DNA from: Fulvivirga maritima
Lineage (GTDB): Bacteria > Bacteroidota > Bacteroidia > Cytophagales > Cyclobacteriaceae
Length of the DNA: 64,000 nt
Assembly: GCF_021389955.1 (NCBI RefSeq)
Contig: NZ_CP089980.1
Location: 5,699,001-5,763,000, forward strand
Reading direction: 5' to 3'
The notes under the pieces are model-generated. The model had not been told where the DNA came from. It saw only the letters and a program-made list of their open reading frames with translations, and did no database searches. The position numbers were made by a program, and so were the translations under genes. Positions 1 to 64,000 of the stretch are shown piece by piece. Position 1 is the first letter of the stretch; each line of letters starts with the position of its first letter.

Positions 1-3000
1 GTCAAGGTCTTCACCAGCACCTAATAATACCGGATGACCTTTTCTGGTATCCAACTGATCTTTACTGGTAAGTTCTATTGTTTCTATTTTGGAAGTATTG
101 TTTTTCTCAATACTTGGGTCTGCCAACAATCTTTCTACTGCCAACTCAGGGAAGCTGAAAGTAAGTGGGTAGTTGCCATAGTTAGTTATCTCAATAGTTT
201 GAGTAGTACTATCTCCTGCATCTAAGGTCGCAGTCACTACCTCCTCTGGAGTAACACCAATAATTGGAGGTGATGTACCCACTCCTACCAATGGTATCTC
301 TAAAGAGCTTAATGAAGGATCATTACTGGTAATATTTAAAGTTCCATTGATATTACCGGCATAGGCAGGGCTAAATGTAACCAACAAAGTACCTTCCTCT
401 CCAGGAGCCAATGATAAAGATGATGGCTCTACATCAAAAGCAAAACCTTCAACAGAAATATCAGTAAGCTCCAGGTCTCCAAGACCATTATTAACTATAC
501 TTATTGGTAGTTCTTCAGTGTTACCCACGAATACGCTTCCAAACTCAAGGAACTGTACATCTGTAACTAAATCAGGAACCTGACCAAATACTGTAACACT
601 CGCAGGGATACTGGCATTAGCATTAGCAGGATCATTATTTTCAGCAATAATACTTACTCCATACTCACCATTACCTACTGTAGAAGCATCAAAAGTGATT
701 TCTACATCTTCTGATTCTCCAGGAGCAATAGTACCTGTAACAGGATCAAAAGTAATCCAGTTAACACCAAAGCCTGAAGCACTAAGCGCTCTTACCTTTA
801 AGGTATAAGGAAGATCACTAAAGCTTGATCCACCATCTGCACTATAGAAGAATGTATTCGATCTTGGAGTTACATCAGTATCAAATCCTTGAGGATAAGA
901 AACTCCTGAAGGGAATTTAGCTACCACCCAGAATACCTCTCCTTCATAGAAAGTCTGAGGCACTTCCAATGGAATAGTAAAATATTCACCTTCTTCACTA
1001 GCAAGGTTTACTTCCTGAGAAAGGAGTAATTCCATCGATCCTAAATTTTCTCCTGAGTAAATTTCCAGAATGGTAGTAGGATCAGCCAATGTTTCTGTTC
1101 TGAAGAAGTTCTTAACGTGGGTAAGTGTGAAAACTGATTGTTCCACATCAAAACGCACAGCACTGCTAAAGGCAGCACCACTGGTAAGTCCTACAAAATC
1201 TTCAGCAACATTATCAGGCTCATCATAAGCTATAGAATCAATAGCATCTATAGCATCAGCATAAGGCTGATATTCAGATGTTCTGGATACACCAGCGGCT
1301 TTAGGACTTACTCCTTCAGAGCTGTTACCCACACCATACTGTTGCATATTAATTCTATTCAGCCCATCTCCAGGATAAAGCTTAGAGGTAAAAGACTGGC
1401 TTTGACTTACGATAGCCGCTGACATGGCATATTCTAAATTAGCACCATCACCTTCATTACTCAAAGTGATGCTAGCTGTAGCTACAGGATTACGCATCAC
1501 ATCAATATCAATATCTAAAGAGTCTGGTACTATAGAAATAACAGGAGCATTTTCGGTAGTGCCAGTTGCTATATTTGATAGCTCTGACAGGTTTCCGAAA
1601 AAGTCTGCTGACTTAATAGCAAAATAGAAAGTAGAGCTGGCATTTAAACCTTCCACTTCAAACTCTTCTGAAGTACCTGCAGCACCTGGAGTAGGCTCAT
1701 CTCCTACTTGTGTAGCACTGCTAAAGTTCTCTTCAGTAATTGGCTCTGTTGAATATCTTATATCATAAAGACTGGCCGAACCATTACCAGGATCAGAAGG
1801 AGCTGTCCAGGTAAGTGTGATTGAATTTTGATAAACATCAGTAACCGCCAAATCATCAATAGCCTCTGGCGAAGTACCATCATCTTCCTGAAGTGCACTG
1901 AAAGCATTTAAGCGCCCAGTACCAAACCCTGGTGGTAGATTAGGTAGTTCATCAGTAGTTTCTACTAATCGGCTCCAGACTTGCTCCGGTGTAATATTAC
2001 CTGCAAACTTAGATACGATCAGAGCAGCCACACCACTCACATGAGGGCAAGCCATAGAAGTACCTGTAGCTGACCCGTATTGATTATTAGGAAATGAACT
2101 ATAAACATTCACTGCAGGAGCTGCCATTTCTACCCAGTCTCCTCGGTTAGAACCTACATATTGATTATCATTATGGTCTGTACCGGCTACAGCTAATACA
2201 GGCTCATAATAACCAGGATACCACTCTCCGTCTACGCCATCATTACCAGCTGCGAAAATCACGATTCCTCCCTGCATAGGGCCATAAGGATCACCATTTT
2301 CATCATAACCAGCTTCTGCTATGAAGTAATCTATAGCATCAAGTACAGATTGTTCAAAATCACCAGGATTAATATATCCCCAGCTGTTTTGTGCTATTAC
2401 AGCTCCGTTATCAGCAGCATATATAAAGGCTTCATCAAAGCCCCCATTGGTAGTAACACCAAAAGTGGTACAACTCATTAGCCTAACACCATCATCGGCA
2501 CCAGTACCACCAGCTATACCGGCAACACCAATACCATTATTAGTTTCTGCCGCTATGGTTCCGCCTACGTGAGTACCATGTGAATCACCAGGGATCTCAC
2601 CTGTACCATCAGCGAAGTTATATCCATAAACATCATCAACATAACCGTTATTATCATCATCAATACCATTGCCGGGAATCTCATCTGGGTTGTTCCACAT
2701 ATTTCCGGCTAAATCTTGATGATCAACGTCTACACCACCATCAATTACAGCCACTATTACATCACTACTACCCGTTTCAAGACCCCAAGCCTGATATAAG
2801 CTAATATCTGCCCCTGGGGTACCTCCGGTTTGTCCGGTGTTGTTATAGTGCCACTGTAAACTTAGTTGTGGATCATCAGCCAACGTATCTAAGACATTCA
2901 CCTTAGAGGGCTTCATTGACTCTTCTTCATAACTACGTTTCTTTTCTAAATAAACCTCAGCCACCTGCACTTCTGAAAGCTGTGCATAGGCACTTCTAAG

Positions 3001-3366
3001 AGATTCAATAGATTTACTAGTAGTGGAAGACTTAGGATATGATATTTCATACCATAGATGTAAATCATATTTACGGTGCTTTGCTTCATACTTACCTGCA
3101 TGAGCAAAAACTCTCTTCATGGATACAATCTTACTTTTTTCGTTCAAAGCATCCATTGAAGGGAACCCAGTTACTATATATCCTTTACTCGATTTATTTA
3201 AACTGGACTTTTCGATCCTGGCCGCTGCTTGCTCGGTCAGTTTCAAACGTAGGGTACTACTTTTAGGGTCAGATTGCGCCGCAAGCAGAAAAGGAAGCAG
3301 CATAAACCCTACTAAAAACAGCCATTGCCTATACAGCATGACTCTATCTATATAGATGTTTTTCAT
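1..3366 (-). CDS. Secreted subtilisin-like S8 serine peptidase with FN3 and ASH-type modules (3' truncated by window)
   Basis: A large exported endopeptidase. Read on the minus strand it is open for 1122 codons and runs off the window, so the C terminus is missing. Residues 1-30 form a signal peptide (hydrophobic run ending LLAAQ). The catalytic triad is complete: Asp209 in VIDGGVDVDH, His263 in DSHGTHVGG, Ser437 in GTSMACPHVSG. A fibronectin-III-like module follows at about 500-595 (EAIDDLAVTDVYQNSITLTW), then a beta-rich region and two ASH/choice-of-anchor-D-like modules from about 925 and 1033. A T9SS sorting domain would lie outside the window, so its presence is unknown. The start ATG was chosen because it gives the full signal peptide; Met10 is an alternative. 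Isolated gene; no promoter recognised. Confidence 0.93.
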   Translation of the reverse strand, partial: MKNIYIDRVMLYRQWLFLVGFMLLPFLLAAQSDPKSSTLRLKLTEQAAARIEKSSLNKSSKGYIVTGFPSMDALNEKSKIVSMKRVFAHAGKYEAKHRKYDLHLWYEISYPKSSTTSKSIESLRSAYAQLSEVQVAEVYLEKKRSYEEESMKPSKVNVLDTLADDPQLSLQWHYNNTGQTGGTPGADISLYQAWGLETGSSDVIVAVIDGGVDVDHQDLAGNMWNNPDEIPGNGIDDDNNGYVDDVYGYNFADGTGEIPGDSHGTHVGGTIAAETNNGIGVAGIAGGTGADDGVRLMSCTTFGVTTNGGFDEAFIYAADNGAVIAQNSWGYINPGDFEQSVLDAIDYFIAEAGYDENGDPYGPMQGGIVIFAAGNDGVDGEWYPGYYEPVLAVAGTDHNDNQYVGSNRGDWVEMAAPAVNVYSSFPNNQYGSATGTSMACPHVSGVAALIVSKFAGNITPEQVWSRLVETTDELPNLPPGFGTGRLNAFSALQEDDGTSPEAIDDLAVTDVYQNSITLTWTAPSDPGNGSASLYDIRYSTEPITEENFSSATQVGDEPTPGAAGTSEEFEVEGLNASSTFYFAIKSADFFGNLSELSNIATGTTENAPVISIVPDSLDIDIDVMRNPVATASITLSNEGDGANLEYAMSAAIVSQSQSFTSKLYPGDGLNRINMQQYGVGNSSEGVSPKAAGVSRTSEYQPYADAIDAIDSIAYDEPDNVAEDFVGLTSGAAFSSAVRFDVEQSVFTLTHVKNFFRTETLADPTTILEIYSGENLGSMELLLSQEVNLASEEGEYFTIPLEVPQTFYEGEVFWVVAKFPSGVSYPQGFDTDVTPRSNTFFYSADGGSSFSDLPYTLKVRALSASGFGVNWITFDPVTGTIAPGESEDVEITFDASTVGNGEYGVSIIAENNDPANANASIPASVTVFGQVPDLVTDVQFLEFGSVFVGNTEELPISIVNNGLGDLELTDISVEGFAFDVEPSSLSLAPGEEGTLLVTFSPAYAGNINGTLNITSNDPSLSSLEIPLVGVGTSPPIIGVTPEEVVTATLDAGDSTTQTIEITNYGNYPLTFSFPELAVERLLADPSIEKNNTSKIETIELTSKDQLDTRKGHPVLLGAGEDLD

Positions 3367-3820
3367 TTAGTTGGTTTTAGATTGGTTAATACACCTGCAT
3401 AGCGGTATCAGGCCACAAAAAGAAGCGGCGAATAGAGTTGGTATGTAGGGTAATAACCAGTTTGTTAGAAATTAGGTTGAAAACTCACCCGGTCTGATAA
3501 TGAACTAATCTAAATGGTTTGAAAATGTGATAGGGAAGGATTCCCAAAGATGTGAAAAAATGATCAGTCTATTTCAGCTTCCGAGCTTGATACGACTTCC
3601 AAGCTAAGTAAAACCGAAAATGACAATTAGGTGGCGAAGGTTGAAATAGGGAAATTTTATTTCCATAAATCCAATATAATAGATCAATTATTCTATACCT
3701 AATTATTTTTAGCAAAATTTATTCTGGAATTTAAACTATTCTCATAATAATTTAAATTTCAGATCATAAAAAAAGCCCTCTCGCTATCGAGAGGGCTTTC
3801 ATTAGTAATTTTACAGCAAA
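3367..3820. other. Intergenic region between the S8 peptidase and the TPR lipoprotein gene
   Basis: 454 bases, very AT-rich, without a credible gene in either strand. The only structure seen is the hairpin terminator near 3774-3797. The peptidase promoter should lie in the part next to 3367, but no TAnnTTTG element was found on the minus strand. Confidence 0.6.
3768..3797 (-). terminator. Rho-independent terminator after the TPR lipoprotein gene
   Basis: A 10-bp perfect stem (AGCCCTCTCG / CGAGAGGGCT, 3774-3783 and 3788-3797) with a 4-base loop. On the minus strand it is followed by a run of seven T, so it ends the minus-strand operon at 3821-6105. Confidence 0.85.
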
Positions 3821-4417
3821 TTAATTGCAATATTTTTTCAAAACTTGATCTGCATTAGAAGCACCTAGCGATTTGGCCATTTTAAAATCTGAACAAGCCT
3901 GACTACGTCTTTTTTTATAGATATTAAGCAGTCCTCTGGAAAGGTAAGCATCAGCATATTGTTTATTAACACTAATAGCATCATTATACGCTGTCAAGGC
4001 CTGATCTAACTCCCCTAGCTTTTGGAAAGCCTTCCCTTTTAAGGTATAAGCTGCCTCATTACTCTCATCATACTTTAATGTTTTATCTACATAGAAAACT
4101 GTGTTTTCATAATCATGCTGTCTATAATAAAAATCACTGGCTAAGCTTAAATAAGCATTAGCATTTAGAGGATCTTCGCTAAGCACTTTTTTAAAGTCTT
4201 CTACTGCCTTTTCACTTTGTCCCAGCTCTTCATAGGCTCTGCCTCTGTTATATAATGACTTTACATGAGCTGGCTCTAATTTCAGGTATTCGGTGTAAGC
4301 CTCCACCGCTTTGGCGTAGTCTCCCTTTTTAAAATATTTATCTCCTAACTCCGATCTTTCGTCTTTACAGCTAAAAATAAAAAGAGTTAATAGTACTACT
4401 ATAAATGTTTTCTGCAT
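3821..4417 (-). CDS. TPR-repeat lipoprotein
   Basis: A 198-residue exported lipoprotein: lipobox LFIFSC with the lipidated Cys at position 17. The rest is a chain of about five tetratricopeptide repeats (for example YFKKGDYAKAVEAYTEYLKLEPAHVKSL, given here as the region 28-55, then 60-90, 95-125, 128-160 and a degenerate last one). TPR arrays bind partner proteins; no catalytic motif is seen. It is the last gene of a minus-strand run with the hydrolase and DUF3108 genes (76 bases from the former) and is closed by a strong terminator. Partner unknown. Confidence 0.85.
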   Translation of the reverse strand: MQKTFIVVLLTLFIFSCKDERSELGDKYFKKGDYAKAVEAYTEYLKLEPAHVKSLYNRGRAYEELGQSEKAVEDFKKVLSEDPLNANAYLSLASDFYYRQHDYENTVFYVDKTLKYDESNEAAYTLKGKAFQKLGELDQALTAYNDAISVNKQYADAYLSRGLLNIYKKRRSQACSDFKMAKSLGASNADQVLKKYCN

Positions 4418-4493
4418 AGTTAAAAAGTTATAAAAATAGGTATTGAAAGTACGCTTATTTACATGTAATAGGGCAAAGGTAAGAATAAAATCA

Positions 4494-5252
4494 TCAAATT
4501 GATTTCAAAAATCCTGATAGTGCCATCCAATATTCGTCAGAATCGGCGTATTCGCTCCACAACGCTTTGGCTCCATGATTACCCGCTGTTTCTGGCAGGT
4601 AATACTGCTTTTCTTCAGAAGGAATAGACACATACATGCCCCACCAATTGTTCTTTTCACTGCGGGCAGAAGTTACAAATACCGGCTGTGTTACACGGGA
4701 GGCTCCTGATGTAATATAATCACGGCCTACCCCCTGAGATGAAAAGTACTCGCCAGGTGAGAAAGCTATGACAGCATCTACTTTATCAGACATCTCCCCT
4801 GCCAGCTTTAAGGCAAGTGATGATGAATAAGAGCTGCCCCATACAATTAGCTTACCTTTAGTAAGGCGCGAGCTACCATATTTAACAGCCGCCTGCATAT
4901 CCTGATAGGCGTCTACATAACGAGTATTTTTGGAAGCTTTAAGGGCATTGATATTAGTTTCATTCTGCACATCATTAACAGCTCCCCCTGAGCGCAGGTC
5001 TACAGCCAGACAGCTATACCCCAAAGCATTGAGCTTGGGAGCTATCTCCAGATACTCCCCTCGGCTCCAACCTGCCTGATGAAACAAAATGATAAGCGGT
5101 GAGGTGCTTTTTCTCACAAAGTAAAAATCAGCTGACATTTCCACCCCATCTGAAGATTTGAAATGTAACAGCTCTTTTTTCACTCCTACCGATTGATTGT
5201 AGTTAAAGACCAACTGTGACCACAAGATCAACGATAGTGTTAAAGAATACAT
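4494..5252 (-). CDS. Alpha/beta hydrolase, probably exported
   Basis: A 252-residue alpha/beta-hydrolase fold protein. The nucleophile elbow is WGSSYSSS (about residue 140), a G-x-S-x-S variant of the usual GxSxG; an acidic residue would be in the strand around VFVTSARSE and the catalytic His is in GNHGAKAL near 225. The oxyanion strand LIILFHQAGWSRGEY is typical of dienelactone-hydrolase-like enzymes. The N terminus is hydrophobic, compatible with a signal peptide or anchor. It lies 37 bases after the DUF3108 gene, same strand. The substrate cannot be told. Confidence 0.8.
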   Translation of the reverse strand: MYSLTLSLILWSQLVFNYNQSVGVKKELLHFKSSDGVEMSADFYFVRKSTSPLIILFHQAGWSRGEYLEIAPKLNALGYSCLAVDLRSGGAVNDVQNETNINALKASKNTRYVDAYQDMQAAVKYGSSRLTKGKLIVWGSSYSSSLALKLAGEMSDKVDAVIAFSPGEYFSSQGVGRDYITSGASRVTQPVFVTSARSEKNNWWGMYVSIPSEEKQYYLPETAGNHGAKALWSEYADSDEYWMALSGFLKSI

Positions 5253-5289
5253 GAAGTAAGTTTCGGTTTGATATAATTTTCAGTTTTGG

Positions 5290-6105
5290 TTAATCCAATT
5301 TATTAAGGTCGTTTCTTAAGTTTTTATAATCGCTAAGTTCTAATCCGGTACTACCAATAAACATCTTGGCTTCTATCTTCAAAGGAATTTTGTTTTTATC
5401 GTCAGAAATCCACACTAGTATGGAATCTTCTCCATCAAATAGTTTATTATCTGGCATAATAGGAACTAGCTTAATAGCTTTAAACTTGCCTGCCTTAGTC
5501 TTAATTTTATCTGTTCCTTTATATACTACATCCAGCTCATAGAAGGTATCTTCAAAAAATCCGCTTAAGGTAAACTCATCCCCTTTCTTCATTTTTGAGA
5601 AGTCCATTGTTCTCAGGTACAGGTACCCAGCCAGCATGTCTCTAATATCTTCAGGGGCGTAATAGTAATTAGGCTCTTTGTACTCACCTGTCTTTTTGTC
5701 TTTCACCTTGGCCTCTATTTGGTTAGAGCGGTGATCAAACCTAATTACTTCATTTTTGCGGTAATTGCCCTCTTTAATGTTTCGGTAGGAAATATGGGGC
5801 ACTAATGCAGCAGAATCTACATATGCTCCCCAGTGGTCATCTACTTTGGCTACCCAGTCTACCATACCAGTGGTTTTACCATAAACATCTATTTTATAGC
5901 AATCCCTATGATTTACCCGGTAGAAGTTGTCTTGTATAACCATTTCTGCTTCACCAACAGAGAAAATCCCAAAATTAATTTTATAAGTAAGTTGCTCTCC
6001 CTTATAAAAACTGTCATTAGGAACGTCGGTATAAACACCTTCATCTCCTATAGTAAAAGCAGAAAAGGTCACAAATATTATAACGAGTTGTAATAAGTTC
6101 TTCAT
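5290..6105 (-). CDS. DUF3108 domain-containing exported protein
   Basis: 271 residues with an N-terminal signal peptide (about 1-20) and a beta-rich body matching the DUF3108 family: the opening GEQLTYKINFGIFSVGEAEM, the middle YRNIKEGNYRKNEVIRFD and the ending LVWISDDKNKIPLKIEAKM are the usual landmarks. The family is periplasmic and of unknown function. First gene of a probable three-gene operon with the hydrolase and TPR lipoprotein. Confidence 0.88.
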   Translation of the reverse strand: MKNLLQLVIIFVTFSAFTIGDEGVYTDVPNDSFYKGEQLTYKINFGIFSVGEAEMVIQDNFYRVNHRDCYKIDVYGKTTGMVDWVAKVDDHWGAYVDSAALVPHISYRNIKEGNYRKNEVIRFDHRSNQIEAKVKDKKTGEYKEPNYYYAPEDIRDMLAGYLYLRTMDFSKMKKGDEFTLSGFFEDTFYELDVVYKGTDKIKTKAGKFKAIKLVPIMPDNKLFDGEDSILVWISDDKNKIPLKIEAKMFIGSTGLELSDYKNLRNDLNKLD

Positions 6106-6158
6106 GGCATATAATTATTCGTTTATACAATACAAACGAACAAAGTAAGTGCCAGACT

Positions 6159-6972
6159 CTATACGACTACATTATTTTCTCTTAATGCATCATTTAAAGA
6201 AGTCTTTTTATCGGTACTTTCTTTTCTTTTACCGATGATTAAGGCGCAAGGTACCTGAAATTCTCCTGCTGGAAATTTCTTAGTATAAGACCCTGGTATT
6301 ACCACTGATCTTGCCGGTACATGGCCCTTCATCTCTACTGGCTCACTACCTGTTACGTCTATAATTTTAGAACTGCCTGTAAGCACTACATTAGCACCCA
6401 GCACAGCCTCTTTACCTACATGCACTCCTTCTACTACAATACATCTTGAACCTACAAAGGCATTATCTTCTATAATAACCGGAGCGGCCTGCACTGGCTC
6501 CAATACTCCACCAATACCTACACCACCAGATAAGTGAACATTTTTACCTATCTGTGCACAGCTACCTACTGTAGCCCAGGTATCAACCATAGTACCTTCA
6601 TCTACATAAGCACCAATGTTTACGTAAGAAGGCATCATTACTACTCCTTTGCTTAAGAATGAACCGTAACGAGCAACAGCATGAGGTACTACTCTAACGC
6701 CCAACTTCTCATAATTATTTTTAAGCTTTATCTTATCATGAAACTCAAAAGGTCCAACCTCAATGGTCTGCATTTTCATGAGTGGAAAATATAAGATCAC
6801 AGCCTTCTTAATCCAGTCGTTAACTATCCACTCGGAGCCATTGAACTCTGCCACTCTTTTTGGTTCCGGCATCCAACTCACCAACAATAGTTTTAACAGC
6901 TATTTGAACATCTTTTTCCTTTAACAACGACCGATCCTCCCAGGCGTTTTCTACAATTTCTTTTAAATCCAT
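6159..6972 (-). CDS. dapD: 2,3,4,5-tetrahydropyridine-2,6-dicarboxylate N-succinyltransferase, with an apparent frameshift near the N terminus
   Basis: DapD, a cytoplasmic hexapeptide-repeat succinyltransferase of the lysine/meso-diaminopimelate pathway. The left-handed beta-helix part is intact (YVDEGTMVDTWATVGSCAQIG, LSGGVGIGGVLEPVQAAPVI). The main frame holds only about 240 residues with no ATG at the expected place (first candidate is TTG at 6887). The missing N terminus is present in another frame, starting with ATG at 6972: MDLKEIVENAWEDRSLLKEK and then VKTIVGELDAGTK. The two frames meet at a run of five A (plus-strand T at 6857-6861): with one A fewer the protein reads LDAGTKRVAEFNGSEW and has the family length of about 270. 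Either a homopolymer sequencing error or a real lesion; essential role favours the former. Confidence 0.9.
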
Positions 6973-7008
6973 TAACAATTATTAATTAATCTATTATCAT
7001 TACCTCTG

Positions 7009-8154
7009 ATGAAAAAACACAAACTTGTCATCGGCTCTGTACTCAAACCTGTGGATGACACCAGAATGTATGAAAAGTTTGGCCTTTCATTAGACCAAAC
7101 AACTAAATATGATATTAATATCATAGGGTTTTACACAAAAAAACTTCCAAAAGGATCAAATATCAATTTTCATCCTATTTTTCGCTTCCACAGACTCAGC
7201 CCCAGCAGGCTGCTTGCGCCTTCTAAATTCCTTAAAAAACTCATTGAACTAAAGCCTGAAATTGTCATAGTTAATTCTCATGAATTACTGACTGTTACCT
7301 CTCTTTACAAAATTTTATTTGGCGCAAAAATCATCTATGATGTAAGAGAAAACTACTTCAGAAATTTACTTTTTACAGCTACTTTTCCTCTGCCTTTCAG
7401 ACCCTTTTTAGCAGGCTATGTCAGAGCAAAAGAATACCTCTCCACCCTTCTTTTTGACCACTACATTTTAGCCGAAAAACAGTACGCTGAAGAGTTCAGT
7501 TTTAGTCAAAAAAAACACACCATAATTGAGAACAAATACCTGCCTCATCCACACTTTGAAAGTCCCAAAATCAGAGAGAAAAAATCATTAAAAAACAGTG
7601 AAAAAATAAGGCTGATTTTTTCAGGAACTATCGCTGAAAGCACCGGTGTTTTTGAAGCCATTTCATTAGCTAAAAAGCTTCATCTTTTAGACCCCAAAAT
7701 CCGATTAAAAATTGTTGGTTTTTGCTCACTTCCCGAGACGCTAAAACGAGTAAAAATGGAAGTAGAAAATCACCATTTCATCTCTCTAAAAGGAGGAGAT
7801 AAACTCGTCTCTCATCAGACTATTTTGAGTCATATTCAAGAGGCCGATTTTGGCATAATCTGCTACCCACATAACAAGAGTACCATCAACTCTATGCCTA
7901 CCAAATTGTATGAATATTTAGGCAGCCACTTACCTATCATTTTACAAAATCATGACAGATGGGTGCAGCTCTGCCAGCAGTATAATGCCGGGATTACCAT
8001 TGACTTTGATGAGGTAAATCCGGAAGAGCTACTCTCAAAAATGAAGCAGACAGAAAATTTCTATTCTACCACTCCGGGAGAAGAAATACTATGGCATTCT
8101 GAGGAAAATAAACTTACAAATCTTATTGACCTAACTATCAATAACAATCTATAA
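7009..8154 (+). CDS. Glycosyltransferase, GT4-like
   Basis: 381 residues with the two-Rossmann GT-B layout. The N-terminal half has VIVNSHELLTVTSLYKILFGAKIIYDVRENY, listed here as region 89-120; the C-terminal half carries LIFSGTIAESTGVFEAISL (about 206-224), where retaining GT4 enzymes bind the nucleotide sugar, and ADFGIICYP...MPTKLYEYLGSHLPII (about 280-315), the usual acceptor-side E-x7-E-like region. Likely transfers a sugar to an envelope or exopolysaccharide acceptor. It stands alone, divergent from dapD, so donor and acceptor cannot be inferred. Confidence 0.8.
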   Translation: MKKHKLVIGSVLKPVDDTRMYEKFGLSLDQTTKYDINIIGFYTKKLPKGSNINFHPIFRFHRLSPSRLLAPSKFLKKLIELKPEIVIVNSHELLTVTSLYKILFGAKIIYDVRENYFRNLLFTATFPLPFRPFLAGYVRAKEYLSTLLFDHYILAEKQYAEEFSFSQKKHTIIENKYLPHPHFESPKIREKKSLKNSEKIRLIFSGTIAESTGVFEAISLAKKLHLLDPKIRLKIVGFCSLPETLKRVKMEVENHHFISLKGGDKLVSHQTILSHIQEADFGIICYPHNKSTINSMPTKLYEYLGSHLPIILQNHDRWVQLCQQYNAGITIDFDEVNPEELLSKMKQTENFYSTTPGEEILWHSEENKLTNLIDLTINNNL

Positions 8155-8280
8155 TTCAGATATTTAATCAACTTTATTTAACTCGATAATTTAATATCGA
8201 TTTTCATCCTAAAATCCCTCTTTACTGCCATTACCGCCCCCATCTCTCAAGGAAATCACTAAAAATTAGCGTTAAATTCA

Positions 8281-8300
8281 TTTTTAGACTAATCTAAAAA
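8281..8300. promoter_or_regulatory. Perfect inverted repeat, candidate DtxR/MntR operator (distal)
   Basis: TTTTTAGACTAATCTAAAAA: arms TTTTTAGA and TCTAAAAA match perfectly around CTAA. The TTTAGR...YCTAAA form resembles DtxR-family (MntR/SirR-type) operators. It lies about 108 bases before the regulator start. Confidence 0.5.
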
Positions 8301-8371
8301 TATTCAAAATCAGGGAATTTGAGCGATAAAAATAGATTTATGAAAATATTTAATTTGAACTTAAAATATTT

Positions 8372-8387
8372 TTTAGATTCACCTAAA
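8372..8387. promoter_or_regulatory. Imperfect inverted repeat, candidate DtxR/MntR operator (proximal)
   Basis: TTTAGATTCACCTAAA, a degenerate copy of the distal site, placed just upstream of the -7 element at 8392 where a bound repressor would block RNA polymerase. Supports autoregulation of the regulator-transporter operon. Confidence 0.5.
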
Positions 8388-8391
8388 TCAG

Positions 8392-8399
8392 TATATTTG
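8392..8399 (+). promoter_or_regulatory. -7 promoter element of the Mn regulator-transporter operon
   Basis: TATATTTG fits the Bacteroidota -7 consensus TAnnTTTG. It ends only 9 bases before the ATG at 8409, so the transcript would have an almost absent leader. No clear -33 TTG is seen at the usual distance. Confidence 0.5.
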
Positions 8400-8408
8400 C
8401 TATGAAAT

Positions 8409-9074
8409 ATGGAATTAGTACTAAGTTTTACAGAAGAAAATTACCTCAAGGAGATATACCATTTATTCAAGGAAAGCGGCACCCCTGTCTCCACTAATGC
8501 TATAGCAGAAGTGATGAATACCAAGGCGGCTTCGGTCACTGACATGATTAAAAAACTATCCGCTAAAGAAGTGGTGAGTTACCAAAGATATCGCGGAGTG
8601 AAGATCTCCGAAAAGGGACAAAAGGCCGCACTGCAGGTGATCAGAAAACACCGACTTTGGGAAGCTTTTTTGGTAGACAAATTGAAGTTCAATTGGGACG
8701 AAGTTCATGACGTGGCGGAGCAGCTGGAGCACATCAAATCTCCCCTACTCATAAAGCGTCTGGATGAGTTTCTGGGCTACCCAAAATACGACCCTCACGG
8801 GGACCCGATTCCTGATGAAAATGGAGAGTTTAAAGCCAAGCCTCAGATGCCACTTTCTGCAGTGAAAAATGGAGCCGAAGGCATAGTAGTTTCTGTGAAA
8901 GATGCGAGTGCTTCTTTCCTACAATATGTAGACAAAATGGGCATCTACATCGGGGCCAAAATGAGGGTGGTAGAGAAGATAGAATTTGATGGTTCTTTAG
9001 AAATTTTAATTGACAACAAAAGGACAGTTTTTATCTCCAAAGAGGTGTCCGAAAATATTTGGATTACGGAATAA
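8409..9074 (+). CDS. DtxR/MntR-family metal-dependent transcriptional repressor
   Basis: 221 residues. An N-terminal winged helix (about 5-65, STNAIAEVMNTKAASVTDMIKKL) is followed by the metal-binding dimerisation domain with the family's HRLWEAFL...W..VHDVAEQLEH pattern (about 77-110; Glu and His ligands) and a C-terminal FeoA/SH3-like domain (about 150-215). Such proteins repress metal uptake when Mn2+ or Fe2+ is plentiful. It is 3 bases from an Nramp transporter, and two operator-like palindromes precede it, which points to Mn2+ sensing (MntR role) rather than iron. Confidence 0.9.
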   Translation: MELVLSFTEENYLKEIYHLFKESGTPVSTNAIAEVMNTKAASVTDMIKKLSAKEVVSYQRYRGVKISEKGQKAALQVIRKHRLWEAFLVDKLKFNWDEVHDVAEQLEHIKSPLLIKRLDEFLGYPKYDPHGDPIPDENGEFKAKPQMPLSAVKNGAEGIVVSVKDASASFLQYVDKMGIYIGAKMRVVEKIEFDGSLEILIDNKRTVFISKEVSENIWITE

Positions 9075-9077
9075 ATT

Positions 9078-10988
9078 ATGATCTCAGACAAGCACGATTT
9101 AATGAAGTCTTTAGGGGATGCAAATGCCTCTATCAACGCCTCCAATAAAAAGGGATTTTGGAAAAAACTTTTTGCCTTTTTAGGCCCGGCCTATCTGGTA
9201 AGTGTAGGCTACATGGACCCCGGCAACTGGGCCACTGACCTAGCCGGAGGAAGTGAGTTTGGCTACACTCTTATTTGGGTATTATTGATGTCTAACCTGA
9301 TGGCCATTTTGCTTCAAAGTTTGAGCGCCCGGCTAGGCTTGGTTCGTAAGATGGACCTGGCTCAGGCATCGCGAGCGACCTACCCTCCTTTCGTAAATTT
9401 CTGCCTTTACATCTTAGCAGAAATAGCCATTGCTGCCACCGACTTGGCAGAGGTACTAGGTATGGCCATAGGGCTCCAACTTCTCTTTGGTCTACCCCTA
9501 CTTTGGGGGGTAAGTCTTACCGTGGCAGACACCTTTCTCTTTCTGATATTGCAGACCTATGGCATGCGTAAAATGGAAGCCTTTATCATTTCTCTGGTAG
9601 CCATCATTGGCGGGGCCTTCCTCATAGAAATGGTATTCGCCAAGCCAGACATGGGTGAGCTAGCACAAGGCTTCATTCCTACCATTCCTAATCACAGTGC
9701 GCTTTACATTGCTATCGGTATTATTGGTGCTACCGTAATGCCTCACAACCTCTACTTGCACTCCTCTCTTGTGCAGACCAGAAAGATCAACCCTTCACCG
9801 AAAGGGATATGGGCCGCCATCCGATTTAACATTATAGACTCCGCTGTAGCTTTGAACCTGGCCTTCTTTGTAAATGCAGCCATATTAGTGCTGGCCGCAG
9901 CCACTTTTCATAAAAATGGCATGTACGATATTGCGGAGATACAAGATGCCCATAAGCTGCTAACTCCTATGCTCGGCTCTAAGTGGGCAGCCATCTTATT
10001 TGCTGTAGCACTTATAGCTGCAGGACAAAGCTCCACCATAACCGGAACACTGGCAGGACAGATAGTTATGGAAGGCTACTTACACTTAAGAATACAACCA
10101 TGGCTGAGACGGCTTTTAACACGCCTTATAGCCATTGTTCCTGCTTTCCTGGTCATCTATATCTATGGAGAAAAAGAAACCGGAAAAATGCTTATTTTTA
10201 GCCAAGTGTTACTTAGCTTGCAGCTGGGCTTTGCCGTGATCCCTCTGATACACTTTGTATCGGATAAAAAGAAGATGGGGGAGTTTGCCATTAAACTATG
10301 GGTAAAAATTGCCGCATGGATCATAGCAGCCGTGGTGGTGGTGCTCAATGTAAAACTGGTAGTAGATGAAATGAAAAACTGGATGATAGAGTCTGAAGGT
10401 AATTCTTACATCTTATGGCTTACGGTGGTACCTCTGGCACTGGCCATCATGTCATTATTACTTTACATTACCTTTAAACCACTAATGACTTCTAAAATAA
10501 CCCCTAAAACAAAAACACCGCACGGAGCATATCTTCCTATCGATTTCCATGAAGAACGAGAATATAAAAGGATAGCCATAGCGGTAGACTTTTCTGACAT
10601 AGATAATAAAACTATCAACAGCGCCTTATCTCAAGGTGGACACAAAGCAGAGTACAGCTTAATCCACATTGTAGAGTCAGCCGGAGCATTTGTGATGGGC
10701 AGCGAAATACATGACCTGGAATCTACCCAAGATGCCCTGTATCTTAACAAATACGTGCAGCAGATGACTGAGAAAGGCTATAAAGTAAAACCTCAACTAG
10801 GCTTCGGTAACCCGAAACGAACTATTCCCAAACTAGTAAAACATTTTAATGCCGACCTTTTAGTGATGGGCTCTCATGGCCATGGCTGGTTTATGGATAT
10901 ATTATTCGGAACCACAGTGAGCGGCGTAAGGCATAAGTTAAAAATACCGCTGTTTATTGTAAAAGAAGAAGAATTAGAAAATGTATAA
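9078..10988 (+). CDS. mntH: Nramp-family Mn2+ transporter fused to a C-terminal UspA domain
   Basis: 636 residues. About 25-470 is an Nramp proton-coupled divalent metal transporter with about 11 membrane segments: the metal-site motifs DPGNWATD (TM1) and MPHNLYLHSS (TM6) are intact, which favours Mn2+/Fe2+. About 490-636 is a universal-stress-protein domain: IAIAVDFSD at its start and the ATP-binding loop MGSHGHGWFMDILFGTTVSG near its end (GxG...GS/T). Plain MntH lacks this tail (about 410-450 residues). The Usp part may sense ATP and gate transport (inference). Co-transcribed with the MntR-like regulator. Confidence 0.93.
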   Translation: MISDKHDLMKSLGDANASINASNKKGFWKKLFAFLGPAYLVSVGYMDPGNWATDLAGGSEFGYTLIWVLLMSNLMAILLQSLSARLGLVRKMDLAQASRATYPPFVNFCLYILAEIAIAATDLAEVLGMAIGLQLLFGLPLLWGVSLTVADTFLFLILQTYGMRKMEAFIISLVAIIGGAFLIEMVFAKPDMGELAQGFIPTIPNHSALYIAIGIIGATVMPHNLYLHSSLVQTRKINPSPKGIWAAIRFNIIDSAVALNLAFFVNAAILVLAAATFHKNGMYDIAEIQDAHKLLTPMLGSKWAAILFAVALIAAGQSSTITGTLAGQIVMEGYLHLRIQPWLRRLLTRLIAIVPAFLVIYIYGEKETGKMLIFSQVLLSLQLGFAVIPLIHFVSDKKKMGEFAIKLWVKIAAWIIAAVVVVLNVKLVVDEMKNWMIESEGNSYILWLTVVPLALAIMSLLLYITFKPLMTSKITPKTKTPHGAYLPIDFHEEREYKRIAIAVDFSDIDNKTINSALSQGGHKAEYSLIHIVESAGAFVMGSEIHDLESTQDALYLNKYVQQMTEKGYKVKPQLGFGNPKRTIPKLVKHFNADLLVMGSHGHGWFMDILFGTTVSGVRHKLKIPLFIVKEEELENV

Positions 10989-10993
10989 AAGAA

Positions 10994-11030
10994 ATGGGGC
11001 GCCTCAGCAATGAAAGCGCCCCATTTTTAT
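10994..11030 (+). terminator. Rho-independent terminator after mntH
   Basis: Nine-bp perfect stem (ATGGGGCGC / GCGCCCCAT, 10994-11002 and 11016-11024) followed by TTTTATTTT. Confidence 0.85.
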
Positions 11031-11051
11031 TTTATTTCTGTTTTATTAAAA

Positions 11052-12885
11052 TCATTCCCGAGTTACTATACTCACATCGGCCCTACGGTTTTCTTCAGGA
11101 TCAGCCCCAGCCTCTGACTTTACCGCACCAAACCCCTGAGCTATGATTCGCTCTTCCGGAATACCATTGGCCACAAAATAATCCAGTACTATCAATGCCC
11201 TTTTTTTGCGAAAGCTTAAGATTATACCTAGGATTACCATCAGCACTGGCAAAGCCTGAGATATTGATATCTAAAAGCTCGTATTTATTAAGCAAATTAA
11301 TAATACTATCCAACTCCTCCCTATGCTCCTCATGAATGGCACTTTGGGCTGTATTGAAATAAATACGATGAGCATGATCCATCAATTTCATTTCATGATC
11401 CTCAAAATCAGCTTCTTCCGAAAGCACCTGACCATTCGCTGCTGCTGTTGCTACACCCCCACCTCCTTCATGCACACGATTTATTGTTTCCGCATTTTGA
11501 GCTATCAATTCATAGCCAGTTGGCCTGTCTTTATTAGAGCCGTGATACTTCACCCTAAAAATATCAGTATAACCTAAACCCCCTTCTCTTACTGACGAAT
11601 AATACCCTACTCTACCATCTTCTGAAGCTCTGAAATAAATCTCATCATCGGGTGTGTTTACCGGGAACCCCAGGTTTTCCGGCTCAGACCATTCTCCTGA
11701 CAAACTATCATAAACAGATTTGAAAATATCATAACCTCCATATCCCTTATGACCTGAGCTACTGAAATACAAGGTTTTACCATCATAAGCCAGAAATGGA
11801 CTTTCCTCATCATAAGGTGTATTGATAGTAGTACCCAGACTTTTTGATTTATACCAATTGCCTTTATCATCTTTTATGCACATATAAATATCAATACCTC
11901 CCTCACCACCAGGCCTGTCACTGGTATAAAAAATCACATCTGATGACGATGTTTCCGTAATAGAGCTTTCGGAATAGATAGAAGAATTCACCTTGTTAGT
12001 TAGGTATTCTGATTCGGTCCACTCACCATTTTCATAATCACTATAATAGATATCTCCCGCATTAATGTCCTTGTAAAGATATAGTCGATTACCATCGGCC
12101 GATAGAGAAATATTAGCATCATGATACTCTGTATTGATAGGCGCTCCGATATTCTCAGCCTCCGTCCACTTGCCTCCTACTTTTCTTGATATAAATATAT
12201 CTTCATAATAAAAGTTATCCTTATCTACATCAGGGCTGGTGTTATCTTCCTGCCTACGAGAGGTAAAAATCATAACGGTCTGATCCTTATTAAGCACAGG
12301 AGCATAGTCTGGCCACACTGAATTTATACCTGGCTCCAGCACCTCCACAGAATATCGCGCTGGCTGGCTGATGATTTCCTTACCATTTTTACACTCTTCA
12401 ATCCTTCTTTTTACATCTTCTGGCAAAACGCGGTCACGACCACGGTAATGGAGATCATGCAACACTTTATGCTGATACCTTTCATAACATTCAATGGCCA
12501 TATCAAAATCTAACCCATGATGATACGCCCGACCTATCTGATACCACAAATCATATCGATAAGAAGGTCTCTGCTGCTCTACCCTAAGAAAATATTTAAG
12601 TGACAAATCTTTATCTATAGTCTCCAGGTACAGCTGACCGGCCATCCAATTAGCCTTTACATTATAAGGGTCAAGCTCAGCTGCTTTTATGTACAGCTCC
12701 TTAGCCACCTCTATAGCCTCTTTTTGCTGACTGTAAATTTGATCTGCCTGCTGTAGGTATTCAGCCGCCATTGACACGGAGTCTTGTTGGGCTTTTACAG
12801 GAAATGAAAACAAAAGACAACAGGCTAAAAAATAATACGAATATTTCACCAAATGATCAGGTTCGTTTAAAAAATAACTTTTCAC
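11052..12885 (-). CDS. TPR/PD40/OmpA-family outer-membrane-associated protein (PorE-like), with an apparent frameshift in the OmpA domain
   Basis: An exported protein (signal peptide about 1-32) with TPR-like repeats (about 40-150), a PD40 beta-propeller (about 195-450; repeated SLSADGNRLYLYKD, ESPFLAYDGKTLYFSS), and a C-terminal OmpA peptidoglycan-binding domain. This order resembles the T9SS component PorE. The OmpA domain is split: ISGFASADGNPRYNLKLSQK ends in one frame and RALIVLDYFVANGIPEERI begins in the next. The junction is a run of seven A (plus-strand T at 11201-11207); six would restore Q-K-R-A-L-I and the full domain ending RRADVSIVTRE at 11052. Sequencing error or recent mutation. 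Confidence 0.88.
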
Positions 12886-13011
12886 AAACCTGAAATATAA
12901 CGGCTTCCTTAGAGGATATCAAAATTAAATCTGCCAACCAACATAAATCCACTATAGGTAACCATATCAAGAAACTACCTCTGCTTTCGTTTTTCAGTTA
13001 TATATAATAAG

Positions 13012-13019
13012 TACATTTG
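13012..13019 (+). promoter_or_regulatory. -7 promoter element of mnmE
   Basis: TACATTTG fits TAnnTTTG, 22 bases before the TTG start at 13042. No convincing -33 element is seen. Confidence 0.45.
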
Positions 13020-13041
13020 CAGTTCACTAAACAGAGAAGAT

Positions 13042-14421
13042 TTGAGTCAGCATATAGGATCCACCGAAGATACCATTGTAGCCCTTTCTACCGCTCCAGG
13101 CGTAGGCGCCATAGCCGTTATCAGATTATCTGGCGATGATGCCATTAAGATCTGCAACAGTGTATTTAAAGGCAAAGACCTGGAACAGCAACCTACCCAC
13201 ACCTTACATTTCGGCACCATACGCGATAGAGAAAAGGTGATAGATGAAGTGGTAGTTTCTCTGTTTGTTGGCCCCAAATCATTCACTAAAGAAAATGTGG
13301 TGGAGATCAGCTGCCACGGCTCCCCTTTTATAGTAAAGCAAATTATAAAAGTGTTGCTTGCTGCAGGCTCCAGACTGGCATTACCGGGTGAGTTTACCAA
13401 ACGCGCTTTCCTTAATGGTCAGTTTGATTTGGCTCAGGCCGAAGCGGTGGCAGATCTTATCAATTCAGATTCGGCTGCTTCTCATGAAGCAGCTCTTAAC
13501 CAAATGCGTGGAGGTTTCTCTGAGCAGATTCGTCAGCTAAGGGAAGAGTTGATCCACTTTGCCTCTATGATAGAGCTGGAGTTAGACTTTGGTGAGGAAG
13601 ATGTAGAGTTTGCCGATAGAGATGATTTAAAACAGCTGATCAACAACCTACTCAAAGTGATTAATGCGCTGATCGAAAGCTTTGATTTGGGTAATGTGAT
13701 TAAAAATGGAGTACCTACCGTGATAGCAGGCAAGCCTAATGCAGGTAAATCAACATTGCTCAATGCTTTGTTAAATGAAGAAAGAGCAATAGTATCTGAC
13801 ATAGCCGGAACTACCCGTGATGTTATTGAAGATGAAATCAATCTGGGCGGTATCACTTTTAGGTTTATTGACACGGCCGGAATTAGAGAGACAGAAGACA
13901 CCATAGAAAAAATTGGAGTTGAGCGCACACAAGCTCAAATGAAAAAGGCCTCTCTTATTATATATATGATTGACCTGGCCAATGACAATGTTGTAGACTT
14001 CAACCGCGACATCAACAAGCTGGAGAATATGGGTATTCCGTTTATAGTGGTGGGCAACAAAATTGACAAGGCTCAGCCAGAACTAAAATCAGCTGTGGAA
14101 GGTGTAAAGGGATCCATACTTATAGCCGCCAACACAAAAGAGAACCTGGACGCTTTGAAAGATAGAATTTTGGAAGAGGTTAATCTTGATAACTTCAAGT
14201 CTGGCAACACCATAGTAACTAACATTCGTCACTATGACAATCTACTTAAAACCAAGAATGCCCTACAAGATGTCCTCAACGGCCTCGGCAACAACATCAC
14301 TGGCGACTTTTTAGCCATGGACATCAGGCAGTCATTACATTATTTAGGAGAGATCACTGGTGAGATTACTACAGATGATTTGTTGGCGAATATCTTTAGT
14401 AAGTTTTGTATTGGGAAATAG
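13042..14421 (+). CDS. mnmE: tRNA uridine-5-carboxymethylaminomethyl modification GTPase MnmE
   Basis: 459 residues, full family length. With MnmG it makes 5-carboxymethylaminomethyl-uridine at tRNA position 34. N-terminal formyl-folate-binding domain (DTIVALSTAPGVGAIAVIRL), helical domain, and an inserted G domain with P-loop GKPNAGKST, switch region GTTRDV, DTAG and NKID. The obligatory C-terminal CIGK motif is present. The start is TTG: no in-frame ATG exists between the upstream stop region and the conserved N terminus, and the promoter element at 13012 fits this start. Confidence 0.96.
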   Translation: MSQHIGSTEDTIVALSTAPGVGAIAVIRLSGDDAIKICNSVFKGKDLEQQPTHTLHFGTIRDREKVIDEVVVSLFVGPKSFTKENVVEISCHGSPFIVKQIIKVLLAAGSRLALPGEFTKRAFLNGQFDLAQAEAVADLINSDSAASHEAALNQMRGGFSEQIRQLREELIHFASMIELELDFGEEDVEFADRDDLKQLINNLLKVINALIESFDLGNVIKNGVPTVIAGKPNAGKSTLLNALLNEERAIVSDIAGTTRDVIEDEINLGGITFRFIDTAGIRETEDTIEKIGVERTQAQMKKASLIIYMIDLANDNVVDFNRDINKLENMGIPFIVVGNKIDKAQPELKSAVEGVKGSILIAANTKENLDALKDRILEEVNLDNFKSGNTIVTNIRHYDNLLKTKNALQDVLNGLGNNITGDFLAMDIRQSLHYLGEITGEITTDDLLANIFSKFCIGK

Positions 14422-14499
14422 GATATCCTTCTTCATTAACTCTTTCAATTGCCTTTAATATGTGCTCCTTTGTGATACCCTCGAATACATTTATAATTT
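14422..14499 (-). pseudogene. Possible short relic of an McrA/HNH-type restriction gene at the island edge
   Basis: Between hsdR and mnmE the minus strand reads FEGITKEHILKAIERVNEEG before running into antisense mnmE. This resembles the N-terminal head of some McrA-like HNH restriction proteins (ITREHVLEAI...DEEG). No start codon and no body remain. Weak evidence: only about 20 residues. Confidence 0.25.
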
Positions 14500-14501
14500 A
14501 A

Positions 14502-17375
14502 TCACCCTACCATACCCTCCACAAACACCTCGACAAACTGCTTCATCTTTGAAATGATGCGTTCTCCAATTGATCTGGCTTGCAATACACTAGGACGATT
14601 ATCAAGGCATTTGAATACCTCATCTCTCAATGGCTCCTGGTGGCTAAAAATGTAGGCATCAATCAATGATTTGAATTGCTCCTGGTCAAGGTTTTCTTCC
14701 TCACAGAGTTTTTGAAGTGCCAAGACCTTTTGTTCTTCCCAATACTTTTCAAATTCATCAGAAATCATATCTGCGTGAGGAATTTTAGGCAGGTGCTCTT
14801 CTATAAACTTCTCGATAAGTTCTCGCTTACTTCTTAGCTCAACTTCATTGTTAAGCATATCCATAATCTGCTTTTTCTGCTTGGCAGCTTCATTGGCCTT
14901 AGCTGTTTTAAGTTTGACTAGCAGCTTTATAATGTAACTAACATTAATCTCATCTCTGTGAATCAGCTCCAACTCAAAGTCTACGTCATTGAGGATAGAT
15001 TCTTTTAGCTTGGCCGTATCACTTTTTACTTTATCATAAAGGTCAAGGTATTTGCTTTTGTAATCTTCAAAAGCCTGCTCAGTCATGGGTAGATCATCCC
15101 AACTAAAATCCGTAAATGATGTAAGCACATTCTTAACCCTCATCAAGGCTCTGAAAGACTGAACAAAGGTCATTTCATCATCTTCTGTTAGCAGATCATC
15201 AACAATTCCTACTGTAGGAGCTACTTTGAGTAAGTCGGCAAAGGCATTGCTGAATTTTCTAACGATTTCTTCGTACGGAGGAAGTATGATTTCTTCAATA
15301 GCCTCCTTGTTAGAGAATAAAGTAATGGCTTCATCAGTGGCTTTCTTAAGATTTCTGAAGGCCATAATATTCCCTTGAGACTTGGTTTCATTGATGATGC
15401 GATTAGTTCTGGAATAAGCTTGTATAAGCCCATGATACCGAAGGTTCTTGTCCACATATAGAGTATTGACCATTTTAGCATCAAATCCTGTTAAAAACAT
15501 GTTTACTACGAGTAGAATATCTAACCTATCTCTATCTTGAAAATCTTCCTTCTCTCTATTTTTTAGCCGTTTACTAATGTCCTTGTAATAGTTTTCAAAT
15601 TGCTTACTGTCTTTTGTGGTAAACTTAGTGTCATACATAGCATTGTAGTCTTTGATGAACTCATCGAGTTTATCACGGGTTGAACTGCTTATGTATTTGA
15701 GTTTAGGTTCAGCCGCAATTGACATGTCTCCCGGAAGCATGCCTGCTGCATCAGGATCATCTTCATTAACACCATAGGTAAATATTGTGGCTACTCGTAA
15801 ATCATGTTTCCCTTCCTTTATCTTCTTCTTAAAGAGCTCATAGTAAGTAATCAGATTCGGAATACTACTTACGGCAAAAATTGATGAGAAAGCTTTATTA
15901 TGTGTTTTGGTAGTGTGATAGTCTATAATATATTCAACGATCTTTTCTAATCGCTTAGGTGAGTCTATTACCTCGGTTTTGTCAATATCCTCCACCTCTA
16001 TATCCAGTAGCGTATTACTTTTTTGCTTGTACTTCCCGATATACTCAACACTGAACTTCAATACATTCTGATCTCGAATGGCATCGGTGATTACATATTT
16101 ATGCAAACACTCCCCAAATAAGTCTTTGGTGGTACGCTTACCTAGGTCGTTTTTAGCTGCATTATCAGCAAAGATGGGTGTGCCGGTAAAACCAAATAAC
16201 TGACTGCCTTTAAAGTAATTAACAATACGTTTATGTGTGTCTCCAAACTGACTGCGGTGACATTCATCAAAAATGAATACTACTCTTTTGTCCTTAAGTT
16301 TATCCAGCTTCTTTTCGTACCGTTTTTTGGAAATAGCATTATTTAACTTTTGAATCGTAGTAAGCACCAACTTGGTATCATCTGTAAATTGCTTGACCAG
16401 CGAGGAGGTATTATCAGTTACATCTACACTTCCCTTTTTAAAGCTATTAAACTCGTTCATGGTCTGGTAATCGAGGTCTTTACGATCGACCACAAATACT
16501 ACTTTATGCACTTCCGGCAAGTCCATGATGATTTGGCTGGCTTTGAAGGAAGTTAATGTTTTACCTGAGCCGGTAGTATGCCAGATATAGCCACTATCCT
16601 TAGTAGTTTGCACATGATCAATGATAGCCTCTACAGCATAATACTGGTAGGGACGAAGCACCATCATCACTTTATTGGTTTCGCTCATCACTACATAATG
16701 AGCGATCATTTTACTCAGGTGTTCTTTGTTGAGGAATGAGTTGGTAAACTCAGATAGCATAGTGGTTCGTTTGTTATTCTCCTCCGCCCAGAAGAATGAT
16801 TGTTTAAAAGACTGGAGTCGGTTATTAGCCAGGTATTTGGTATTAACTCCATTACTTATCACAAACAGCTGCACATATTGAAACAGCCCATGATTACTCC
16901 AAAATGACTGCCTTTGATAGCGATTAATCTGATTGAAGGCCTCTTTCATTTCGATGCCTCTACGCTTAAGCTCTACCTGAACGAGTGGCAGGCCATTGAC
17001 AAGGAGCGTTACATCATAACGGTTTTTGTAAGTACCCGCTTGTGAAACCTGGTTAGTGACCTGGAATAGATTATTGTCTCTGTGCTCACTATCAAAAAAT
17101 TGAATATAGGAAATGCTCCCATCTTCCCGTGTAAGTGCAAACCGATCTCTAAGTGTCTTAGACTTCTCAAATACATTACCCTTTGCCAAATAATTGAGCA
17201 CCTGATCAAACTCCTTGTCACTTAACTGAACCTTATTAAAAAGTTCTAACTGCGATTTTAAATTGGCAAGTAAGTCATGGCCATCTCGAAGTAGAATACG
17301 CTCATATCCCAAGCTTTCAAGTTGCTTAATAAAGTTATTTTCTAATATGGCTTCGGGTTGGGTATTCATTGCCAT
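14502..17375 (-). CDS. hsdR: Type I restriction-modification system restriction (translocase/nuclease) subunit
   Basis: 957 residues, normal for HsdR. It cuts unmethylated DNA after ATP-driven translocation, in complex with HsdM and HsdS. The N-terminal PD-(D/E)xK nuclease is at about 118-140 (RYDVTLLVNG...VQVELK); the SF2 motor follows with Walker A TTGSGKT (about 268), DECH box (about 373), FGFTGTP motif III and the later VNMFLTGFDAKMVNTLYVDK. A C-terminal helical region completes it. The start ATG overlaps the end of the abi gene by 10 bases, so translation is probably coupled. Last intact gene of the island next to mnmE. Confidence 0.95.
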   Translation of the reverse strand: MAMNTQPEAILENNFIKQLESLGYERILLRDGHDLLANLKSQLELFNKVQLSDKEFDQVLNYLAKGNVFEKSKTLRDRFALTREDGSISYIQFFDSEHRDNNLFQVTNQVSQAGTYKNRYDVTLLVNGLPLVQVELKRRGIEMKEAFNQINRYQRQSFWSNHGLFQYVQLFVISNGVNTKYLANNRLQSFKQSFFWAEENNKRTTMLSEFTNSFLNKEHLSKMIAHYVVMSETNKVMMVLRPYQYYAVEAIIDHVQTTKDSGYIWHTTGSGKTLTSFKASQIIMDLPEVHKVVFVVDRKDLDYQTMNEFNSFKKGSVDVTDNTSSLVKQFTDDTKLVLTTIQKLNNAISKKRYEKKLDKLKDKRVVFIFDECHRSQFGDTHKRIVNYFKGSQLFGFTGTPIFADNAAKNDLGKRTTKDLFGECLHKYVITDAIRDQNVLKFSVEYIGKYKQKSNTLLDIEVEDIDKTEVIDSPKRLEKIVEYIIDYHTTKTHNKAFSSIFAVSSIPNLITYYELFKKKIKEGKHDLRVATIFTYGVNEDDPDAAGMLPGDMSIAAEPKLKYISSSTRDKLDEFIKDYNAMYDTKFTTKDSKQFENYYKDISKRLKNREKEDFQDRDRLDILLVVNMFLTGFDAKMVNTLYVDKNLRYHGLIQAYSRTNRIINETKSQGNIMAFRNLKKATDEAITLFSNKEAIEEIILPPYEEIVRKFSNAFADLLKVAPTVGIVDDLLTEDDEMTFVQSFRALMRVKNVLTSFTDFSWDDLPMTEQAFEDYKSKYLDLYDKVKSDTAKLKESILNDVDFELELIHRDEINVSYIIKLLVKLKTAKANEAAKQKKQIMDMLNNEVELRSKRELIEKFIEEHLPKIPHADMISDEFEKYWEEQKVLALQKLCEEENLDQEQFKSLIDAYIFSHQEPLRDEVFKCLDNRPSVLQARSIGERIISKMKQFVEVFVEGMVG

Positions 17376-18313
17376 AGCGGTTCATTAATCCAGTCCATTA
17401 ATGTACCATCAGGATTGGAAGGTATTCCCAAGTATTTGATTGGAACATTAGGGTATTTAGTAAATAAAGCCTGTAATTTTTGTCTTAGACTATTTGATGG
17501 GTTTGCTCTTAGCAGTAGGTATTTTAAAACGCAAATAAAATAGAATACACGTTTATTATTTTGAAAACGCGGTCCAATCCATGGCCCAACAGGCTTCTTT
17601 AGTCGATCAGGTTCAATAGCTAAATCTCTATTCCATAACCTGGCATGATGTGCACAAATATTCCTAACATAAGTAATGGCGTGTAGCCATGATGCGAATA
17701 CTTTGTGATGAACATCAAAGAAGTCTGCTATTCTTTTTTTATCGCTATTATTTCGCAATCCACGAAATAAATGTGACAGGTCACCCATTGTGAGCAGCTC
17801 AAAATTCATCCATGCAGGTGGATTAGATGGAGAGCTATATTCTCTCATGTAATGTTTTATAAACACTTCTGGATTTCTTACTGTTTTAGCACGTGATATG
17901 ATAGCTTGAAAGTCGTTATAAGGATCAATGAGCTTTCCAATCCTATTATAAAACGGTGTGATAAAATGTCTTTGATCATCCTGCCAATGTGAATCGTTAT
18001 AATGTATAGCCATTTTATATATAAACTGGGTTCTAATAGCTACTTCTACTCGTTCTATGCAGTCAAAAACTAATAATCTTAATTCCCTATTAAAAGAATA
18101 TGTATTGATAATGTCTTTGAATGTAATTCCTTGATTAAACTGATTTTTAATTGACTGACAGGGTAAAAAGTAGGCGCTGAGCCTGTAATAACTTATTTCC
18201 TGCAAATAACAGATGGCTTCTTCTTCATCAGCAACGGTTAAACCTCTGGTTTTTAATAATTCAAGCTGATCTTGAAAGGATAGGGGGGCTTTATGGTAAA
18301 TTCGTTTTGCCAT
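17366..18313 (-). CDS. Abi_2 (AbiD/AbiF-like) abortive-infection family protein
   Basis: 315 residues matching the Abi_2 family: the opening YHKAPLSFQDQLELLKTRGL, YYRLSAYFLP (about 42-51), FNRELRLLVFDCIERVEVAIR (here as 74-94) and RNICAHHARLWNRD (about 218-231). The last contains R-x4-H, the signature of HEPN ribonucleases, so an RNA-cutting toxin activity is likely by family. It lies inside the type I RM operon between hsdS and hsdR, 240 bases after hsdS, with its own promoter and a structured leader (see ncRNA). It overlaps hsdR by 10 bases. Expected role: back-up abortive infection when restriction fails. Confidence 0.88.
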   Translation of the reverse strand: MAKRIYHKAPLSFQDQLELLKTRGLTVADEEEAICYLQEISYYRLSAYFLPCQSIKNQFNQGITFKDIINTYSFNRELRLLVFDCIERVEVAIRTQFIYKMAIHYNDSHWQDDQRHFITPFYNRIGKLIDPYNDFQAIISRAKTVRNPEVFIKHYMREYSSPSNPPAWMNFELLTMGDLSHLFRGLRNNSDKKRIADFFDVHHKVFASWLHAITYVRNICAHHARLWNRDLAIEPDRLKKPVGPWIGPRFQNNKRVFYFICVLKYLLLRANPSNSLRQKLQALFTKYPNVPIKYLGIPSNPDGTLMDWINEPLWQ

Positions 18314-18321
18314 GGCCCTAA

Positions 18322-18446
18322 AATGAAAAGACCCCCCAAGTGTGCTTCAGTGAGAGGCAAGGGAGGTATATTAAATTTAATATTTTATTTCTTCTAAAAG
18401 ACACACCCTGTGACGCTGTTCTGATGGGTAGCGTGGCGTGTACTGT
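18322..18446 (-). ncRNA. Candidate structured RNA upstream of the Abi_2 gene (abiF-RNA-like)
   Basis: On the minus strand a predicted start near 18446 gives about 125 nt ending just before the abi ATG. Hairpin 1: ACACGCC (18435-18441) pairs with GGTGTGT (18401-18407, one G-U), and stacked on it ACGCT (18430-18434) pairs with AGCGT (18413-18417), with a 5-nt bulge and a 12-nt loop. A 16-bp palindrome lies at 18368-18383. Hairpin 2: ACCTCCC (18361-18367) pairs with GGGGGGT (18331-18337) and is followed by CTTTTCATTTT, a terminator-like end. Loop bases ACCC could pair with the G run. Conserved RNAs upstream of abiF genes have been reported; family membership here is inference from position and structure. 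Confidence 0.5.
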
Positions 18447-18451
18447 TAGTG

Positions 18452-18459
18452 CAAATATA
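18452..18459 (-). promoter_or_regulatory. -7 promoter element driving the abi leader RNA and abi
   Basis: TATATTTG on the minus strand fits TAnnTTTG exactly. It lies within the operon, downstream of hsdS, so the RNA and abi can be expressed separately from hsdM/hsdS. Confidence 0.5.
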
Positions 18460-18468
18460 ACATGATTT

Positions 18469-18525
18469 GAAACAAAATGTTTCATAAATGTTATTTTTTG
18501 TTTCAAATGCGAAACAAAACATTTC
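18469..18525. promoter_or_regulatory. Cluster of GAAACA/TGTTTC operator-like palindromes
   Basis: GAAACAAAATGTTTC (18469-18483) is a perfect inverted repeat with a 3-base centre. GTTTCAAATGCGAAAC (18500-18515) and GAAACAAAACATTTC (18511-18525) are related, overlapping sites. They sit immediately upstream of the abi -7 element, where a repressor would cover the -33 region. No obvious DNA-binding repressor gene is found in the island. Confidence 0.45.
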
Positions 18526-18553
18526 ATAATTATACAATATGTTGATGTATTAC

Positions 18554-19795
18554 TCATACAAACATCTGCTGCAATAGCCCTTTTTTAAAGGTTTGGTCTT
18601 TCTCTAACTCTTGATTGGCAATATATATTTTGTCACTTAGCGATTTTAAGAACTGCCCGATTTTAACCTGCTCCCTTAAACTAGGTGTTTTAAATTTTAT
18701 ATCATTGAAGAATTCCACCACACTGAGATTAAGCAGTCCATGGTTTCTAGCTCCTTCTTGTGCTATTTTATGTAGCTCATGGTTAATACTCCCATGTTCA
18801 AGGAACGCCATAAAATAATCTGAATCATTATTCTCATTTAATTTGAAACATATATACAAGGTTGAAACAACACCTTTTTCGTATTTATCTAACCTCTTAA
18901 TTGCCCCAAGTGGATAACCTTTGGAATAACTTTTATTATATGCAAACTCACCTTTATGTAGCAAATAATATCCTGTTACATCTTTCGCTGAAACTGACTT
19001 ATTGAAATAATCCTCTTGGTTTACAAGGCCTTGCTGTGCTGAAATAGTTAATACATTAAGGTTATTCTCTTTATTTTTCCTTTTAACCCTTTCAAATACA
19101 CTACCCAACCTCTTCTCCTCCCACTCAGGAAACTCCTCATCATTATCATCCTTAAACCGAATCTCCTGAGCAAAGAGCTTTTGCATAAGTCCTTTTTTGT
19201 ATTGCTCCAACAGCTCCTTTTTACGGGTAAGCTGCTCGATCTTTTTATCAACAGCACTTAGGAAATCAGCTATTTTTTTCTGCTCGGGGAGGGAGGGAAG
19301 GTTTAATGGTATGCTCTTGAGATCACCAGTTGTAAAACCCTTAATTGAGGTGCCTTGTGAGTACCTGTGAAGCAAATTATTATTAGCTAAAAAATAATAA
19401 GCAATAAACTGACTAATATCTTTTTTGGGAGTCAAATTGGCAAAATCTTGACTAGTGCACAACTCCTTCTTATTTACAGCTAATTTTCCAACACCAACCC
19501 TCGAAACAAACAAAACACTATTAGCAGGAATAATTTTTGTTGCGCTTTCTTTAATTGCCTTATGGTTTAGAAACCTGTTAATATCTAAATTTAAGATATC
19601 AGATTCCTTAACATCAGAACTTGAAATCCAAGGCACGTCCCCATTCCAATAATCATTATGTTTTGTTGATGGTGTTCCTCCACCCCTAAAGCTTCCAATT
19701 ACACCTAACTTGGTATTATTCCATATATCTTCAAACTCCTTAAACCTCAATTTAGGAACCATTTTCACCTCTTTTTTCTCAAACACCTCTTCCAT
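18554..19795 (-). CDS. hsdS: Type I restriction-modification system specificity subunit
   Basis: 413 residues, standard HsdS size. It has two target-recognition domains, each followed by a conserved coiled-coil: TRD1 at about 20-165 then LPSLPEQKKIADFLSAVDKKIEQL (here 166-189), TRD2 at about 225-365 then LREQVKIGQFLKSLSDKI. The two TRDs set the bipartite recognition site; it cannot be predicted from sequence. ATG at 19795 gives a short lead before the family's usual MVPKLRFKEF opening (Met12), so either start is possible. Eight bases after the GxxExxY gene. Confidence 0.94.
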   Translation of the reverse strand: MEEVFEKKEVKMVPKLRFKEFEDIWNNTKLGVIGSFRGGGTPSTKHNDYWNGDVPWISSSDVKESDILNLDINRFLNHKAIKESATKIIPANSVLFVSRVGVGKLAVNKKELCTSQDFANLTPKKDISQFIAYYFLANNNLLHRYSQGTSIKGFTTGDLKSIPLNLPSLPEQKKIADFLSAVDKKIEQLTRKKELLEQYKKGLMQKLFAQEIRFKDDNDEEFPEWEEKRLGSVFERVKRKNKENNLNVLTISAQQGLVNQEDYFNKSVSAKDVTGYYLLHKGEFAYNKSYSKGYPLGAIKRLDKYEKGVVSTLYICFKLNENNDSDYFMAFLEHGSINHELHKIAQEGARNHGLLNLSVVEFFNDIKFKTPSLREQVKIGQFLKSLSDKIYIANQELEKDQTFKKGLLQQMFV

Positions 19796-19803
19796 AGTCA
19801 GAA

Positions 19804-20244
19804 TTAGGATTTTTGGGATTTATGAATGACAGGATTATTGTTTAAACGTAGGCTTGGGTTCTGTTTGTTTTTTGGGTGCCTGAGCCGTTTTATTTCCAGG
19901 CTCTGTGCTCCGCAATTGAGTAGTAAGCCCAAGTCTACTTTGTAGGCTACAAGGTAATTCAATCCCTGTGCCAGGTGTACATCTTCAAGCATGGTAAGTG
20001 CTTTTAATTCTACCATTACTTTTTCCTCCACTAGAAAATCAACTCTACGAGAGCCAATAGGTTGCTCATCATAAAACAAAGGCATTTCTAATTCCCGTTG
20101 AAACGATATACATTGTTTTTCCATTTCAATCGCCAGCGCTCTTTGATAGATCACTTCTTGCAATCCATTGCCCAATGTACCGAGCACCGTCATTGCACAG
20201 CCAATGATCCGATAAGTTAAGTCATCCTTTATTTCTTCCTTCAT
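19804..20244 (-). CDS. GxxExxY protein (PD-(D/E)xK-fold)
   Basis: 146 residues. Contains the name-giving motif in GNGLQEVIYQRAL (about 26-38) and a nuclease-fold core SRRVDFLVEEKVMVELKAL (about 64-82) with the D...ExK arrangement of PD-(D/E)xK enzymes. The family is common in Bacteroidota and of unknown function. The unusual aspect is its place: between hsdM and hsdS, 51 and 8 bases away, in the same operon. The basic C-terminal tail (RHPKNKQNPSLRLNNNP) is probably unstructured. Confidence 0.87.
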   Translation of the reverse strand: MKEEIKDDLTYRIIGCAMTVLGTLGNGLQEVIYQRALAIEMEKQCISFQRELEMPLFYDEQPIGSRRVDFLVEEKVMVELKALTMLEDVHLAQGLNYLVAYKVDLGLLLNCGAQSLEIKRLRHPKNKQNPSLRLNNNPVIHKSQKS

Positions 20245-20295
20245 CTTATTCTTAATCCAAAAATCATTACATCATTAAAATCCAAATGCTGACAT

Positions 20296-21855
20296 TTAAA
20301 ATGGAGTATCAATCCCTAGTTCCTTACAATAGCTCTTGATGGTGTCATCGGTAGCCTGCATATCCTTTTCAAGGGCTTGCAACTCTTTCGCCACTGCTTC
20401 AATATCCACAGGTTCTTCTTCTTCAAAAGTGTCTACATAGCGAGGAATGTTGAGGTTGTAGTCATTCTCAGCTATCTCCTCCATACTTGCCACATGGCTA
20501 TATTTTTCCTCTTCCTTTCGTTCTCTGTAAGTGGTTATAACCTTATCTATATCTTCCTCACGCAGGTAATTCTGTGTTTTAATCTTCTCAAAGTGTTGGC
20601 TGGCATCAATGAATAGTACGTTGTCTGAGTGTTCTCTTTTCTTTTTCAATACCAATACACAAGTAGGTATGCTCGTGCCATAGAAAATGTTGGCAGGCAA
20701 ACCTATCACCGCATCCAGGTAATTACGGTCTTTAATAAGATACTCTCTAATATGTCCTTCCGCTGCTCCTCTAAACAATACACCATGGGGTAATACACAC
20801 GCCATTATACCATCATCAGATAGTTGGTGAACCATGTGTTGTACGAAGGCAAAGTCAGCCTTACTACTGGGTGCAGTTTTGCCGTAAGCAGCAAACCGGT
20901 CGTCATTAATCACCGCATTGGGGTTCCACTTGGCAGAGAAAGGGGGATTGGCCACAATGGCTTCAAAGCGTTCGTCAATGTGTTGCGGTTGCTCTAAAGT
21001 ATTTTCATTTTTAATATCAAATCTGCGGTAATGCACATCATGCATAATCATGTTCATGCGGCATAAGTTGAAGGTAGTAGGGTTCATTTCCTGTCCATAA
21101 AACTTACCCACTTCTTTTACCTCCTTCGCCACACGCAACAATAAAGACCCTGAACCACAAGTTGGGTCATAAACACTCTTCAATTTGTCTTCACCTGTTG
21201 TAACAATGCTTGCTAACAGCTTACTTACCTGTTGCGGGGTATAAAATTCACCTGCTTTCTTACCTGCACCACTGGCAAACTTGCCAATCAGGTATTCATA
21301 GGCATCTCCCAATACATCAGCCGTCACATCATCAATTCTAAAATCAATCTCCTCCAAATGAGACATGACCTTTACAATCAATTCGTTTTTAGCGTTCTCT
21401 GTCTTCCCAAGTTTTGAGGAGGTAAGGTCAAGGTCTTCGAAGAGGTTGACAAACTCTTCCTCACTGTCGGTACCCATCGTGCTTTGCTCTATGTGGTTAA
21501 GCACCTTATTTAAGTCATCCAAAATGAATTTACTCTTACCCTCAGCATTTCCACGCTTAGCGAGTCTGCTGAACAGCTCTGAAGGCAATAAGAAGTACCC
21601 TAAAGCATCTAAAGCCTCCGCTTTAATGGCTTCCAAGTATTGTTGCCCTTTTTCTGACTCCTCATCGATCTCATCATACGTCATACCATCGGGCTTTAAG
21701 ATGGTGTTGGCATAGATGTCCATTTTCTTGCTGAGGTATTTATAAAAGATAAACCCTAGTATATAATCTCTAAAGTCATCCGCATCCATCTTCCCTCTAA
21801 GGGTATCGGCAATATTCCAGAGTTGTTGTTCAAGCTTTCGTTTTTCTTCCGTCAT
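20296..21855 (-). CDS. hsdM: Type I restriction-modification system DNA methyltransferase subunit
   Basis: 519 residues. N-terminal HsdM_N helical domain (about 1-140, DFRDYILGFIFYKYLSKK), then an N6-adenine methyltransferase with SAM motif YDPTCGSGSLLL (about 225-236) and catalytic ANPPFSAKW (about 306-314). Methylates adenine in the target set by HsdS and protects host DNA. First gene of the hsdM, GxxExxY, hsdS, abi, hsdR operon. No promoter motif was recognised upstream (21856-21970). Confidence 0.95.
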   Translation of the reverse strand: MTEEKRKLEQQLWNIADTLRGKMDADDFRDYILGFIFYKYLSKKMDIYANTILKPDGMTYDEIDEESEKGQQYLEAIKAEALDALGYFLLPSELFSRLAKRGNAEGKSKFILDDLNKVLNHIEQSTMGTDSEEEFVNLFEDLDLTSSKLGKTENAKNELIVKVMSHLEEIDFRIDDVTADVLGDAYEYLIGKFASGAGKKAGEFYTPQQVSKLLASIVTTGEDKLKSVYDPTCGSGSLLLRVAKEVKEVGKFYGQEMNPTTFNLCRMNMIMHDVHYRRFDIKNENTLEQPQHIDERFEAIVANPPFSAKWNPNAVINDDRFAAYGKTAPSSKADFAFVQHMVHQLSDDGIMACVLPHGVLFRGAAEGHIREYLIKDRNYLDAVIGLPANIFYGTSIPTCVLVLKKKREHSDNVLFIDASQHFEKIKTQNYLREEDIDKVITTYRERKEEEKYSHVASMEEIAENDYNLNIPRYVDTFEEEEPVDIEAVAKELQALEKDMQATDDTIKSYCKELGIDTPF

Positions 21856-21973
21856 CTCTTAAATCCCAATCGAATCAAATTAAAACCCCTAACTTATATA
21901 ATTTTTGCCTTAGTTATTTTCAATTTAAAATATTAATCAAATAATATGTGACGAAGCAATAAGAAATAATAAC

Positions 21974-23314
21974 ATGGCTGAAATCATGATTACCTGAAAA
22001 GGGCTTTATGAAAAGGTTTAGAATAAACCCTTGTCGGTGCTTGCAAAGCAGTTTAATATATCTGATAATAGCCTCCGCAAAAAGTGTATTAAACACAATA
22101 TCCCATTACCCGAGAATGGTCATTGGCAAAGAGTTAGGTATGGGAAAAAGACCAATAAAATACCTCTACAAAGTGTAGAGAAGAAAGAGAAGATTATTCT
22201 GTCTTTACTCCCTATTGTCTCCGAGGAAAATATCATAGCGTTTTTCAAATCTATTTTTATGATGAATGATGAAGAAAAAAATTCCTTCAAACTTAAGATT
22301 TTGAGAGCTGGAGAGGTGCTGGAAGTGATGATCTGGACAATCAGGAAATCAATAATACCATTAAAGAGTATGTTAAATTAAATCCAGGCAATCATCACTT
22401 ATCGGCTAGAGAATTCTTGTCCAGAATGGGATTGATATATGGAGGTAGTCTTGTCTTACCAATGCTGCAATTGTTTTATTTGGAAGACTGCCTGTGAGGT
22501 TCGTTCCACAGAGTAAGATCAGAGCTACGATTTATAGTTCTACTAAAGGAGGGAAAACCATTCTTTTTGATCGGGTTTATGATGGTAATATTTTCAGAAA
22601 CATCCAGATGATTTGGGATTTCTTTGATACCCAGCTAGCCAGATCTAGTAACATCAATAGTTTACAAAGAACAACTAAAGACATTCCAATTTTGGCTCTA
22701 AGAGAGGGATTGCTAAATGCATTAATACATAGAGATTATTCTAAAATATCAAGTACCGTTAATATATCTGTTTACCCAGAGAAGCTAGTAATTACTAATA
22801 CTGGAAAGTTACCAGAAGAGATTTAAAGAAAGATCATGATTCTATACTTAGAAATCCAGATATGGCGAATATCCTATATGTAAGAAGATATATAGAGATG
22901 ATTGGAACAGGTACTTTAAGAATGATAGAAGATTGTAAAGATCATGATTATCCAATACCTGAATGGAAAATAAAAGGAAATAGTTTAGAACTATCACTTA
23001 ATAGCATAGGTCATAGAATAAAATATGATGGTGTAAGTGATGGTGTAAATAGACTTATAGCTGATGGTGTAAGTGATGGTGTAATTGATGGCATAAGTGA
23101 TGGTGTTAAAAAAGAGATAATAGAGATAGCAAAGTATTTATCTGATGCTGAAGGTATTAATACTGATGATGTAGTTGATCATATAGGTAAATCCAAACCA
23201 ACAATAGAACGGTATCTAAAGATAGCTAGAGATGTAATGATAGTTGAATTTAAAGGTGCTCCTAAAACTGGTGGTTATTATTTGACTAAAAGAATGAAGA
23301 AGTATCTGAACTAA
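21974..23314 (+). pseudogene. Decayed ATP-binding protein of the COG2865/AlbA_2-like group, with a fused helix-turn-helix head
   Basis: Homology runs through several frames. The head from ATG at 21974 reads MAEIMIT-stop-KGLYEKV-stop-NKPLSVLAKQFNIS: TAG stands where this head usually has Trp. The body continues as KLNPGNHHLSAREFLSRMG, then in another frame LTNAAIVLFGRLPVRFVPQSK, then DIPILALREGLLNALIHRDY (a GHKL-like ATPase segment), then after a further shift DLKKDHDSILRNPDMANI and YVRRYIEMIGTGTLRMI. The tail has DGVSDGV repeats (23027-23108) and a winged helix ending at 23314. At least two stops and three frameshifts mark it as dead. Confidence 0.75.
23027..23108 (+). repeat. Short imperfect tandem repeats coding DGVSDGV
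   Basis: Five or more copies of GATGGTGTAAGT-like units in the tail of the pseudogene, two pairs separated by 20 bases. Such DG-V repeats are frequent in linkers of this protein group; they are coding repeats, not CRISPR. Confidence 0.6.
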
Positions 23315-23400
23315 AGGTATTACCTAATGTAGATTTACCTACACCATTTGGCCCACCCAAAACATGAATTTTATTACTCAATAATAGTTTTAGTATCTGC
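23307..23400 (-). pseudogene. Truncated P-loop (zeta-toxin-like) gene fragment
   Basis: On the minus strand one frame reads LKLLLSNKIHVLGGPNGVGK followed by STLGNTF and is then cut off at the end of the neighbouring pseudogene. GGPNGVGKST is a Walker A loop of the form seen in zeta toxin-like kinases. The fragment overlaps the 3' end of the small gene at 23374-23610 in a shifted frame, the arrangement of an antitoxin-toxin pair. Only about 30 residues survive, so family assignment is tentative. Confidence 0.45.
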
Positions 23401-23610
23401 TGATGTATTATAGATCAGGTCTGTATCCGATACTGAAGAGGTTAGATAAAAACCTTGATAAATAGCTTTTACATTAAAATGTGATATAGAACGATTTTTA
23501 GCGATAGCAGCAACTGCCTTCTCTCCCACCTGCTGTATACATGCTTCCGAAAAACCTTTAGTTGATTTTCTCTTAGCATTAATTTCCGCTATTTTATCCT
23601 TATCTATCAT
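23374..23610 (-). CDS. Small hypothetical protein, possible orphan antitoxin
   Basis: 78 residues: MIDKDKIAEINAKRKSTKG then a region with FSEACIQQVGEKAVAAIAKN and a polar tail. No family recognised. Its position directly upstream of, and overlapping, a truncated P-loop fragment suggests the upstream partner of a former two-gene toxin-antitoxin-like unit. May be a decaying remnant. Confidence 0.4.
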   Translation of the reverse strand: MIDKDKIAEINAKRKSTKGFSEACIQQVGEKAVAAIAKNRSISHFNVKAIYQGFYLTSSVSDTDLIYNTSADTKTIIE

Positions 23611-23833
23611 TATTTCACCGTTAACGTACTTAAGAAACTAAAAGTTTTGCTAAGATACAAGCCTATCCACTAATTGATTCTACTGCAAATATTGATGGTA
23701 ACCAATGAAAACTGAAGGCCAATAAATAATCACACCACCCATAATGCTAAATAAATCAAAATGTCTCTAGCTTTATACTACTCTCACAATTTTCCATCAC
23801 CAAACACATGTGATAATATTTTTTTCCTTATTT

Positions 23834-24922
23834 ATGCATAAAACCAAGCTTACAAGCATGATTATCAGTATTATAGTTACAATATTCCTTGTTTTTTATG
23901 GCGGCATATTTATGATGTCTCCTATGATGATTGCCTCTCACGGCTTTTCTGATTCACTTTCTTCTATCATTACAGCACTATTTTTCCTGGGCTATCCTGT
24001 AATTATATTCTTGCTGATGACCATTTTCAATATCCCTTTTTATGGCATGGCTCCCTCCAAATGGCTCATCGGGTTTTCGGTACCTTTTATCCTGGCAGTA
24101 ATGTTCTACCGAATTCCTCAAATGATTATTAATATTAATAAAGGTATTCCTAACTCCGGTTATCATATTGGTAAAGACGCCGTTTATCTTAATGGCAAAA
24201 AAATAAAAAGTGCTGATCCCGCTTCTTTTGATCCTATGGAAGACGTCACCTACTATTCTAAAGATGCTAAGCACGTATTCTACTATGGCAAAGTAATTCC
24301 TAGTTCAGATCCGGCTACTTTCACTCCAGTACCTACTGAAAATGAAAAAGGATATGGTGGTTACTGGAAGGATAAAAATAATGTATATATAGATGGCAAA
24401 ATTCTAAAAGGAGCTGATCCTGCCAGCATGGCATGCCTCAGATCATTATACGCTAAAGATGCTAAGCACATATACTACAGTGGTCGCCTGGTAGAAGGTG
24501 CCGATCCGCAAACCTTCCATTTCGTAAGTGATGGCATTGCTATAGATGAGCAATTTATTTATGTGTATGGCCGAAAATCTAATATTCAAACAGACACTAA
24601 AAATTTCGAAGTAGTCGGTGATGAAAGTTCACCATCATTTTGCCGTGATAAAAACAATGTATATCTGATCATCTTTCATAATGGAGATCCACTACTCGAA
24701 GTTGAAGGCGCTGATCCTACAACATTTGAAAAAATGGAAAGAGGCTATTATAAAGACAGCCATCAAGTGTATTATCATGACAGCAGCACCAGATCAGTAA
24801 AAGTGCTTGAAGAAGCCGATCCCGCCAACTTCAGTACTGGCTATGATCACATTACTAGGACAGAAGCCAGAGATAAAAATCATGCTTATATGAGCGGGAA
24901 ACTAGTTTCTCCAAAAGAATAA
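23834..24922 (+). CDS. Membrane-anchored DKNYY-repeat protein (copy 1)
   Basis: About 362 residues. Three hydrophobic segments in the first 95 residues (around IISIIVTIFLVFYGGIFM, TALFFLGYPVIIFLLMTIF, WLIGFSVPFILAVMF) anchor it; the rest has six or more DKNYY-type repeats, each with a D/K-x-x-x-V/I-Y-Y element and a GADPxTF element (for example YSKDAKHVFYYGKVIPSSDP). Function unknown. ATG 23834 is preferred over GTG 23810, which would add eight unneeded residues. A closely similar second copy follows at 25393. Confidence 0.8.
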   Translation: MHKTKLTSMIISIIVTIFLVFYGGIFMMSPMMIASHGFSDSLSSIITALFFLGYPVIIFLLMTIFNIPFYGMAPSKWLIGFSVPFILAVMFYRIPQMIININKGIPNSGYHIGKDAVYLNGKKIKSADPASFDPMEDVTYYSKDAKHVFYYGKVIPSSDPATFTPVPTENEKGYGGYWKDKNNVYIDGKILKGADPASMACLRSLYAKDAKHIYYSGRLVEGADPQTFHFVSDGIAIDEQFIYVYGRKSNIQTDTKNFEVVGDESSPSFCRDKNNVYLIIFHNGDPLLEVEGADPTTFEKMERGYYKDSHQVYYHDSSTRSVKVLEEADPANFSTGYDHITRTEARDKNHAYMSGKLVSPKE

Positions 24923-25392
24923 CACATGAATCAGACCCGACCATCAATTCTTTGATGTAATGACCTGACAGAAATGAGGACCTTCCCGACTTGGTAACTA
25001 CGAGAAAATCATGACGAAGTAATCTCCAAAATCGCGGAAAGCTGGCTACACTGGACAGTAGAAGTAAGGTCGAGATTACTCCACTACACTTCGTTACATT
25101 CGCAATGACCATTATAAGCACTATCACCATTACCGTCATCCCTGCCGAAATGAAGTGAAGAGCAAGTAGCCTAAGCTATGGAACCCAAAGACCATATAAC
25201 CATAGTTGACCGGTACTTCATGTAAAAAAACAGCAATTTAAGCATGAATGTTGGCTAATATTTATATCCAAAAGGCTGAATAAATTAATCTACCTGTAGT
25301 TTTACACTACCCTACCAGTCTTGCTATTTTCTATCACCAAACATATAAGATGGTATTTTTTGCTTATTTATGCATAAAACCAGCTTACAAGC
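24923..25392. other. Non-coding spacer between the two DKNYY copies
   Basis: 470 bases without a credible gene. The first half holds a GTCATTGCGAA-type dispersed-repeat-like element. The last 100 bases resemble the sequence in front of copy 1 (CTATCACCAAACATA..., TTATTTATGCATAAAACC), so the duplication included the promoter region. Confidence 0.55.
24998..25112. repeat. REP-like dispersed repeat element
   Basis: On the minus strand GGTCATTGCGAATGTAACGA leads to GGAGTAATCTCG, mirrored 45 bases on by GGAGATTACTTCGTCAT. The inverted arms AGTAATCTC (25018-25026) and GAGATTACT (25072-25080) are exact. The wording TCATTGCGA...ACGAAG...AATCTC is that of a repeat scattered in many bacterial genomes, often between genes. 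Confidence 0.45.
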
Positions 25393-26453
25393 ATGATTAT
25401 CAGTATTATAGTCACATTATTACTTATTTTCTATAGCGGCATCTTTGTGATGTCTCCTATGATGATTGCCTCTCACGGCTTTTCTGATTCCCTTTCTTCT
25501 ATTCTTATAGCACTAGCTTTCCTGGGTTATCCTATAATTATATTCTTGCTGATGACCATTTTCAATATTCCCTTTTATGGCATGGATGCCAGCAACTGGC
25601 TCATCGGGTTTTCAATACCTTTTATCCTAGCTGTAATGTTTTACCGAATTCCTAAAATGCTTATCAATATTATAAGGGGTATCCCTAACTCCGGTTATTA
25701 TATAGGTAAAGAGGCTGTTTACCTTGAAGGTGAAAAAATAAAAAATGCTGATCCTGCTTCGTTTGATCCTATGAATGACTTTAACTACTACTCTAAAGAT
25801 ACTAATCACGTATTCTTCAATAGCAAAGTAATTCCTAATTCGGACCCTGCCACTTTTACTCCTGTACCTTCTGAAGAAGAGGGTTATGGTGATTACTGGA
25901 AGGATAAAAACCATGTGTATTTAAGTGGCAGCATTCTGAAAGGAGCTGACCCTAACAGCATGGTATGTCTTAGATCATCATATGCTAAAGACGCTAAGCA
26001 CATGTACTACAGATTTTGGATAGTAGAAGATGCCGATCCGAAAAACTTCCATTTCATAAGTGATTGCATTGCCATAGATGAGCATAATATATATGTGTAT
26101 GGCCAAAAATCTAACATTCAAACAGACACTAAAAATTTCGAAGTAGTCGGTGATTACAATTCACCTTCATTCTGCCGCGACAATAACTGTATTTATCTGA
26201 TCATCTTTCATAATGGCGACCCTCTACTCAAAGTTGAAGGCGCTGATCCTACAACATTTGAAAAAATAGAAGGAGGCTATTATAAGACATCCATCAAGTG
26301 TACTATCATGACAGCATCACCAGATCAGTAAAGGTGCTAGAAGAAGCCGATCCCTCCACCTTCACTACTAGCTATGACCACATTGCCCGAACAGACGCCA
26401 GAGATAAAAATCATGCTTATATGAGCGGAAAGCTAGTTCCTCCAAAAGATTAA
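25393..26453 (+). pseudogene. DKNYY-repeat membrane protein (copy 2), frameshifted near the 3' end
   Basis: Parallel to copy 1 along its whole length (IISIIVTLLLIFYSGIFVMS; YYSKDTNHVFFNSKVIP). At about 26283 one A is missing compared with copy 1 (TATTATAAGACA against TATTATAAAGACA), so the reading frame ends early at 26331. The lost tail is still readable to the stop at 26451-26453 (DKNHAYMSGKLVPPKD). A second lost A near 25383 puts the upstream ATG of copy 1 out of frame, leaving 25393 as start. Probably a decaying tandem duplicate. Confidence 0.75.
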
Positions 26454-26569
26454 TGACAAATCCACCCCTCAAGCTTTATTAAATATTTATAAAATACAAT
26501 TACAATCACGTGGCGATTTTACTTATAATTGCCTTATTATCAACCACAACACTCAACTAAGAACCAATA

Positions 26570-27520
26570 ATGTTTAGTATAGAAGTAATTTCCAACGATT
26601 TAAGATGGATAGCAGCCATTTATGAGCAACCTTCTGAAGGAGATAAATATTTAGAAGAGCTGATAAGTTTCGGGCACAAACCAAAAGTAGTTGAAATTAC
26701 AAACATCAGCACTTTTCCTGTTTATGCCATAGAACGTATGGGAGAAGAATCACCTGCCAATTATTTTGAATACCTATCGGAATCTGAGTACCTGCAACTG
26801 ATAGAATATCAACAAAAAAACAGATCTATAAATGATAATTACGAGGCCTATTTCACTGTTTTCTTCTTCCAGGATGCTCATTTTCAGCATCCTTATGAAA
26901 ACAGCTTAATGGGAGCGCTGGATCATGTCCATGTCAGTAATTATTACCTGGATGGTGAATCTGCCAATTTGAGCCTCAATGATACTTATATAGACAGATT
27001 AGTAAATAACTATGACATTGAAGCCCTTTTCAACCTTTTTGAAAAACTAAAGAATAGCTCTGATGAAGAAGCCAAAACTAATTTAGCAGATGGTTTAGTA
27101 AGTCTTTACGCTCAAATGGATTATGATCACGCCTGCGGAAAACTTACCACTGAAGGCATCAATTCTCTATTGCCTATCTTAGAGAGGGCTGAACTACTGT
27201 ATGATAAACCTATAGATGACTGCTTCAGCCGGGCTTATCTTATAATGCTAGAAGAGTCCGTTAAAAACAATGCGCCTGAAGAGGAAATTAAGAAGTTCAT
27301 GGAAAAGGCCATTGAAGTGAATGAATCTATAATGCACACCTCTCCGGAAGAGCAACAAGATGCTTACAAACAGCTGGCCATGGTCTTTGAAACCATCTTA
27401 GAACATAAGCCCTCCGCTAATTACTTAGAGCAGGCCTATCTCAATATTCGCAAGTCTATAGCTACAGCTCCCACTAATGGAGATTGGGAACTTTATTTAA
27501 AATCACTAGTGTCCGACTAA
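26570..27520 (+). pseudogene. 5' part of a helical-repeat protein gene disrupted by an IS4-family element
   Basis: 316 codons, the last few (SLVSD) coming from the insertion sequence. The true sequence ends at Lys311 (27500-27502). The N-terminal part has a mixed alpha/beta region (IEVISNDLRWIAAIYEQPS), then acidic helices with TPR-like spacing (EALFNLFEKLKNSSDEEAKT; LEQAYLNIRKSIATAP). Cytoplasmic; no family recognised. Removing the element and one 9-bp target copy joins it in frame to the part at 28904-29889, giving a 639-residue protein. Confidence 0.8.
27495..27503. repeat. Target-site duplication, left copy
   Basis: ATTTAAAAT directly before the left end of the insertion sequence; identical to 28895-28903. 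Confidence 0.9.
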
Positions 27521-28894
27521 ACTCTGGTCTAAGAAATTTTAGCGATTCTAAGCAAAAATAAAGTGGTTTTCTTCTAATCTGGAAAAGTGAGCCCTCTATG
27601 GACTAAATAAAGGGTATTGATTGGTTTTATATATTGTTTTTTGAAGTTCTAGGTCTGGATTGTTTAGAAAGCGGGTAAGGTGAACATAGGCCATCAAGTG
27701 AAACCTTACCAATGAGACCATATTAGAGAAGGCCCATCTTTTTTTGATCTGTTTTCGGACTACTTCCATCAATAATAGACAGATCAGGGCACTCCAAATT
27801 TGGATCTCAATAGCATTTTGGTTGTCCCCCAGAAAATATTTGAGAGGAAAGTTCTGCTTCAGCTTTTTAAATAAAAGCTCTATCTGCCATCGGTATTTAT
27901 AAATGGCCGCTATTGTGGCTGCTTCCAACTCCATATTATTGGTCATAAACACTAATAATTTATTATTGAGGTCATCATAATAGGCTATTCTTCTATTTTG
28001 AAGCTCTTGCACTTGTCCATCAGTCTTGAAACTGATAACAACTTTTTCATCCTTAAGTACACAAAAGTCTTTATCTTCAGGCAGTTCTAGCTCATCTATT
28101 GATTGATATCTGGCATTTTCCTTCATTCTAGTAATGTAAAATATCCCTTGATGACTCCATTGTGCGTATTGTCTATAATCGATATACCCTTTATCCATCA
28201 CCACATAGGATCCTTCTGGGAGTTGTAATTGCTTTAAAAATGTATGATCATGCTGACTTCCCTTGGTCAACCGTACTAAACATGGCATTAATTCTGCCGC
28301 ATGAATCATTACATGAGCTTTAATGCCTCCCTTGCTTTTGCCATCTTTTCTAGGGCGTCCTGCTACCTTGAGAATATCTTTAAACAGACTAATAATCGTT
28401 GAATCAACAATATAAAGTTTATTGAGAACTTCCATTCTCAAGCGGCTGTCCGGCAAAAGGTGCCGATACTTTTTAAACAATTTCATGTAAATGTCTGCAA
28501 AGACTATACTACTGCGTTTTTTGTTGCTATCTGATAAAGTGGAACGTCTGGGTATAAATTGAATACCTAAATGGATCAGCTTGTTTTGGCAGGCCAAAAG
28601 CCCCGTAGTAAGCTCTCTGAGAGCACTTGCCCCACTGAAACAGCAGTATAACATGCTTACTAGGTGATGCCAAGTATTCAATTTCTTGTAATATCTGTCA
28701 GATTGGTATTTTGATATTATTTGATTTAACACCGATTTATCTATCAGCGATAATAGTTGAGAAAAGATTGGCTGTCCGTAGAAATATGTATTTTTACTCA
28801 TGTGTGATTTTTTGTTGTGGTAAACCGAAAATACACATTATGGGGCACTCTTGAAATTATTCAGAGGCCCCTATCTTTTTCTCGGACACTAGTG
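27504..28894. mobile_element. IS4-family insertion sequence, 1391 bp
   Basis: Bounded by perfect 13-bp terminal inverted repeats CACTAGTGTCCGA (27504-27516) and TCGGACACTAGTG (28882-28894), flanked by the 9-bp direct repeat ATTTAAAAT. One transposase gene on the minus strand fills most of it. The ends and target copies are unmutated, so the insertion is recent. It splits the gene at 26570-29889. Confidence 0.95.
27596..28801 (-). CDS. IS4-family transposase (DUF4372 type)
   Basis: 401 residues, intact. DDE transposase: first Asp in YIVDSTIISLF (about 130), second in YVVMDKGYIDYRQY (about 200), and the IS4 signature Y-(2)-R-(3)-E-(6)-K exactly matched by YKYRWQIELLFKKLK (about 307-321). The N-terminal GQPIFSQLLSLIDKSVLNQI is typical of the DUF4372-containing IS4 group. 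Catalyses cut-and-paste movement of the element. Confidence 0.95.
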   Translation of the reverse strand: MSKNTYFYGQPIFSQLLSLIDKSVLNQIISKYQSDRYYKKLNTWHHLVSMLYCCFSGASALRELTTGLLACQNKLIHLGIQFIPRRSTLSDSNKKRSSIVFADIYMKLFKKYRHLLPDSRLRMEVLNKLYIVDSTIISLFKDILKVAGRPRKDGKSKGGIKAHVMIHAAELMPCLVRLTKGSQHDHTFLKQLQLPEGSYVVMDKGYIDYRQYAQWSHQGIFYITRMKENARYQSIDELELPEDKDFCVLKDEKVVISFKTDGQVQELQNRRIAYYDDLNNKLLVFMTNNMELEAATIAAIYKYRWQIELLFKKLKQNFPLKYFLGDNQNAIEIQIWSALICLLLMEVVRKQIKKRWAFSNMVSLVRFHLMAYVHLTRFLNNPDLELQKTIYKTNQYPLFSP

Positions 28895-28903
28895 ATTTAA
28901 AAT
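28895..28903. repeat. Target-site duplication, right copy
   Basis: ATTTAAAAT directly after the right terminal repeat; identical to 27495-27503. Confidence 0.9.
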
Positions 28904-29889
28904 TAATATTCATTCCCATAGCAGCTTCAGACGCGCAAGTTCAAAATGAGATAAACAGTTTGCAATTACTTGAAAAGGCTACCTTTGAAAATTTTGCTGA
29001 AGATCAATTCAGAAAAAACAGCAATGTAAGCATGAATATCTGCAAATCTTTAGATCAGCTAAAAGAACATATAGCTTGGAAAAAACTACCTGAGCAATTA
29101 TTCCCAGAAGACCTATACCTCCCCTGGCTAAACCAAGTGCTTAACTGGGAAATTAAATCAATTACAAAGATAGAAGCACATGAAAACGCTCATTATTTAC
29201 ACAATGAGGGCGTTCGCTTGGAGCGAATAGATCTACTGGAAAAGGCAGAAGAAATTTATCAAAGGCTAATTGATGCCACAGAATCTCCCGCCTTTGAAAT
29301 TTATTATCTGGCTTCTAATACAGAGGCCATTTCTGATATTTATTTGAAACAAGGAGAATTAGAAAAGGCTTACTTATTTAGAAACAAAACCACTGAAATC
29401 TATCAGTCTAATCTCGATTCGATAATAAATAACTACTCTACTCACTCCCATTATACTGAATACCTATTTAGAAATTATTTCTTTGATGGTCCTATTATTA
29501 AATCCAGTGCAAATGATTTAGAAAAGCATGCTACTATGTGTGAAGACGAAGGCAAAGGACATTACAGCAAGCCTACCATGCTAAGAATAACTTTAGCCTT
29601 ACATGAAAACAAAGAAGATAAAGCTATATTTCTAATGGCTCGGCTACTTATTTTACTGGAACAGTTATTTGATGAAACTCAAAATTGCCTTAACCACACT
29701 GATGAGTCTCTTTTCCCAAAATTCCACAGTTTTTTAAGAGAAACGTTAGCCTTTTTTAAGGAAACCGAAAACGGCTACTATTACGATCCAAAATTAAGAT
29801 GGGACGATGTGAAGGACCTGTCACCAAAAACTATCATTGACACCTGGGAAGAACGAAAGGCTGAATTGAGAGAAAAATTCAAATCATAA
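28904..29889 (+). pseudogene. 3' part of the helical-repeat protein gene disrupted by the IS4-family element
   Basis: Continues the frame of the 26570 gene after removal of the element: LIFIPIAASDAQVQNEINSL, then LLEKATFENFAEDQFRKN to a stop at 29889. TPR-like helical pairs are visible (LHNEGVRLERIDLLEKAEEI; DIYLKQGELEKAYLFRNKTT). A TTG at 28960 could serve as a fortuitous start, but no ATG lies near. No promoter seen, so this half is probably silent. Confidence 0.78.
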
Positions 29890-30038
29890 TCCATTGAAAC
29901 CTGCTCCTAACCTATTGATTTCCTGAACAAAAGACACTTCTATTGAGAACAGATCAGTTTTTATAGTGTTTATTATTCATAGTTAACATTGTAAAACATT
30001 GACCTCACTAAAGGTGAGGAAATAATTTATATAGGATA

Positions 30039-30935
30039 ATGAGTAAAAAATGGACACATGCCGATATTCCTGATCAAACAGGAAAGGTGATAATAATTAC
30101 AGGAGCTACCAGCGGATTAGGTAAGGAGGCCAGCAAAGTATTGGCAGAAAAAGGTGCTACCGTAATTATGGCTGTAAGAAATACGGAAAAAGGAGAAAAA
30201 GTAATACAAGAGATCACAAAAGAACACCCAAAAGCTAAGCTAGAAGTTAAAAAGCTCGATTTAGGCAGCTTAAAATCCATTGAAAGCTTTGCTAAAGAAT
30301 TTCTACAGCAATATGATCAATTAAATATATTGATCAATAATGCAGGAGTTATGATGTGCCCTTACGCAAAAACGGAAGATGGATTTGAAATTCAAATGGG
30401 CACTAATCACTTAGGACACTTTGCTCTTACCCGCAAATTGATGGCTGCGTTAATACAAACCAAAGATTCAAGGGTGGTGGCCACCTCTAGCATTGGGCAC
30501 CGCATGGGAGATATTGATTTTGATGACATCAATTGGGAAAAAAGGAAATATGACACCAACAAAGCGTATGGTGACAGCAAATTAGCCAACTTATACTTTA
30601 CCTATGAAGGCGCCAGGAAATTTAGCAGCAACCCTAATGCTCCTAAAATGGTAGCCGCTCACCCAGGAGTAACCGCCACTGACCTAGACAGACATAGCAA
30701 GCTTTTACAGTTTTTCAACAAGTTTATGGCACAAGGTGTAGAAAAGGGAACTTTACCCACTCTCAGGGCAGCTACTGACCCTACGGCAAAATCTGGCGAC
30801 TACTTCGGCCCTGGCGGGTTGTTTGAAGCCAGAGGATATCCAAAAAAAGTGGACTCTAATGCGCTTTCTAAAGATATAGAAAAAGCACAAAAGCTATGGA
30901 AAGTATCAGAGCAAATGACTGGAGTGAGTTTTTAA
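30039..30935 (+). CDS. Short-chain dehydrogenase/reductase (retinol-dehydrogenase-like)
   Basis: 298 residues, cytoplasmic NAD(P)-dependent oxidoreductase. Cofactor motif TGATSGLG (about 21-28), NNAGVM (about 98), catalytic Ser in VATSSIGHR (about 150) and YGDSK (Tyr-x3-Lys, about 179-183). The RNTEKGEKV segment after the second strand (Arg) suggests NADP. Such SDRs reduce aldehydes or lipids; the substrate is unknown. Stands alone, followed by a hairpin. Confidence 0.9.
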   Translation: MSKKWTHADIPDQTGKVIIITGATSGLGKEASKVLAEKGATVIMAVRNTEKGEKVIQEITKEHPKAKLEVKKLDLGSLKSIESFAKEFLQQYDQLNILINNAGVMMCPYAKTEDGFEIQMGTNHLGHFALTRKLMAALIQTKDSRVVATSSIGHRMGDIDFDDINWEKRKYDTNKAYGDSKLANLYFTYEGARKFSSNPNAPKMVAAHPGVTATDLDRHSKLLQFFNKFMAQGVEKGTLPTLRAATDPTAKSGDYFGPGGLFEARGYPKKVDSNALSKDIEKAQKLWKVSEQMTGVSF

Positions 30936-30955
30936 ACTCAACTCCTTTCATAAAT

Positions 30956-30991
30956 AATGAGGCCGCGTAAATTACTTTACACGACCTCATT
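30956..30991 (+). terminator. Hairpin terminator after the SDR gene
   Basis: AATGAGG (30956-30962) pairs with CCTCATT (30985-30991), with an inner CGTAA/TTAC pairing. No long T run follows, so it is a weaker candidate than others here. Confidence 0.5.
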
Positions 30992-31073
30992 ACTAATAAA
31001 TCAATTACTAATTCTTCGCAATCTTACTTCTAATCATTTGGAATTAGCGATAAATGAATATTGGGATCAATAT

Positions 31074-32330
31074 TTATAGGCCTATTCTATAAAGAGTAGC
31101 ATTTTCCTCATCAGTTACAGCGTATAGCGCTCCATCTACCCCTTCAAGCACATCTCTAAATCGATGTCCTTCATCTTCCAGCAAGCGCTCCTCACCTACC
31201 ACAGCATTATCTTCTATCACAAGCCTAACCACATGCTGACCACTAAGGCCTGCCAAAAACAGGTTATTAGTCCATTCTGATATTAAACTTCCGGTATAGA
31301 AAGTAACGCCACTGGGAGATACCACAGGATCCCAATAATACTCTGGCTGCTCCATTCCTTCTTGCTGTGTTATACCTTCACCGATAGGGCCACCAGAATA
31401 CTCTATACCATATGAAATGGTAGGCCAGCCATAATCGTCACCTGCACTGATCAGGTTCACCTCATCACCCCCTCTTGGGCCCATTTCAACCTCCCACAAA
31501 TCACCAGTTGTAGGGTGAATAGCCAGACCTTGTGGATTTCTATGACCGTAAGAATAAATCTCTGGCAGTATTCCTTGCTGCCCCACAAAAGGGTTATCAG
31601 CTACAGGATCTCCATCAGTTGTGATGCGAAGTACTTTACCTAAAGCAGCATCCAGCTCCTGAGCCTCTGGTCTGGAAGCCAAATCAGAACGCTCACCTGT
31701 ACTTACAAATAAATTTCCATCACCATCCCACGCTAAGCGACCTCCATAGTGCAAAGTACTATTGAAGAACGGAATAGCCGTATAAATGACCTCAGCATTC
31801 TCAATGGTCTCTTCATCATCTGCAAGTCTTCCTTTACCCACTGCGGTGGCGGTTCCTCCTTGCCCATTTAGCGAAAAGGTCCAATACACCAGACGGTTGG
31901 TTGTAAAATCAGGATCTATAGCTACATCTAGCAAACCACCCTGACCTGAACTGTTAACAGATGGCAACCCTGTAATAGCATTACTCACCTGGCCTGAAGT
32001 AGAAATAATACGCATGGTACCTCCTTTTTCAGTTAACAGAATTCTACCATCAGGTAAATTGGTCATCCCCCAAGGGTTCGAAAGACCGGTAGCAAATTCT
32101 GTCACCTGATACTCGGTTTCTGTAGCCACACCATTAATTCTGGTTTGCCCCTCAAAAGCCGGTTCATAATCGGTATTAGGTGGCAATGTCTCTACTGGAG
32201 CTAGCAAACTATCTGTAGGAGTACCGGGATTTTCTGTTGGCGGGGTAGCCTCATCATCTGAACTACATGCAAAACTGAGACAGCCTAGCATTAACATTCC
32301 CACCAATGAAACAATTGATTGATTTTTCAT
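31074..32330 (-). CDS. PQQ-dependent soluble aldose-sugar dehydrogenase-type lipoprotein
   Basis: 418 residues. Lipobox ending FAC (Cys22) anchors it to a membrane. The body from about 75 is the GSDH beta-propeller: GLSNPWGMTNLPDGRILLTE, then GQGGLLDVAIDPDF, catalytic-loop LHYGGRLAWDGDGNLF, YGHRNPQGLAIHPTTGDLW and HRFRDVLEGVDGALY. Members oxidise sugars or related substrates with PQQ in the periplasm. No PQQ biosynthesis genes in the window, so the cofactor may be scavenged. Divergent from the HxlR regulator, which may control it. Confidence 0.9.
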   Translation of the reverse strand: MKNQSIVSLVGMLMLGCLSFACSSDDEATPPTENPGTPTDSLLAPVETLPPNTDYEPAFEGQTRINGVATETEYQVTEFATGLSNPWGMTNLPDGRILLTEKGGTMRIISTSGQVSNAITGLPSVNSSGQGGLLDVAIDPDFTTNRLVYWTFSLNGQGGTATAVGKGRLADDEETIENAEVIYTAIPFFNSTLHYGGRLAWDGDGNLFVSTGERSDLASRPEAQELDAALGKVLRITTDGDPVADNPFVGQQGILPEIYSYGHRNPQGLAIHPTTGDLWEVEMGPRGGDEVNLISAGDDYGWPTISYGIEYSGGPIGEGITQQEGMEQPEYYWDPVVSPSGVTFYTGSLISEWTNNLFLAGLSGQHVVRLVIEDNAVVGEERLLEDEGHRFRDVLEGVDGALYAVTDEENATLYRIGL

Positions 32331-32482
32331 AATTATTAGATTTAGGTTTTAGATTCTAACTATGGTTATTAACAAAAGTTCAAAATATAGCTCATGACTA
32401 AACCCTGCACCTACTGCAAAATTTACTCCTACAGACTTGAATGCAACCAGACAACTAAACTTTAATACTATAAATAATATAG

Positions 32483-32513
32483 TTGCAAACCTAAGTATAG
32501 TATTATAGCTTTG
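32483..32513 (+). promoter_or_regulatory. Promoter of the HxlR-family gene
   Basis: TTG (32483-32485), 20 bases, then TAGCTTTG (32506-32513), which fits the Bacteroidota -33/-7 pair. Overlapping AT-rich inverted sequences (ATACTATAAATAATATAG; AGTATAGTATTATAG) could be operator sites for HxlR in the divergent region. Confidence 0.55.
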
Positions 32514-32541
32514 CAATAACGGTCAAATTGTATAGTAAGAG

Positions 32542-32898
32542 ATGTATTGTATAGACAACAAGCAATATCCATGTGGTACCAGTCTGACTATGAAGTACAT
32601 AGGCGGAAAATGGAAAGCGGTAATTTTGATTCAATTAATTAAAAAAAAGCGATATAGCGAGTTAAGAAAGCTACTCCCCATGGTTACGGAGCGCACTATT
32701 AGCCTACAACTAAAAGAATTGGAAGCTGATGGTTTGGTAGAAAGAAAAGTATACACCAACAAACCTCCTCTTAAGGTGGAATATTCATTAACTGATTTTG
32801 GAAAAACTCTCATACCATTATTAGAAGGTATGGCCAAATGGGGAATGGAAACCGCTGAAAAAAATGAAAGAGTTACAGTGGTTAAAGATGATAAGTAA
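32542..32898 (+). CDS. HxlR-family winged helix-turn-helix regulator
   Basis: 118 residues. Typical HxlR layout: an N-terminal Cys (YPCGTS), KYIGGKWKAVILIQL, RYSELRKLLPMVTERTISLQ and the wing YSLTDFGKTLIPLLE. HxlR proteins often sense reactive carbonyls or oxidants through the conserved Cys (here Cys11) and control a divergent gene, here the sugar dehydrogenase at 31074-32330. Target is inferred from position. Confidence 0.9.
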   Translation: MYCIDNKQYPCGTSLTMKYIGGKWKAVILIQLIKKKRYSELRKLLPMVTERTISLQLKELEADGLVERKVYTNKPPLKVEYSLTDFGKTLIPLLEGMAKWGMETAEKNERVTVVKDDK

Positions 32899-32923
32899 AA
32901 TATAAGCCTACCAAAAAGATTAT

Positions 32924-32961
32924 AAAAGCAAAAGGCTACTTCACTCCACCTTTTGCTTTTT
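32924..32961. terminator. Bidirectional terminator between hxlR-type gene and the cyclophilin-like gene
   Basis: A 12-bp perfect stem (AAAAGCAAAAGG / CCTTTTGCTTTT) between two converging genes, with A and T runs on both sides. Confidence 0.8.
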
Positions 32962-32997
32962 CTATATTAAAGGAGTAGAAGACTCACACTTCCAGGT

Positions 32998-33360
32998 TTA
33001 TTGAGCCACATCCACTGTTAATTCTATTTCATCAGACAAAGCTTTTACTTTATTTAAATCATCAGTAACCTTGCCTATTCTAATAAGACCAGTATGTGAA
33101 GCCGACTGCTCCTCGCCTGAATATAATATAGTAAAATAAGCTCCCGCCAAGCAGATATCTCCATTTACCCATCCATTATGTTTATCACTCTCGTCATAAG
33201 CTAATGGCTCCTGAATCACTCCGCAGTAATCAAATTCATAACGATGTAAGGTTACGGTATATGGCAATTTATTAAGAAGATCTTTTGCAGTAGTAGAATC
33301 ATTAAATACTGCATTAATTTTAGTATCTCCCACTTTTAATATGATTGATGTTTCTGACAT
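32998..33360 (-). CDS. Cyclophilin-like fold protein
   Basis: 120 residues matching the small cyclophilin-like family: IILKVGDTKINAVFNDSTTA, then LLNKLPYTVTLHRYEFDYCG, GDICLAGAYFTILYSGEE and LIRIGKVTDDL. No signal peptide. Often found beside hydrolases or aldo-keto reductases; function unknown, prolyl isomerase activity not expected. Separate from the hydrolase downstream on the same strand by about 176 bases and its terminator. Confidence 0.82.
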   Translation of the reverse strand: MSETSIILKVGDTKINAVFNDSTTAKDLLNKLPYTVTLHRYEFDYCGVIQEPLAYDESDKHNGWVNGDICLAGAYFTILYSGEEQSASHTGLIRIGKVTDDLNKVKALSDEIELTVDVAQ

Positions 33361-33455
33361 ATTATTTTAAAATGTATTTGTAAAATATAAACAACTGAAT
33401 TCCCCTTTTGACGACAGCAACTTTAGGCTCTCAGTCAATGAGGCAAAAATCAAAA

Positions 33456-33473
33456 AAGGGCGCGAGCGCCCTT
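33456..33473 (-). terminator. Rho-independent terminator after the DLH-like hydrolase gene
   Basis: Seven-bp stem AAGGGCG / CGCCCTT with a CGAG loop, followed on the minus strand by a T run. Confidence 0.82.
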
Positions 33474-33536
33474 CTTTGTTCTTCATACACGCTAAACAGG
33501 TATGATTGATATAATCTTCATCTTCAGAAAAATCTC

Positions 33537-34634
33537 TTATTTAAGATTTTCAGTGAAGAACGTTTCTAATTTATCAAAAGGAATATAATCTTTATCTCCG
33601 CCATCATATAAGTCAGTATGAACAGCTCCAGGGATAATCATCAGCTCCTTTGGCTCTTCCGCTGCTTTGTAAGCATCTTCACTGAAGTAACGAGAGTGAG
33701 CCTCTGAACCAGCTATGATCAACATGGGTCTGGGAGAGATTTCTTTAATGTAAGTCAAAATAGGCATGTTCATTAAAGAAATAGGAGTTGTCACTGTCCA
33801 AGAACCGTTAGAGTTAATAGAACGCGGGTGAAAACCTCTGTCTGTTTTATAATAATCGAAGTACCCTTGAACGAATTCAGGCTCATTTCCTTCAATTTTA
33901 TCAGGCAGACCATTAGGAGCTAAAGCTGGTGTTCCATTTTCAGCATCTTTCCAACGTTGCTCACTTAATTGCTCTAATATTTGTGTACGTTGCTCAGGAG
34001 TAGTTGCATCAAAATATCCTTTTGCATTTACCCGTGACATATCATACATACTAGTGGTAGCTACTGCTTTCACTCTTTTATCTACAGCCACAGCATTTAA
34101 AGCAAATCCACCGAAACCACATATACCAATGATTCCGATTTTCTCTCTATCTACATTATCTTGTATTCCAAGAAAATCAACTGCTGCACTAAAATCTTCT
34201 GTATTAATATCAGGAGAAGCTACAAAACGAGGCTCACCCCCACTTTCACCTGTATAAGAAGGATCAAAAGCTAATACAGCAAATCCGCGCTCAGCCATAG
34301 TATTAGCATAAAAACCAGAAGCCTGCTCTTTTACCGCTCCGAAAGGTCCACTGATAGCCAAAGCTGCCAGCTTACCAGCTTCCTCATTTTTAGGTAAATA
34401 GAAATCTCCTGTTAGCGTAATGCCATAACGATTTTTAAAAGTTACTTTTTTGCGAGTAACCTTGTCACTCAATTCAAAGGTGTATTGTTCTTTTTCACTC
34501 ATCTTTTCCTTATTTTCACTTGTTTCTGTCTTTTCCTTGCTTTCAGATACACTACTGTTATCTTCTTGCTTTTGCGTGCAGGCCTGTCCTAAAAACAATA
34601 GAACAGATGCTGCTAAAATGGTTACTTTTTTCAT
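33537..34634 (-). CDS. Alpha/beta hydrolase lipoprotein with Cys nucleophile (dienelactone-hydrolase-like)
   Basis: 365 residues. Lipobox GQAC (Cys19) and a polar Ser/Glu/Lys linker to about 50. The fold starts at VTFKNRYGITLTGDFYLP. The nucleophile elbow is IGICGFGG: Cys replaces Ser, as in dienelactone hydrolases. Acid and base are probably around ILTYIKEISPRPMLIIAGSE and GAVHTDLYD (His about 340). Members are often annotated as acetyl xylan esterase or DLH-type; the substrate is unknown. Confidence 0.83.
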   Translation of the reverse strand: MKKVTILAASVLLFLGQACTQKQEDNSSVSESKEKTETSENKEKMSEKEQYTFELSDKVTRKKVTFKNRYGITLTGDFYLPKNEEAGKLAALAISGPFGAVKEQASGFYANTMAERGFAVLAFDPSYTGESGGEPRFVASPDINTEDFSAAVDFLGIQDNVDREKIGIIGICGFGGFALNAVAVDKRVKAVATTSMYDMSRVNAKGYFDATTPEQRTQILEQLSEQRWKDAENGTPALAPNGLPDKIEGNEPEFVQGYFDYYKTDRGFHPRSINSNGSWTVTTPISLMNMPILTYIKEISPRPMLIIAGSEAHSRYFSEDAYKAAEEPKELMIIPGAVHTDLYDGGDKDYIPFDKLETFFTENLK

Positions 34635-34963
34635 TGTTGTTGTTTTCCACTAAGCGGCATTGCTCTTTTCCTTTTGCCATTCTCATCATGAGCAATTACC
34701 ACTGTCAGCAGATATGTTTTAATTAAATCTTAATGCAAAAGTACCATCAAACCTTAGAAGCAGGCTAAAGATTATCATACCAAAAAGTATATTATTCAAA
34801 CCTAAACACACCCCATCGTATTCAATCAATAAGGCAATGATTTAACCATTATATACCAATCAACATCTATAAATAAACAGAAAAGACGATAGAAACATCA
34901 ATTTCAACCAGATTGGAAAGTATATTTATTGAAACTGATTATTATAAATATGAAAAGCCTTTG
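34635..34963. other. Intergenic region upstream of the DLH-like hydrolase
   Basis: 329 AT-rich bases. No gene, repeat or clear promoter seen on either strand. Confidence 0.5.
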
Positions 34964-36169
34964 CTAATGAGCTTCTCTCTTTCTTAAATACATGGTAAAC
35001 GCGGCGGCCGTAGCAAACAGGCCTATTATCCAACACATAGTCCAGGGCTCCCCTTCACCATCACTAAAAACTGCCAGCAGCACAGTAGATAAAATGCCAC
35101 TTCCGTATTGTAATGAACCTAAGAGCGCAGAAGCCGCGCCAGCTATCTCAGGCACTTTATCTAAAGCTGCAGCTGTACAACAAGCCGCCACTACCCCATT
35201 CATAGAAAAGAAGAAAAACACAGGCACCATCACCCCATAAATACCTCCAATGTCAAGCTTCACTAATGTGGCCAGAGTAATCCCGGCGACCATAGCTATA
35301 GTGGTTGACTCCTTTAGAAGGCTATCCAGACTGTACCTTCTCACCAAAAGCCTGTTAATAAAACTCAAGGTAGCTATGCCCACCACATTCACAGCGAATA
35401 GCCATCCATAATTTTCAGGGTCTACATTAAAATGCTTGATGTAGACCAAAGGAGAACCAGCCACAAAAGCATAAACACCCACATAAAAGAAGGTAACACA
35501 AAGCGTATAGGTCATAAACCGCCTGTTGCGGATAAGGAAATTATATTTTTTAAAAGCGTCCCAAAGAGATGCATTCTCCCTCCTCTCTTCAGGCAGTGTT
35601 TCTGGCAGCTTAAACAAAGAAAAAAGCATGATCACCCCTATTACTGCCAATAACCAAAATATGCTATGCCAGGTACTGAACTTAAGAATTTGACCTCCTA
35701 ACAATGGCCCTATTATAGGCGCCAAAGCCATGAGAATCATCAAGGTAGATAACATTTCTGCCGCTTTAGAGCGCTCCAAGGTATCCCTCACCATTGCTCG
35801 TGATAGCATAGGCCCAACACAAGCTCCAAAGGCCTGAAATACACGAAAGACCACTATTTGAACGATAGTTTCTGAAAAAGCACAGCCAATAGAACCCAAA
35901 ATAAAAATGACCAGCCCTATGGTTAAAGGCAGCTTTCTTCCATAACGATCGCTAATAGGTCCCCAGATAATTTGAGCGATTGCAAAACCAATAAGAAAGC
36001 CGGTAACAGTAAGCTCTACATCTCCCTGCAAGTCTTCCTGCATTACAGGCATAGCTGGCAAATATATATCGGTAGATAAAGAGGTAAAAGCCATCAGTGC
36101 GGCCAAAATACTCCACACTAGATTACCCAGATTGGCATTATTTTCTTTATTGATTACTGTCATACACAC
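34964..36169 (-). CDS. Bcr/CflA-family multidrug efflux MFS transporter
   Basis: 401 residues with 12 predicted membrane helices. The Bcr/CflA hallmarks are STDIYLPAMPVMQEDL (after TM1), GPISDRYGRKLPLTIG (MFS loop 2-3 motif) and SRAMVRDTLERSKAAEMLS (about 125-143). A drug:H+ antiporter of the inner membrane. Start at ATG 36169; a second Met (Met3) is possible. Monocistronic. Confidence 0.92.
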   Translation of the reverse strand: MCMTVINKENNANLGNLVWSILAALMAFTSLSTDIYLPAMPVMQEDLQGDVELTVTGFLIGFAIAQIIWGPISDRYGRKLPLTIGLVIFILGSIGCAFSETIVQIVVFRVFQAFGACVGPMLSRAMVRDTLERSKAAEMLSTLMILMALAPIIGPLLGGQILKFSTWHSIFWLLAVIGVIMLFSLFKLPETLPEERRENASLWDAFKKYNFLIRNRRFMTYTLCVTFFYVGVYAFVAGSPLVYIKHFNVDPENYGWLFAVNVVGIATLSFINRLLVRRYSLDSLLKESTTIAMVAGITLATLVKLDIGGIYGVMVPVFFFFSMNGVVAACCTAAALDKVPEIAGAASALLGSLQYGSGILSTVLLAVFSDGEGEPWTMCWIIGLFATAAAFTMYLRKREAH

Positions 36170-36382
36170 TGAAATATTAACCTAAATATTGTTACCTAGA
36201 GCCTCAACAACTCCACTTTAGCAAAGTTCTACCAATTAATAGACTACAAATAATGAGATACAAACGAAAAACTAAGAAAAACAAACATCGCTTCTTTTAA
36301 AAGCAATGAATACATCTAATTATTCACCCTTTCATAAAAAGGTCACCTTATCTTGAAGAAATTTGTTTGAGCAGTAAAAAAA

Positions 36383-36404
36383 ATAGCGACCCGAAGGCCG
36401 CTAT
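36383..36404 (-). terminator. Rho-independent terminator after the molybdenum hydroxylase operon
   Basis: ATAGCGACC / GGCCGCTAT with one mismatch and a CGAA tetraloop, followed on the minus strand by an eight-T run. Confidence 0.8.
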
Positions 36405-36430
36405 CAATTCTTTCTTATTTCCAGCTTCCT

Positions 36431-38623
36431 TTAACCAAGCTGAAAGGACTTAGCCAAGAAAGGCTGACTGTAGGTGCGCTTGCCATTCGCTTTATATAAA
36501 GCATTAGCCAAAGCACCAATTACCGGAGGGAATGGTGGTTCTCCCAACCCGGTAGGATCAATATCGCTCTTCACAAAATGTACTTCAACATCTTTTGGTG
36601 CTTCAGAGTGACGAATAAGACGGTAAGTATCAAAGTTTTTCTGATCAGGTTTACCATCTTTAAAAGTCATGGCACTATACATAGCATGACCAATACCATC
36701 TATTGTACCCCCTTCTACCAGGTTAGTAGCTGCTATAGGGTTCACTACAATACCGCAGTCTACCGCACAATACACCTTCTTAATCACAGGCTCATTATTC
36801 TTCATCTCCAGGTCTACCACGTTAGCCACATAACTGTTATGACAGAAATAAGCAGATACTCCTCTGTGAACTCCTTTCTCTTCTGTTCCCCACTTAGACT
36901 TTTCGCGCACTAAGCGAAGCACTCCGGCATAGCGCTCGGCATCATAATCATTATCTTTACCTACAGGACTATTCTTAGCCTTCTCCATAAGCTCTAATCG
37001 GAAATCGATAGGATCTTTTCCTGCTGCTTCGGCCACCTCATCAATAAAGGCTTGCTCTACACCAGCAATGAAATTAGAACGAGGCGCCCTAAATGCTCCT
37101 ACTGATATGTTAGATTCCAGCACCCAGGATTCTGCCAAATAATTATCTACTGCTCCGGCAGGAAAACGATTAGCAAACAAAGGACTCTCTGGTATACCTC
37201 CGGCTTTCACATGGAAGGCTATCAGGTTATTGTTTTCATCTAATGCCGCTTTATAATCCGCTCTATAGGCAGGACGATAAGTACCAAAAGTCATATCGTC
37301 TTCACGAGTATATACCAGCTTCACCGGTGCATTCATTTTCTGCGAAATTACTCCAGCTTCTATCAAAAAGTGACCGTATAATCTGCGACCAAAACCACCT
37401 CCCATACGAGTCATTTGAATATCAATTTTCTCTAAAGGCAATCCTAAACGCGCAGAAGCACTTTTCTCCATAAATTCAGGTGTCTGGATAGGCCCTATAA
37501 ACTCAGCCTTATCAGCAGTAACATGGGCGAAGAAGTTCATAGGCTCCATGGTATTGTGAGATAAGAAAGGCGCCGTATAGGTTCTTTCTATCACTTTAGC
37601 GGCATTTTTAAATACCTTTTCAGGGTCACCGTCTTTACGAGCAACATTTACTACACTGTCAGGTATGTTGTCTAACTTGGCCAGGTGATCGGCAGTGCTT
37701 TCTGCTTCACTCTCTTTTTCCCACTCTACTTTTAGCTTCTTCTTAGCGCTCAGCACTTCCCAGGTAGAATTACCTACCACCACTACAAACTCAGAAAATG
37801 CTGACACATCAGACCACTGCCGCTGATAGTCATCCTGATATGATTTTATTGAAAACACATCTTTAATACCAGGCATAGCTTTAGCCTCAGTAGCATCAAA
37901 AGACTTGAGTTTCATTCCAAAGGCTGGCGGGTGCTCCATCATAGCATAGAGCATTCCTTCTTTCTGAATATCTATTCCATACAAAGGCTTACCTGTTACT
38001 ATCTTCTTGCCGTCTACATTTCCTTTAGGCGTACCTACAATCGTAAAATCTCCGAGATTTTTAAGTTCTACCTCTTCCGGCACCGTCATAGAAGCAGCTT
38101 CAGCAGCCACTTCTCCGTAGCCCAGCTTCTTACCTTTATGTTCCAGCACACTTTTACTGGTTGTGACTTCCTCTTTAGGAACATTCCACTTTTTAGCAGC
38201 GGCCTGTCTTAATACATCTCTGGCTGTAGCTCCTGCCATGCGCAAGCTGTTCCATCCCTGGCGGATAGACTGACTACCTCCGGCTAATTGCCTGGTGAAA
38301 AGATCAGTATTTAAAGGAGCTTGCTCCACTATTACCGTTTCCCAGTCTACATCAAGCTCCTCAGCCACGATCATAGGCATAGAAGTCTTCACATTCTGAC
38401 CTATCTCCGGATTGGGCGACATGATAGTAACCACTCCATTATTACCTATTTTCAAATATCCGTTAAGCTCAAACCACTCATCAGGCATCTCTAATACTTT
38501 TTTCTCATCCTTTCCTGACTTACATGAGGCCAACCAGCTAAAGCTGATCATCAAACCGCCACCTGCAAGCGCAGAAGTCTTTAAAAAGGATCTTCTTCCT
38601 ACTTTTGTCTTTAAAATGGCCAT
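36431..38623 (-). CDS. Molybdenum hydroxylase large subunit (aldehyde/isoquinoline oxidoreductase IorB-like), Tat-exported
   Basis: 730 residues. Twin-arginine signal RRSFLKTSALAGGG at 9-22 sends the folded enzyme to the periplasm. Moco-binding domains of the xanthine dehydrogenase family: HNTMEPMNFFAHV, MGGGFGRR, GAFRAPRSN, and the catalytic Glu in GLGEPPFPPVIGAL near the end. Uses a molybdopterin cytosine dinucleotide cofactor with a sulfido ligand in this family. Works with the [2Fe-2S] subunit encoded 3 bases upstream. No FAD subunit is present, so electrons probably go to a cytochrome. Substrate unknown (aldehyde or N-heterocycle). Confidence 0.93.
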   Translation of the reverse strand: MAILKTKVGRRSFLKTSALAGGGLMISFSWLASCKSGKDEKKVLEMPDEWFELNGYLKIGNNGVVTIMSPNPEIGQNVKTSMPMIVAEELDVDWETVIVEQAPLNTDLFTRQLAGGSQSIRQGWNSLRMAGATARDVLRQAAAKKWNVPKEEVTTSKSVLEHKGKKLGYGEVAAEAASMTVPEEVELKNLGDFTIVGTPKGNVDGKKIVTGKPLYGIDIQKEGMLYAMMEHPPAFGMKLKSFDATEAKAMPGIKDVFSIKSYQDDYQRQWSDVSAFSEFVVVVGNSTWEVLSAKKKLKVEWEKESEAESTADHLAKLDNIPDSVVNVARKDGDPEKVFKNAAKVIERTYTAPFLSHNTMEPMNFFAHVTADKAEFIGPIQTPEFMEKSASARLGLPLEKIDIQMTRMGGGFGRRLYGHFLIEAGVISQKMNAPVKLVYTREDDMTFGTYRPAYRADYKAALDENNNLIAFHVKAGGIPESPLFANRFPAGAVDNYLAESWVLESNISVGAFRAPRSNFIAGVEQAFIDEVAEAAGKDPIDFRLELMEKAKNSPVGKDNDYDAERYAGVLRLVREKSKWGTEEKGVHRGVSAYFCHNSYVANVVDLEMKNNEPVIKKVYCAVDCGIVVNPIAATNLVEGGTIDGIGHAMYSAMTFKDGKPDQKNFDTYRLIRHSEAPKDVEVHFVKSDIDPTGLGEPPFPPVIGALANALYKANGKRTYSQPFLAKSFQLG

Positions 38624-38626
38624 AAA

Positions 38627-39091
38627 TTAAGCGTTTTGGTTTTGTGAAGCTGATTTGATTGCTCTTTTAATACGAGTATAGGTACCGCATCGGCATATAT
38701 TACCACTCATAGCAGTCTCTATTTCTTCATCTGTAGGATTAGGATTCTGCTTCAGTAGTGCAGTGGCAGACATAATTTGCCCTGCCTGACAGTAGCCGCA
38801 CTGTGGCACATCCTGCTCAAGCCATGCTTTCTGTACAGGATGATCTCCTTCTTCACTAAGACCTTCAATAGTAGTCACTTCTCCTTCACCAATTAATTGT
38901 ACCGGCATCTGACATGAGCGTACGGCATTACCATCTACATGAACTGTACACGCTCCACACTGAGCTATACCGCAACCAAATTTGGTTCCTACAAGCCCCA
39001 GATGATCACGAAGCACCCAAAGTAATGGGGTAAAAGGATCGACATCCACCTCGCGGCTTTTGCCATTGATTTTTAATTTAAATACTGCCAT
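38627..39091 (-). CDS. Molybdenum hydroxylase [2Fe-2S] small subunit (IorA-like)
   Basis: 154 residues. Two clusters are visible: plant-ferredoxin type in [18 protein letters not shown] (about 37-54) and the family-specific helical type in CGYCQAGQ (about 96-103) with [11 protein letters not shown] (about 132-142). Carries electrons from the molybdenum centre. It lacks a Tat signal and is presumably exported in complex with the large subunit. First gene of the operon, facing the ModE-like gene. Confidence 0.94.
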
Positions 39092-39475
39092 GATTCTTTT
39101 TTAGTCTAGTCTCTCATTGTTTCTCAAAATCAATTTCGATGTGTGCACACCGAAACACAACCAGCAGGACATAATGCAATTAACACACCTTTGCCAATGT
39201 TGCAACACTGGTTAAAGCGCGATAAAGATGATACTATGAACCTACTGCAATGAAATATTGAAATTTCATCTATTTACTCTAGTTACAAGAATATAAAAAA
39301 AATTGCCAAATTACTTACAGATATCAAACAATCAATTAATAAAATCAAACCAAAAAGCACGTCATGTATTAATTCTAATATCATATGGTGCTTTTTCGTG
39401 AAAACCAGTTACGCAAATCAAAACTTGATTACAATTCTCTATTTCCTCAACTTAGCAGCCTATCAATATTATAAT
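39092..39475. other. Divergent control region between the molybdenum hydroxylase and the ModE-like gene
   Basis: 384 bases without a gene. It contains TGAAATATTGAAATTTCA, an inverted repeat (39251-39268), a 19-bp element (39262-39280) repeated before the cofactor operon, and TTACAAGAATA (39283-39293), present in reverse orientation at 39865-39875. Confidence 0.55.
39262..39280 (+). repeat. 19-bp promoter repeat, copy A
   Basis: AATTTCATCTATTTACTCT, identical to 39894-39912. Lies in the divergent hydroxylase/ModE control region. Confidence 0.7.
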
Positions 39476-39811
39476 ATGAAAGAAATTCGATTTCGTTGCT
39501 GGATCAATATTGACGAAGAAAAGTATTTTGGTCCCGGACCATTAAAGCTTCTACAACTCATAGATGAATTAGGTTCCCTTTCTAAAGCCGCCAAAACTAT
39601 GGGCATGTCCTATAAAAAGGCCTGGGACATCATAAACACGCTAAACAGTAAATCCAGTGAGCCCATAGTAGTATTACAAAAAGGAGGAGCCAAAGGTGGC
39701 GGTGCCGAGATCACTGAAAAAGGTAAAAAAATAATGAAAAGCTATACTGAGCTTAATAATAAAATAGAAGAACTTATCTCTCATGAAAATCAAATACTGG
39801 ATCTTCTATAA
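39476..39811 (+). CDS. ModE-like winged helix-turn-helix regulator (N-terminal ModE domain only)
   Basis: 111 residues from ATG 39476. Matches the ModE/LysR-type N-terminal DNA-binding domain: GPGPLKLLQLIDELGSLSKA, KTMGMSYKKAWDIINTLN, VLQKGGAKGGGAEITEKGK. It lacks the C-terminal Mop (TOBE) domains that bind molybdate in full ModE. A GTG at 39398 would add 26 residues of poor quality, so the ATG is chosen. Its place between the hydroxylase and the Moco operon, with a ModE-box-like palindrome just downstream, suggests it controls both. Confidence 0.85.
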   Translation: MKEIRFRCWINIDEEKYFGPGPLKLLQLIDELGSLSKAAKTMGMSYKKAWDIINTLNSKSSEPIVVLQKGGAKGGGAEITEKGKKIMKSYTELNNKIEELISHENQILDLL

Positions 39812-39840
39812 ACAGTAAATAAACATTTCTTCGCGCCAAG

Positions 39841-39864
39841 CGTTATATATTCAAAAATATATCG
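39841..39864. promoter_or_regulatory. ModE-box-like palindrome
   Basis: Half-sites CGTTATAT (39841-39848) and ATATATCG (39857-39864; reverse complement CGATATAT), separated by 8 bases. Both fit the CGnTATAT half-site of the E. coli ModE operator. It sits about 83 bases before the first gene of the Moco cluster. Confidence 0.6.
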
Positions 39865-39893
39865 TATTCTTGTAACGTGATTCTTTAAGATTG

Positions 39894-39912
39894 AATTTCA
39901 TCTATTTACTCT
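39894..39912 (+). repeat. 19-bp promoter repeat, copy B
   Basis: AATTTCATCTATTTACTCT, identical to copy A at 39262-39280, placed 35 bases before the lipoprotein gene that opens the Moco operon. Confidence 0.7.
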
Positions 39913-39946
39913 CTACTCTAAATAATTCAATATTAAAGACACTCAT

Positions 39947-40441
39947 ATGAAAGCAGCCTGGCTATGTATTATTATAGCAGCATTTAGTTATTCGTGCCAA
40001 TCACAACCCTCACCCACTTTCACCCTTACCAATGGAGATAATACCATAGAAGTAAGTCTGGAAGATTTAGAATCACTTCCGCAAGTAGATAAGCAACTTA
40101 CCGGGCACGACAAAAAAGCACACGCATACCACGGCGTTCTTCTTAAAGATGTTTTAGAGCTAATAGATGTAAATTTTGAAAAGAGTAACATCAAAGGAAA
40201 CCTCACTAAATACATACTGGTAGATGCCCTTGATGGCTACAAAGTGATTTATAGCGTTACCGAGGTAGATCCTCAATTTAAAGACGAAGCCGTTTTTATA
40301 GCCTATCAGGCAGATAACAAAAGCCTTCCTGAGCATGTTGGTCCATTTCAAATGATAGTACCCGGTGAAAAAAAACATGCCCGTTGGATAAGAGAGATTA
40401 AATCTATCAATGTAAAAGATATTCCTTTAGCGAATAACTAA
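39947..40441 (+). CDS. Molybdopterin-oxidoreductase-domain-like lipoprotein
   Basis: 164 residues. Lipobox SYSC (Cys17). The body resembles a shortened sulfite-oxidase-type Moco fold (PF00174): FTLTNGDNTIEVSLEDLESL, AYHGVLLKDVLELI, ALDGYKVIYSVTEV and GPFQMIVPGEKKHARWIREI. The conserved Moco-ligand Cys region of true oxidases is not seen, so it may be a non-catalytic relative. First gene of the Moco cluster (78 bases before xdhC), probably tied to the hydroxylase in the periplasm. Confidence 0.75.
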   Translation: MKAAWLCIIIAAFSYSCQSQPSPTFTLTNGDNTIEVSLEDLESLPQVDKQLTGHDKKAHAYHGVLLKDVLELIDVNFEKSNIKGNLTKYILVDALDGYKVIYSVTEVDPQFKDEAVFIAYQADNKSLPEHVGPFQMIVPGEKKHARWIREIKSINVKDIPLANN

Positions 40442-40519
40442 TGACTTGTTAACAGGACAATTTATATGAAAAGGCCGCTGTACATGATAAAGACATTAAT
40501 AAAATCAAACTGAAGTATA

Positions 40520-41674
40520 ATGAGAGAACTTGAATCTATCATATCAGCTTTTGAAAAAGCACAGGCCAACGACCTTCAGTGTACGCTGGCTACGGTGGTC
40601 CATGTGGAAGGTTCATCTTACCGCAAAGCAGGGGCTCGCATGTTGGTAGACGAGAATGGACTCATGACCGGAGCTATTAGTGGCGGCTGCCTGGAAGGTG
40701 ACGCTCTCAAAAAAGCACTACATGCGCTTCACCAAAACAAAAACAAGTTAATCTCTTATGACACCAGCGATGAAGATGATGCTGTTATAGGCGCTCAGCT
40801 CGGCTGTAATGGCATTATTCAAGTACTCTTCGAGCCTATTAACCCAGAAGAAGAAAATAACCCAATATCTCTTTTAAAAGAAGTGATAAGCTCTAAAGAG
40901 CAAAAAGTAATTGTAAGCCTTTTTAACCTAAACAAACATAAAGAACAAAAAGGCACTCAACTGGTATTTGATTCACAACTAAACACATCAACTACACTTA
41001 ATGACTCCACGCTTTTTGAACAAATAAAAAGTGATGCAGCGAAAGTATTAGAGCATGAATTTCCTCATTTTGGAGAATACCATAAAGATGATGAAGTTCA
41101 GCATGCATTTTTAGAACATTACACCTCTCCTCCTACTCTGGTGCTAGTTGGAGCAGGTAATGACGCACAAGTGCTTTCAAATATGGCTGACATATTGGGC
41201 TGGGATATAGTAGTAACCGACGGGCGCCCCACTCATGCTAATCCTGAACGCTTTATTAGTTCCTGTCAGGTAATAGTGACTAAACCAGAGCAGTTTCTCG
41301 ATAGCATAACCATAGATAACCGCACCGCCTTTGTTTTGATTAGCCATAATTATAATTATGATTTAGCAGTACTCAAACTACTCCTAAACTACCCTGAAAT
41401 ACCCTACATAGGTATTTTAGGACCTAAAAAGAAGTTTAATCGCATGTTAGATGATCTACAGCTATTAGGAATAGAGCTTACTGAGGAACAAGTGGAAAAA
41501 ATATATGCACCTATAGGCCTACATCTGGGCGCTGAAACACCAGCCGAAATAGCCCTATCTGTGCTCTCAGAAATTCAGGCAGTGATAACCCACAGCAATG
41601 GGCAGCCGTTGAGAGAAAAACAAGGAACTATTCATGATAAGAAACACCATCAGTTTAAAGTAACAAACCTATGA
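40520..41674 (+). CDS. XdhC/CoxI-family molybdenum-cofactor maturation protein
   Basis: 384 residues. N-terminal XdhC_CoxI domain (LATVVHVEGSSYRKAGARML; GAISGGCLEGD) and C-terminal Rossmann XdhC_C domain (LVLVGAGNDAQVLSNMADIL, then TDGRPTHANPERF, GILGPKKKFNRML, GAETPAEIALSVLSEI). XdhC proteins bind Moco, take part in its sulfuration and deliver it to xanthine-dehydrogenase-type enzymes, here presumably the IorAB-like hydroxylase. Overlaps moaD by 4 bases. Confidence 0.93.
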   Translation: MRELESIISAFEKAQANDLQCTLATVVHVEGSSYRKAGARMLVDENGLMTGAISGGCLEGDALKKALHALHQNKNKLISYDTSDEDDAVIGAQLGCNGIIQVLFEPINPEEENNPISLLKEVISSKEQKVIVSLFNLNKHKEQKGTQLVFDSQLNTSTTLNDSTLFEQIKSDAAKVLEHEFPHFGEYHKDDEVQHAFLEHYTSPPTLVLVGAGNDAQVLSNMADILGWDIVVTDGRPTHANPERFISSCQVIVTKPEQFLDSITIDNRTAFVLISHNYNYDLAVLKLLLNYPEIPYIGILGPKKKFNRMLDDLQLLGIELTEEQVEKIYAPIGLHLGAETPAEIALSVLSEIQAVITHSNGQPLREKQGTIHDKKHHQFKVTNL

Positions 41675-41916
41675 GCCATAGCGTTACCATCAAATATTTT
41701 GGAGCCATAGCCGAGCAAACCGGAGTAGGCAATGAAACCCTGGAACTCACGGATGATTTGAAAAATGCCAGCCAGATTAAGGCTTACTGCATAAATAAAT
41801 ACAATCTCAATGATGAAGATAGCATTCAAGTGGCCATTAATCAGCAATTGAATGACCAAGGCGATGTTAAAGAAGGCGATGAAATAGCATTACTACCTCC
41901 TTTTGCCGGAGGATAA
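41671..41916 (+). CDS. moaD: Molybdopterin synthase small subunit MoaD
   Basis: 81 residues, ubiquitin-like sulfur carrier. Ends in LLPPFAGG; the terminal Gly-Gly is thiocarboxylated after adenylation by MoeB and gives sulfur to molybdopterin. Partner MoaE is encoded 1 kb downstream and MoeB starts 3 bases on. Confidence 0.92.
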   Translation: MSHSVTIKYFGAIAEQTGVGNETLELTDDLKNASQIKAYCINKYNLNDEDSIQVAINQQLNDQGDVKEGDEIALLPPFAGG

Positions 41917-41919
41917 ACT

Positions 41920-42942
41920 ATGAATGAAACCGCATCACGATATAGCCGACAGATCAAGCTGCCAGAAATAGGACAGTTAGGACAGCAAAAGCTTAATAAT
42001 GCCAAAGTACTGATAGTAGGCATGGGTGGCTTGGGTTGCCCGGCAGCACAATACCTTACTGCTGCAGGAGTAGGCACATTAGGCTTATTAGATCATGATA
42101 AAGTGGATATCACCAATCTTCACCGTCAAATTTTATACACTGAAGATAACATAGGTCAGCCCAAAGCTGAAGCGGCACAGCAGTACCTTGAAAAATTAAA
42201 TTCAGACACCTGCTTTCACACTTACATAGAAAATCTGAATACTGAAAATGCCATAAGTATCATTGAAAAATATGATATCATTATTGATGGCACTGATAAT
42301 TTTCAGACCAAATATTTAATTAATGATGCTTGCCTACTAACCAAAAAACCATGGATTTATGCCTCCATTTATAAGTACGAAGGTCAGCTATCCGTGTTTA
42401 ATTATAAAAATGGCCCTACCTACCGCTGCTTGTTTCCAAAAGCCCCTAAAAGCGATGTGAGTTGTGAAGAAACAGGCGTAATAGGAGTACTTCCTGGCAT
42501 TTTAGGCACTTATCAGGCTACTGAAGCCATAAAGCTAATTCTAGAATTGGGCGATCCTTTGAGCGGTAAGCTTAAGATTATTCATACGCTAACCATGCAA
42601 GAGCAGGTCATTAGCTTTCAAAGAAACGAAGCATCGGTCAAAAATATAATCAATAAGCCACTTACCCTGGAAGCCGTTCAGTGCCAGGTAAATGACAATG
42701 AAAAAATGTATCTGGATGTGAGGGAGCCCCATGAGCAACCTCAGCCAGAGAATAAAAATATTATAAAGATTCCGCTCAGCCAGCTTGGCGACAGACACCG
42801 AGAAATCCCTAATCAAAAGCCTGTTTATGTATACTGCCAATCAGGCATCAGAAGCAAAAAAGCCATTGAATTCTTAAATGAAACTTTTGACTTCACCAAC
42901 CTGATTAATGTAGAAGGAGGCATTCAAAAAATATTAAAATGA
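41920..42942 (+). CDS. moeB: MoeB/ThiF-type adenylyltransferase with C-terminal rhodanese domain
   Basis: 340 residues. E1-like domain (1-235): VGMGGLGCPAAQYLTAAGVG (nucleotide loop), DHDKVDITNLHRQILY, DGTDNF, and SCEETGVIGVLPGILG. The two CxxC zinc motifs of E. coli MoeB are not seen. A rhodanese domain follows (about 260-340) with active-site Cys in YVYCQSGIRSKK. It adenylates MoaD's C terminus and, through the rhodanese, may also transfer sulfur, as in MOCS3. Overlaps moaE by 4 bases. Confidence 0.9.
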   Translation: MNETASRYSRQIKLPEIGQLGQQKLNNAKVLIVGMGGLGCPAAQYLTAAGVGTLGLLDHDKVDITNLHRQILYTEDNIGQPKAEAAQQYLEKLNSDTCFHTYIENLNTENAISIIEKYDIIIDGTDNFQTKYLINDACLLTKKPWIYASIYKYEGQLSVFNYKNGPTYRCLFPKAPKSDVSCEETGVIGVLPGILGTYQATEAIKLILELGDPLSGKLKIIHTLTMQEQVISFQRNEASVKNIINKPLTLEAVQCQVNDNEKMYLDVREPHEQPQPENKNIIKIPLSQLGDRHREIPNQKPVYVYCQSGIRSKKAIEFLNETFDFTNLINVEGGIQKILK

Positions 42943-43382
42943 GTAATAAGAAACCAAAAAAGGTCTTTGTAGATGGGCCTATCAGTCCAGATAAAATAGC
43001 TACCTCTATAGCTAACCACCAGAGCAAAACTAATATTGGCGCTCACAGTATTTTCCTGGGCCAAGTTAGAGCCGATGAAATAGAAGGAAAAACGGTAACA
43101 GCCATAGAGTATTCGGCATATGAAGAAATGGCCGAAAAAGCCTTTCATGAGATCAGAGAGTCAGCTTTTGAGAAATTTGACCTTACCTGTTCTCATATCT
43201 ATCATAGTTTAGGCACGGTAAAAGCCGGAGAAATATGCCTTTTTGTTTTCACCTCATCGGCGCACCGAAAAGCAGCTATAGAAGCGTGCAACTATTTGGT
43301 AGAAGAAATAAAAGCCAATGTTCCTGTGTTTGGCAAAGAGCTGTTTGAAGACGAAACACACCAGTGGAAGGTGAACCATTAG
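42939..43382 (+). CDS. moaE: Molybdopterin synthase catalytic subunit MoaE
   Basis: 147 residues. Family landmarks GAHSIFLGQVRAD, AIEYSAYEEMAEK, IYHSLGTVKAGEICLFVFTS, HRKAAIEACNYLVEEIKANV and the active-site Lys region PVFGKELFED. With MoaD it turns cyclic pyranopterin monophosphate into molybdopterin. Confidence 0.93.
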   Translation: MSNKKPKKVFVDGPISPDKIATSIANHQSKTNIGAHSIFLGQVRADEIEGKTVTAIEYSAYEEMAEKAFHEIRESAFEKFDLTCSHIYHSLGTVKAGEICLFVFTSSAHRKAAIEACNYLVEEIKANVPVFGKELFEDETHQWKVNH

Positions 43383-43424
43383 TAAATAGCCTTCATTCAA
43401 TATTCATGAACTTTAAATACCAAT

Positions 43425-44321
43425 ATGGTAGATATAACACATAAAAATAATACCCTCAGAGTAGCCACGGCACAAGCTATTGTTAAAACCAGTAGCGAGA
43501 ACACTATTGCTATGATCAAAAACAATGAGATCCCGAAAGGAAATGTTTTTGAGATGGCTAAAGCAGCAGGCTTGCTGGGAGTAAAGAAAACACCTGATCT
43601 TTTACCGGACTGCCATCCCCTACCCATAGAATACACAGGAATAGATTATGAAATTGATGGATTAAACATCATCATTTCTATGACTGTAAAAACCATTTAC
43701 AAAACCGGTGTAGAGGTAGAAGCCATGCATGGCGCCAGCATAGTTGCGCTTACCATGTATGACATGCTCAAGCCTGTAGATAAAGGTGTAGAAATCAGCA
43801 CCATTAAGCTATTACAGAAAACAGGGGGTAAATCCTCTTTTAAAGCACCAAAAGAGACCCTTTCAGCAAAAGTAGTAGTTTGCTCTGACACTATTTCTAA
43901 AGGAGAGAAAGAAGACAAGGCAGGAAAAATCATCATTTCTAAGCTGGAAGCCCTGGGTTTAAGCACTGATTATGTGATCATTCCTGATGAAGCAAAAGAT
44001 ATTGCCGAGTTGGTGAATACTCAAACGGCCGATCTGCTGATTTTTACAGGCGGCACCGGAGCTGGCCCAAGAGACGTAACTCCGGATACCATCAGACCAT
44101 TGCTTGATACCACTTTACAAGGCGTAGAAGAGCAAATAAGAAGCTACGGACAGCAGCGCACACCCTTTGCTATGCTTTCAAGATCAGTAGCAGGTATTAA
44201 AAATGGCAAAGTGATTCTGGCATTTCCAGGATCATCTAACGCAGCCAAAGAATGTATGGATGCTGTTTTTCCCCATTTACTACATGTATTTGAAGTATTA
44301 AAAGGATCTAGACACGACTAA
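43425..44321 (+). CDS. Bifunctional MoaC-MoaB (cPMP synthase / molybdopterin adenylyltransferase) fusion
   Basis: 298 residues. 1-150 is MoaC (MVDITHKNNTLRVATAQAIV; LLPDCHPLPIEY with the conserved His; VEAMHGASIVALTMYDMLK; ISTIKLLQKTGGKS with catalytic Lys). About 155-298 is a MoaB/MogA domain (VVCSDTISKGEKEDKAGK; FTGGTGAGPRDVTPDTI; LSRSVAGIKNGKVILAFPGS). One protein therefore covers the cyclisation step after MoaA and the adenylation of molybdopterin. The fusion is known in Bacteroidota. Starts 43 bases after moaE. Confidence 0.92.
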   Translation: MVDITHKNNTLRVATAQAIVKTSSENTIAMIKNNEIPKGNVFEMAKAAGLLGVKKTPDLLPDCHPLPIEYTGIDYEIDGLNIIISMTVKTIYKTGVEVEAMHGASIVALTMYDMLKPVDKGVEISTIKLLQKTGGKSSFKAPKETLSAKVVVCSDTISKGEKEDKAGKIIISKLEALGLSTDYVIIPDEAKDIAELVNTQTADLLIFTGGTGAGPRDVTPDTIRPLLDTTLQGVEEQIRSYGQQRTPFAMLSRSVAGIKNGKVILAFPGSSNAAKECMDAVFPHLLHVFEVLKGSRHD

Positions 44322-44322
44322 T

Positions 44323-45306
44323 ATGAGCTCACAGATAGTAGACCGATTCGGAAGACCACACTCCTACCTGCGCATATCGCTGACTGACCGATGCAACCTG
44401 CGTTGCTTCTACTGCATGCCAGAAGATGGCATTCAGCTGATGGACAAGCCCAGCATTATGACTTTGGAGGAAATCATCAGCATATCCTCTACTTTCAGAG
44501 AACTAGGCGTAGACACCATTCGCCTGACCGGAGGTGAGCCACTGATACGCAAAAACTTTGACTTTTTAGTGAGAGAGCTGGCCAAGCTGGGTGTTACCTT
44601 AAAAATCACCACCAATGGCATTTTGCTCGACCGTTATTATGACCTTTTTCAGGAAGTGGGTCTGAAAAAAATCAACTTCAGCCTGGATACGCTAGACAAA
44701 GCCAAGTCAGTTTTCATTACCAAGCGCGATTACTATGAGCGCATTATGAATAACCTGAAAACCGGTCTGGAAAAAGGTTTTGAAATAAAGCTCAATGTAG
44801 TATTAATTAAGGATGTCAATGATCATGAAATCAATGATTTTATTGAATTGACCAAACACCAAAATCTGGCTATCAAATTCATTGAGTTTATGCCCTTTAA
44901 AGGCAATAAATGGGATTGGAGCAAGGGAGTAAGTAAGGAAACCATCTTAAAAACCATTAGCAATAAATTTGGTGAAGTAGAAGCACTCGACAACCCAAAA
45001 CACAGTACTTCTGTAAATTATAAGGTAAAAGGCCATGCAGGATCTTTCGGTATTGTAAGCACTATAACACATCCTTTTTGCTCTGAATGCAACCGCATTA
45101 GACTCACTGCTGATGGTAAAATGAAAAACTGCCTTTTTGCCACATCAGAAACAGATCTACTCACCCCTTTCAGAAATGGTGATGAGCTCACACCTCTCAT
45201 CTTAAACAGCATACAAGAAAAGAAATTCTCTAGAGACGGCATGGATGTAAAAATGGACTCAGAGCATTATGAAAAAAATCGATCAATGATCTCAATAGGC
45301 GGATAA
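44323..45306 (+). CDS. moaA: GTP 3',8-cyclase MoaA
   Basis: 327 residues, radical-SAM enzyme starting Moco synthesis. N-terminal cluster Cys in CNLRCFYC (about 24-31), TGGEP SAM motif (about 73), C-terminal cluster in CSECNRIRLTADGKMKNCLF (about 252-271). The usual C-terminal Gly-Gly is present (SIGG). Starts one base after the moaC-moaB stop and overlaps moeA by one base. Confidence 0.96.
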   Translation: MSSQIVDRFGRPHSYLRISLTDRCNLRCFYCMPEDGIQLMDKPSIMTLEEIISISSTFRELGVDTIRLTGGEPLIRKNFDFLVRELAKLGVTLKITTNGILLDRYYDLFQEVGLKKINFSLDTLDKAKSVFITKRDYYERIMNNLKTGLEKGFEIKLNVVLIKDVNDHEINDFIELTKHQNLAIKFIEFMPFKGNKWDWSKGVSKETILKTISNKFGEVEALDNPKHSTSVNYKVKGHAGSFGIVSTITHPFCSECNRIRLTADGKMKNCLFATSETDLLTPFRNGDELTPLILNSIQEKKFSRDGMDVKMDSEHYEKNRSMISIGG

Positions 45307-46490
45307 TGATATCAATAGAAGAAGCACTACAGCACGTACAATCACAGAAAATAAACACCACATCAGAAGAAAAGGACCTTTCCTCAGCTCTGGGCTATCA
45401 CCTGGCAGAAACCATTACCGCTCCTTTTGACATGCCTGACTTTGATAATTCATCAATGGATGGCTACGCGGTATGTGGTATATATGAAAGCTATACTATA
45501 ATAGGAGAAGTAGCCGCTGGCAACACTGCCACCAATAAGCTAGAAGACGGCAAAGCCATGCGTATTTTTACCGGAGGCAAAGTTCCTGATAACACTACAG
45601 CAGTGGTAATGCAAGAAAAGACCTCAGTAGAAAAGAAGACCTCAGTAGAAAAGGATGTACTAACGATCAACGGAGAAATAACGGCTGGCCAGAACATACG
45701 AGCCAAAGGTGGAGAACTTCATCTAGGGCAGGAAGTATTCACCACAGGACACTACATCAACGCTGCCTCTTTAGGTATGCTGGCTTCTTTAGGCAAAACA
45801 TCAATAAAAGTATTCAAAAAGCCTATTGTAAGACTAATCACTACTGGCAACGAGCTCATTACACCCGGCATGGAACGTAAAACAGGGCAGATTTTTGAAT
45901 CTAACAGCCATGCCATCAGCGGTGCTTTGCTACAACAAGGATATAAATGCACTGAAAAACAACAAATTGAAGATGATTTTGAGCTGATAAAATCAGGAAT
46001 AGCCAGCTATCTAAAACAAACCGATGTACTTTTACTTTCGGGCGGCATCTCAGTAGGTGATTATGATTATGTAAAAGCTGCTTTGGAGGAAAATGGCGTT
46101 GAAGAGATCTATTACAAAGTCTTTCAAAAACCAGGAAAGCCGCTCTATTTCGGAAGGAAAGACGATACGTTTGTGTTCGCACTCCCCGGAAACCCAGCCT
46201 CTTCCCTCTCCTGCTTTTACATCCATGTATTACCCCTGCTGCAGCGCCTGAGCGGAGGCAAACGCAACGGATTACCCCAGGTAAACCTACCATTAGCACA
46301 TGACTACGAACTCAAAGGAGACAGACCGGCCTTCCTCAAAGCACATGTTTACAATAACGAAGTCACCATTCTGGATGGTCAAATGTCATCCATGATTCGT
46401 TCTATGGCCGTCGGCAACGCACTGGCCTTCATTCCTAAACCTCAAAAACTTGATAGTGGAGACACAGTACAATGTCTGCTAATCTCCTGA
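45306..46490 (+). CDS. moeA: Molybdopterin molybdenumtransferase MoeA
   Basis: 394 residues. Inserts molybdate into adenylated molybdopterin. Landmarks: MPDFDNSSMDGYAV, IFTGGKVPDNTTAVVMQE, TTGNELITPG, LLSGGISVGDYDYV and FALPGNPASSL. An 18-bp tandem duplication inside it (45618-45653) gives KTSVEKKTSVEK in the loop after VVMQE; it keeps the frame. Confidence 0.95.
   Translation: MISIEEALQHVQSQKINTTSEEKDLSSALGYHLAETITAPFDMPDFDNSSMDGYAVCGIYESYTIIGEVAAGNTATNKLEDGKAMRIFTGGKVPDNTTAVVMQEKTSVEKKTSVEKDVLTINGEITAGQNIRAKGGELHLGQEVFTTGHYINAASLGMLASLGKTSIKVFKKPIVRLITTGNELITPGMERKTGQIFESNSHAISGALLQQGYKCTEKQQIEDDFELIKSGIASYLKQTDVLLLSGGISVGDYDYVKAALEENGVEEIYYKVFQKPGKPLYFGRKDDTFVFALPGNPASSLSCFYIHVLPLLQRLSGGKRNGLPQVNLPLAHDYELKGDRPAFLKAHVYNNEVTILDGQMSSMIRSMAVGNALAFIPKPQKLDSGDTVQCLLIS
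45618..45653 (+). repeat. 18-bp perfect tandem duplication inside moeA
   Basis: AAGACCTCAGTAGAAAAG twice in a row. It adds six residues in a surface loop and looks recent because the copies are identical. Confidence 0.9.
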
Positions 46491-46506
46491 CATTAACATT
46501 TTTTCA

Positions 46507-47262
46507 ATGACTATAGACTATTTGCCTTTCATTTTCTTTTTTATTGCTCTTTTTTATAGCTCCGTAGGCTTCGGTGGCGGATCTAGCTATTTAGCCATTT
46601 TAAGTTTATTTCTTACTGAGTTTTATGAGATACGATCTACCGCCTTACTGCTCAATATCTGCGTAGTTTCTATCGGCACTTTTCTGTTTATCAAAAACAA
46701 AGTATTCAATATAAAGCTCTTCTGGCCCTTTTTGGTAGCCAGCATACCCTTGGCCTATTTCGGCGCTCAGGTAAGACTATCCCAATCTACCTTCTTCCTT
46801 ATACTGGGAGCCTCACTTATCCTTTCAGGATTATTCTTAATACTGAGGTTCATTCAGGCCAAGATAGAATCTAAAGAATTCGGAATAGCTAAAAAACTAG
46901 GCCTGGGAGGCGCCATAGGACTATTATCTGGCGTTTCAGGTATTGGAGGCGGCATATTTCTATCTCCAGTTCTTAACCTACTCAACTGGGCAAACCCCCG
47001 CACAGTGGCTGCATTAGCCTCATTATTCATCTTTGTCAATTCGGTGGCGGGTCTTATTGGCCTTGGCGTAGCTGGCACTTTTCAACTGCATGAAGGGCTC
47101 ACACTAAAACTGATCATAGCCGTAGTATTGGGCGGAAGCATAGGCTCATACCTTACCAATAAGAAATTTAATATGCGAATATTAGGTGTGCTCACCGCCA
47201 TTTTAGTGATCTATGTTGGGTTAAGACTGGTATTACTCAATGGCTTTGGTATAAAAATATAA
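46507..47262 (+). CDS. TauE/SafE-family sulfite/organosulfur-type exporter
   Basis: 251 residues with about eight membrane helices. Two internal family motifs, FGGGSSYLAILSLF (about 22-35) and SGVSGIGGGIFLSPVLNLL (about 140-158), are the usual TauE repeats. Transports an anion such as sulfite or sulfoacetate. Sixteen bases after moeA, so probably part of the Moco operon; a role in oxyanion or sulfur traffic linked to the cofactor is inference. Confidence 0.9.
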   Translation: MTIDYLPFIFFFIALFYSSVGFGGGSSYLAILSLFLTEFYEIRSTALLLNICVVSIGTFLFIKNKVFNIKLFWPFLVASIPLAYFGAQVRLSQSTFFLILGASLILSGLFLILRFIQAKIESKEFGIAKKLGLGGAIGLLSGVSGIGGGIFLSPVLNLLNWANPRTVAALASLFIFVNSVAGLIGLGVAGTFQLHEGLTLKLIIAVVLGGSIGSYLTNKKFNMRILGVLTAILVIYVGLRLVLLNGFGIKI

Positions 47263-47346
47263 ATCATTACAACTGCCATTTAATTTGTCGGAATTTTATT
47301 ATTTTCATTAAAAAATGAATCATTAAAGTGATAATTCCGGCGAATT

Positions 47347-47967
47347 ATGAACCCAAAAATTGATAATTACCTTGCTGTAGGCTGCGGCAGATGCGCCATG
47401 GTAGGTACTCCTAAATGTAAAGTCCATTCCTGGAAAGATGAATTAGTTGCGCTTAGGACCATAGTGCTGAGCTGCGGACTCAAAGAAGAATTAAAATGGA
47501 GTATGCCATGCTACACTCATAATGGTAAGAATGTAGCCATGGTGGCTGCATTTAAAAATCACTGCGTTATAAGCTTTTTCAAAGGAGCTCTTCTTCAGGA
47601 TACTGCCGGAATCCTTCAAAAAGGCGGAGAAAATTCACAGTCTAACCGCCTGATAAAATTCACAGAATTACAACAGGTTATAGACCTTGAAGAAACCATT
47701 AAGTCATACATCTACGCAGCGATAGAGATAGAAAAGAAAGGCCTAAAAATCAGTGATGAGCAAAAAACAGAAACGCCCATACCTGATGAATTTAAGAAGC
47801 ATCTTAGAGAAAATGCACTTCTTAAAAATGCCTTTGAAGCCCTTACTCCCGGCCGACAAAGAGGCTATTTACTTCACTTCTCTTCCGCCAAGCAATCAAA
47901 AACCAGAGATTCCAGAATACAAAAGTGCATTCCAACTATTATGGCTGGTCGTGGACTACATGACTAG
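47347..47967 (+). CDS. YdeI/OmpD-associated-family protein (DUF1801-like)
   Basis: 206 residues. N-terminal DUF1801 domain (LRTIVLSCGLKEELKWSMPC, FKNHCVISFFKGALLQD) and C-terminal YdeI tail (LTPGRQRGYLLHFSSAKQSK, then KCIPTIMAGRGLHD). Function unknown; the fold resembles a phosphate-binding frataxin-like domain. Starts 84 bases after the TauE gene, possibly on a separate transcript. Confidence 0.88.
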   Translation: MNPKIDNYLAVGCGRCAMVGTPKCKVHSWKDELVALRTIVLSCGLKEELKWSMPCYTHNGKNVAMVAAFKNHCVISFFKGALLQDTAGILQKGGENSQSNRLIKFTELQQVIDLEETIKSYIYAAIEIEKKGLKISDEQKTETPIPDEFKKHLRENALLKNAFEALTPGRQRGYLLHFSSAKQSKTRDSRIQKCIPTIMAGRGLHD

Positions 47968-47986
47968 TAAATCAATAAAAAAGCGA

Positions 47987-48238
47987 TTAAACAATTCGTG
48001 ACTCAGAATATAAGTCGTAGGCAGCTATTAAAGATTCTCTATTAGCAGTATTCTGATATTTTTCGTATTTGAAAATCTCCTCACGATCAGCAACGTACAC
48101 CGCCAGATAGTCGGCTTCAAAATCATCCCAAACTATAAGCAGATAGTTATAACTGATCTTACTGGCTCTCCCCTCTTCCAGCCATTTTGTAAAAAGATCT
48201 TCATCCAGTCCTTTAGGATACTCCGAGCTATCAAACAT
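47987..48238 (-). CDS. Small acidic hypothetical protein
   Basis: 83 residues: MFDSSEYPKGLDEDLFTKWL, then LLIVWDDFEADYLAVYVADR. Acidic, no signal or membrane segment, family unknown. Coding is supported by a compact single domain composition and convergent placement with the YdeI gene, but not by a recognised relative. Confidence 0.6.
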   Translation of the reverse strand: MFDSSEYPKGLDEDLFTKWLEEGRASKISYNYLLIVWDDFEADYLAVYVADREEIFKYEKYQNTANRESLIAAYDLYSESRIV

Positions 48239-48354
48239 ATAATGCGTATAAAATCTTAAATATTATTTAGGCAAAGATAGACTTTTGACTCTACGCAGCA
48301 TAAACTGACAGCAGTATTTAGAATAAAAATAGATCTTAAAATGCCATAAAAAAA

Positions 48355-48386
48355 TAGAGGTTGCCAAATCTCTCCAGCAACCTCTA
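48355..48386 (-). terminator. Rho-independent terminator after the cupin gene
   Basis: Ten-bp perfect stem TAGAGGTTGC / GCAACCTCTA with a 12-base loop; on the minus strand a seven-T run follows. Confidence 0.87.
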
Positions 48387-48403
48387 CTATATCAAGCAAA
48401 CAA

Positions 48404-48802
48404 TTATTTTGAATACTCTTCGTCTGAAACCTTCTCCATCCAGGTCACCATTTCACCATTCAGTTCTTCCTGAATAGCAATATGGCTCATAGCCTTTTCT
48501 GCAGAAGCTCCATGCCAATGTTTTTCTCCGGGAGCAAACCATACCACATCACCAGGACGAATCTCCTCTATTGGTCCTCCTTCTCTCTGTATCCAACCTA
48601 AGCCTGACTGCACTATAAGCGTTTGTCCGGCAGGGTGCGTATGCCACGCTGTTCTTGCCCCAGGCTCAAAAGTCACCAGAGCTCCAGCTCCTTTAGTCAC
48701 CCCTTCTTTAGGCTGATATAAAGGATCGATTCTTACTGTACCGCTAAACCAGTCAGCAGGCCCCTTCATTGAAGGTATGGCTCCATTTGTTGTAATTTCC
48801 AT
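48404..48802 (-). CDS. Cupin-domain protein
   Basis: 132 residues, single cupin barrel. Metal ligands appear in [13 protein letters not shown] (two His, about 54-56) and the second motif [20 protein letters not shown]. Similar to small cupins annotated as mandelonitrile-lyase-like or carboxymuconolactone-linked; substrate unknown. Downstream of the alcohol dehydrogenase (87 bases), same strand, ends in a strong terminator. Confidence 0.87.
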
Positions 48803-48889
48803 AATTCTTAAATTATCTAAACAAAAAGCGGATGCATCAAAAAGCTACCTAAATAGCTACTTTTAATACACCCTCTTTTTCAATTTCAA

Positions 48890-50092
48890 TTAAAATGTAG
48901 CTGCATCGATCACGTATCTGTAGCGAGCTTCTTTGTTCACTACTTTTTCCCACGCATCGTTGATTTGCTCAGCTTTGATCACCTCTATTTGAGGACGAAC
49001 GCCATTATCAGCACAATAATGCACTACCTCTTGAGTCTCAGGAATACCTCCTATTAAAGAAGCATTGAAGTTAACTCTTGCAAAGGCAAGCATTAAGTTA
49101 TTGATAGTGATTTCTGATCCATTAGGCATACCTACAAAAGTGAAAGTTCCACCCGGTTTAACACAGGCAACATAAGGAGTTACGTTAAACTGGTAAGGAA
49201 TAGTACAGATCATGTAATCTAAAGTTTTGCTATGCGCTTGCATGCTTTTAAACTCGTCGTCTACCACAATTACCTCTTTCACTCCCCATGATTTTATATC
49301 TTCTACTTTATCAGCAGAAGTAGTGAAAGCATATACTTCAGCTCCTTTAGATACAGCTAATTTCACTGCTAAGTGACCTAAACCACCAATACCAGCTACA
49401 CCTACTTTATCTCCTACTCTAAATTGAGCTTTCATTAAAGGAGAATAAGTAGTGATACCTGCACATAATAAAGGGGCAGCTTCTTCAAAGCTAATGTGCT
49501 CAGGAATATGTACTGCAAAATGATCTCTTACTACTATTTTATCAGAATACCCACCTTGAGTAATGCCTGTAGGCTCTGCTTCTGTAGGGTATCCATAAGT
49601 AAATACTGTTTTTCCGTTATCACAGAATTGCTCTTCACCATGATTACAGCTCTCACACTCCATACAGCTATCTACCATACAACCCACACCAGCACGATCA
49701 CCAACTTTAAATTTAGTTACGTTTTTACCTACTGCTGCTACTACACCTACTATCTCATGCCCAGGTACCTGAGGGTAAATTTGTTTTCCCCAGTGTCCTT
49801 TTTCCTGGTGAATATCTGAATGACAAATACTTGCAAATTTTACATCTATTAAGATGTCATCATCACCAACCGGTCTACGCTCAAAAGAATAAGGGCTCAA
49901 CTTTCCTGACTCATCCTTAGCCGCATAGCCCTTTGTTTTTATGTTTTTACTCATATTTATGTTAGAATTAGAATTATTTTCTTTTGAAAAAACTGGCAAT
50001 GAACTAGCCATTGACAAACCGGCACCTACCACCATAGACTGTTGAATAAAAGTCCTTCTGGAGTTGTTTTCTTGGTTCTTTTCTGATTTCAT
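48890..50092 (-). CDS. Zinc-dependent NAD(P) alcohol dehydrogenase (YahK/CAD type) with Tat-like N terminus
   Basis: 400 residues. About 52-400 is a cinnamyl-alcohol-dehydrogenase-type MDR: catalytic zinc ligands in ICHSDIHQ and PGHEIVGVV, structural zinc in CMVDSCMECESCNHGEEQFC, cofactor loop GIGGLGHLAVKLA. The first 48 residues form an unusual extension with SRRTFIQQSMVVGAGLSMAS, a twin-arginine signal, followed by an internal Met (MSKNIKTKGYAA) where related cytoplasmic enzymes begin. It may therefore be periplasmic, or translated from both starts. Probably reduces aldehydes. Confidence 0.9.
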   Translation of the reverse strand: MKSEKNQENNSRRTFIQQSMVVGAGLSMASSLPVFSKENNSNSNINMSKNIKTKGYAAKDESGKLSPYSFERRPVGDDDILIDVKFASICHSDIHQEKGHWGKQIYPQVPGHEIVGVVAAVGKNVTKFKVGDRAGVGCMVDSCMECESCNHGEEQFCDNGKTVFTYGYPTEAEPTGITQGGYSDKIVVRDHFAVHIPEHISFEEAAPLLCAGITTYSPLMKAQFRVGDKVGVAGIGGLGHLAVKLAVSKGAEVYAFTTSADKVEDIKSWGVKEVIVVDDEFKSMQAHSKTLDYMICTIPYQFNVTPYVACVKPGGTFTFVGMPNGSEITINNLMLAFARVNFNASLIGGIPETQEVVHYCADNGVRPQIEVIKAEQINDAWEKVVNKEARYRYVIDAATF

Positions 50093-50181
50093 ATGATTTG
50101 GTTTAATCGCTTTAATACTACTTTCCTTATAATTACTATATAATAATCACCGGATCACTTCTCTTGAATAAGTAAAATGAA

Positions 50182-50766
50182 TTAGCTCGGATCTATCTCC
50201 TTGATCACTTTAGCCGGAACACCTGCCACTACCACATTAGCCGGCACATCTTTAGAAACCACAGCTCCTGCTGCCACCACAGAATTCTCACCTACAGTAA
50301 CACCAGGCAAAATAGTAACGCCTGCGCCGATCCACACATTTCTTTTAATAACCACACGTGCGGGCATCATCATTTTTCTTTTTGAAAGCTCCACTCCATG
50401 ATTCTCTGAAGTGAGGTTAACGCGCGGACCTATCATCACATCATCTTCAATAGTGATGCATCCAAGGTCTAAAAAGCTGCATTCATGGTTAATGAATACA
50501 TTCTTACCCAAACTGATATGTCTGCCGAAATTAGTATGAAATGGAGTGAAGAGTGTAGTGCTTTCATCTACTGGCTGCCCTATAATTTCACTCAGGTATT
50601 GGCGAGCTTCGTCTGTATCTTCTGATAAATTGAGCTTATTAGATATTTTAGTGGTTTGGTTGACCACCTCCCTGATTATTGAATATTCAGGATCATCCAT
50701 AGGTATAGTCTCCCCTGCTAAGAGCCTGTCGAAAATAGTTTTGCCTTCTCCTTTTGTATCTTCCAT
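50182..50766 (-). CDS. Hexapeptide-repeat sugar O-acetyltransferase (Maa/LacA-like)
   Basis: 194 residues from ATG 50766 ([20 protein letters not shown]); a start at 50808 would add 14 hydrophobic residues not usual in the family. N-terminal Maa helix, then the left-handed beta-helix: [32 protein letters not shown] (catalytic His in ENHG), [20 protein letters not shown]. Transfers acetyl from acetyl-CoA to a sugar or similar. Ninety bases before the alcohol dehydrogenase, same strand. Confidence 0.9.
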
Positions 50767-50878
50767 TATCTTCTTTTTGAAACTCAATACAAATATAAAA
50801 GCATTCAAAGCCGCCTAATAAAGATTATCAAATCAAAAAATACAATTTTCAAACCTCTACAGTGCCCTGTAAACAAAA

Positions 50879-50910
50879 ACAGCTGATATGAATAATTTCA
50901 CACCAGCTGT
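50879..50910 (-). terminator. Rho-independent terminator after the AraC-family gene
   Basis: ACAGCTG (50879-50885) and CAGCTGT (50904-50910) form the stem; TTTTTGTTT follows on the minus strand. Confidence 0.72.
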
Positions 50911-50951
50911 AAACGTGTTTTATAGTCAGATAGACTTAATATTTATGATAT

Positions 50952-51824
50952 TCAAACTTCCAAAGAGCGAATAGCCTTCGGAGTACTGCCAGTCTGTTTC
51001 TTAAAGAAGTTATTAAAATAAGTTGGATACTCAAAGCCTAAAGCAAAGGCAATTTCTGATATATTCCAGGTAGTATGCTGTAAAAGCGCTTTAGCCTCCT
51101 GAATGATCCTATCTGTAACGTGAGCGGTAGTGGTTCTACCAGTCACCTTTTTTACCGCTCTGTTTAAATAATTAACATGCACATTCAATGAATTAGCATA
51201 GTCCTGAGCGGTTCTTAACTCTAGCGGGTGATCAGCCGTTTCTACAGGAAACTGCCTTTCTAACAACTCCAAAAACACTGAAGTTAACCTTGAAGAAGCA
51301 TTTTTATGCTGTTCATAATTTTCTGAAGGCTCCATTTTTAAAGCCTCATGCAAAATGAGATGAATGTAATTTCTTATCAAATCATCTTTAAATGAATAGT
51401 CGGTCTGTTGTTCCTCTATCATCTTACGGAAGATGCTGTTTAAAAACTCCCTTTGCTCTTGTGTTATTTTTAGGATAGGTGTCCCCCCTATCTTAAACAA
51501 AGGCGATTGTAACATACTTTCAGATCGCTCTGATGTTTTTATAAAATCTTCTGAAAAAAGACAGGTATACCCTACATAACTCGTTGATAATGTTTCCCAT
51601 GAATAAGGAATATGCGGATTACCAAAAAACAAAATAGTATCGTCAGCCTCATAGCTACGGTCAGCATAATGGATCACACTTTTGCCTGTAGTAAGACAAA
51701 TTTTATAAAAATCCTTTCTGCTATAAATGCGTGTAGCCTGCCCATCCTGCTCTATCTGAAACACATTAAAGCCCTTTAACTTTAACCCGTTATTAAACTC
51801 TGATAACGATCTTTCTTTAGTCAT
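50952..51824 (-). CDS. AraC-family transcriptional regulator
   Basis: 290 residues. N-terminal cupin-like sensor region (about 1-160), C-terminal pair of helix-turn-helix motifs (about 190-290): RTAQDYANSLNVHVNYLNRA and TTWNISEIAFALGFEYPTYFNNFFKK. Typical of Bacteroidota regulators placed upstream of redox enzymes; the likely targets are the acetyltransferase, alcohol dehydrogenase and cupin genes that follow on the same strand (inference). Confidence 0.92.
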   Translation of the reverse strand: MTKERSLSEFNNGLKLKGFNVFQIEQDGQATRIYSRKDFYKICLTTGKSVIHYADRSYEADDTILFFGNPHIPYSWETLSTSYVGYTCLFSEDFIKTSERSESMLQSPLFKIGGTPILKITQEQREFLNSIFRKMIEEQQTDYSFKDDLIRNYIHLILHEALKMEPSENYEQHKNASSRLTSVFLELLERQFPVETADHPLELRTAQDYANSLNVHVNYLNRAVKKVTGRTTTAHVTDRIIQEAKALLQHTTWNISEIAFALGFEYPTYFNNFFKKQTGSTPKAIRSLEV

Positions 51825-51828
51825 AACC

Positions 51829-51836
51829 CAAAATTA
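51829..51836 (-). promoter_or_regulatory. Possible -7 promoter element of the AraC-family gene
   Basis: TAATTTTG on the minus strand fits TAnnTTTG but lies only 4 bases before the ATG, which would mean leaderless translation or a chance match. Confidence 0.3.
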
Positions 51837-52024
51837 AGCTATTCAAACTTAATTGAACAACGATACAATAAAATTAATTACTTGAAACAAGACAAACTGT
51901 CATTAAATACTCCTAGAATCCTACAGAAAAAGACAAAATGACATTTTTTATTTAAATTTTCTAATTGGAATATAGTTTGTAACAGTGAGGATGTAATAAA
52001 TGTTAAACTTAAACCTTTAAGAAA

Positions 52025-52450
52025 ATGACACTTTTAAGAACAACACATCCGGCTTTCAACAATATATTAAACGATTTATTTTTACCAGAATTAGAACCTA
52101 AAAGAAGAAGCGCCTCCAACACGAGACATTCTCTTCCCAAAGTCAATATAAAAGAAACTAAAGATGGATTTGCCGTTGAGATGGCCGCACCTGGATTGAA
52201 GAAAGAAGATTTCAAAATTCAACTAGACCATAACCAGCTTACTATTTCGGCGAAAGCCAAAGAAAACTCTAAAGACACCCACAAATACACCACTCAAGAG
52301 TTTTCATATCTAGCATTTAGCAGATCATTCACTTTGCCTAAATCAGCAGATGGAGAGAAAATAAAAGCCAGCTATGAAAATGGCATATTAATGGTACAGA
52401 TCCCTAAAAAAGAGCTAGCTAAGGCGCCAAAAGCCATTACAATTGCTTAA
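52025..52450 (+). CDS. Hsp20/alpha-crystallin small heat-shock protein
   Basis: 141 residues. Alpha-crystallin domain at about 38-130: KVNIKETKDGFAVEMAAPGL, KKEDFKIQLDHNQLTISAKA and the edge-strand motif YENGILMVQIPKKE. ATP-independent holdase for unfolding proteins. First of a four-gene stress cluster with a second Hsp20, CbpA and thioredoxin. ATG 52025; no Shine-Dalgarno. Confidence 0.94.
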   Translation: MTLLRTTHPAFNNILNDLFLPELEPKRRSASNTRHSLPKVNIKETKDGFAVEMAAPGLKKEDFKIQLDHNQLTISAKAKENSKDTHKYTTQEFSYLAFSRSFTLPKSADGEKIKASYENGILMVQIPKKELAKAPKAITIA

Positions 52451-52499
52451 CAACTGATTTAAAATTTAAGTAAGTAACTGATTTATCAACTTTAAAAAA

Positions 52500-52505
52500 A
52501 GGAGG
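52500..52505 (+). promoter_or_regulatory. Strong Shine-Dalgarno for the second Hsp20 gene
   Basis: AGGAGG, 5 bases before the ATG at 52511. A full Shine-Dalgarno is uncommon in Bacteroidota and absent from most other genes here. Confidence 0.75.
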
Positions 52506-52510
52506 ACATC

Positions 52511-52948
52511 ATGAACTTGTTTAAATGGACTAAAAACCTAAAACCAGTATTCCCAAATGCTATTGAGAAGTTTTTTGGTAAAAAGATAGATGACCAATCA
52601 GCATCTAATGAAGCAATAGGCACTATTCCTTCGGTAAATATAAATGATAAAGATAAGGCCTTTGAAGTTTCTGTAGCCGTACCCGGCTTAGATAAAAAGG
52701 ACATCAAGCTAGAAGTGCAAAACAACTGCCTTGTAATATCTTCAGAGAAACAATATGAAAAAGAAGAGAGCGAGGGTCAATGGATGAGAAAAGAGTATGG
52801 CTACGCCTCTTTCCAAAGAATGTTTATGCTACCCGATAATGCTGACCCGGAAAAGATTGATGCTTCACTGAAAAGCGGCATTTTAAAAATAAAAGTAGGC
52901 AAAAATAAACAGCTTGAAGCGAAAAGAAGAACGATAGCTGTGGGTTAA
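52511..52948 (+). CDS. Hsp20/alpha-crystallin small heat-shock protein (second copy)
   Basis: 145 residues. Alpha-crystallin domain at about 40-140: SVNINDKDKAFEVSVAVPGL, KKDIKLEVQNNCLVISSEKQ, EYGYASFQRMFMLPDNAD, LKSGILKIKVGK. Only moderately similar to its neighbour 60 bases upstream, so an old duplication. Preceded by a strong ribosome-binding site, suggesting high expression. Confidence 0.94.
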   Translation: MNLFKWTKNLKPVFPNAIEKFFGKKIDDQSASNEAIGTIPSVNINDKDKAFEVSVAVPGLDKKDIKLEVQNNCLVISSEKQYEKEESEGQWMRKEYGYASFQRMFMLPDNADPEKIDASLKSGILKIKVGKNKQLEAKRRTIAVG

Positions 52949-53027
52949 AAACCGAATGAACAAAGGCCAACAAAATAGACCTGTAAAATATGCAAACACA
53001 AGAACCTGATGGGTTTTTAAGGAAACC

Positions 53028-53059
53028 AGAGGGGACATAGACGCAGCACACTCCCCTCT
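53028..53059 (+). promoter_or_regulatory. Stable hairpin in front of cbpA
   Basis: Perfect 8-bp stem AGAGGGGA / TCCCCTCT with a 16-base loop, followed by TTTAAAAG and the start codon 16 bases on. It could be a partial terminator, an mRNA-processing site or a thermosensor-like leader inside the stress cluster; which one is not decidable by eye. Confidence 0.5.
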
Positions 53060-53075
53060 TTAAAAGAATTGAATC

Positions 53076-54032
53076 ATGGAATATAAGGATTACTATAAAA
53101 TACTTGGAGTAAGCAAATCTGCCACTAAAGAGGACATCAGAAAAGCTTACAGAAAGCTAGCCCTAAAATACCACCCTGACAAAAATCCGGGTGACAAGGC
53201 AGCTGAGGAGAAATTCAAGGAAATTAGTGAAGCCAATGAAGTATTGGGTGATCCTGAAAAGAGAAAGCTATACGACCAACTAGGCTCTAACTGGAAGCAA
53301 TATCAGCAGGCCGGCTATGATCCTAATACCGCAGGCAGAGGTTATTCACAGCAAAGACCAGGCGGTGGCCAGTACAGCTATCATTTCGAAGGAGATCCTT
53401 CTGATATCTTTGGCAGCAGCGGCTTCTCAGACTTCTTCGAATCATTTTTTGGAGGCGGCACTCAGGGCTTTGGTGGCTCAGGAGGCTTCAATGGATTCAA
53501 CACCAATAATGGCAGACCTGGCAGTGATTTGAGTGGAGAGATTCCTATCACACTACAGGAAGCATACACAGGAACAGAGCGTATTGTGGATCTGGGAGAT
53601 CAAAAAATAAAAGTAAAAATTAAGCCCGGGGCCTATGATGGCCTCAAACTAAGAGTCAAAGGCAAAGGAGAAAAAGGAAGAGGCGGCCAGGCCGGAAATT
53701 TATATTTGACCATTAAGGTACAGCCTGGCACCGTATATGAGCGCAAAGGTGATGACCTATACATGGAAGCGCCTGTAGACTTGTTCACCGCCCTACTGGG
53801 AGGCAAGCAAGAGATATACACCCTTTCCGGGAAAGTGAATATTAACATTCCTGAAGGCACTCAGAATGGCAAGCAACTACGACTTAAAGGAAAAGGTATG
53901 CCATTGTACGGAAAACATGGTCATGGAGACCTTTATGTCAAATTACAGGTAAAACTACCTGAAAGGTTAAACGACAAACAAAAAGCTCTGTTAAAAGAGT
54001 TAAAAGATAGTTTTAATAAAGCCTATGCCTAA
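53076..54032 (+). CDS. cbpA: DnaJ-class co-chaperone CbpA-like
   Basis: 318 residues. J domain 1-70 with the HPD motif ([10 protein letters not shown]), Gly/Phe-rich linker at about 90-145 ([16 protein letters not shown]), then the two C-terminal substrate-binding domains ([40 protein letters not shown]). No zinc-finger CxxCxGxG repeats, so type II DnaJ (CbpA) rather than DnaJ. Delivers clients to DnaK; here with two small Hsps. Confidence 0.93.
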
Positions 54033-54060
54033 AAATGCATAGAGAAAAACAACATAAATT

Positions 54061-54360
54061 ATGAAAGGTAATTTCAAAAATATAATCAATAGTCAGCAAC
54101 CTGTACTGGTAGATTTCTATGCGGACTGGTGTGGCCCCTGCCAAATGCAAGGCCCCATACTGAAAGAGGTGGCTACTGAAGTACAGCATCAGGCCAGGAT
54201 CATAAAGATTGATGTAGATAAAAATCAGGCTATTGCTCAGCAGTATCAGGTACAGGGAGTACCTACTCTGATTATATTTAAAAATGGCCAGCCTGTATGG
54301 CGCCAATCTGGCGTGGCCAACAAGCAACAGCTAATAGATCTTTTAAAGCACAACGCATAG
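54061..54360 (+). CDS. Thioredoxin
   Basis: 99 residues, cytoplasmic. Active site DWCGPCQMQ (WCGPC, Cys at about 24 and 27), cis-Pro in GVPTLIIF. Reduces protein disulfides. Twenty-eight bases after cbpA and most likely co-transcribed with the stress genes. Confidence 0.94.
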   Translation: MKGNFKNIINSQQPVLVDFYADWCGPCQMQGPILKEVATEVQHQARIIKIDVDKNQAIAQQYQVQGVPTLIIFKNGQPVWRQSGVANKQQLIDLLKHNA

Positions 54361-54401
54361 AATAACAAAAGGCCATTAATAGTAAAAACAAGGCATTAAA
54401 A

Positions 54402-54422
54402 AAGCCCGCTGTCCACGGGCTT
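54402..54422. terminator. Bidirectional terminator between thioredoxin and beta-galactosidase
   Basis: AAGCCCG / CGGGCTT stem with a 7-base loop, A run before and T-rich sequence after, between two convergent genes. Confidence 0.82.
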
Positions 54423-54458
54423 CTTTAATGCTAAAAGGAACTATATCAATGTATTCAT

Positions 54459-56891
54459 TTACTTAATTTCCAGCGTAGTAGTAGCCTTCTTTAGACCTTT
54501 ACCACTTACCGTCAGCTTAGCTGCACCAGCCTTTTCACCTGACTGCACTAAAATTACTAACTTTCCATTAAAAGCTTTCATAGTAGGCTTATGAAATACC
54601 TCTAAAGAAGTGGCATCTCCATTACAAACCGCTCTGAAATCACCCTCTCCTGACACCTTGAAATTCAAACGATTATCAGCAGTAGGACAAGGATTTCCTT
54701 TTTCATCTACAATAGTAGCTGTAACAAAGCTGATGTCATTACCACTGGCATCCAGCATTGTTCTATCTGCTTTTAGCTCAATATGATGAGGTGCACCTGC
54801 TGTGTGTACTTCTTTTTCAGCCACCGCTTTGCCATTATCATCATAAGCCACCACTTTTAATGTACCTGGCTCATATTTCACATCCATCCATCTGAGGCGG
54901 TAACGATCTTGTTTTGTAGAGTCATTCTTAGTGACTTTACCCTGACTTTTGCCATTAACAAAAAGCTCAGCGGTATTATAATTGGTGTATACAAACACAG
55001 GAGTCACTTCTCCTTCACGGCCTTTCCAGTTCCAGTGAGGCAAGATATGTAATGTCTCCTCTTCAGTATTCCATCTACTTCTATATAGATAATATCTGTC
55101 TTTAGGTATACCTGCTAAATCAACCATACCGAAATAAGAACTTCTTGATGGCCAGAACTCATCATAAGGAGTAGGCTCTCCTAAATAATCAAACCCAGTC
55201 CATACAAACTCGCCTATTACCCAAGGTTTATCATCTTGCAATACAAAATCATCTTCTGGCAAGTTAGACCAGCTACAATATTCTAAATCATAAGAAGAAC
55301 TTTGAAGGTCTTTATACTGCTTCATCACCCCTTTTTCTACAGGGAATTTATAAACCCCACGAGAACTTACCGTTGAAGCTGTTTCTGACCCCAGAATAAA
55401 GCCTTGAGGAAATTTATCATAGGCCTCTTCATATAAATGTACTCTGTAGTTCAATCCTGGTATATCTAACAAGGCACCAAAGCCTGATTCCATTACCGCT
55501 TTCACCTGATCCATACCTACTGTAACAGGTCTGGTAGGATCTTCTCTATGGAATAACTCCTGTAACCATTTGGCTCTCTTCACCCCTTCATTACCCCACT
55601 GATCAGGCACTTCATTTCCAGCACTCCACATAACAATAGAAGGATGATTTCTGGTAGCCTGAACCAGGTTCACCACATCTTTCTCTGCCCATTCATCAAA
55701 GTACAGGTTATATCCGTTTTCTACTTTTGGCTTTTTCCACTCATCAAAACTCTCTGCTACAAATAAAAAACCCATTTCATCACAAAGCTCAAGTTGCTCC
55801 ATAGAAGGCATGTTATGCGCCGAACGAATAGCATTACAGCCTAAGTCTTTTAAAATAGCCAATTGCCTTCTTAAAGCTGACTTGTTTATTGCTGCTCCTA
55901 ATGGACCCAAATCATGATGCAAACAAACGCCTCTGAATTTTGTAGGAGTTCCATTAAGCACAAAGCCTCTATCTCTGGTGTATTCTATACTTCTAATACC
56001 AAATTTTACGGTTTGAACATCTTTAAGCTCATCGCCTTCATATAATTTCAGCTTAGCCTGATACAAATAAGGGTCTTCAGGACTCCACATGTGAGGCTTA
56101 GAAACAGATATATTTTGCACAAACTCATCATCAAACTGAGTAGTTTCTTCGTTAGATGCCACTACTTTATTATCAGCATCCAGAATTTCTGTTTCGATAC
56201 GCAAGTCACTACCTTCTACTTTGGATTTTATATTTACACGAGCCACTTCTTTTTCTACCAAAGGAGTAGTGATATAATGCCCCCAATGTTTGAAACTAGT
56301 GCTACTTTTTTCTATCAGCTGCACTTTTCTATACAAGCCAGCCCCAGGGTACCACCTAGATGAGAAAGGATGATTTTCTAAACGAACAGCCAGCACGTTT
56401 TCACCTTCTTTTTTCACCTTATCAGTGATGTCGAAATAAAAATAGCTGTAACCATAAGCTCTGGTTCCTACTAATTCACCATTAAGATACACCTTAGCAT
56501 TGCTCATGGCTCCATCAAAAGTAAGCAACAGCTGCTTACCTGATTCTACTGAGTATTCAAAAGTATTTCTATACCAGCCTATTCCTGTAAAAGGCAAAGC
56601 CCCGGTTCTCCCGGTTTTCTCAGTAGCTTCATCTTCCATGTTCTGCTCAATCTTCACTACCTGCTTATCTACTTCCTTATCAAAAGGACCGTAAATAGCC
56701 CAGTCATGCGGCACAGTTACAGATTCCCACTTAGAATCATTGAAATCACTCTGATAAGCCTTCTCATCTTCACCTCGGTGAAATTTCCACCCACTAGCCA
56801 GGTCAGTTATGACCCTTTCCTGTGAATAGAGGCTATGAATAGCACTCACCTGAAATAAGAGCGCGAAAAAAATTAGAAATCGTTTATTCAT
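54459..56891 (-). CDS. Glycoside hydrolase family 2 protein (beta-galactosidase type)
   Basis: 810 residues, exported (signal peptide about 1-23, ending SLYSQ). GH2 sugar-binding domain (about 25-190), immunoglobulin-like domain, TIM barrel from about 300: RGVCLHHDLGPLGAAINKSA, SAHNMPSMEQLELCDEMGF, acid/base Glu in MWSAGNEVPDQW (about 423), nucleophile Glu in FILGSETASTVS (about 505). C-terminal DUF4982-like and Ig-like domains follow. Releases beta-linked sugars, probably galactose or glucuronate, in the periplasm. Monocistronic; no SusCD pair nearby. Confidence 0.93.
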   Translation of the reverse strand: MNKRFLIFFALLFQVSAIHSLYSQERVITDLASGWKFHRGEDEKAYQSDFNDSKWESVTVPHDWAIYGPFDKEVDKQVVKIEQNMEDEATEKTGRTGALPFTGIGWYRNTFEYSVESGKQLLLTFDGAMSNAKVYLNGELVGTRAYGYSYFYFDITDKVKKEGENVLAVRLENHPFSSRWYPGAGLYRKVQLIEKSSTSFKHWGHYITTPLVEKEVARVNIKSKVEGSDLRIETEILDADNKVVASNEETTQFDDEFVQNISVSKPHMWSPEDPYLYQAKLKLYEGDELKDVQTVKFGIRSIEYTRDRGFVLNGTPTKFRGVCLHHDLGPLGAAINKSALRRQLAILKDLGCNAIRSAHNMPSMEQLELCDEMGFLFVAESFDEWKKPKVENGYNLYFDEWAEKDVVNLVQATRNHPSIVMWSAGNEVPDQWGNEGVKRAKWLQELFHREDPTRPVTVGMDQVKAVMESGFGALLDIPGLNYRVHLYEEAYDKFPQGFILGSETASTVSSRGVYKFPVEKGVMKQYKDLQSSSYDLEYCSWSNLPEDDFVLQDDKPWVIGEFVWTGFDYLGEPTPYDEFWPSRSSYFGMVDLAGIPKDRYYLYRSRWNTEEETLHILPHWNWKGREGEVTPVFVYTNYNTAELFVNGKSQGKVTKNDSTKQDRYRLRWMDVKYEPGTLKVVAYDDNGKAVAEKEVHTAGAPHHIELKADRTMLDASGNDISFVTATIVDEKGNPCPTADNRLNFKVSGEGDFRAVCNGDATSLEVFHKPTMKAFNGKLVILVQSGEKAGAAKLTVSGKGLKKATTTLEIK

Positions 56892-57084
56892 AGATAATTT
56901 TATAAAATTGTGTATAAACTACAGTAAAAGTACTATAACCACTGAAGGTATGCAATTTTCAAGACTGTGAGCTATCATTAAATAATTGATCCCATTTAAA
57001 CAGTAAAGCATCTCTGTGGTTTCAATAGACTGAAAAGGGTAAGTTCTCCTTCAAATACAATAGATTTACCTTTAACTTCTACAC

Positions 57085-57092
57085 TAGTTTTG
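57085..57092 (+). promoter_or_regulatory. -7 promoter element of the cysteine desulfurase operon
   Basis: TAGTTTTG fits TAnnTTTG, 24 bases before the ATG at 57117. Confidence 0.45.
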
Positions 57093-57116
57093 TAGCAAGA
57101 AACAAGAAGCTGAAGC

Positions 57117-58256
57117 ATGGGAATAAACAACAAAAAAATTTATCTGGATTACAACGCCACCACTCCTGTAGACCCGCAGGTACTCAGTGCCATGCTCCCC
57201 TATTTCACAGAAAACTTCGGCAATGCTTCCAGCGCCTCACACGCTTATGGGTGGGATGCAGAAGAGGCTGTTGAGATAGCTAGAGAACAGGTTTCCGCTC
57301 TGATCGGAGCCAAGACAAAAGAAATTATATTCACTTCAGGCGCTACAGAAGCCATTAATATACTGCTGCACGGTATATCATTAAAAAAATGCCATATTAT
57401 AACTTGCCAAACCGAGCACAATGCGGTTTTGCGTACTTGCAATGCTATGGAAGAGACCGACACTACGATCAGTCGGCTTAGCGTAAACGCAGAAGGTGCT
57501 ATCAATCTGGCGGAGCTGGAAGCAGCTATTCGACCCGATACTGAGCTGATTTGCATCATGGTAGTGAATAATGAAACTGGCGTTATTCATCCTATAAAAG
57601 AGATTAGTGAAATAGCTAAAAAGCATGATTTACCTCTAATGGTTGACGCCACGCAAGCTTTAGGCAAAGTAGCCTTTAATGCAGACGAATCTGGAGTTGA
57701 CTTTGCTGCTTTTTCATCGCACAAAATATACGGCCCCAAAGGCGTGGGTGGGCTTTATATCAGAAAAAGCATGACCAAGAAATTACATCCTTTTCTTACT
57801 GGCGGAGCACAGGAAAGAGGCTTACGCCCAGGCACCCTCAATGTACCCGGAATAGTAGGCATGGGCAAGGCTTGTGAATTAGCTTTGCAAGACCTGAATG
57901 ATGATTATTCAAAAATGACCTTGCTGCAAGAAAGGTTAGAAAAAGGCCTTTTTTCAATTCCTGGCTGTCAGATAAATGGCAGCCAAACCAAAAGATCTCC
58001 CTACGTAACCAATGCTGCATTTGAAGGCATATTAGGAGAAAAGTTAATCCGTAAATTAAAGCACATAGCCATATCACAAGGTTCTGCTTGCACCTCTAAT
58101 ACGGTAGAGCCCTCTCATGTGCTCTCTGCCATGCAACTGCCGGAAGCTTTAGCCCTGTCAGCCGTAAGAATTAGTATGGGTAAGCCTACCTCTACTGAAG
58201 ACATTGATATAGCTATTCAAGATATTACAGAGGCCGTTAAAGCACTAAGGAAATAA
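57117..58256 (+). CDS. Cysteine desulfurase (NifS/IscS-like)
   Basis: 379 residues, PLP enzyme releasing sulfur from cysteine. Landmarks: IYLDYNATTPVDP at the start, TSGATEAINILL, VDATQALGKV, PLP-lysine in SSHKIYGPKGVGGL (about 205) and the persulfide Cys in QGSACTSNTVEPSHV (about 324). It is 4 bases before a MocA-like gene; that pairing suggests it provides sulfur for the molybdenum cofactor of the IorAB-like hydroxylase rather than general iron-sulfur assembly (inference). Confidence 0.93.
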   Translation: MGINNKKIYLDYNATTPVDPQVLSAMLPYFTENFGNASSASHAYGWDAEEAVEIAREQVSALIGAKTKEIIFTSGATEAINILLHGISLKKCHIITCQTEHNAVLRTCNAMEETDTTISRLSVNAEGAINLAELEAAIRPDTELICIMVVNNETGVIHPIKEISEIAKKHDLPLMVDATQALGKVAFNADESGVDFAAFSSHKIYGPKGVGGLYIRKSMTKKLHPFLTGGAQERGLRPGTLNVPGIVGMGKACELALQDLNDDYSKMTLLQERLEKGLFSIPGCQINGSQTKRSPYVTNAAFEGILGEKLIRKLKHIAISQGSACTSNTVEPSHVLSAMQLPEALALSAVRISMGKPTSTEDIDIAIQDITEAVKALRK

Positions 58257-58260
58257 GCCT

Positions 58261-58875
58261 ATGAAGACAAAACTAGCTTCAGAACATAAAATCGGGGTAA
58301 TAATACTGGCAGCTGGTTCTTCCAGCAGACTAGGACAACCCAAACAACTACTGCCCTACCATAATGCTCCGTTACTTCAGCACACTATTAATGAAGCTGA
58401 TGCTATTCCATTTCAAAGCTTTACACTCGTTTTGGGCGCTAATGCCTCTGATATTAAAAAGGCCATTGATCCTAATAACTTTCAAGTGGTAATCAATAAT
58501 GATTGGAAAGAAGGAATGGGCAGCAGCCTGAGCCTCGCCATAAAGGAAACCATAAAGAACCACGACCTACAGCATATCATGATTCTGCTCTCTGATCAGC
58601 CATTGGTTAATACAGAACACTTTGAGGAGCTGATCCATACGCATATCAATGGCGACAAGTCAATAACCGCCAGTTTTTATAATAACATAGCCGGAGTACC
58701 TGCCATTTTCAGCAAAGAACATTTTGAAGATTTACAAAGACTGGAAGGAGACAAAGGAGCTCGAAAAATAATAAAAAACAGCCCTCACCAGCTGGTAGAA
58801 TTTAAGTATGGCAACATTGACATTGATACCCCTGAAGACTGGGAAAACCTGAATTCATATAAAAAAAAAAAATAA
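58261..58875 (+). CDS. mocA: Molybdenum cofactor cytidylyltransferase-like NTP transferase (MocA-like)
   Basis: 204 residues. Nucleotidyltransferase fold with LAAGSSSRLGQPKQLLPY (NTP-binding loop), NDWKEGMGSSL, LLSDQPLVNTEHF, AGVPAIFSKEHF and KGARKIIKN. These match MocA, which makes the cytosine dinucleotide (MCD) form of the cofactor used by hydroxylases of the IorAB type. The gene ends in twelve A, coding the last Lys residues, so the exact C terminus depends on that run. Confidence 0.88.
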   Translation: MKTKLASEHKIGVIILAAGSSSRLGQPKQLLPYHNAPLLQHTINEADAIPFQSFTLVLGANASDIKKAIDPNNFQVVINNDWKEGMGSSLSLAIKETIKNHDLQHIMILLSDQPLVNTEHFEELIHTHINGDKSITASFYNNIAGVPAIFSKEHFEDLQRLEGDKGARKIIKNSPHQLVEFKYGNIDIDTPEDWENLNSYKKKK

Positions 58876-58876
58876 A

Positions 58877-58909
58877 ACCCATCCCCGAGAAATAAATCTG
58901 GAGATGGGT
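58877..58909 (-). terminator. Rho-independent terminator after the SDR gene
   Basis: ACCCATC / GATGGGT stem; on the minus strand it is followed by TTTTATTTTTTT. It overlaps the 3' end region of the convergent mocA gene. Confidence 0.72.
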
Positions 58910-58948
58910 ACTGTTCAAATTAATGAACACCTGAAACAAGTTTCTTTA

Positions 58949-59692
58949 TTATAATTTTTGTTTAGTAGGTCTAAACAGTATCTCATTAATATCTACATCT
59001 TCTGGCTGGCTAATAGCGAATACCACAGCTCTTGCAAAAGAATCAGCAGAAATAGCTGTATCTGCATAAAAGTCTTTGATACTTCCAGAAACAGCCTCAT
59101 CAGTCACACTATCTGGCAAGCCGGTATCAACAGCCCCTGGAGATATTATACTGGTTCGAATGTTATAAGGTTTCACTTCTTGACGTAAAGCTTCTGAAAT
59201 AACTCTTACAGAATGCTTGGTGGCCGAATAAACTGCTCCACCAGGACTAATGGTATGTCCCGCCACAGAAGATACGTTTATTATCTGACCAGACTTCTGT
59301 TCTTTCATATGAGGCAGCGCCGCAGCAATGCCGTATAACACTCCCTTTATATTTATATCAATACAGCTATCCCAATCATCTATCTTAAGATTTTCAAGAG
59401 GAGAAAGAGGCATAATTCCTGCATTATTGAGCAATACATCAATTTTACCAAATTCTTCTACTGCTGCATCTACCAGCTTTTTCACTTGATCTTTGTCTTT
59501 TACATCAGTAGTAACGGCTATAGCTTTTCCGCCTTTATCCTTAATGGATTTTGCCAGCGCTTCAATTTTATCTGTACTTCTTGCTCCCAGAGCTACTAAA
59601 GCCCCTTTATCAGACAAATACTCAGCACTTATTTTTCCAAAACCACTGCTAGCACCCGTTATCACCACTACTTTTCCTTCTATATTTTCCAT
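58949..59692 (-). CDS. Short-chain dehydrogenase/reductase (YdfG-like)
   Basis: 247 residues. TGASSGFG cofactor loop (about 12-19), NNAGIM (about 89), catalytic Ser in NVSSVAGHT (about 140) and YSATKHSVR (Tyr-x3-Lys, about 156). [10 protein letters not shown] after strand 2 favours NADP. Substrate unknown. Divergent from the HMA-AraC regulator (178-base gap), which may regulate it. Confidence 0.92.
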
Positions 59693-59834
59693 GTTTAGTA
59701 GGATTTTGATTGTTCAATTGATTAAATCAACAGACTTGAAAATTTATAATTCATTCTTTACATCTGTCTATATATACTACAAGGAGCCCCTATATATTGT
59801 TTAAACATTAATGCTATTTTTCCGCTGATTACCC

Positions 59835-59842
59835 TAATTTTG
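59835..59842 (+). promoter_or_regulatory. -7 promoter element of the HMA-AraC gene
   Basis: TAATTTTG fits TAnnTTTG, 28 bases before the ATG at 59871. Confidence 0.45.
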
Positions 59843-59870
59843 TCATACAAACCATTGTAACTCCTTAGTT

Positions 59871-60440
59871 ATGAGTAAGTCGACCCTATATATTAAAAAC
59901 ATGGTGTGCCCCCGCTGTATAAGCGCGGTGGAAAACACACTGAGTCAGCTAAATCTTCAAGCAGAGAAGGTGCAGCTGGGGCAGGTAGATTTAGCTGAAG
60001 AATTAAATGAAACCACCAAAGAAGCGTTAAAAATCAAACTGAATGAAGTAGGTTTTGAACTGTTAGAATCAGCTAAATCGAGCCTTATTTCGCAGATCAA
60101 AAGTTTGATTATAGAACAGATTCATCATAAAGAAGAGCCTTTAAATGAAAACTTCTCTTCATTCATTGCGGAGCACCTCAATCACGAATATTCTTATTTG
60201 AGCAAGTTGTTTTCTTCAGTAGAAGGAGTGACTATTGAAAAATATATTGCCAGGCAGAAAATTGAAAAAGTAAAAGAATTACTCTTTTACAATGAGCTTT
60301 CTTTATCAGAAATAGCTTTAAAAATGAACTACAGCAGTGTAGCCTACCTCTCTACTCAATTCAAAAAAGAGACTGGAATGACTCCTACTCAATTTAAACA
60401 AATGCATAAGCCAGGGCATAGTAGTTTGGATAAAGTTTGA
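59871..60440 (+). CDS. AraC-family regulator with N-terminal HMA-like metal-binding domain
   Basis: 189 residues. The first 65 resemble a heavy-metal-associated domain (LYIKNMVCPRCISAVENTL with a C-x2-C metal site at Cys13 and Cys16; KIKLNEVGFELL). About 85-180 is an AraC helix-turn-helix pair (YSYLSKLFSSVEGVTIEKYI; SEIALKMNYSSVAYLSTQFK). So a one-component regulator that may sense copper or another soft metal directly. Such fusions occur in Bacteroidota next to metal resistance or redox genes; here the neighbours are an SDR and a two-component system. Confidence 0.87.
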   Translation: MSKSTLYIKNMVCPRCISAVENTLSQLNLQAEKVQLGQVDLAEELNETTKEALKIKLNEVGFELLESAKSSLISQIKSLIIEQIHHKEEPLNENFSSFIAEHLNHEYSYLSKLFSSVEGVTIEKYIARQKIEKVKELLFYNELSLSEIALKMNYSSVAYLSTQFKKETGMTPTQFKQMHKPGHSSLDKV

Positions 60441-60454
60441 CTATTAGCCCTAAC

Positions 60455-61150
60455 TCAAAGCTTATTTCCATTCAGAAAATCCTTTAAGGACTCTCGATAA
60501 CTATTCCCTACTGGTATTTCCCTATCATTTATAAGTACGCACTTTCCATTGTACTGACTTATTTTTGGCAAAGGCACTATGTATGATTTATGAATTCTCT
60601 TAAACTGATATGGATTCAAAATTGATTCGATTGACTTTAGCGTTTTTAAAACCAAGCAATAATTATTTCCGGTGACTATTTTAGCATAGTCTTTCAAACC
60701 CTGGATATAATCAATATCATCAACAAAAATCTTCACATACTCATCTCCCTCCTTTACAAAAAATGAAGGTCGTCTATCTTCCTTCTGTGACTTTAAATTT
60801 TCAAACCTTGCTATAGCTTTTGCAAAACGCTCAAAAGCGATTGGCTTCATTAGATAATCAATCACCTCCAAATCAAAACTCTCAACCGCATACTCACTGT
60901 AAGAAGTAGTCATGATAAACATGGTTTCACTATTAGAAAGCCGCACTAGTTCAATGCCAGAAATGCCAGGCATAGCAATATCGGTAAAAACAATATACAC
61001 CTCATTCCCGTGCTTCAAATAGTTAAAAGCCTCCACTGAGTCAGTAAATGTGTGTACTACTTCAATATTAGAAAACCGCTCCAAATGATGCAAAATCACA
61101 TCAATTGCCAAAGGTTCATCATCAATTACTATCGCCTTATATACAATCAT
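60455..61150 (-). CDS. LytTR-family response regulator
   Basis: 231 residues. Receiver domain 1-120 with acidic pocket DDEP (10-13), phosphoacceptor Asp57 in FTDIAMPGISG, and Lys in YLMKPI. LytTR DNA-binding domain about 130-231 (FVKEGDEYVKIFVDDIDYIQ; PYQFKRIHKSYIVPL). Starts where the histidine kinase gene ends, so the two form one operon. Confidence 0.95.
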   Translation of the reverse strand: MIVYKAIVIDDEPLAIDVILHHLERFSNIEVVHTFTDSVEAFNYLKHGNEVYIVFTDIAMPGISGIELVRLSNSETMFIMTTSYSEYAVESFDLEVIDYLMKPIAFERFAKAIARFENLKSQKEDRRPSFFVKEGDEYVKIFVDDIDYIQGLKDYAKIVTGNNYCLVLKTLKSIESILNPYQFKRIHKSYIVPLPKISQYNGKCVLINDREIPVGNSYRESLKDFLNGNKL

Positions 61151-62161
61151 TTAGTTAAGAATAATTTTTAGCTGAGCTTTAAATAAACCGTCCTGCTCCT
61201 TTACTTGCAGACATGCCTTTTTAGAGTAGAGAAGTTGCAATCGCTCGTTCAGGTTTTCAAGCCCTTTACCTCGTCTATTATTGGTCTGGAAATGCTTTTT
61301 TTCTATCATACTATTAGCTACCGAAAACATGAGCACATCATTCTCAAATTCCACTTTTATATGAACAAAGGCATCTTTAGAGTTAATATAAAAACCGTGC
61401 TTAAAGGCATTTTCAACCAAAGGAATTAATAGAAAAGGCTCAATAAACACCCCGGAACCATCCATATTTAGAGGTTCAAATTGAATGTTAGCCTCTCTGC
61501 CAAACCTTAACTTCTCTACAGCCAGATACTGCTCTATAAACTCCAATTCTCTGCTCAAAGGCACCTTTTTCAACTGAATTTCATCAGTCAGATAACGCAT
61601 CATTCCTGATAATTTCAATATATATTCTGACACCTGCGGATTACTTTTTAATGATAAGCTATAAAGCGAATTCAAAGCATTAAACAAGAAATGAGGGTGC
61701 AATTGATTTCTCAATAACTGTTCTTTAGCCGCATTCAGCTCCGTTTCTAACTTTCTATAATGATTGAGCGCATCTAACCTATTTATAAAATACAGCAACA
61801 GGTAAAACAATAATGCTTTACCTAAAAAGCTGGTGAAATACCCAAATGTGACATTGAAAGAAACCAAATCATGAATTCTGAAATCTTTAAGCCCAGCCAA
61901 TAACCCCAGAATTATAACAAACAGCACCATTAACCCCAGCTTAGCCCAAACCCCGTTCAACTTGAACACATAATAAAACAATGCATAAGCAATGGCAGCA
62001 CACAGGAAGTTCTCAACAGGATCACTGGTCAGAAAAAACAACCCATCTTCCGGCAAAGTGTGTATTCCTCTATTTAAAAGTTGAAAAAGTATTACAGCTA
62101 TAAAAGCAACATGAAAAAGGATCTTCATTGTTTTTATAGTACTGCCAGATAGTTGTTTCAT
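61151..62161 (-). CDS. LytS-type sensor histidine kinase
   Basis: 336 residues. Four membrane helices in the first 130 residues with no large extracellular sensor, then a short coiled coil and the His_kinase domain: phosphorylated His in QLHPHFLFNALNSLYS (about 155), N box PLVENAFKHGF (about 240), G box GKGLENLNERLQLLY (about 302). Pairs with the LytTR regulator directly downstream. The signal and regulon are unknown. Confidence 0.94.
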   Translation of the reverse strand: MKQLSGSTIKTMKILFHVAFIAVILFQLLNRGIHTLPEDGLFFLTSDPVENFLCAAIAYALFYYVFKLNGVWAKLGLMVLFVIILGLLAGLKDFRIHDLVSFNVTFGYFTSFLGKALLFYLLLYFINRLDALNHYRKLETELNAAKEQLLRNQLHPHFLFNALNSLYSLSLKSNPQVSEYILKLSGMMRYLTDEIQLKKVPLSRELEFIEQYLAVEKLRFGREANIQFEPLNMDGSGVFIEPFLLIPLVENAFKHGFYINSKDAFVHIKVEFENDVLMFSVANSMIEKKHFQTNNRRGKGLENLNERLQLLYSKKACLQVKEQDGLFKAQLKIILN

Positions 62162-62321
62162 ATCATACTGAATGCTGTTTGATTTTGTAAATATAGGTAA
62201 TTAGGATTCACCAAAATCGGCTAGCAAAGTGCGGTCATCTATAATAAAACAGGGTTTGTCGATATCATTTTTGAGAGGCGTACAAGCGCCATAAGTTAGC
62301 TTCAAAATCAAACACAGTAAC

Positions 62322-64000
62322 ATGAAAACTTTTCTCACTATTAGCATCTTTTGCCTGACTTTAGCTTACGGCTTTAGCCAAACCCTGGACCTTAAAAAGG
62401 CCTCACCTTTCACGGCTGTTACATGGACCGATGACGACCAACCAAAAGTACAAGTCGATAATGAGTGGTACATTTTGAAAAAGCTAGATGGCCATACTGC
62501 CGAGAAAATAATCACTTTTTGCAAAAAAGAGTATGGAACAAAGTGGAAAAAACGATTTTCTGAAGACCTGATCGAAGTGCTACAAGCTATGGGTACACCT
62601 CCTCAAAAGCATGTAGACCTGGTATTATTAAAAGACCACCAGCTCATTACAAAAACTGGCACTTACAGCTTTGAAAACAGACAAAAACTATATGATTTCA
62701 ACCAGCAAATAACCAAGAAGGTAAAATACATCTCAACATCAGAAGCTTTAGCGGATATAGAGCAATTTGAAACAATCATAGAAGAACAATCATCATATAT
62801 ACATTTATCTGGGTTTGATTATGAGGCTAGCCTGAGCTCTTTAAAACTGGAGATACAGCAATCTACAGACAGCCTTGACATTAATTATTTAACTCATGAA
62901 TTAGCTATGATTATGGCTAAAATCGGCGATCGCCATTCCAGCGTGAAGAATGAGTGGGTTACGCAAGAAGGTCATCCCTCCTACTCACTAGAATTACCTT
63001 TTACTATAGCTCCTTTAAACGGAAAAGTGGCCGCTTTAACCTCCTCCAACCATGAACATCATTACGCCTTCCTTCATCCTAAATACCCTTATATTAAAAG
63101 CATTAATAATGTACCGATTCATAATTTGATCGATTCTCTTGCTTACAAATCCAGAACGGCACCCAAAGAAGCCAAATTAAGCAGAGGCGTTTCTTCACTA
63201 CAGCAGCTGGGAAAGTTATATTTTAATAACAATCTGGATATTCCTGAAAACATCAACATCACCTTTACCAATGGAAAAATTGATTCAGCAGCAAACATTT
63301 CTTTAACTAAGGAAAGATCGGGTTATAGATCAAAAATTGATCAACAAATGTATTATAACTCATTAGAAGTAGATAAAGGCAACTTCCAAAACTTAGCCAG
63401 GATATTGCCAGGAAACATAGGCTATTTTTCATTTCCCAGAATGTATTCTTTTGATGAAGAAAAAGGCCTTGAGGCTTTCCTGGATTCTACTTTCATCAAT
63501 TTTAAATCCTCAAAAGCACTTGTAATAGATTTAAGGTTTAACCCAGGAGGCAGTAGAGATTTGATACAAAAATTTGCATCCCACATTATTCCTAAAGCCC
63601 AATCGCCGTGGGTGGCTAATATCGCCTATTTAAGAACTAACCAAAGGCAAGCCGATTACCCTTCTATGCATGCCCGATTTTTATACCCTTACATTTCCAA
63701 GCCATTTAACTCAGCTGATCGAAAGGCCATAGATCATTTTCTCAAAGATTTCGATCCTGAACGTGAGTTTGATACCTCAAAATTTAGCACCGCTCACTTT
63801 ATGATATTACATGCCGGCGACAAGCCATACCCTAAAAACATTTACATTTTGGTGAACGAACACAGTTTTAGTGCGGCTTCTGTTTTCACCAGCGTATTTA
63901 AAGGCTTGCCCAATGTGAATATAGTAGGCGTAACCACTGATGGCTCTAGCGGAAATTCAAGAAAAATGTATCTTAAAAACTCAAATATTAGAGTAAAAAT
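62322..64000 (+). CDS. S41-family (C-terminal-processing-like) peptidase, 3' truncated by window
   Basis: Open from ATG 62322 to the window edge, at least 559 residues. Signal peptide MKTFLTISIFCLTLAYGFSQ. The first 180 residues are a helical region with DRHSSV; the peptidase core from about 360 has GNIGYFSFPRMYSFDEEKGL, ALVIDLRFNPGGSRDLI, NEHSFSAASVFTSVFKG (catalytic Ser region) and VGVTTDGSSGNSRKMYL. The catalytic Lys is expected beyond Ser at GNSRK. Exported S41 proteins like this are common in Bacteroidota; no PDZ domain was recognised. Confidence 0.85.
   Translation, partial: MKTFLTISIFCLTLAYGFSQTLDLKKASPFTAVTWTDDDQPKVQVDNEWYILKKLDGHTAEKIITFCKKEYGTKWKKRFSEDLIEVLQAMGTPPQKHVDLVLLKDHQLITKTGTYSFENRQKLYDFNQQITKKVKYISTSEALADIEQFETIIEEQSSYIHLSGFDYEASLSSLKLEIQQSTDSLDINYLTHELAMIMAKIGDRHSSVKNEWVTQEGHPSYSLELPFTIAPLNGKVAALTSSNHEHHYAFLHPKYPYIKSINNVPIHNLIDSLAYKSRTAPKEAKLSRGVSSLQQLGKLYFNNNLDIPENINITFTNGKIDSAANISLTKERSGYRSKIDQQMYYNSLEVDKGNFQNLARILPGNIGYFSFPRMYSFDEEKGLEAFLDSTFINFKSSKALVIDLRFNPGGSRDLIQKFASHIIPKAQSPWVANIAYLRTNQRQADYPSMHARFLYPYISKPFNSADRKAIDHFLKDFDPEREFDTSKFSTAHFMILHAGDKPYPKNIYILVNEHSFSAASVFTSVFKGLPNVNIVGVTTDGSSGNSRKMYLKNSNIRVK

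Follow-up and report, generated by a model that had tools for sequence, protein, structure and literature searches.

What occupies the 240-base gap (18314-18553, minus strand) that separates hsdS from abi in a type I restriction-modification (RM) operon of Fulvivirga maritima, and could it tie a restriction enzyme to a toxin? The window, by which we mean the whole 64,000-nucleotide stretch of DNA that was analyzed, belongs to a genome assembled as one contig of 6.39 Mb. Its hsdM, hsdS, and hsdR genes are co-oriented on the minus strand, with a PDDEXK_3 gene, the gap, and abi in between, and hsdR overlaps the abi stop codon (ATGA). The features, in the direction of the operon, are as follows.

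20296..21855, minus strand: hsdM, type I methylase subunit (Pfam N6_Mtase, 4.9e-115; HsdM_N)
19804..20244, minus strand: PDDEXK_3 gene in the hsdM/hsdS interval (PF13366, 7.8e-35), presumably of the GxxExxY type
18554..19795, minus strand: hsdS, specificity subunit (PF01420, 1.1e-38)
18469-18487 and 18511-18529: two 19-nt direct repeats at a spacing of 42 nt, ahead of the predicted promoter
18452..18459, minus strand: predicted TAnnTTTG promoter box (TATATTTG), motif conserved in the clade
18392..18443, minus strand: hp1, hairpin assigned to class B of AbiFr (model R1, 59.5 bits)
18321..18372, minus strand: hp2, hairpin assigned to class A of AbiFr (RF03085, 25.4 bits; model R2, 69.3 bits)
17366..18313, minus strand: abiF (Abi_2), predicted toxin gene, 315 amino acids (PF07751, 4.9e-55)
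14502..17375, minus strand: hsdR, with in-frame starts at 17375 and 17369

By homology, a small RNA with two hairpins, of a kind already known among antitoxins, is encoded in the gap, ahead of a predicted RNase toxin gene and a restriction gene. Our preferred reading, to which we assign a probability of roughly 0.83, is that an RNA of about 125 nt is transcribed from its own TAnnTTTG promoter and carries AbiFr hairpins in tandem, hp2 serving as the cognate antitoxin and attenuator of abi-hsdR and hp1 being a probable leftover.

The abi product scored 187.1 bits against PF07751, well above the curated cut-off of 25.6, and also matched PADLOC AbiD (1.1e-74) and PDB entry 8vz6_A (PbAbiF; E 2.3e-49, residues 7 to 315). 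Residues 217 to 222 (17665-17648) read RNICAH, which fits the R(N/H/D)xxxH active site of HEPN proteins, and R217, N218, and H222 were invariant in 12 of 12 aligned AbiF rows; an AlphaFold2 model of the protein had a mean pLDDT of 83.1. We therefore identify the product, from these sequence matches, as AbiF, a predicted HEPN RNase homologous to the solved PbAbiF (8VZ6). It is the only Abi_2 gene in its own genome (E≤0.01). Matches to the protein at E≤1e-15 occurred in 42 of the 395 genomes of a phylum sample, its own genome counted, and close AbiF proteins (E≤1e-60) in 0 of 395 genomes in the order of G367. A contig scan for AbiF relatives yielded 584 confirmed loci, the best 80 of which were taken for comparison (numbered with an L below).

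Rfam searched at gathering threshold gave 0 matches in the whole window. At permissive settings, the best family on 18200-18700 was RF03085, the abiF RNA, reportedly described by Weinberg in 2017, which matched hp2 at 18366-18331 (minus strand; E 0.026). Its 25.4 bits lie under the family's gathering cut-off of 37, so we do not file hp2 as an Rfam-grade member of RF03085. Scores of relatives fill the range (34.0 in L004, 35.5 in L024, 39.4 in L005, and 53.9 in L016). A genome-wide search with RF03085 returned a single match at E≤10 among the 150 of 2676 candidates that were scored, and this match stands before the genome's single Abi_2 match (E≤0.01). The shape of hp2 (an outer stem of 7 bp, a short inner stem, a 3' bulge, and a U-rich tail) agrees with the consensus structure of RF03085, with which it shares the position directly before an Abi_2 gene, the short inner stem inside an outer stem, a loop of about 11 nt, a 3' bulge of about 6, and the loop letters GCCUCUCA..GA.GC.CA; its outer stem covaries, and the two inner pairs counted are invariant. 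What sets it apart is the score.

A covariance model of hp2 relatives, R2, was built without the window and recovered hp2 at 18372-18321 with an E value of 3.2e-17, the next match in the window having an E value of 3.8. The R2 match stops at 18321, 7 nt ahead of the abi ATG. A hairpin of the hp2 type lies directly before abi in 13 of 14 relatives whose AbiF proteins are 47 to 75% identical to that of the window (L033-L039, L060, L113, and L119-L122); in the 14th, L040, the contig starts 63 nt before the AbiF match. In the alignment of the 13 relatives (A5, window omitted), 117 of 117 cells were paired and 5 pairs had two-sided changes, and for both covariation values 0 of 500 shuffles were as high. 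The U-run behind hp2 is also conserved among these relatives. From the Rfam similarity and the covarying family together, we classify hp2 as a divergent Rfam abiF RNA. The first-pass annotation had proposed a structured RNA of the abiF type before abi, and this is borne out, the search with the Rfam abiF model having succeeded only below the gathering score and covariation in homologous gaps having been found for the outer stems of both hairpin kinds. It had taken hp2 itself for a terminator-like hairpin; the hairpin is real, but it is also the part that resembles the Rfam abiF RNA.

The other hairpin, hp1, the first in the direction of the operon, has an outer stem of 7 bp, an inner stem of 4 to 5 bp, a 6-nt 3' bulge (UCACAG), and a U-rich tail. 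Its class was modeled from 22 class-B RNAs, none of them from the window or its AbiF clade (model R1; alignment A4). Hairpins had been picked by regular expression, unsuitable ones (L053, L068, L073, L099, L102, and L031) being removed by hand, and the 22 rows came from 32 of 58 picks after ten were dropped, nine of a CCCCGC subclass and L018. In the 64-kb window, R1 found hp1 at 18443-18392 (E 1.3e-13), followed by hp2 as its second-best place (21.6 bits, E 0.0022), so that classes A and B look related. A further R1 match at 58911-58868 (E 0.025), a hairpin followed by a U-run, was taken as chance.

All 242 of 242 cells in the class-B alignment were paired and 23 cells showed two-sided changes, each value being reached by 0 of 500 shuffles. 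Two of five covariation measures fail to beat shuffles. Two-sided changes occur at 3 pairs, a number that 189 of 500 shuffles also reach, and 188 of 500 reach the count of 8 further pair types. Inner stems were invariant in A4 and A5, so that the covariation support comes from the outer stems; loop and bulge bases are conserved in both alignments besides the stems. RF03085, run on 22 loci found with R1 (6 of them R1 members), gave no class-B match at E≤5, a difference from hp2. We conclude from these models that hp1 represents a second AbiFr class that is missed by Rfam and normally stands before another AbiF clade. The compound hairpin of 7+5 bp in the first-pass annotation is this one, real and with a covarying outer stem; it falls in the separate class and is not the Rfam-like part.

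Upstream of hp1, the TAnnTTTG motif pointing at abi is present at 18459-18452, as had been proposed; we take it to be a promoter box of the Bacteroidota -7 type. In 13 of 14 close-clade AbiF loci, window counted, the motif occurs no more than 110 nt upstream of hp2 (L035 is without it), versus 1.75 of 14 expected from dinucleotide shuffles, and its position would place the transcript start near 18446. A simple promoter scan gave no useful result. The palindrome TGAAACATTTTGTTTCA, which the earlier annotation had listed among the structures of the gap, is present at 18484-18468, but it is upstream of the promoter and is thus outside the predicted RNA. It has 1 exact place in the genome and 3 with one mismatch, the same totals as a reversed control, and no palindrome-like repeat was seen in an informal look by eye at those relatives' gaps that were inspected. 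The idea of a regulon operator was dropped because of the single copy. The first of the two direct repeats overlaps the palindrome, and the repeat pair with the palindrome is a possible operator for some regulator.

Folding energy separates the gap from the RNA. The whole-gap fold beat 200 of 200 shuffles (z of -3.6), whereas the predicted 126-nt transcript alone had a z of -1.9 and was equaled by 9 of 200 shuffles, and the case for the RNA thus stands on homology and covariation. Could the hairpins be by-products of a small peptide gene? An open reading frame of 79 codons does run through the gap (18318-18557, minus strand), and the same frame is mostly open in the printed stretch of L163; it is broken in L173, L036, and L127, and the changes in the stems are compensatory, so that we rejected this reading as highly improbable.

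AbiFr-like hairpins are a regular companion of these toxin genes. A model placed one by abi in 77 of the best 80 loci: 68 by R1 or R2 at E≤0.1, a count that includes 22 members of the models themselves, whose match is built in; RF03085 at gathering threshold accounted for 9 of the 12 others. Among the remaining three, L081 and L095 have a hairpin by eye, and L040 is the one cut short by its contig. The position of the hairpin varies. In five Bacteroidales loci it lies about 60 to 100 nt downstream of the abi match (L041, 5777-5831; L043, 8049-8102; L044, 7993-8047; L045, 2126-2177; L064, 1876-1931), where the RNA would be unable to act as a pre-toxin terminator. Two loci have two class-B copies about 570 to 580 nt apart upstream of one abi (L026, 830-881 and 1410-1461; L027, 840-891 and 1410-1461), and L019 has a row of repeats (3019-3846) at about 66-nt spacing, sub-threshold for a CRISPR repeat family, with abiF in the same locus.

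The tandem of hp1 and hp2 was found in the window, in L163, and in L173/L177. In L163 it precedes a class-B AbiF that is 66% identical to the AbiF of L118; in L173/L177 (R1, 50.1 bits; R2, 61.8 bits) AbiF was not found in the locus. Two further loci, L036 and L127, have a tandem with a diverged hp1 in which, by eye, the 6-nt bulge is shrunken; R1 scored the hp1 of L036 at 29.3 bits and did not find that of L127 at E≤0.1.

Within the window, hp2 fits the adjacent toxin, and hp1 resembles the partner of another toxin, one not detected in the genome. The genome's one Abi_2 gene falls outside the AbiF clade that hp1 usually accompanies. Over 48 nt, hp1 is 96% identical to a toxin-free copy (L161), and its identity to class-B loci, L166, L105, L106, and L093 among them, is 92 to 94%; the best stretches in its clade mates L036, L127, L033, L113, and L121 reach 48 to 56% (identities are ungapped and so underestimate loci with indels, for example L150 and L173). 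At the protein level, AbiF of L105, L106, and L093 is just 35 to 36% identical to that of the window, so that hp1 appears to be paired with the wrong toxin. In its 3' bulge an A stands where C33 of A4 is nearly invariant in class B, which suggests that hp1 may already be inactive. We postulate that hp1 is probably left over from the loss or swap of its toxin.

Three readings of hp1 can be entertained: the leftover of a swapped cassette, the second motif of one antitoxin, or an antitoxin against a foreign AbiF. The second has a tested counterpart. RCd22 of Clostridioides difficile, as described in passages of its report, has two abiF motifs, neutralizes AbiFCd by binding, lowers abiF expression, and has a terminator at its end; changing both motifs together destroys its action (PMC12373285). 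By analogy, hp1 and hp2 would form one two-motif antitoxin, each hairpin sitting on one monomer of an AbiF dimer, and hp1 would be no leftover; the tandems of L163 and L173 and the diverged ones of L036 and L127 are compatible with this. On the other side, the two hairpins of the window belong to different classes, hp1 has mostly lost its 3' bulge by eye in L036 and L127, and the tandem precedes a class-B AbiF in L163 and has no AbiF found beside it in L173. Eight same-clade loci (L034, L035, L037, L038, L039, L060, L120, and L122, the last two labeled L128 and L130 in that R1 search) have no R1 match at the place of hp1 (E≤0.1) and none by eye, and in L060, L035, L038, and L039 R1 gives no match anywhere in the locus. 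We consider a two-motif antitoxin possible but rather improbable, and we retain the reading of hp1 as a leftover.

Class-B RNAs are found in places where the toxin is missing. Run at E≤1e-6, R1 matched 14 times among genomes of the host's order (291 searched) and 6 times among those of another order (164 searched). AbiF follows in 12 of these 20, window included (cut by the contig end in L168 and L170); it is split in L194, is reduced to a 39-residue fragment in L196, and was not found within about 1.5 kb on each side, contig permitting, in L167, L169, L171, L173, L175, and L197. Two more loci, L150 and L161, have the RNA between hsdS and hsdR and no AbiF match better than an E value of 0.2 in the stretch; the HsdR of L150 is, at 75%, the closest to that of the window among those compared. 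Class-B RNA without an intact toxin gene was thus seen in 9 loci. Seven of the 9 genomes are without Abi_2 at E≤0.001 (G1189, G1390, G1401, G1183, G1095, G1244, and G783; completeness, 94 to 100%), and two, G1278 and G742, have Abi_2 elsewhere. Eight toxin-free copies together with the hp1 of the window had 97 of 99 cells paired and two-sided changes at 4 pairs, of which one belongs to the inner stem; L196, omitted from this count, has a broken inner-stem pair by eye. These two-sided changes may predate the loss of the toxin.

Solitary copies bear on whether the RNA acts as an antitoxin at all. One rival reading is that the hairpins do no more than attenuate transcription and supply a promoter for abi-hsdR. 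In its favor, both hairpins are trailed by U-runs, hsdR stands tightly downstream, and L150 and L161 retain a promoter-like stretch and a hairpin before hsdR without abi. We regard this as quite unlikely. The conservation of loop and bulge bases goes beyond what stems would need, RNAs of the AbiFr kind bind and neutralize AbiF according to passages of a published account (PMC12373285), and searches of 3.7 to 10 kb around the toxin-free L167, L171, L173, and L175 gave no match to the hsd proteins of the window. In L169 there is a remote HsdR-like match, 22% identical, at a distance of about 2.4 kb.

A tentative extension of the preferred reading, which we hold to be more doubtful than likely, is that cells retain AbiFr RNAs as solitary antitoxins, that the RNA of the window is a hybrid whose hp1 is directed at an absent toxin and gives anti-addiction immunity, and that type I restriction is RNA gated. 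Under this extension, hp1 would protect against rival cassettes or AbiF carriers that enter the cell, and the RNA would set when restriction switches on, hsdR standing behind the attenuator. AbiF homologs (E≤1e-5) were found in 412 plasmid records, and in L191, on a mobilizable plasmid of Bacteroides fragilis, a class-B-like RNA (R1, 35.1 bits) stands just before the AbiF match, the annotated gene start being further upstream, so that RNA and annotation overlap; AbiF toxins do travel. For chromosomal systems in general, anti-addiction is a known role, as stated in passages of a published account (PMC12548467).

The place of abi directly before hsdR recurs. Homologs of the window HsdR follow AbiF directly in 12 of the best 80 loci (L033, L034, L036, L075, L076, L088, L093, L095, L097, L105, L106, and L110), and with the window, L127, L157, and L160 the total is 16, spanning Bacteroidota, Pseudomonadota, and a Spartobacteria metagenome-assembled genome. 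Upstream, hsdS is present in 14 of the 16, the contig ending first in L093 and L105, and R1 or R2 matches at E≤0.1 in 15 (the exception is L095). By script, 12 of 16 have an hsdR start in frame at -10 to +17 nt relative to the abi stop, and L097 overlaps by eye; the first start is at +34 nt in L034, +101 in L157, and +102 in L160, so that tight abi-hsdR coupling is not universal. Nor is a short hsdS-abi gap like that of the window the rule, given that this distance is 1.4 to 2.6 kb in 7 of 16 loci (L033, L036, L076, L088, L106, L157, and L160). The order is reversed in L090, with abi after hsdR. Given these 16 loci, in 13 of which abi and hsdR lie within 17 bases of each other, the RNA and its terminator probably gate HsdR as well as AbiF.

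The cassette itself seems to move. In L034 the AbiF is 71% identical to that of the window and the HsdR just 28% in a local match, which indicates that the cassette moved. A search of 98 genomes of the host's family with HsdR found 17 matches, spread over 16 of them, and among the 15 loci inspected (window, L127, and L150-L162, of which L156 and L162 were viewed only in part) 4 had AbiF, 2 had the RNA only, and 9 had neither. In L155, one of the latter, hsdS runs into hsdR. Other contents of the slot, by eye, were TIR-like, DUF262-like, and integrase-like genes; a 199-amino-acid open reading frame in L152 matched no Pfam family at E≤0.01. The pairs L157/L158 and L153/L154 combine near-identical hsdR genes with unlike upstream neighbors (L157 has AbiF there and L158 has other genes), which points to a fast turnover of the slot between hsdS and hsdR.

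PrrC is a member of the HEPN proteins and offers another model for a toxin in such a place. It is an anticodon nuclease whose gene lies within a type Ic hsd locus and which becomes active upon inhibition of restriction, and passages of the accounts show that an RNase toxin can serve as a guard (PMC12707154, PMC2610378). AbiF could likewise be a guard of the restriction complex, bound and kept silent by Hsd proteins and released once a phage disables restriction, with the RNA as a second lock; the window shares with PrrC of EcoprrI an RNase toxin gene within a type I hsd locus, and AbiF is found repeatedly just ahead of hsdR genes that belong to distant families. The comparison is one of gene order, and 68 of the best 80 AbiF loci have no homolog of the window HsdR directly after abi, contig ends included; PrrC is also of another protein family and silenced by the restriction enzyme, and no RNA antitoxin is named in those passages (PMC12707154, PMC2610378). 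We consider the guard model unlikely. A functional coupling of restriction and toxin is something we infer from gene order.

How might the preferred arrangement, with hp2 as antitoxin and attenuator, work? By homology with the tested RCd22 and AbiFr, hp2 would bind the AbiF RNase and hold it inactive; we presume it to be the cognate antitoxin. Its stem and U-run would stop most transcripts before abi, leaving the RNA in excess over the toxin. A simple terminator scan of the window found 0 sites; the loop of hp2 is longer and its structure compound, beyond what the scan allows, and as an intrinsic terminator hp2 would not be of the textbook type. Readthrough, from the TAnnTTTG promoter or from hsdM-hsdS upstream, would yield the abi-hsdR message. 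The start of hsdR overlaps the abi end, and the hsdR message must therefore cross the attenuator, unless there is a promoter inside abi; the attenuator would thus restrain toxin and restriction subunit alike while the upstream methylase genes escape, keeping HsdR lower than HsdM and HsdS. If the short-lived RNA dropped, for example upon transcription shut-off by a phage, AbiF would be freed and growth would stop. As for hp1, whose class occupies the corresponding position ahead of hsdR in related operons, it would have stayed after toxin loss or swap.

The nearest known systems match the window in part. Passages on AbiFCd/RCd22, a type III-like toxin-antitoxin system, describe a HEPN RNase motif, an RNA of about 100 nt that lies upstream and bears two hairpin motifs, and a terminator before the toxin; the HEPN motif and the hairpins have counterparts here, and the RNA and terminator have putative ones; that system differs in lying in a Bacillota prophage outside an hsd operon, with a terminator stem-loop apart from both motifs (PMC12373285). 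PbAbiF is a near full-length homolog of the AbiF of the window, and in the excerpted description bases of a single-stranded bulge in its AbiFr block the RNase; that description gives one AbiFr per monomer, and a tandem and an RM operon are absent from it (PMC12737573). In titles, abstract openings, and passages from a partial coverage of journals, AbiF RNA in hsd operons, hybrid tandems, and toxin-free AbiFr were not found. The AbiFr kind is known, then, and new as far as searched are class-B hp1, the slot for AbiF before hsdR, and the toxin-free class-B copies. The review that treats PbAbiF proposes AbiF and its RNA as ancestors of Cas13 and its guide (PMC12737573), so that the number of RNA classes and the way they match toxins bear on the origin of guide RNAs. 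The hybrid RNA and the toxin-free copies raise the questions of whether each hairpin class is specific to its own AbiF clade and whether the RNAs are kept as a shield against the toxins of other cells. A recurrent slot before hsdR could be a simple answer to the need for methylase before nuclease in some type I systems.

The hsd operon of the window ends about 80 nt from the stop of mnmE (14421), and in L178 a toxin-free AbiFr (5003-5077) is followed by a 29-residue stretch that matches the C-terminal part of MnmE. The mnmE gene may be an insertion site of the island; no duplicate of its 3' end was found as an island border within the window. Elsewhere in the window, two neighboring related open reading frames, 23810-24922 and the shorter 25393-26331, look similar by eye and contain repeats that, we assume, recall the DKNYY family. 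At 27596-28801, an open reading frame of 401 amino acids resembles an IS4-type transposase by eye.
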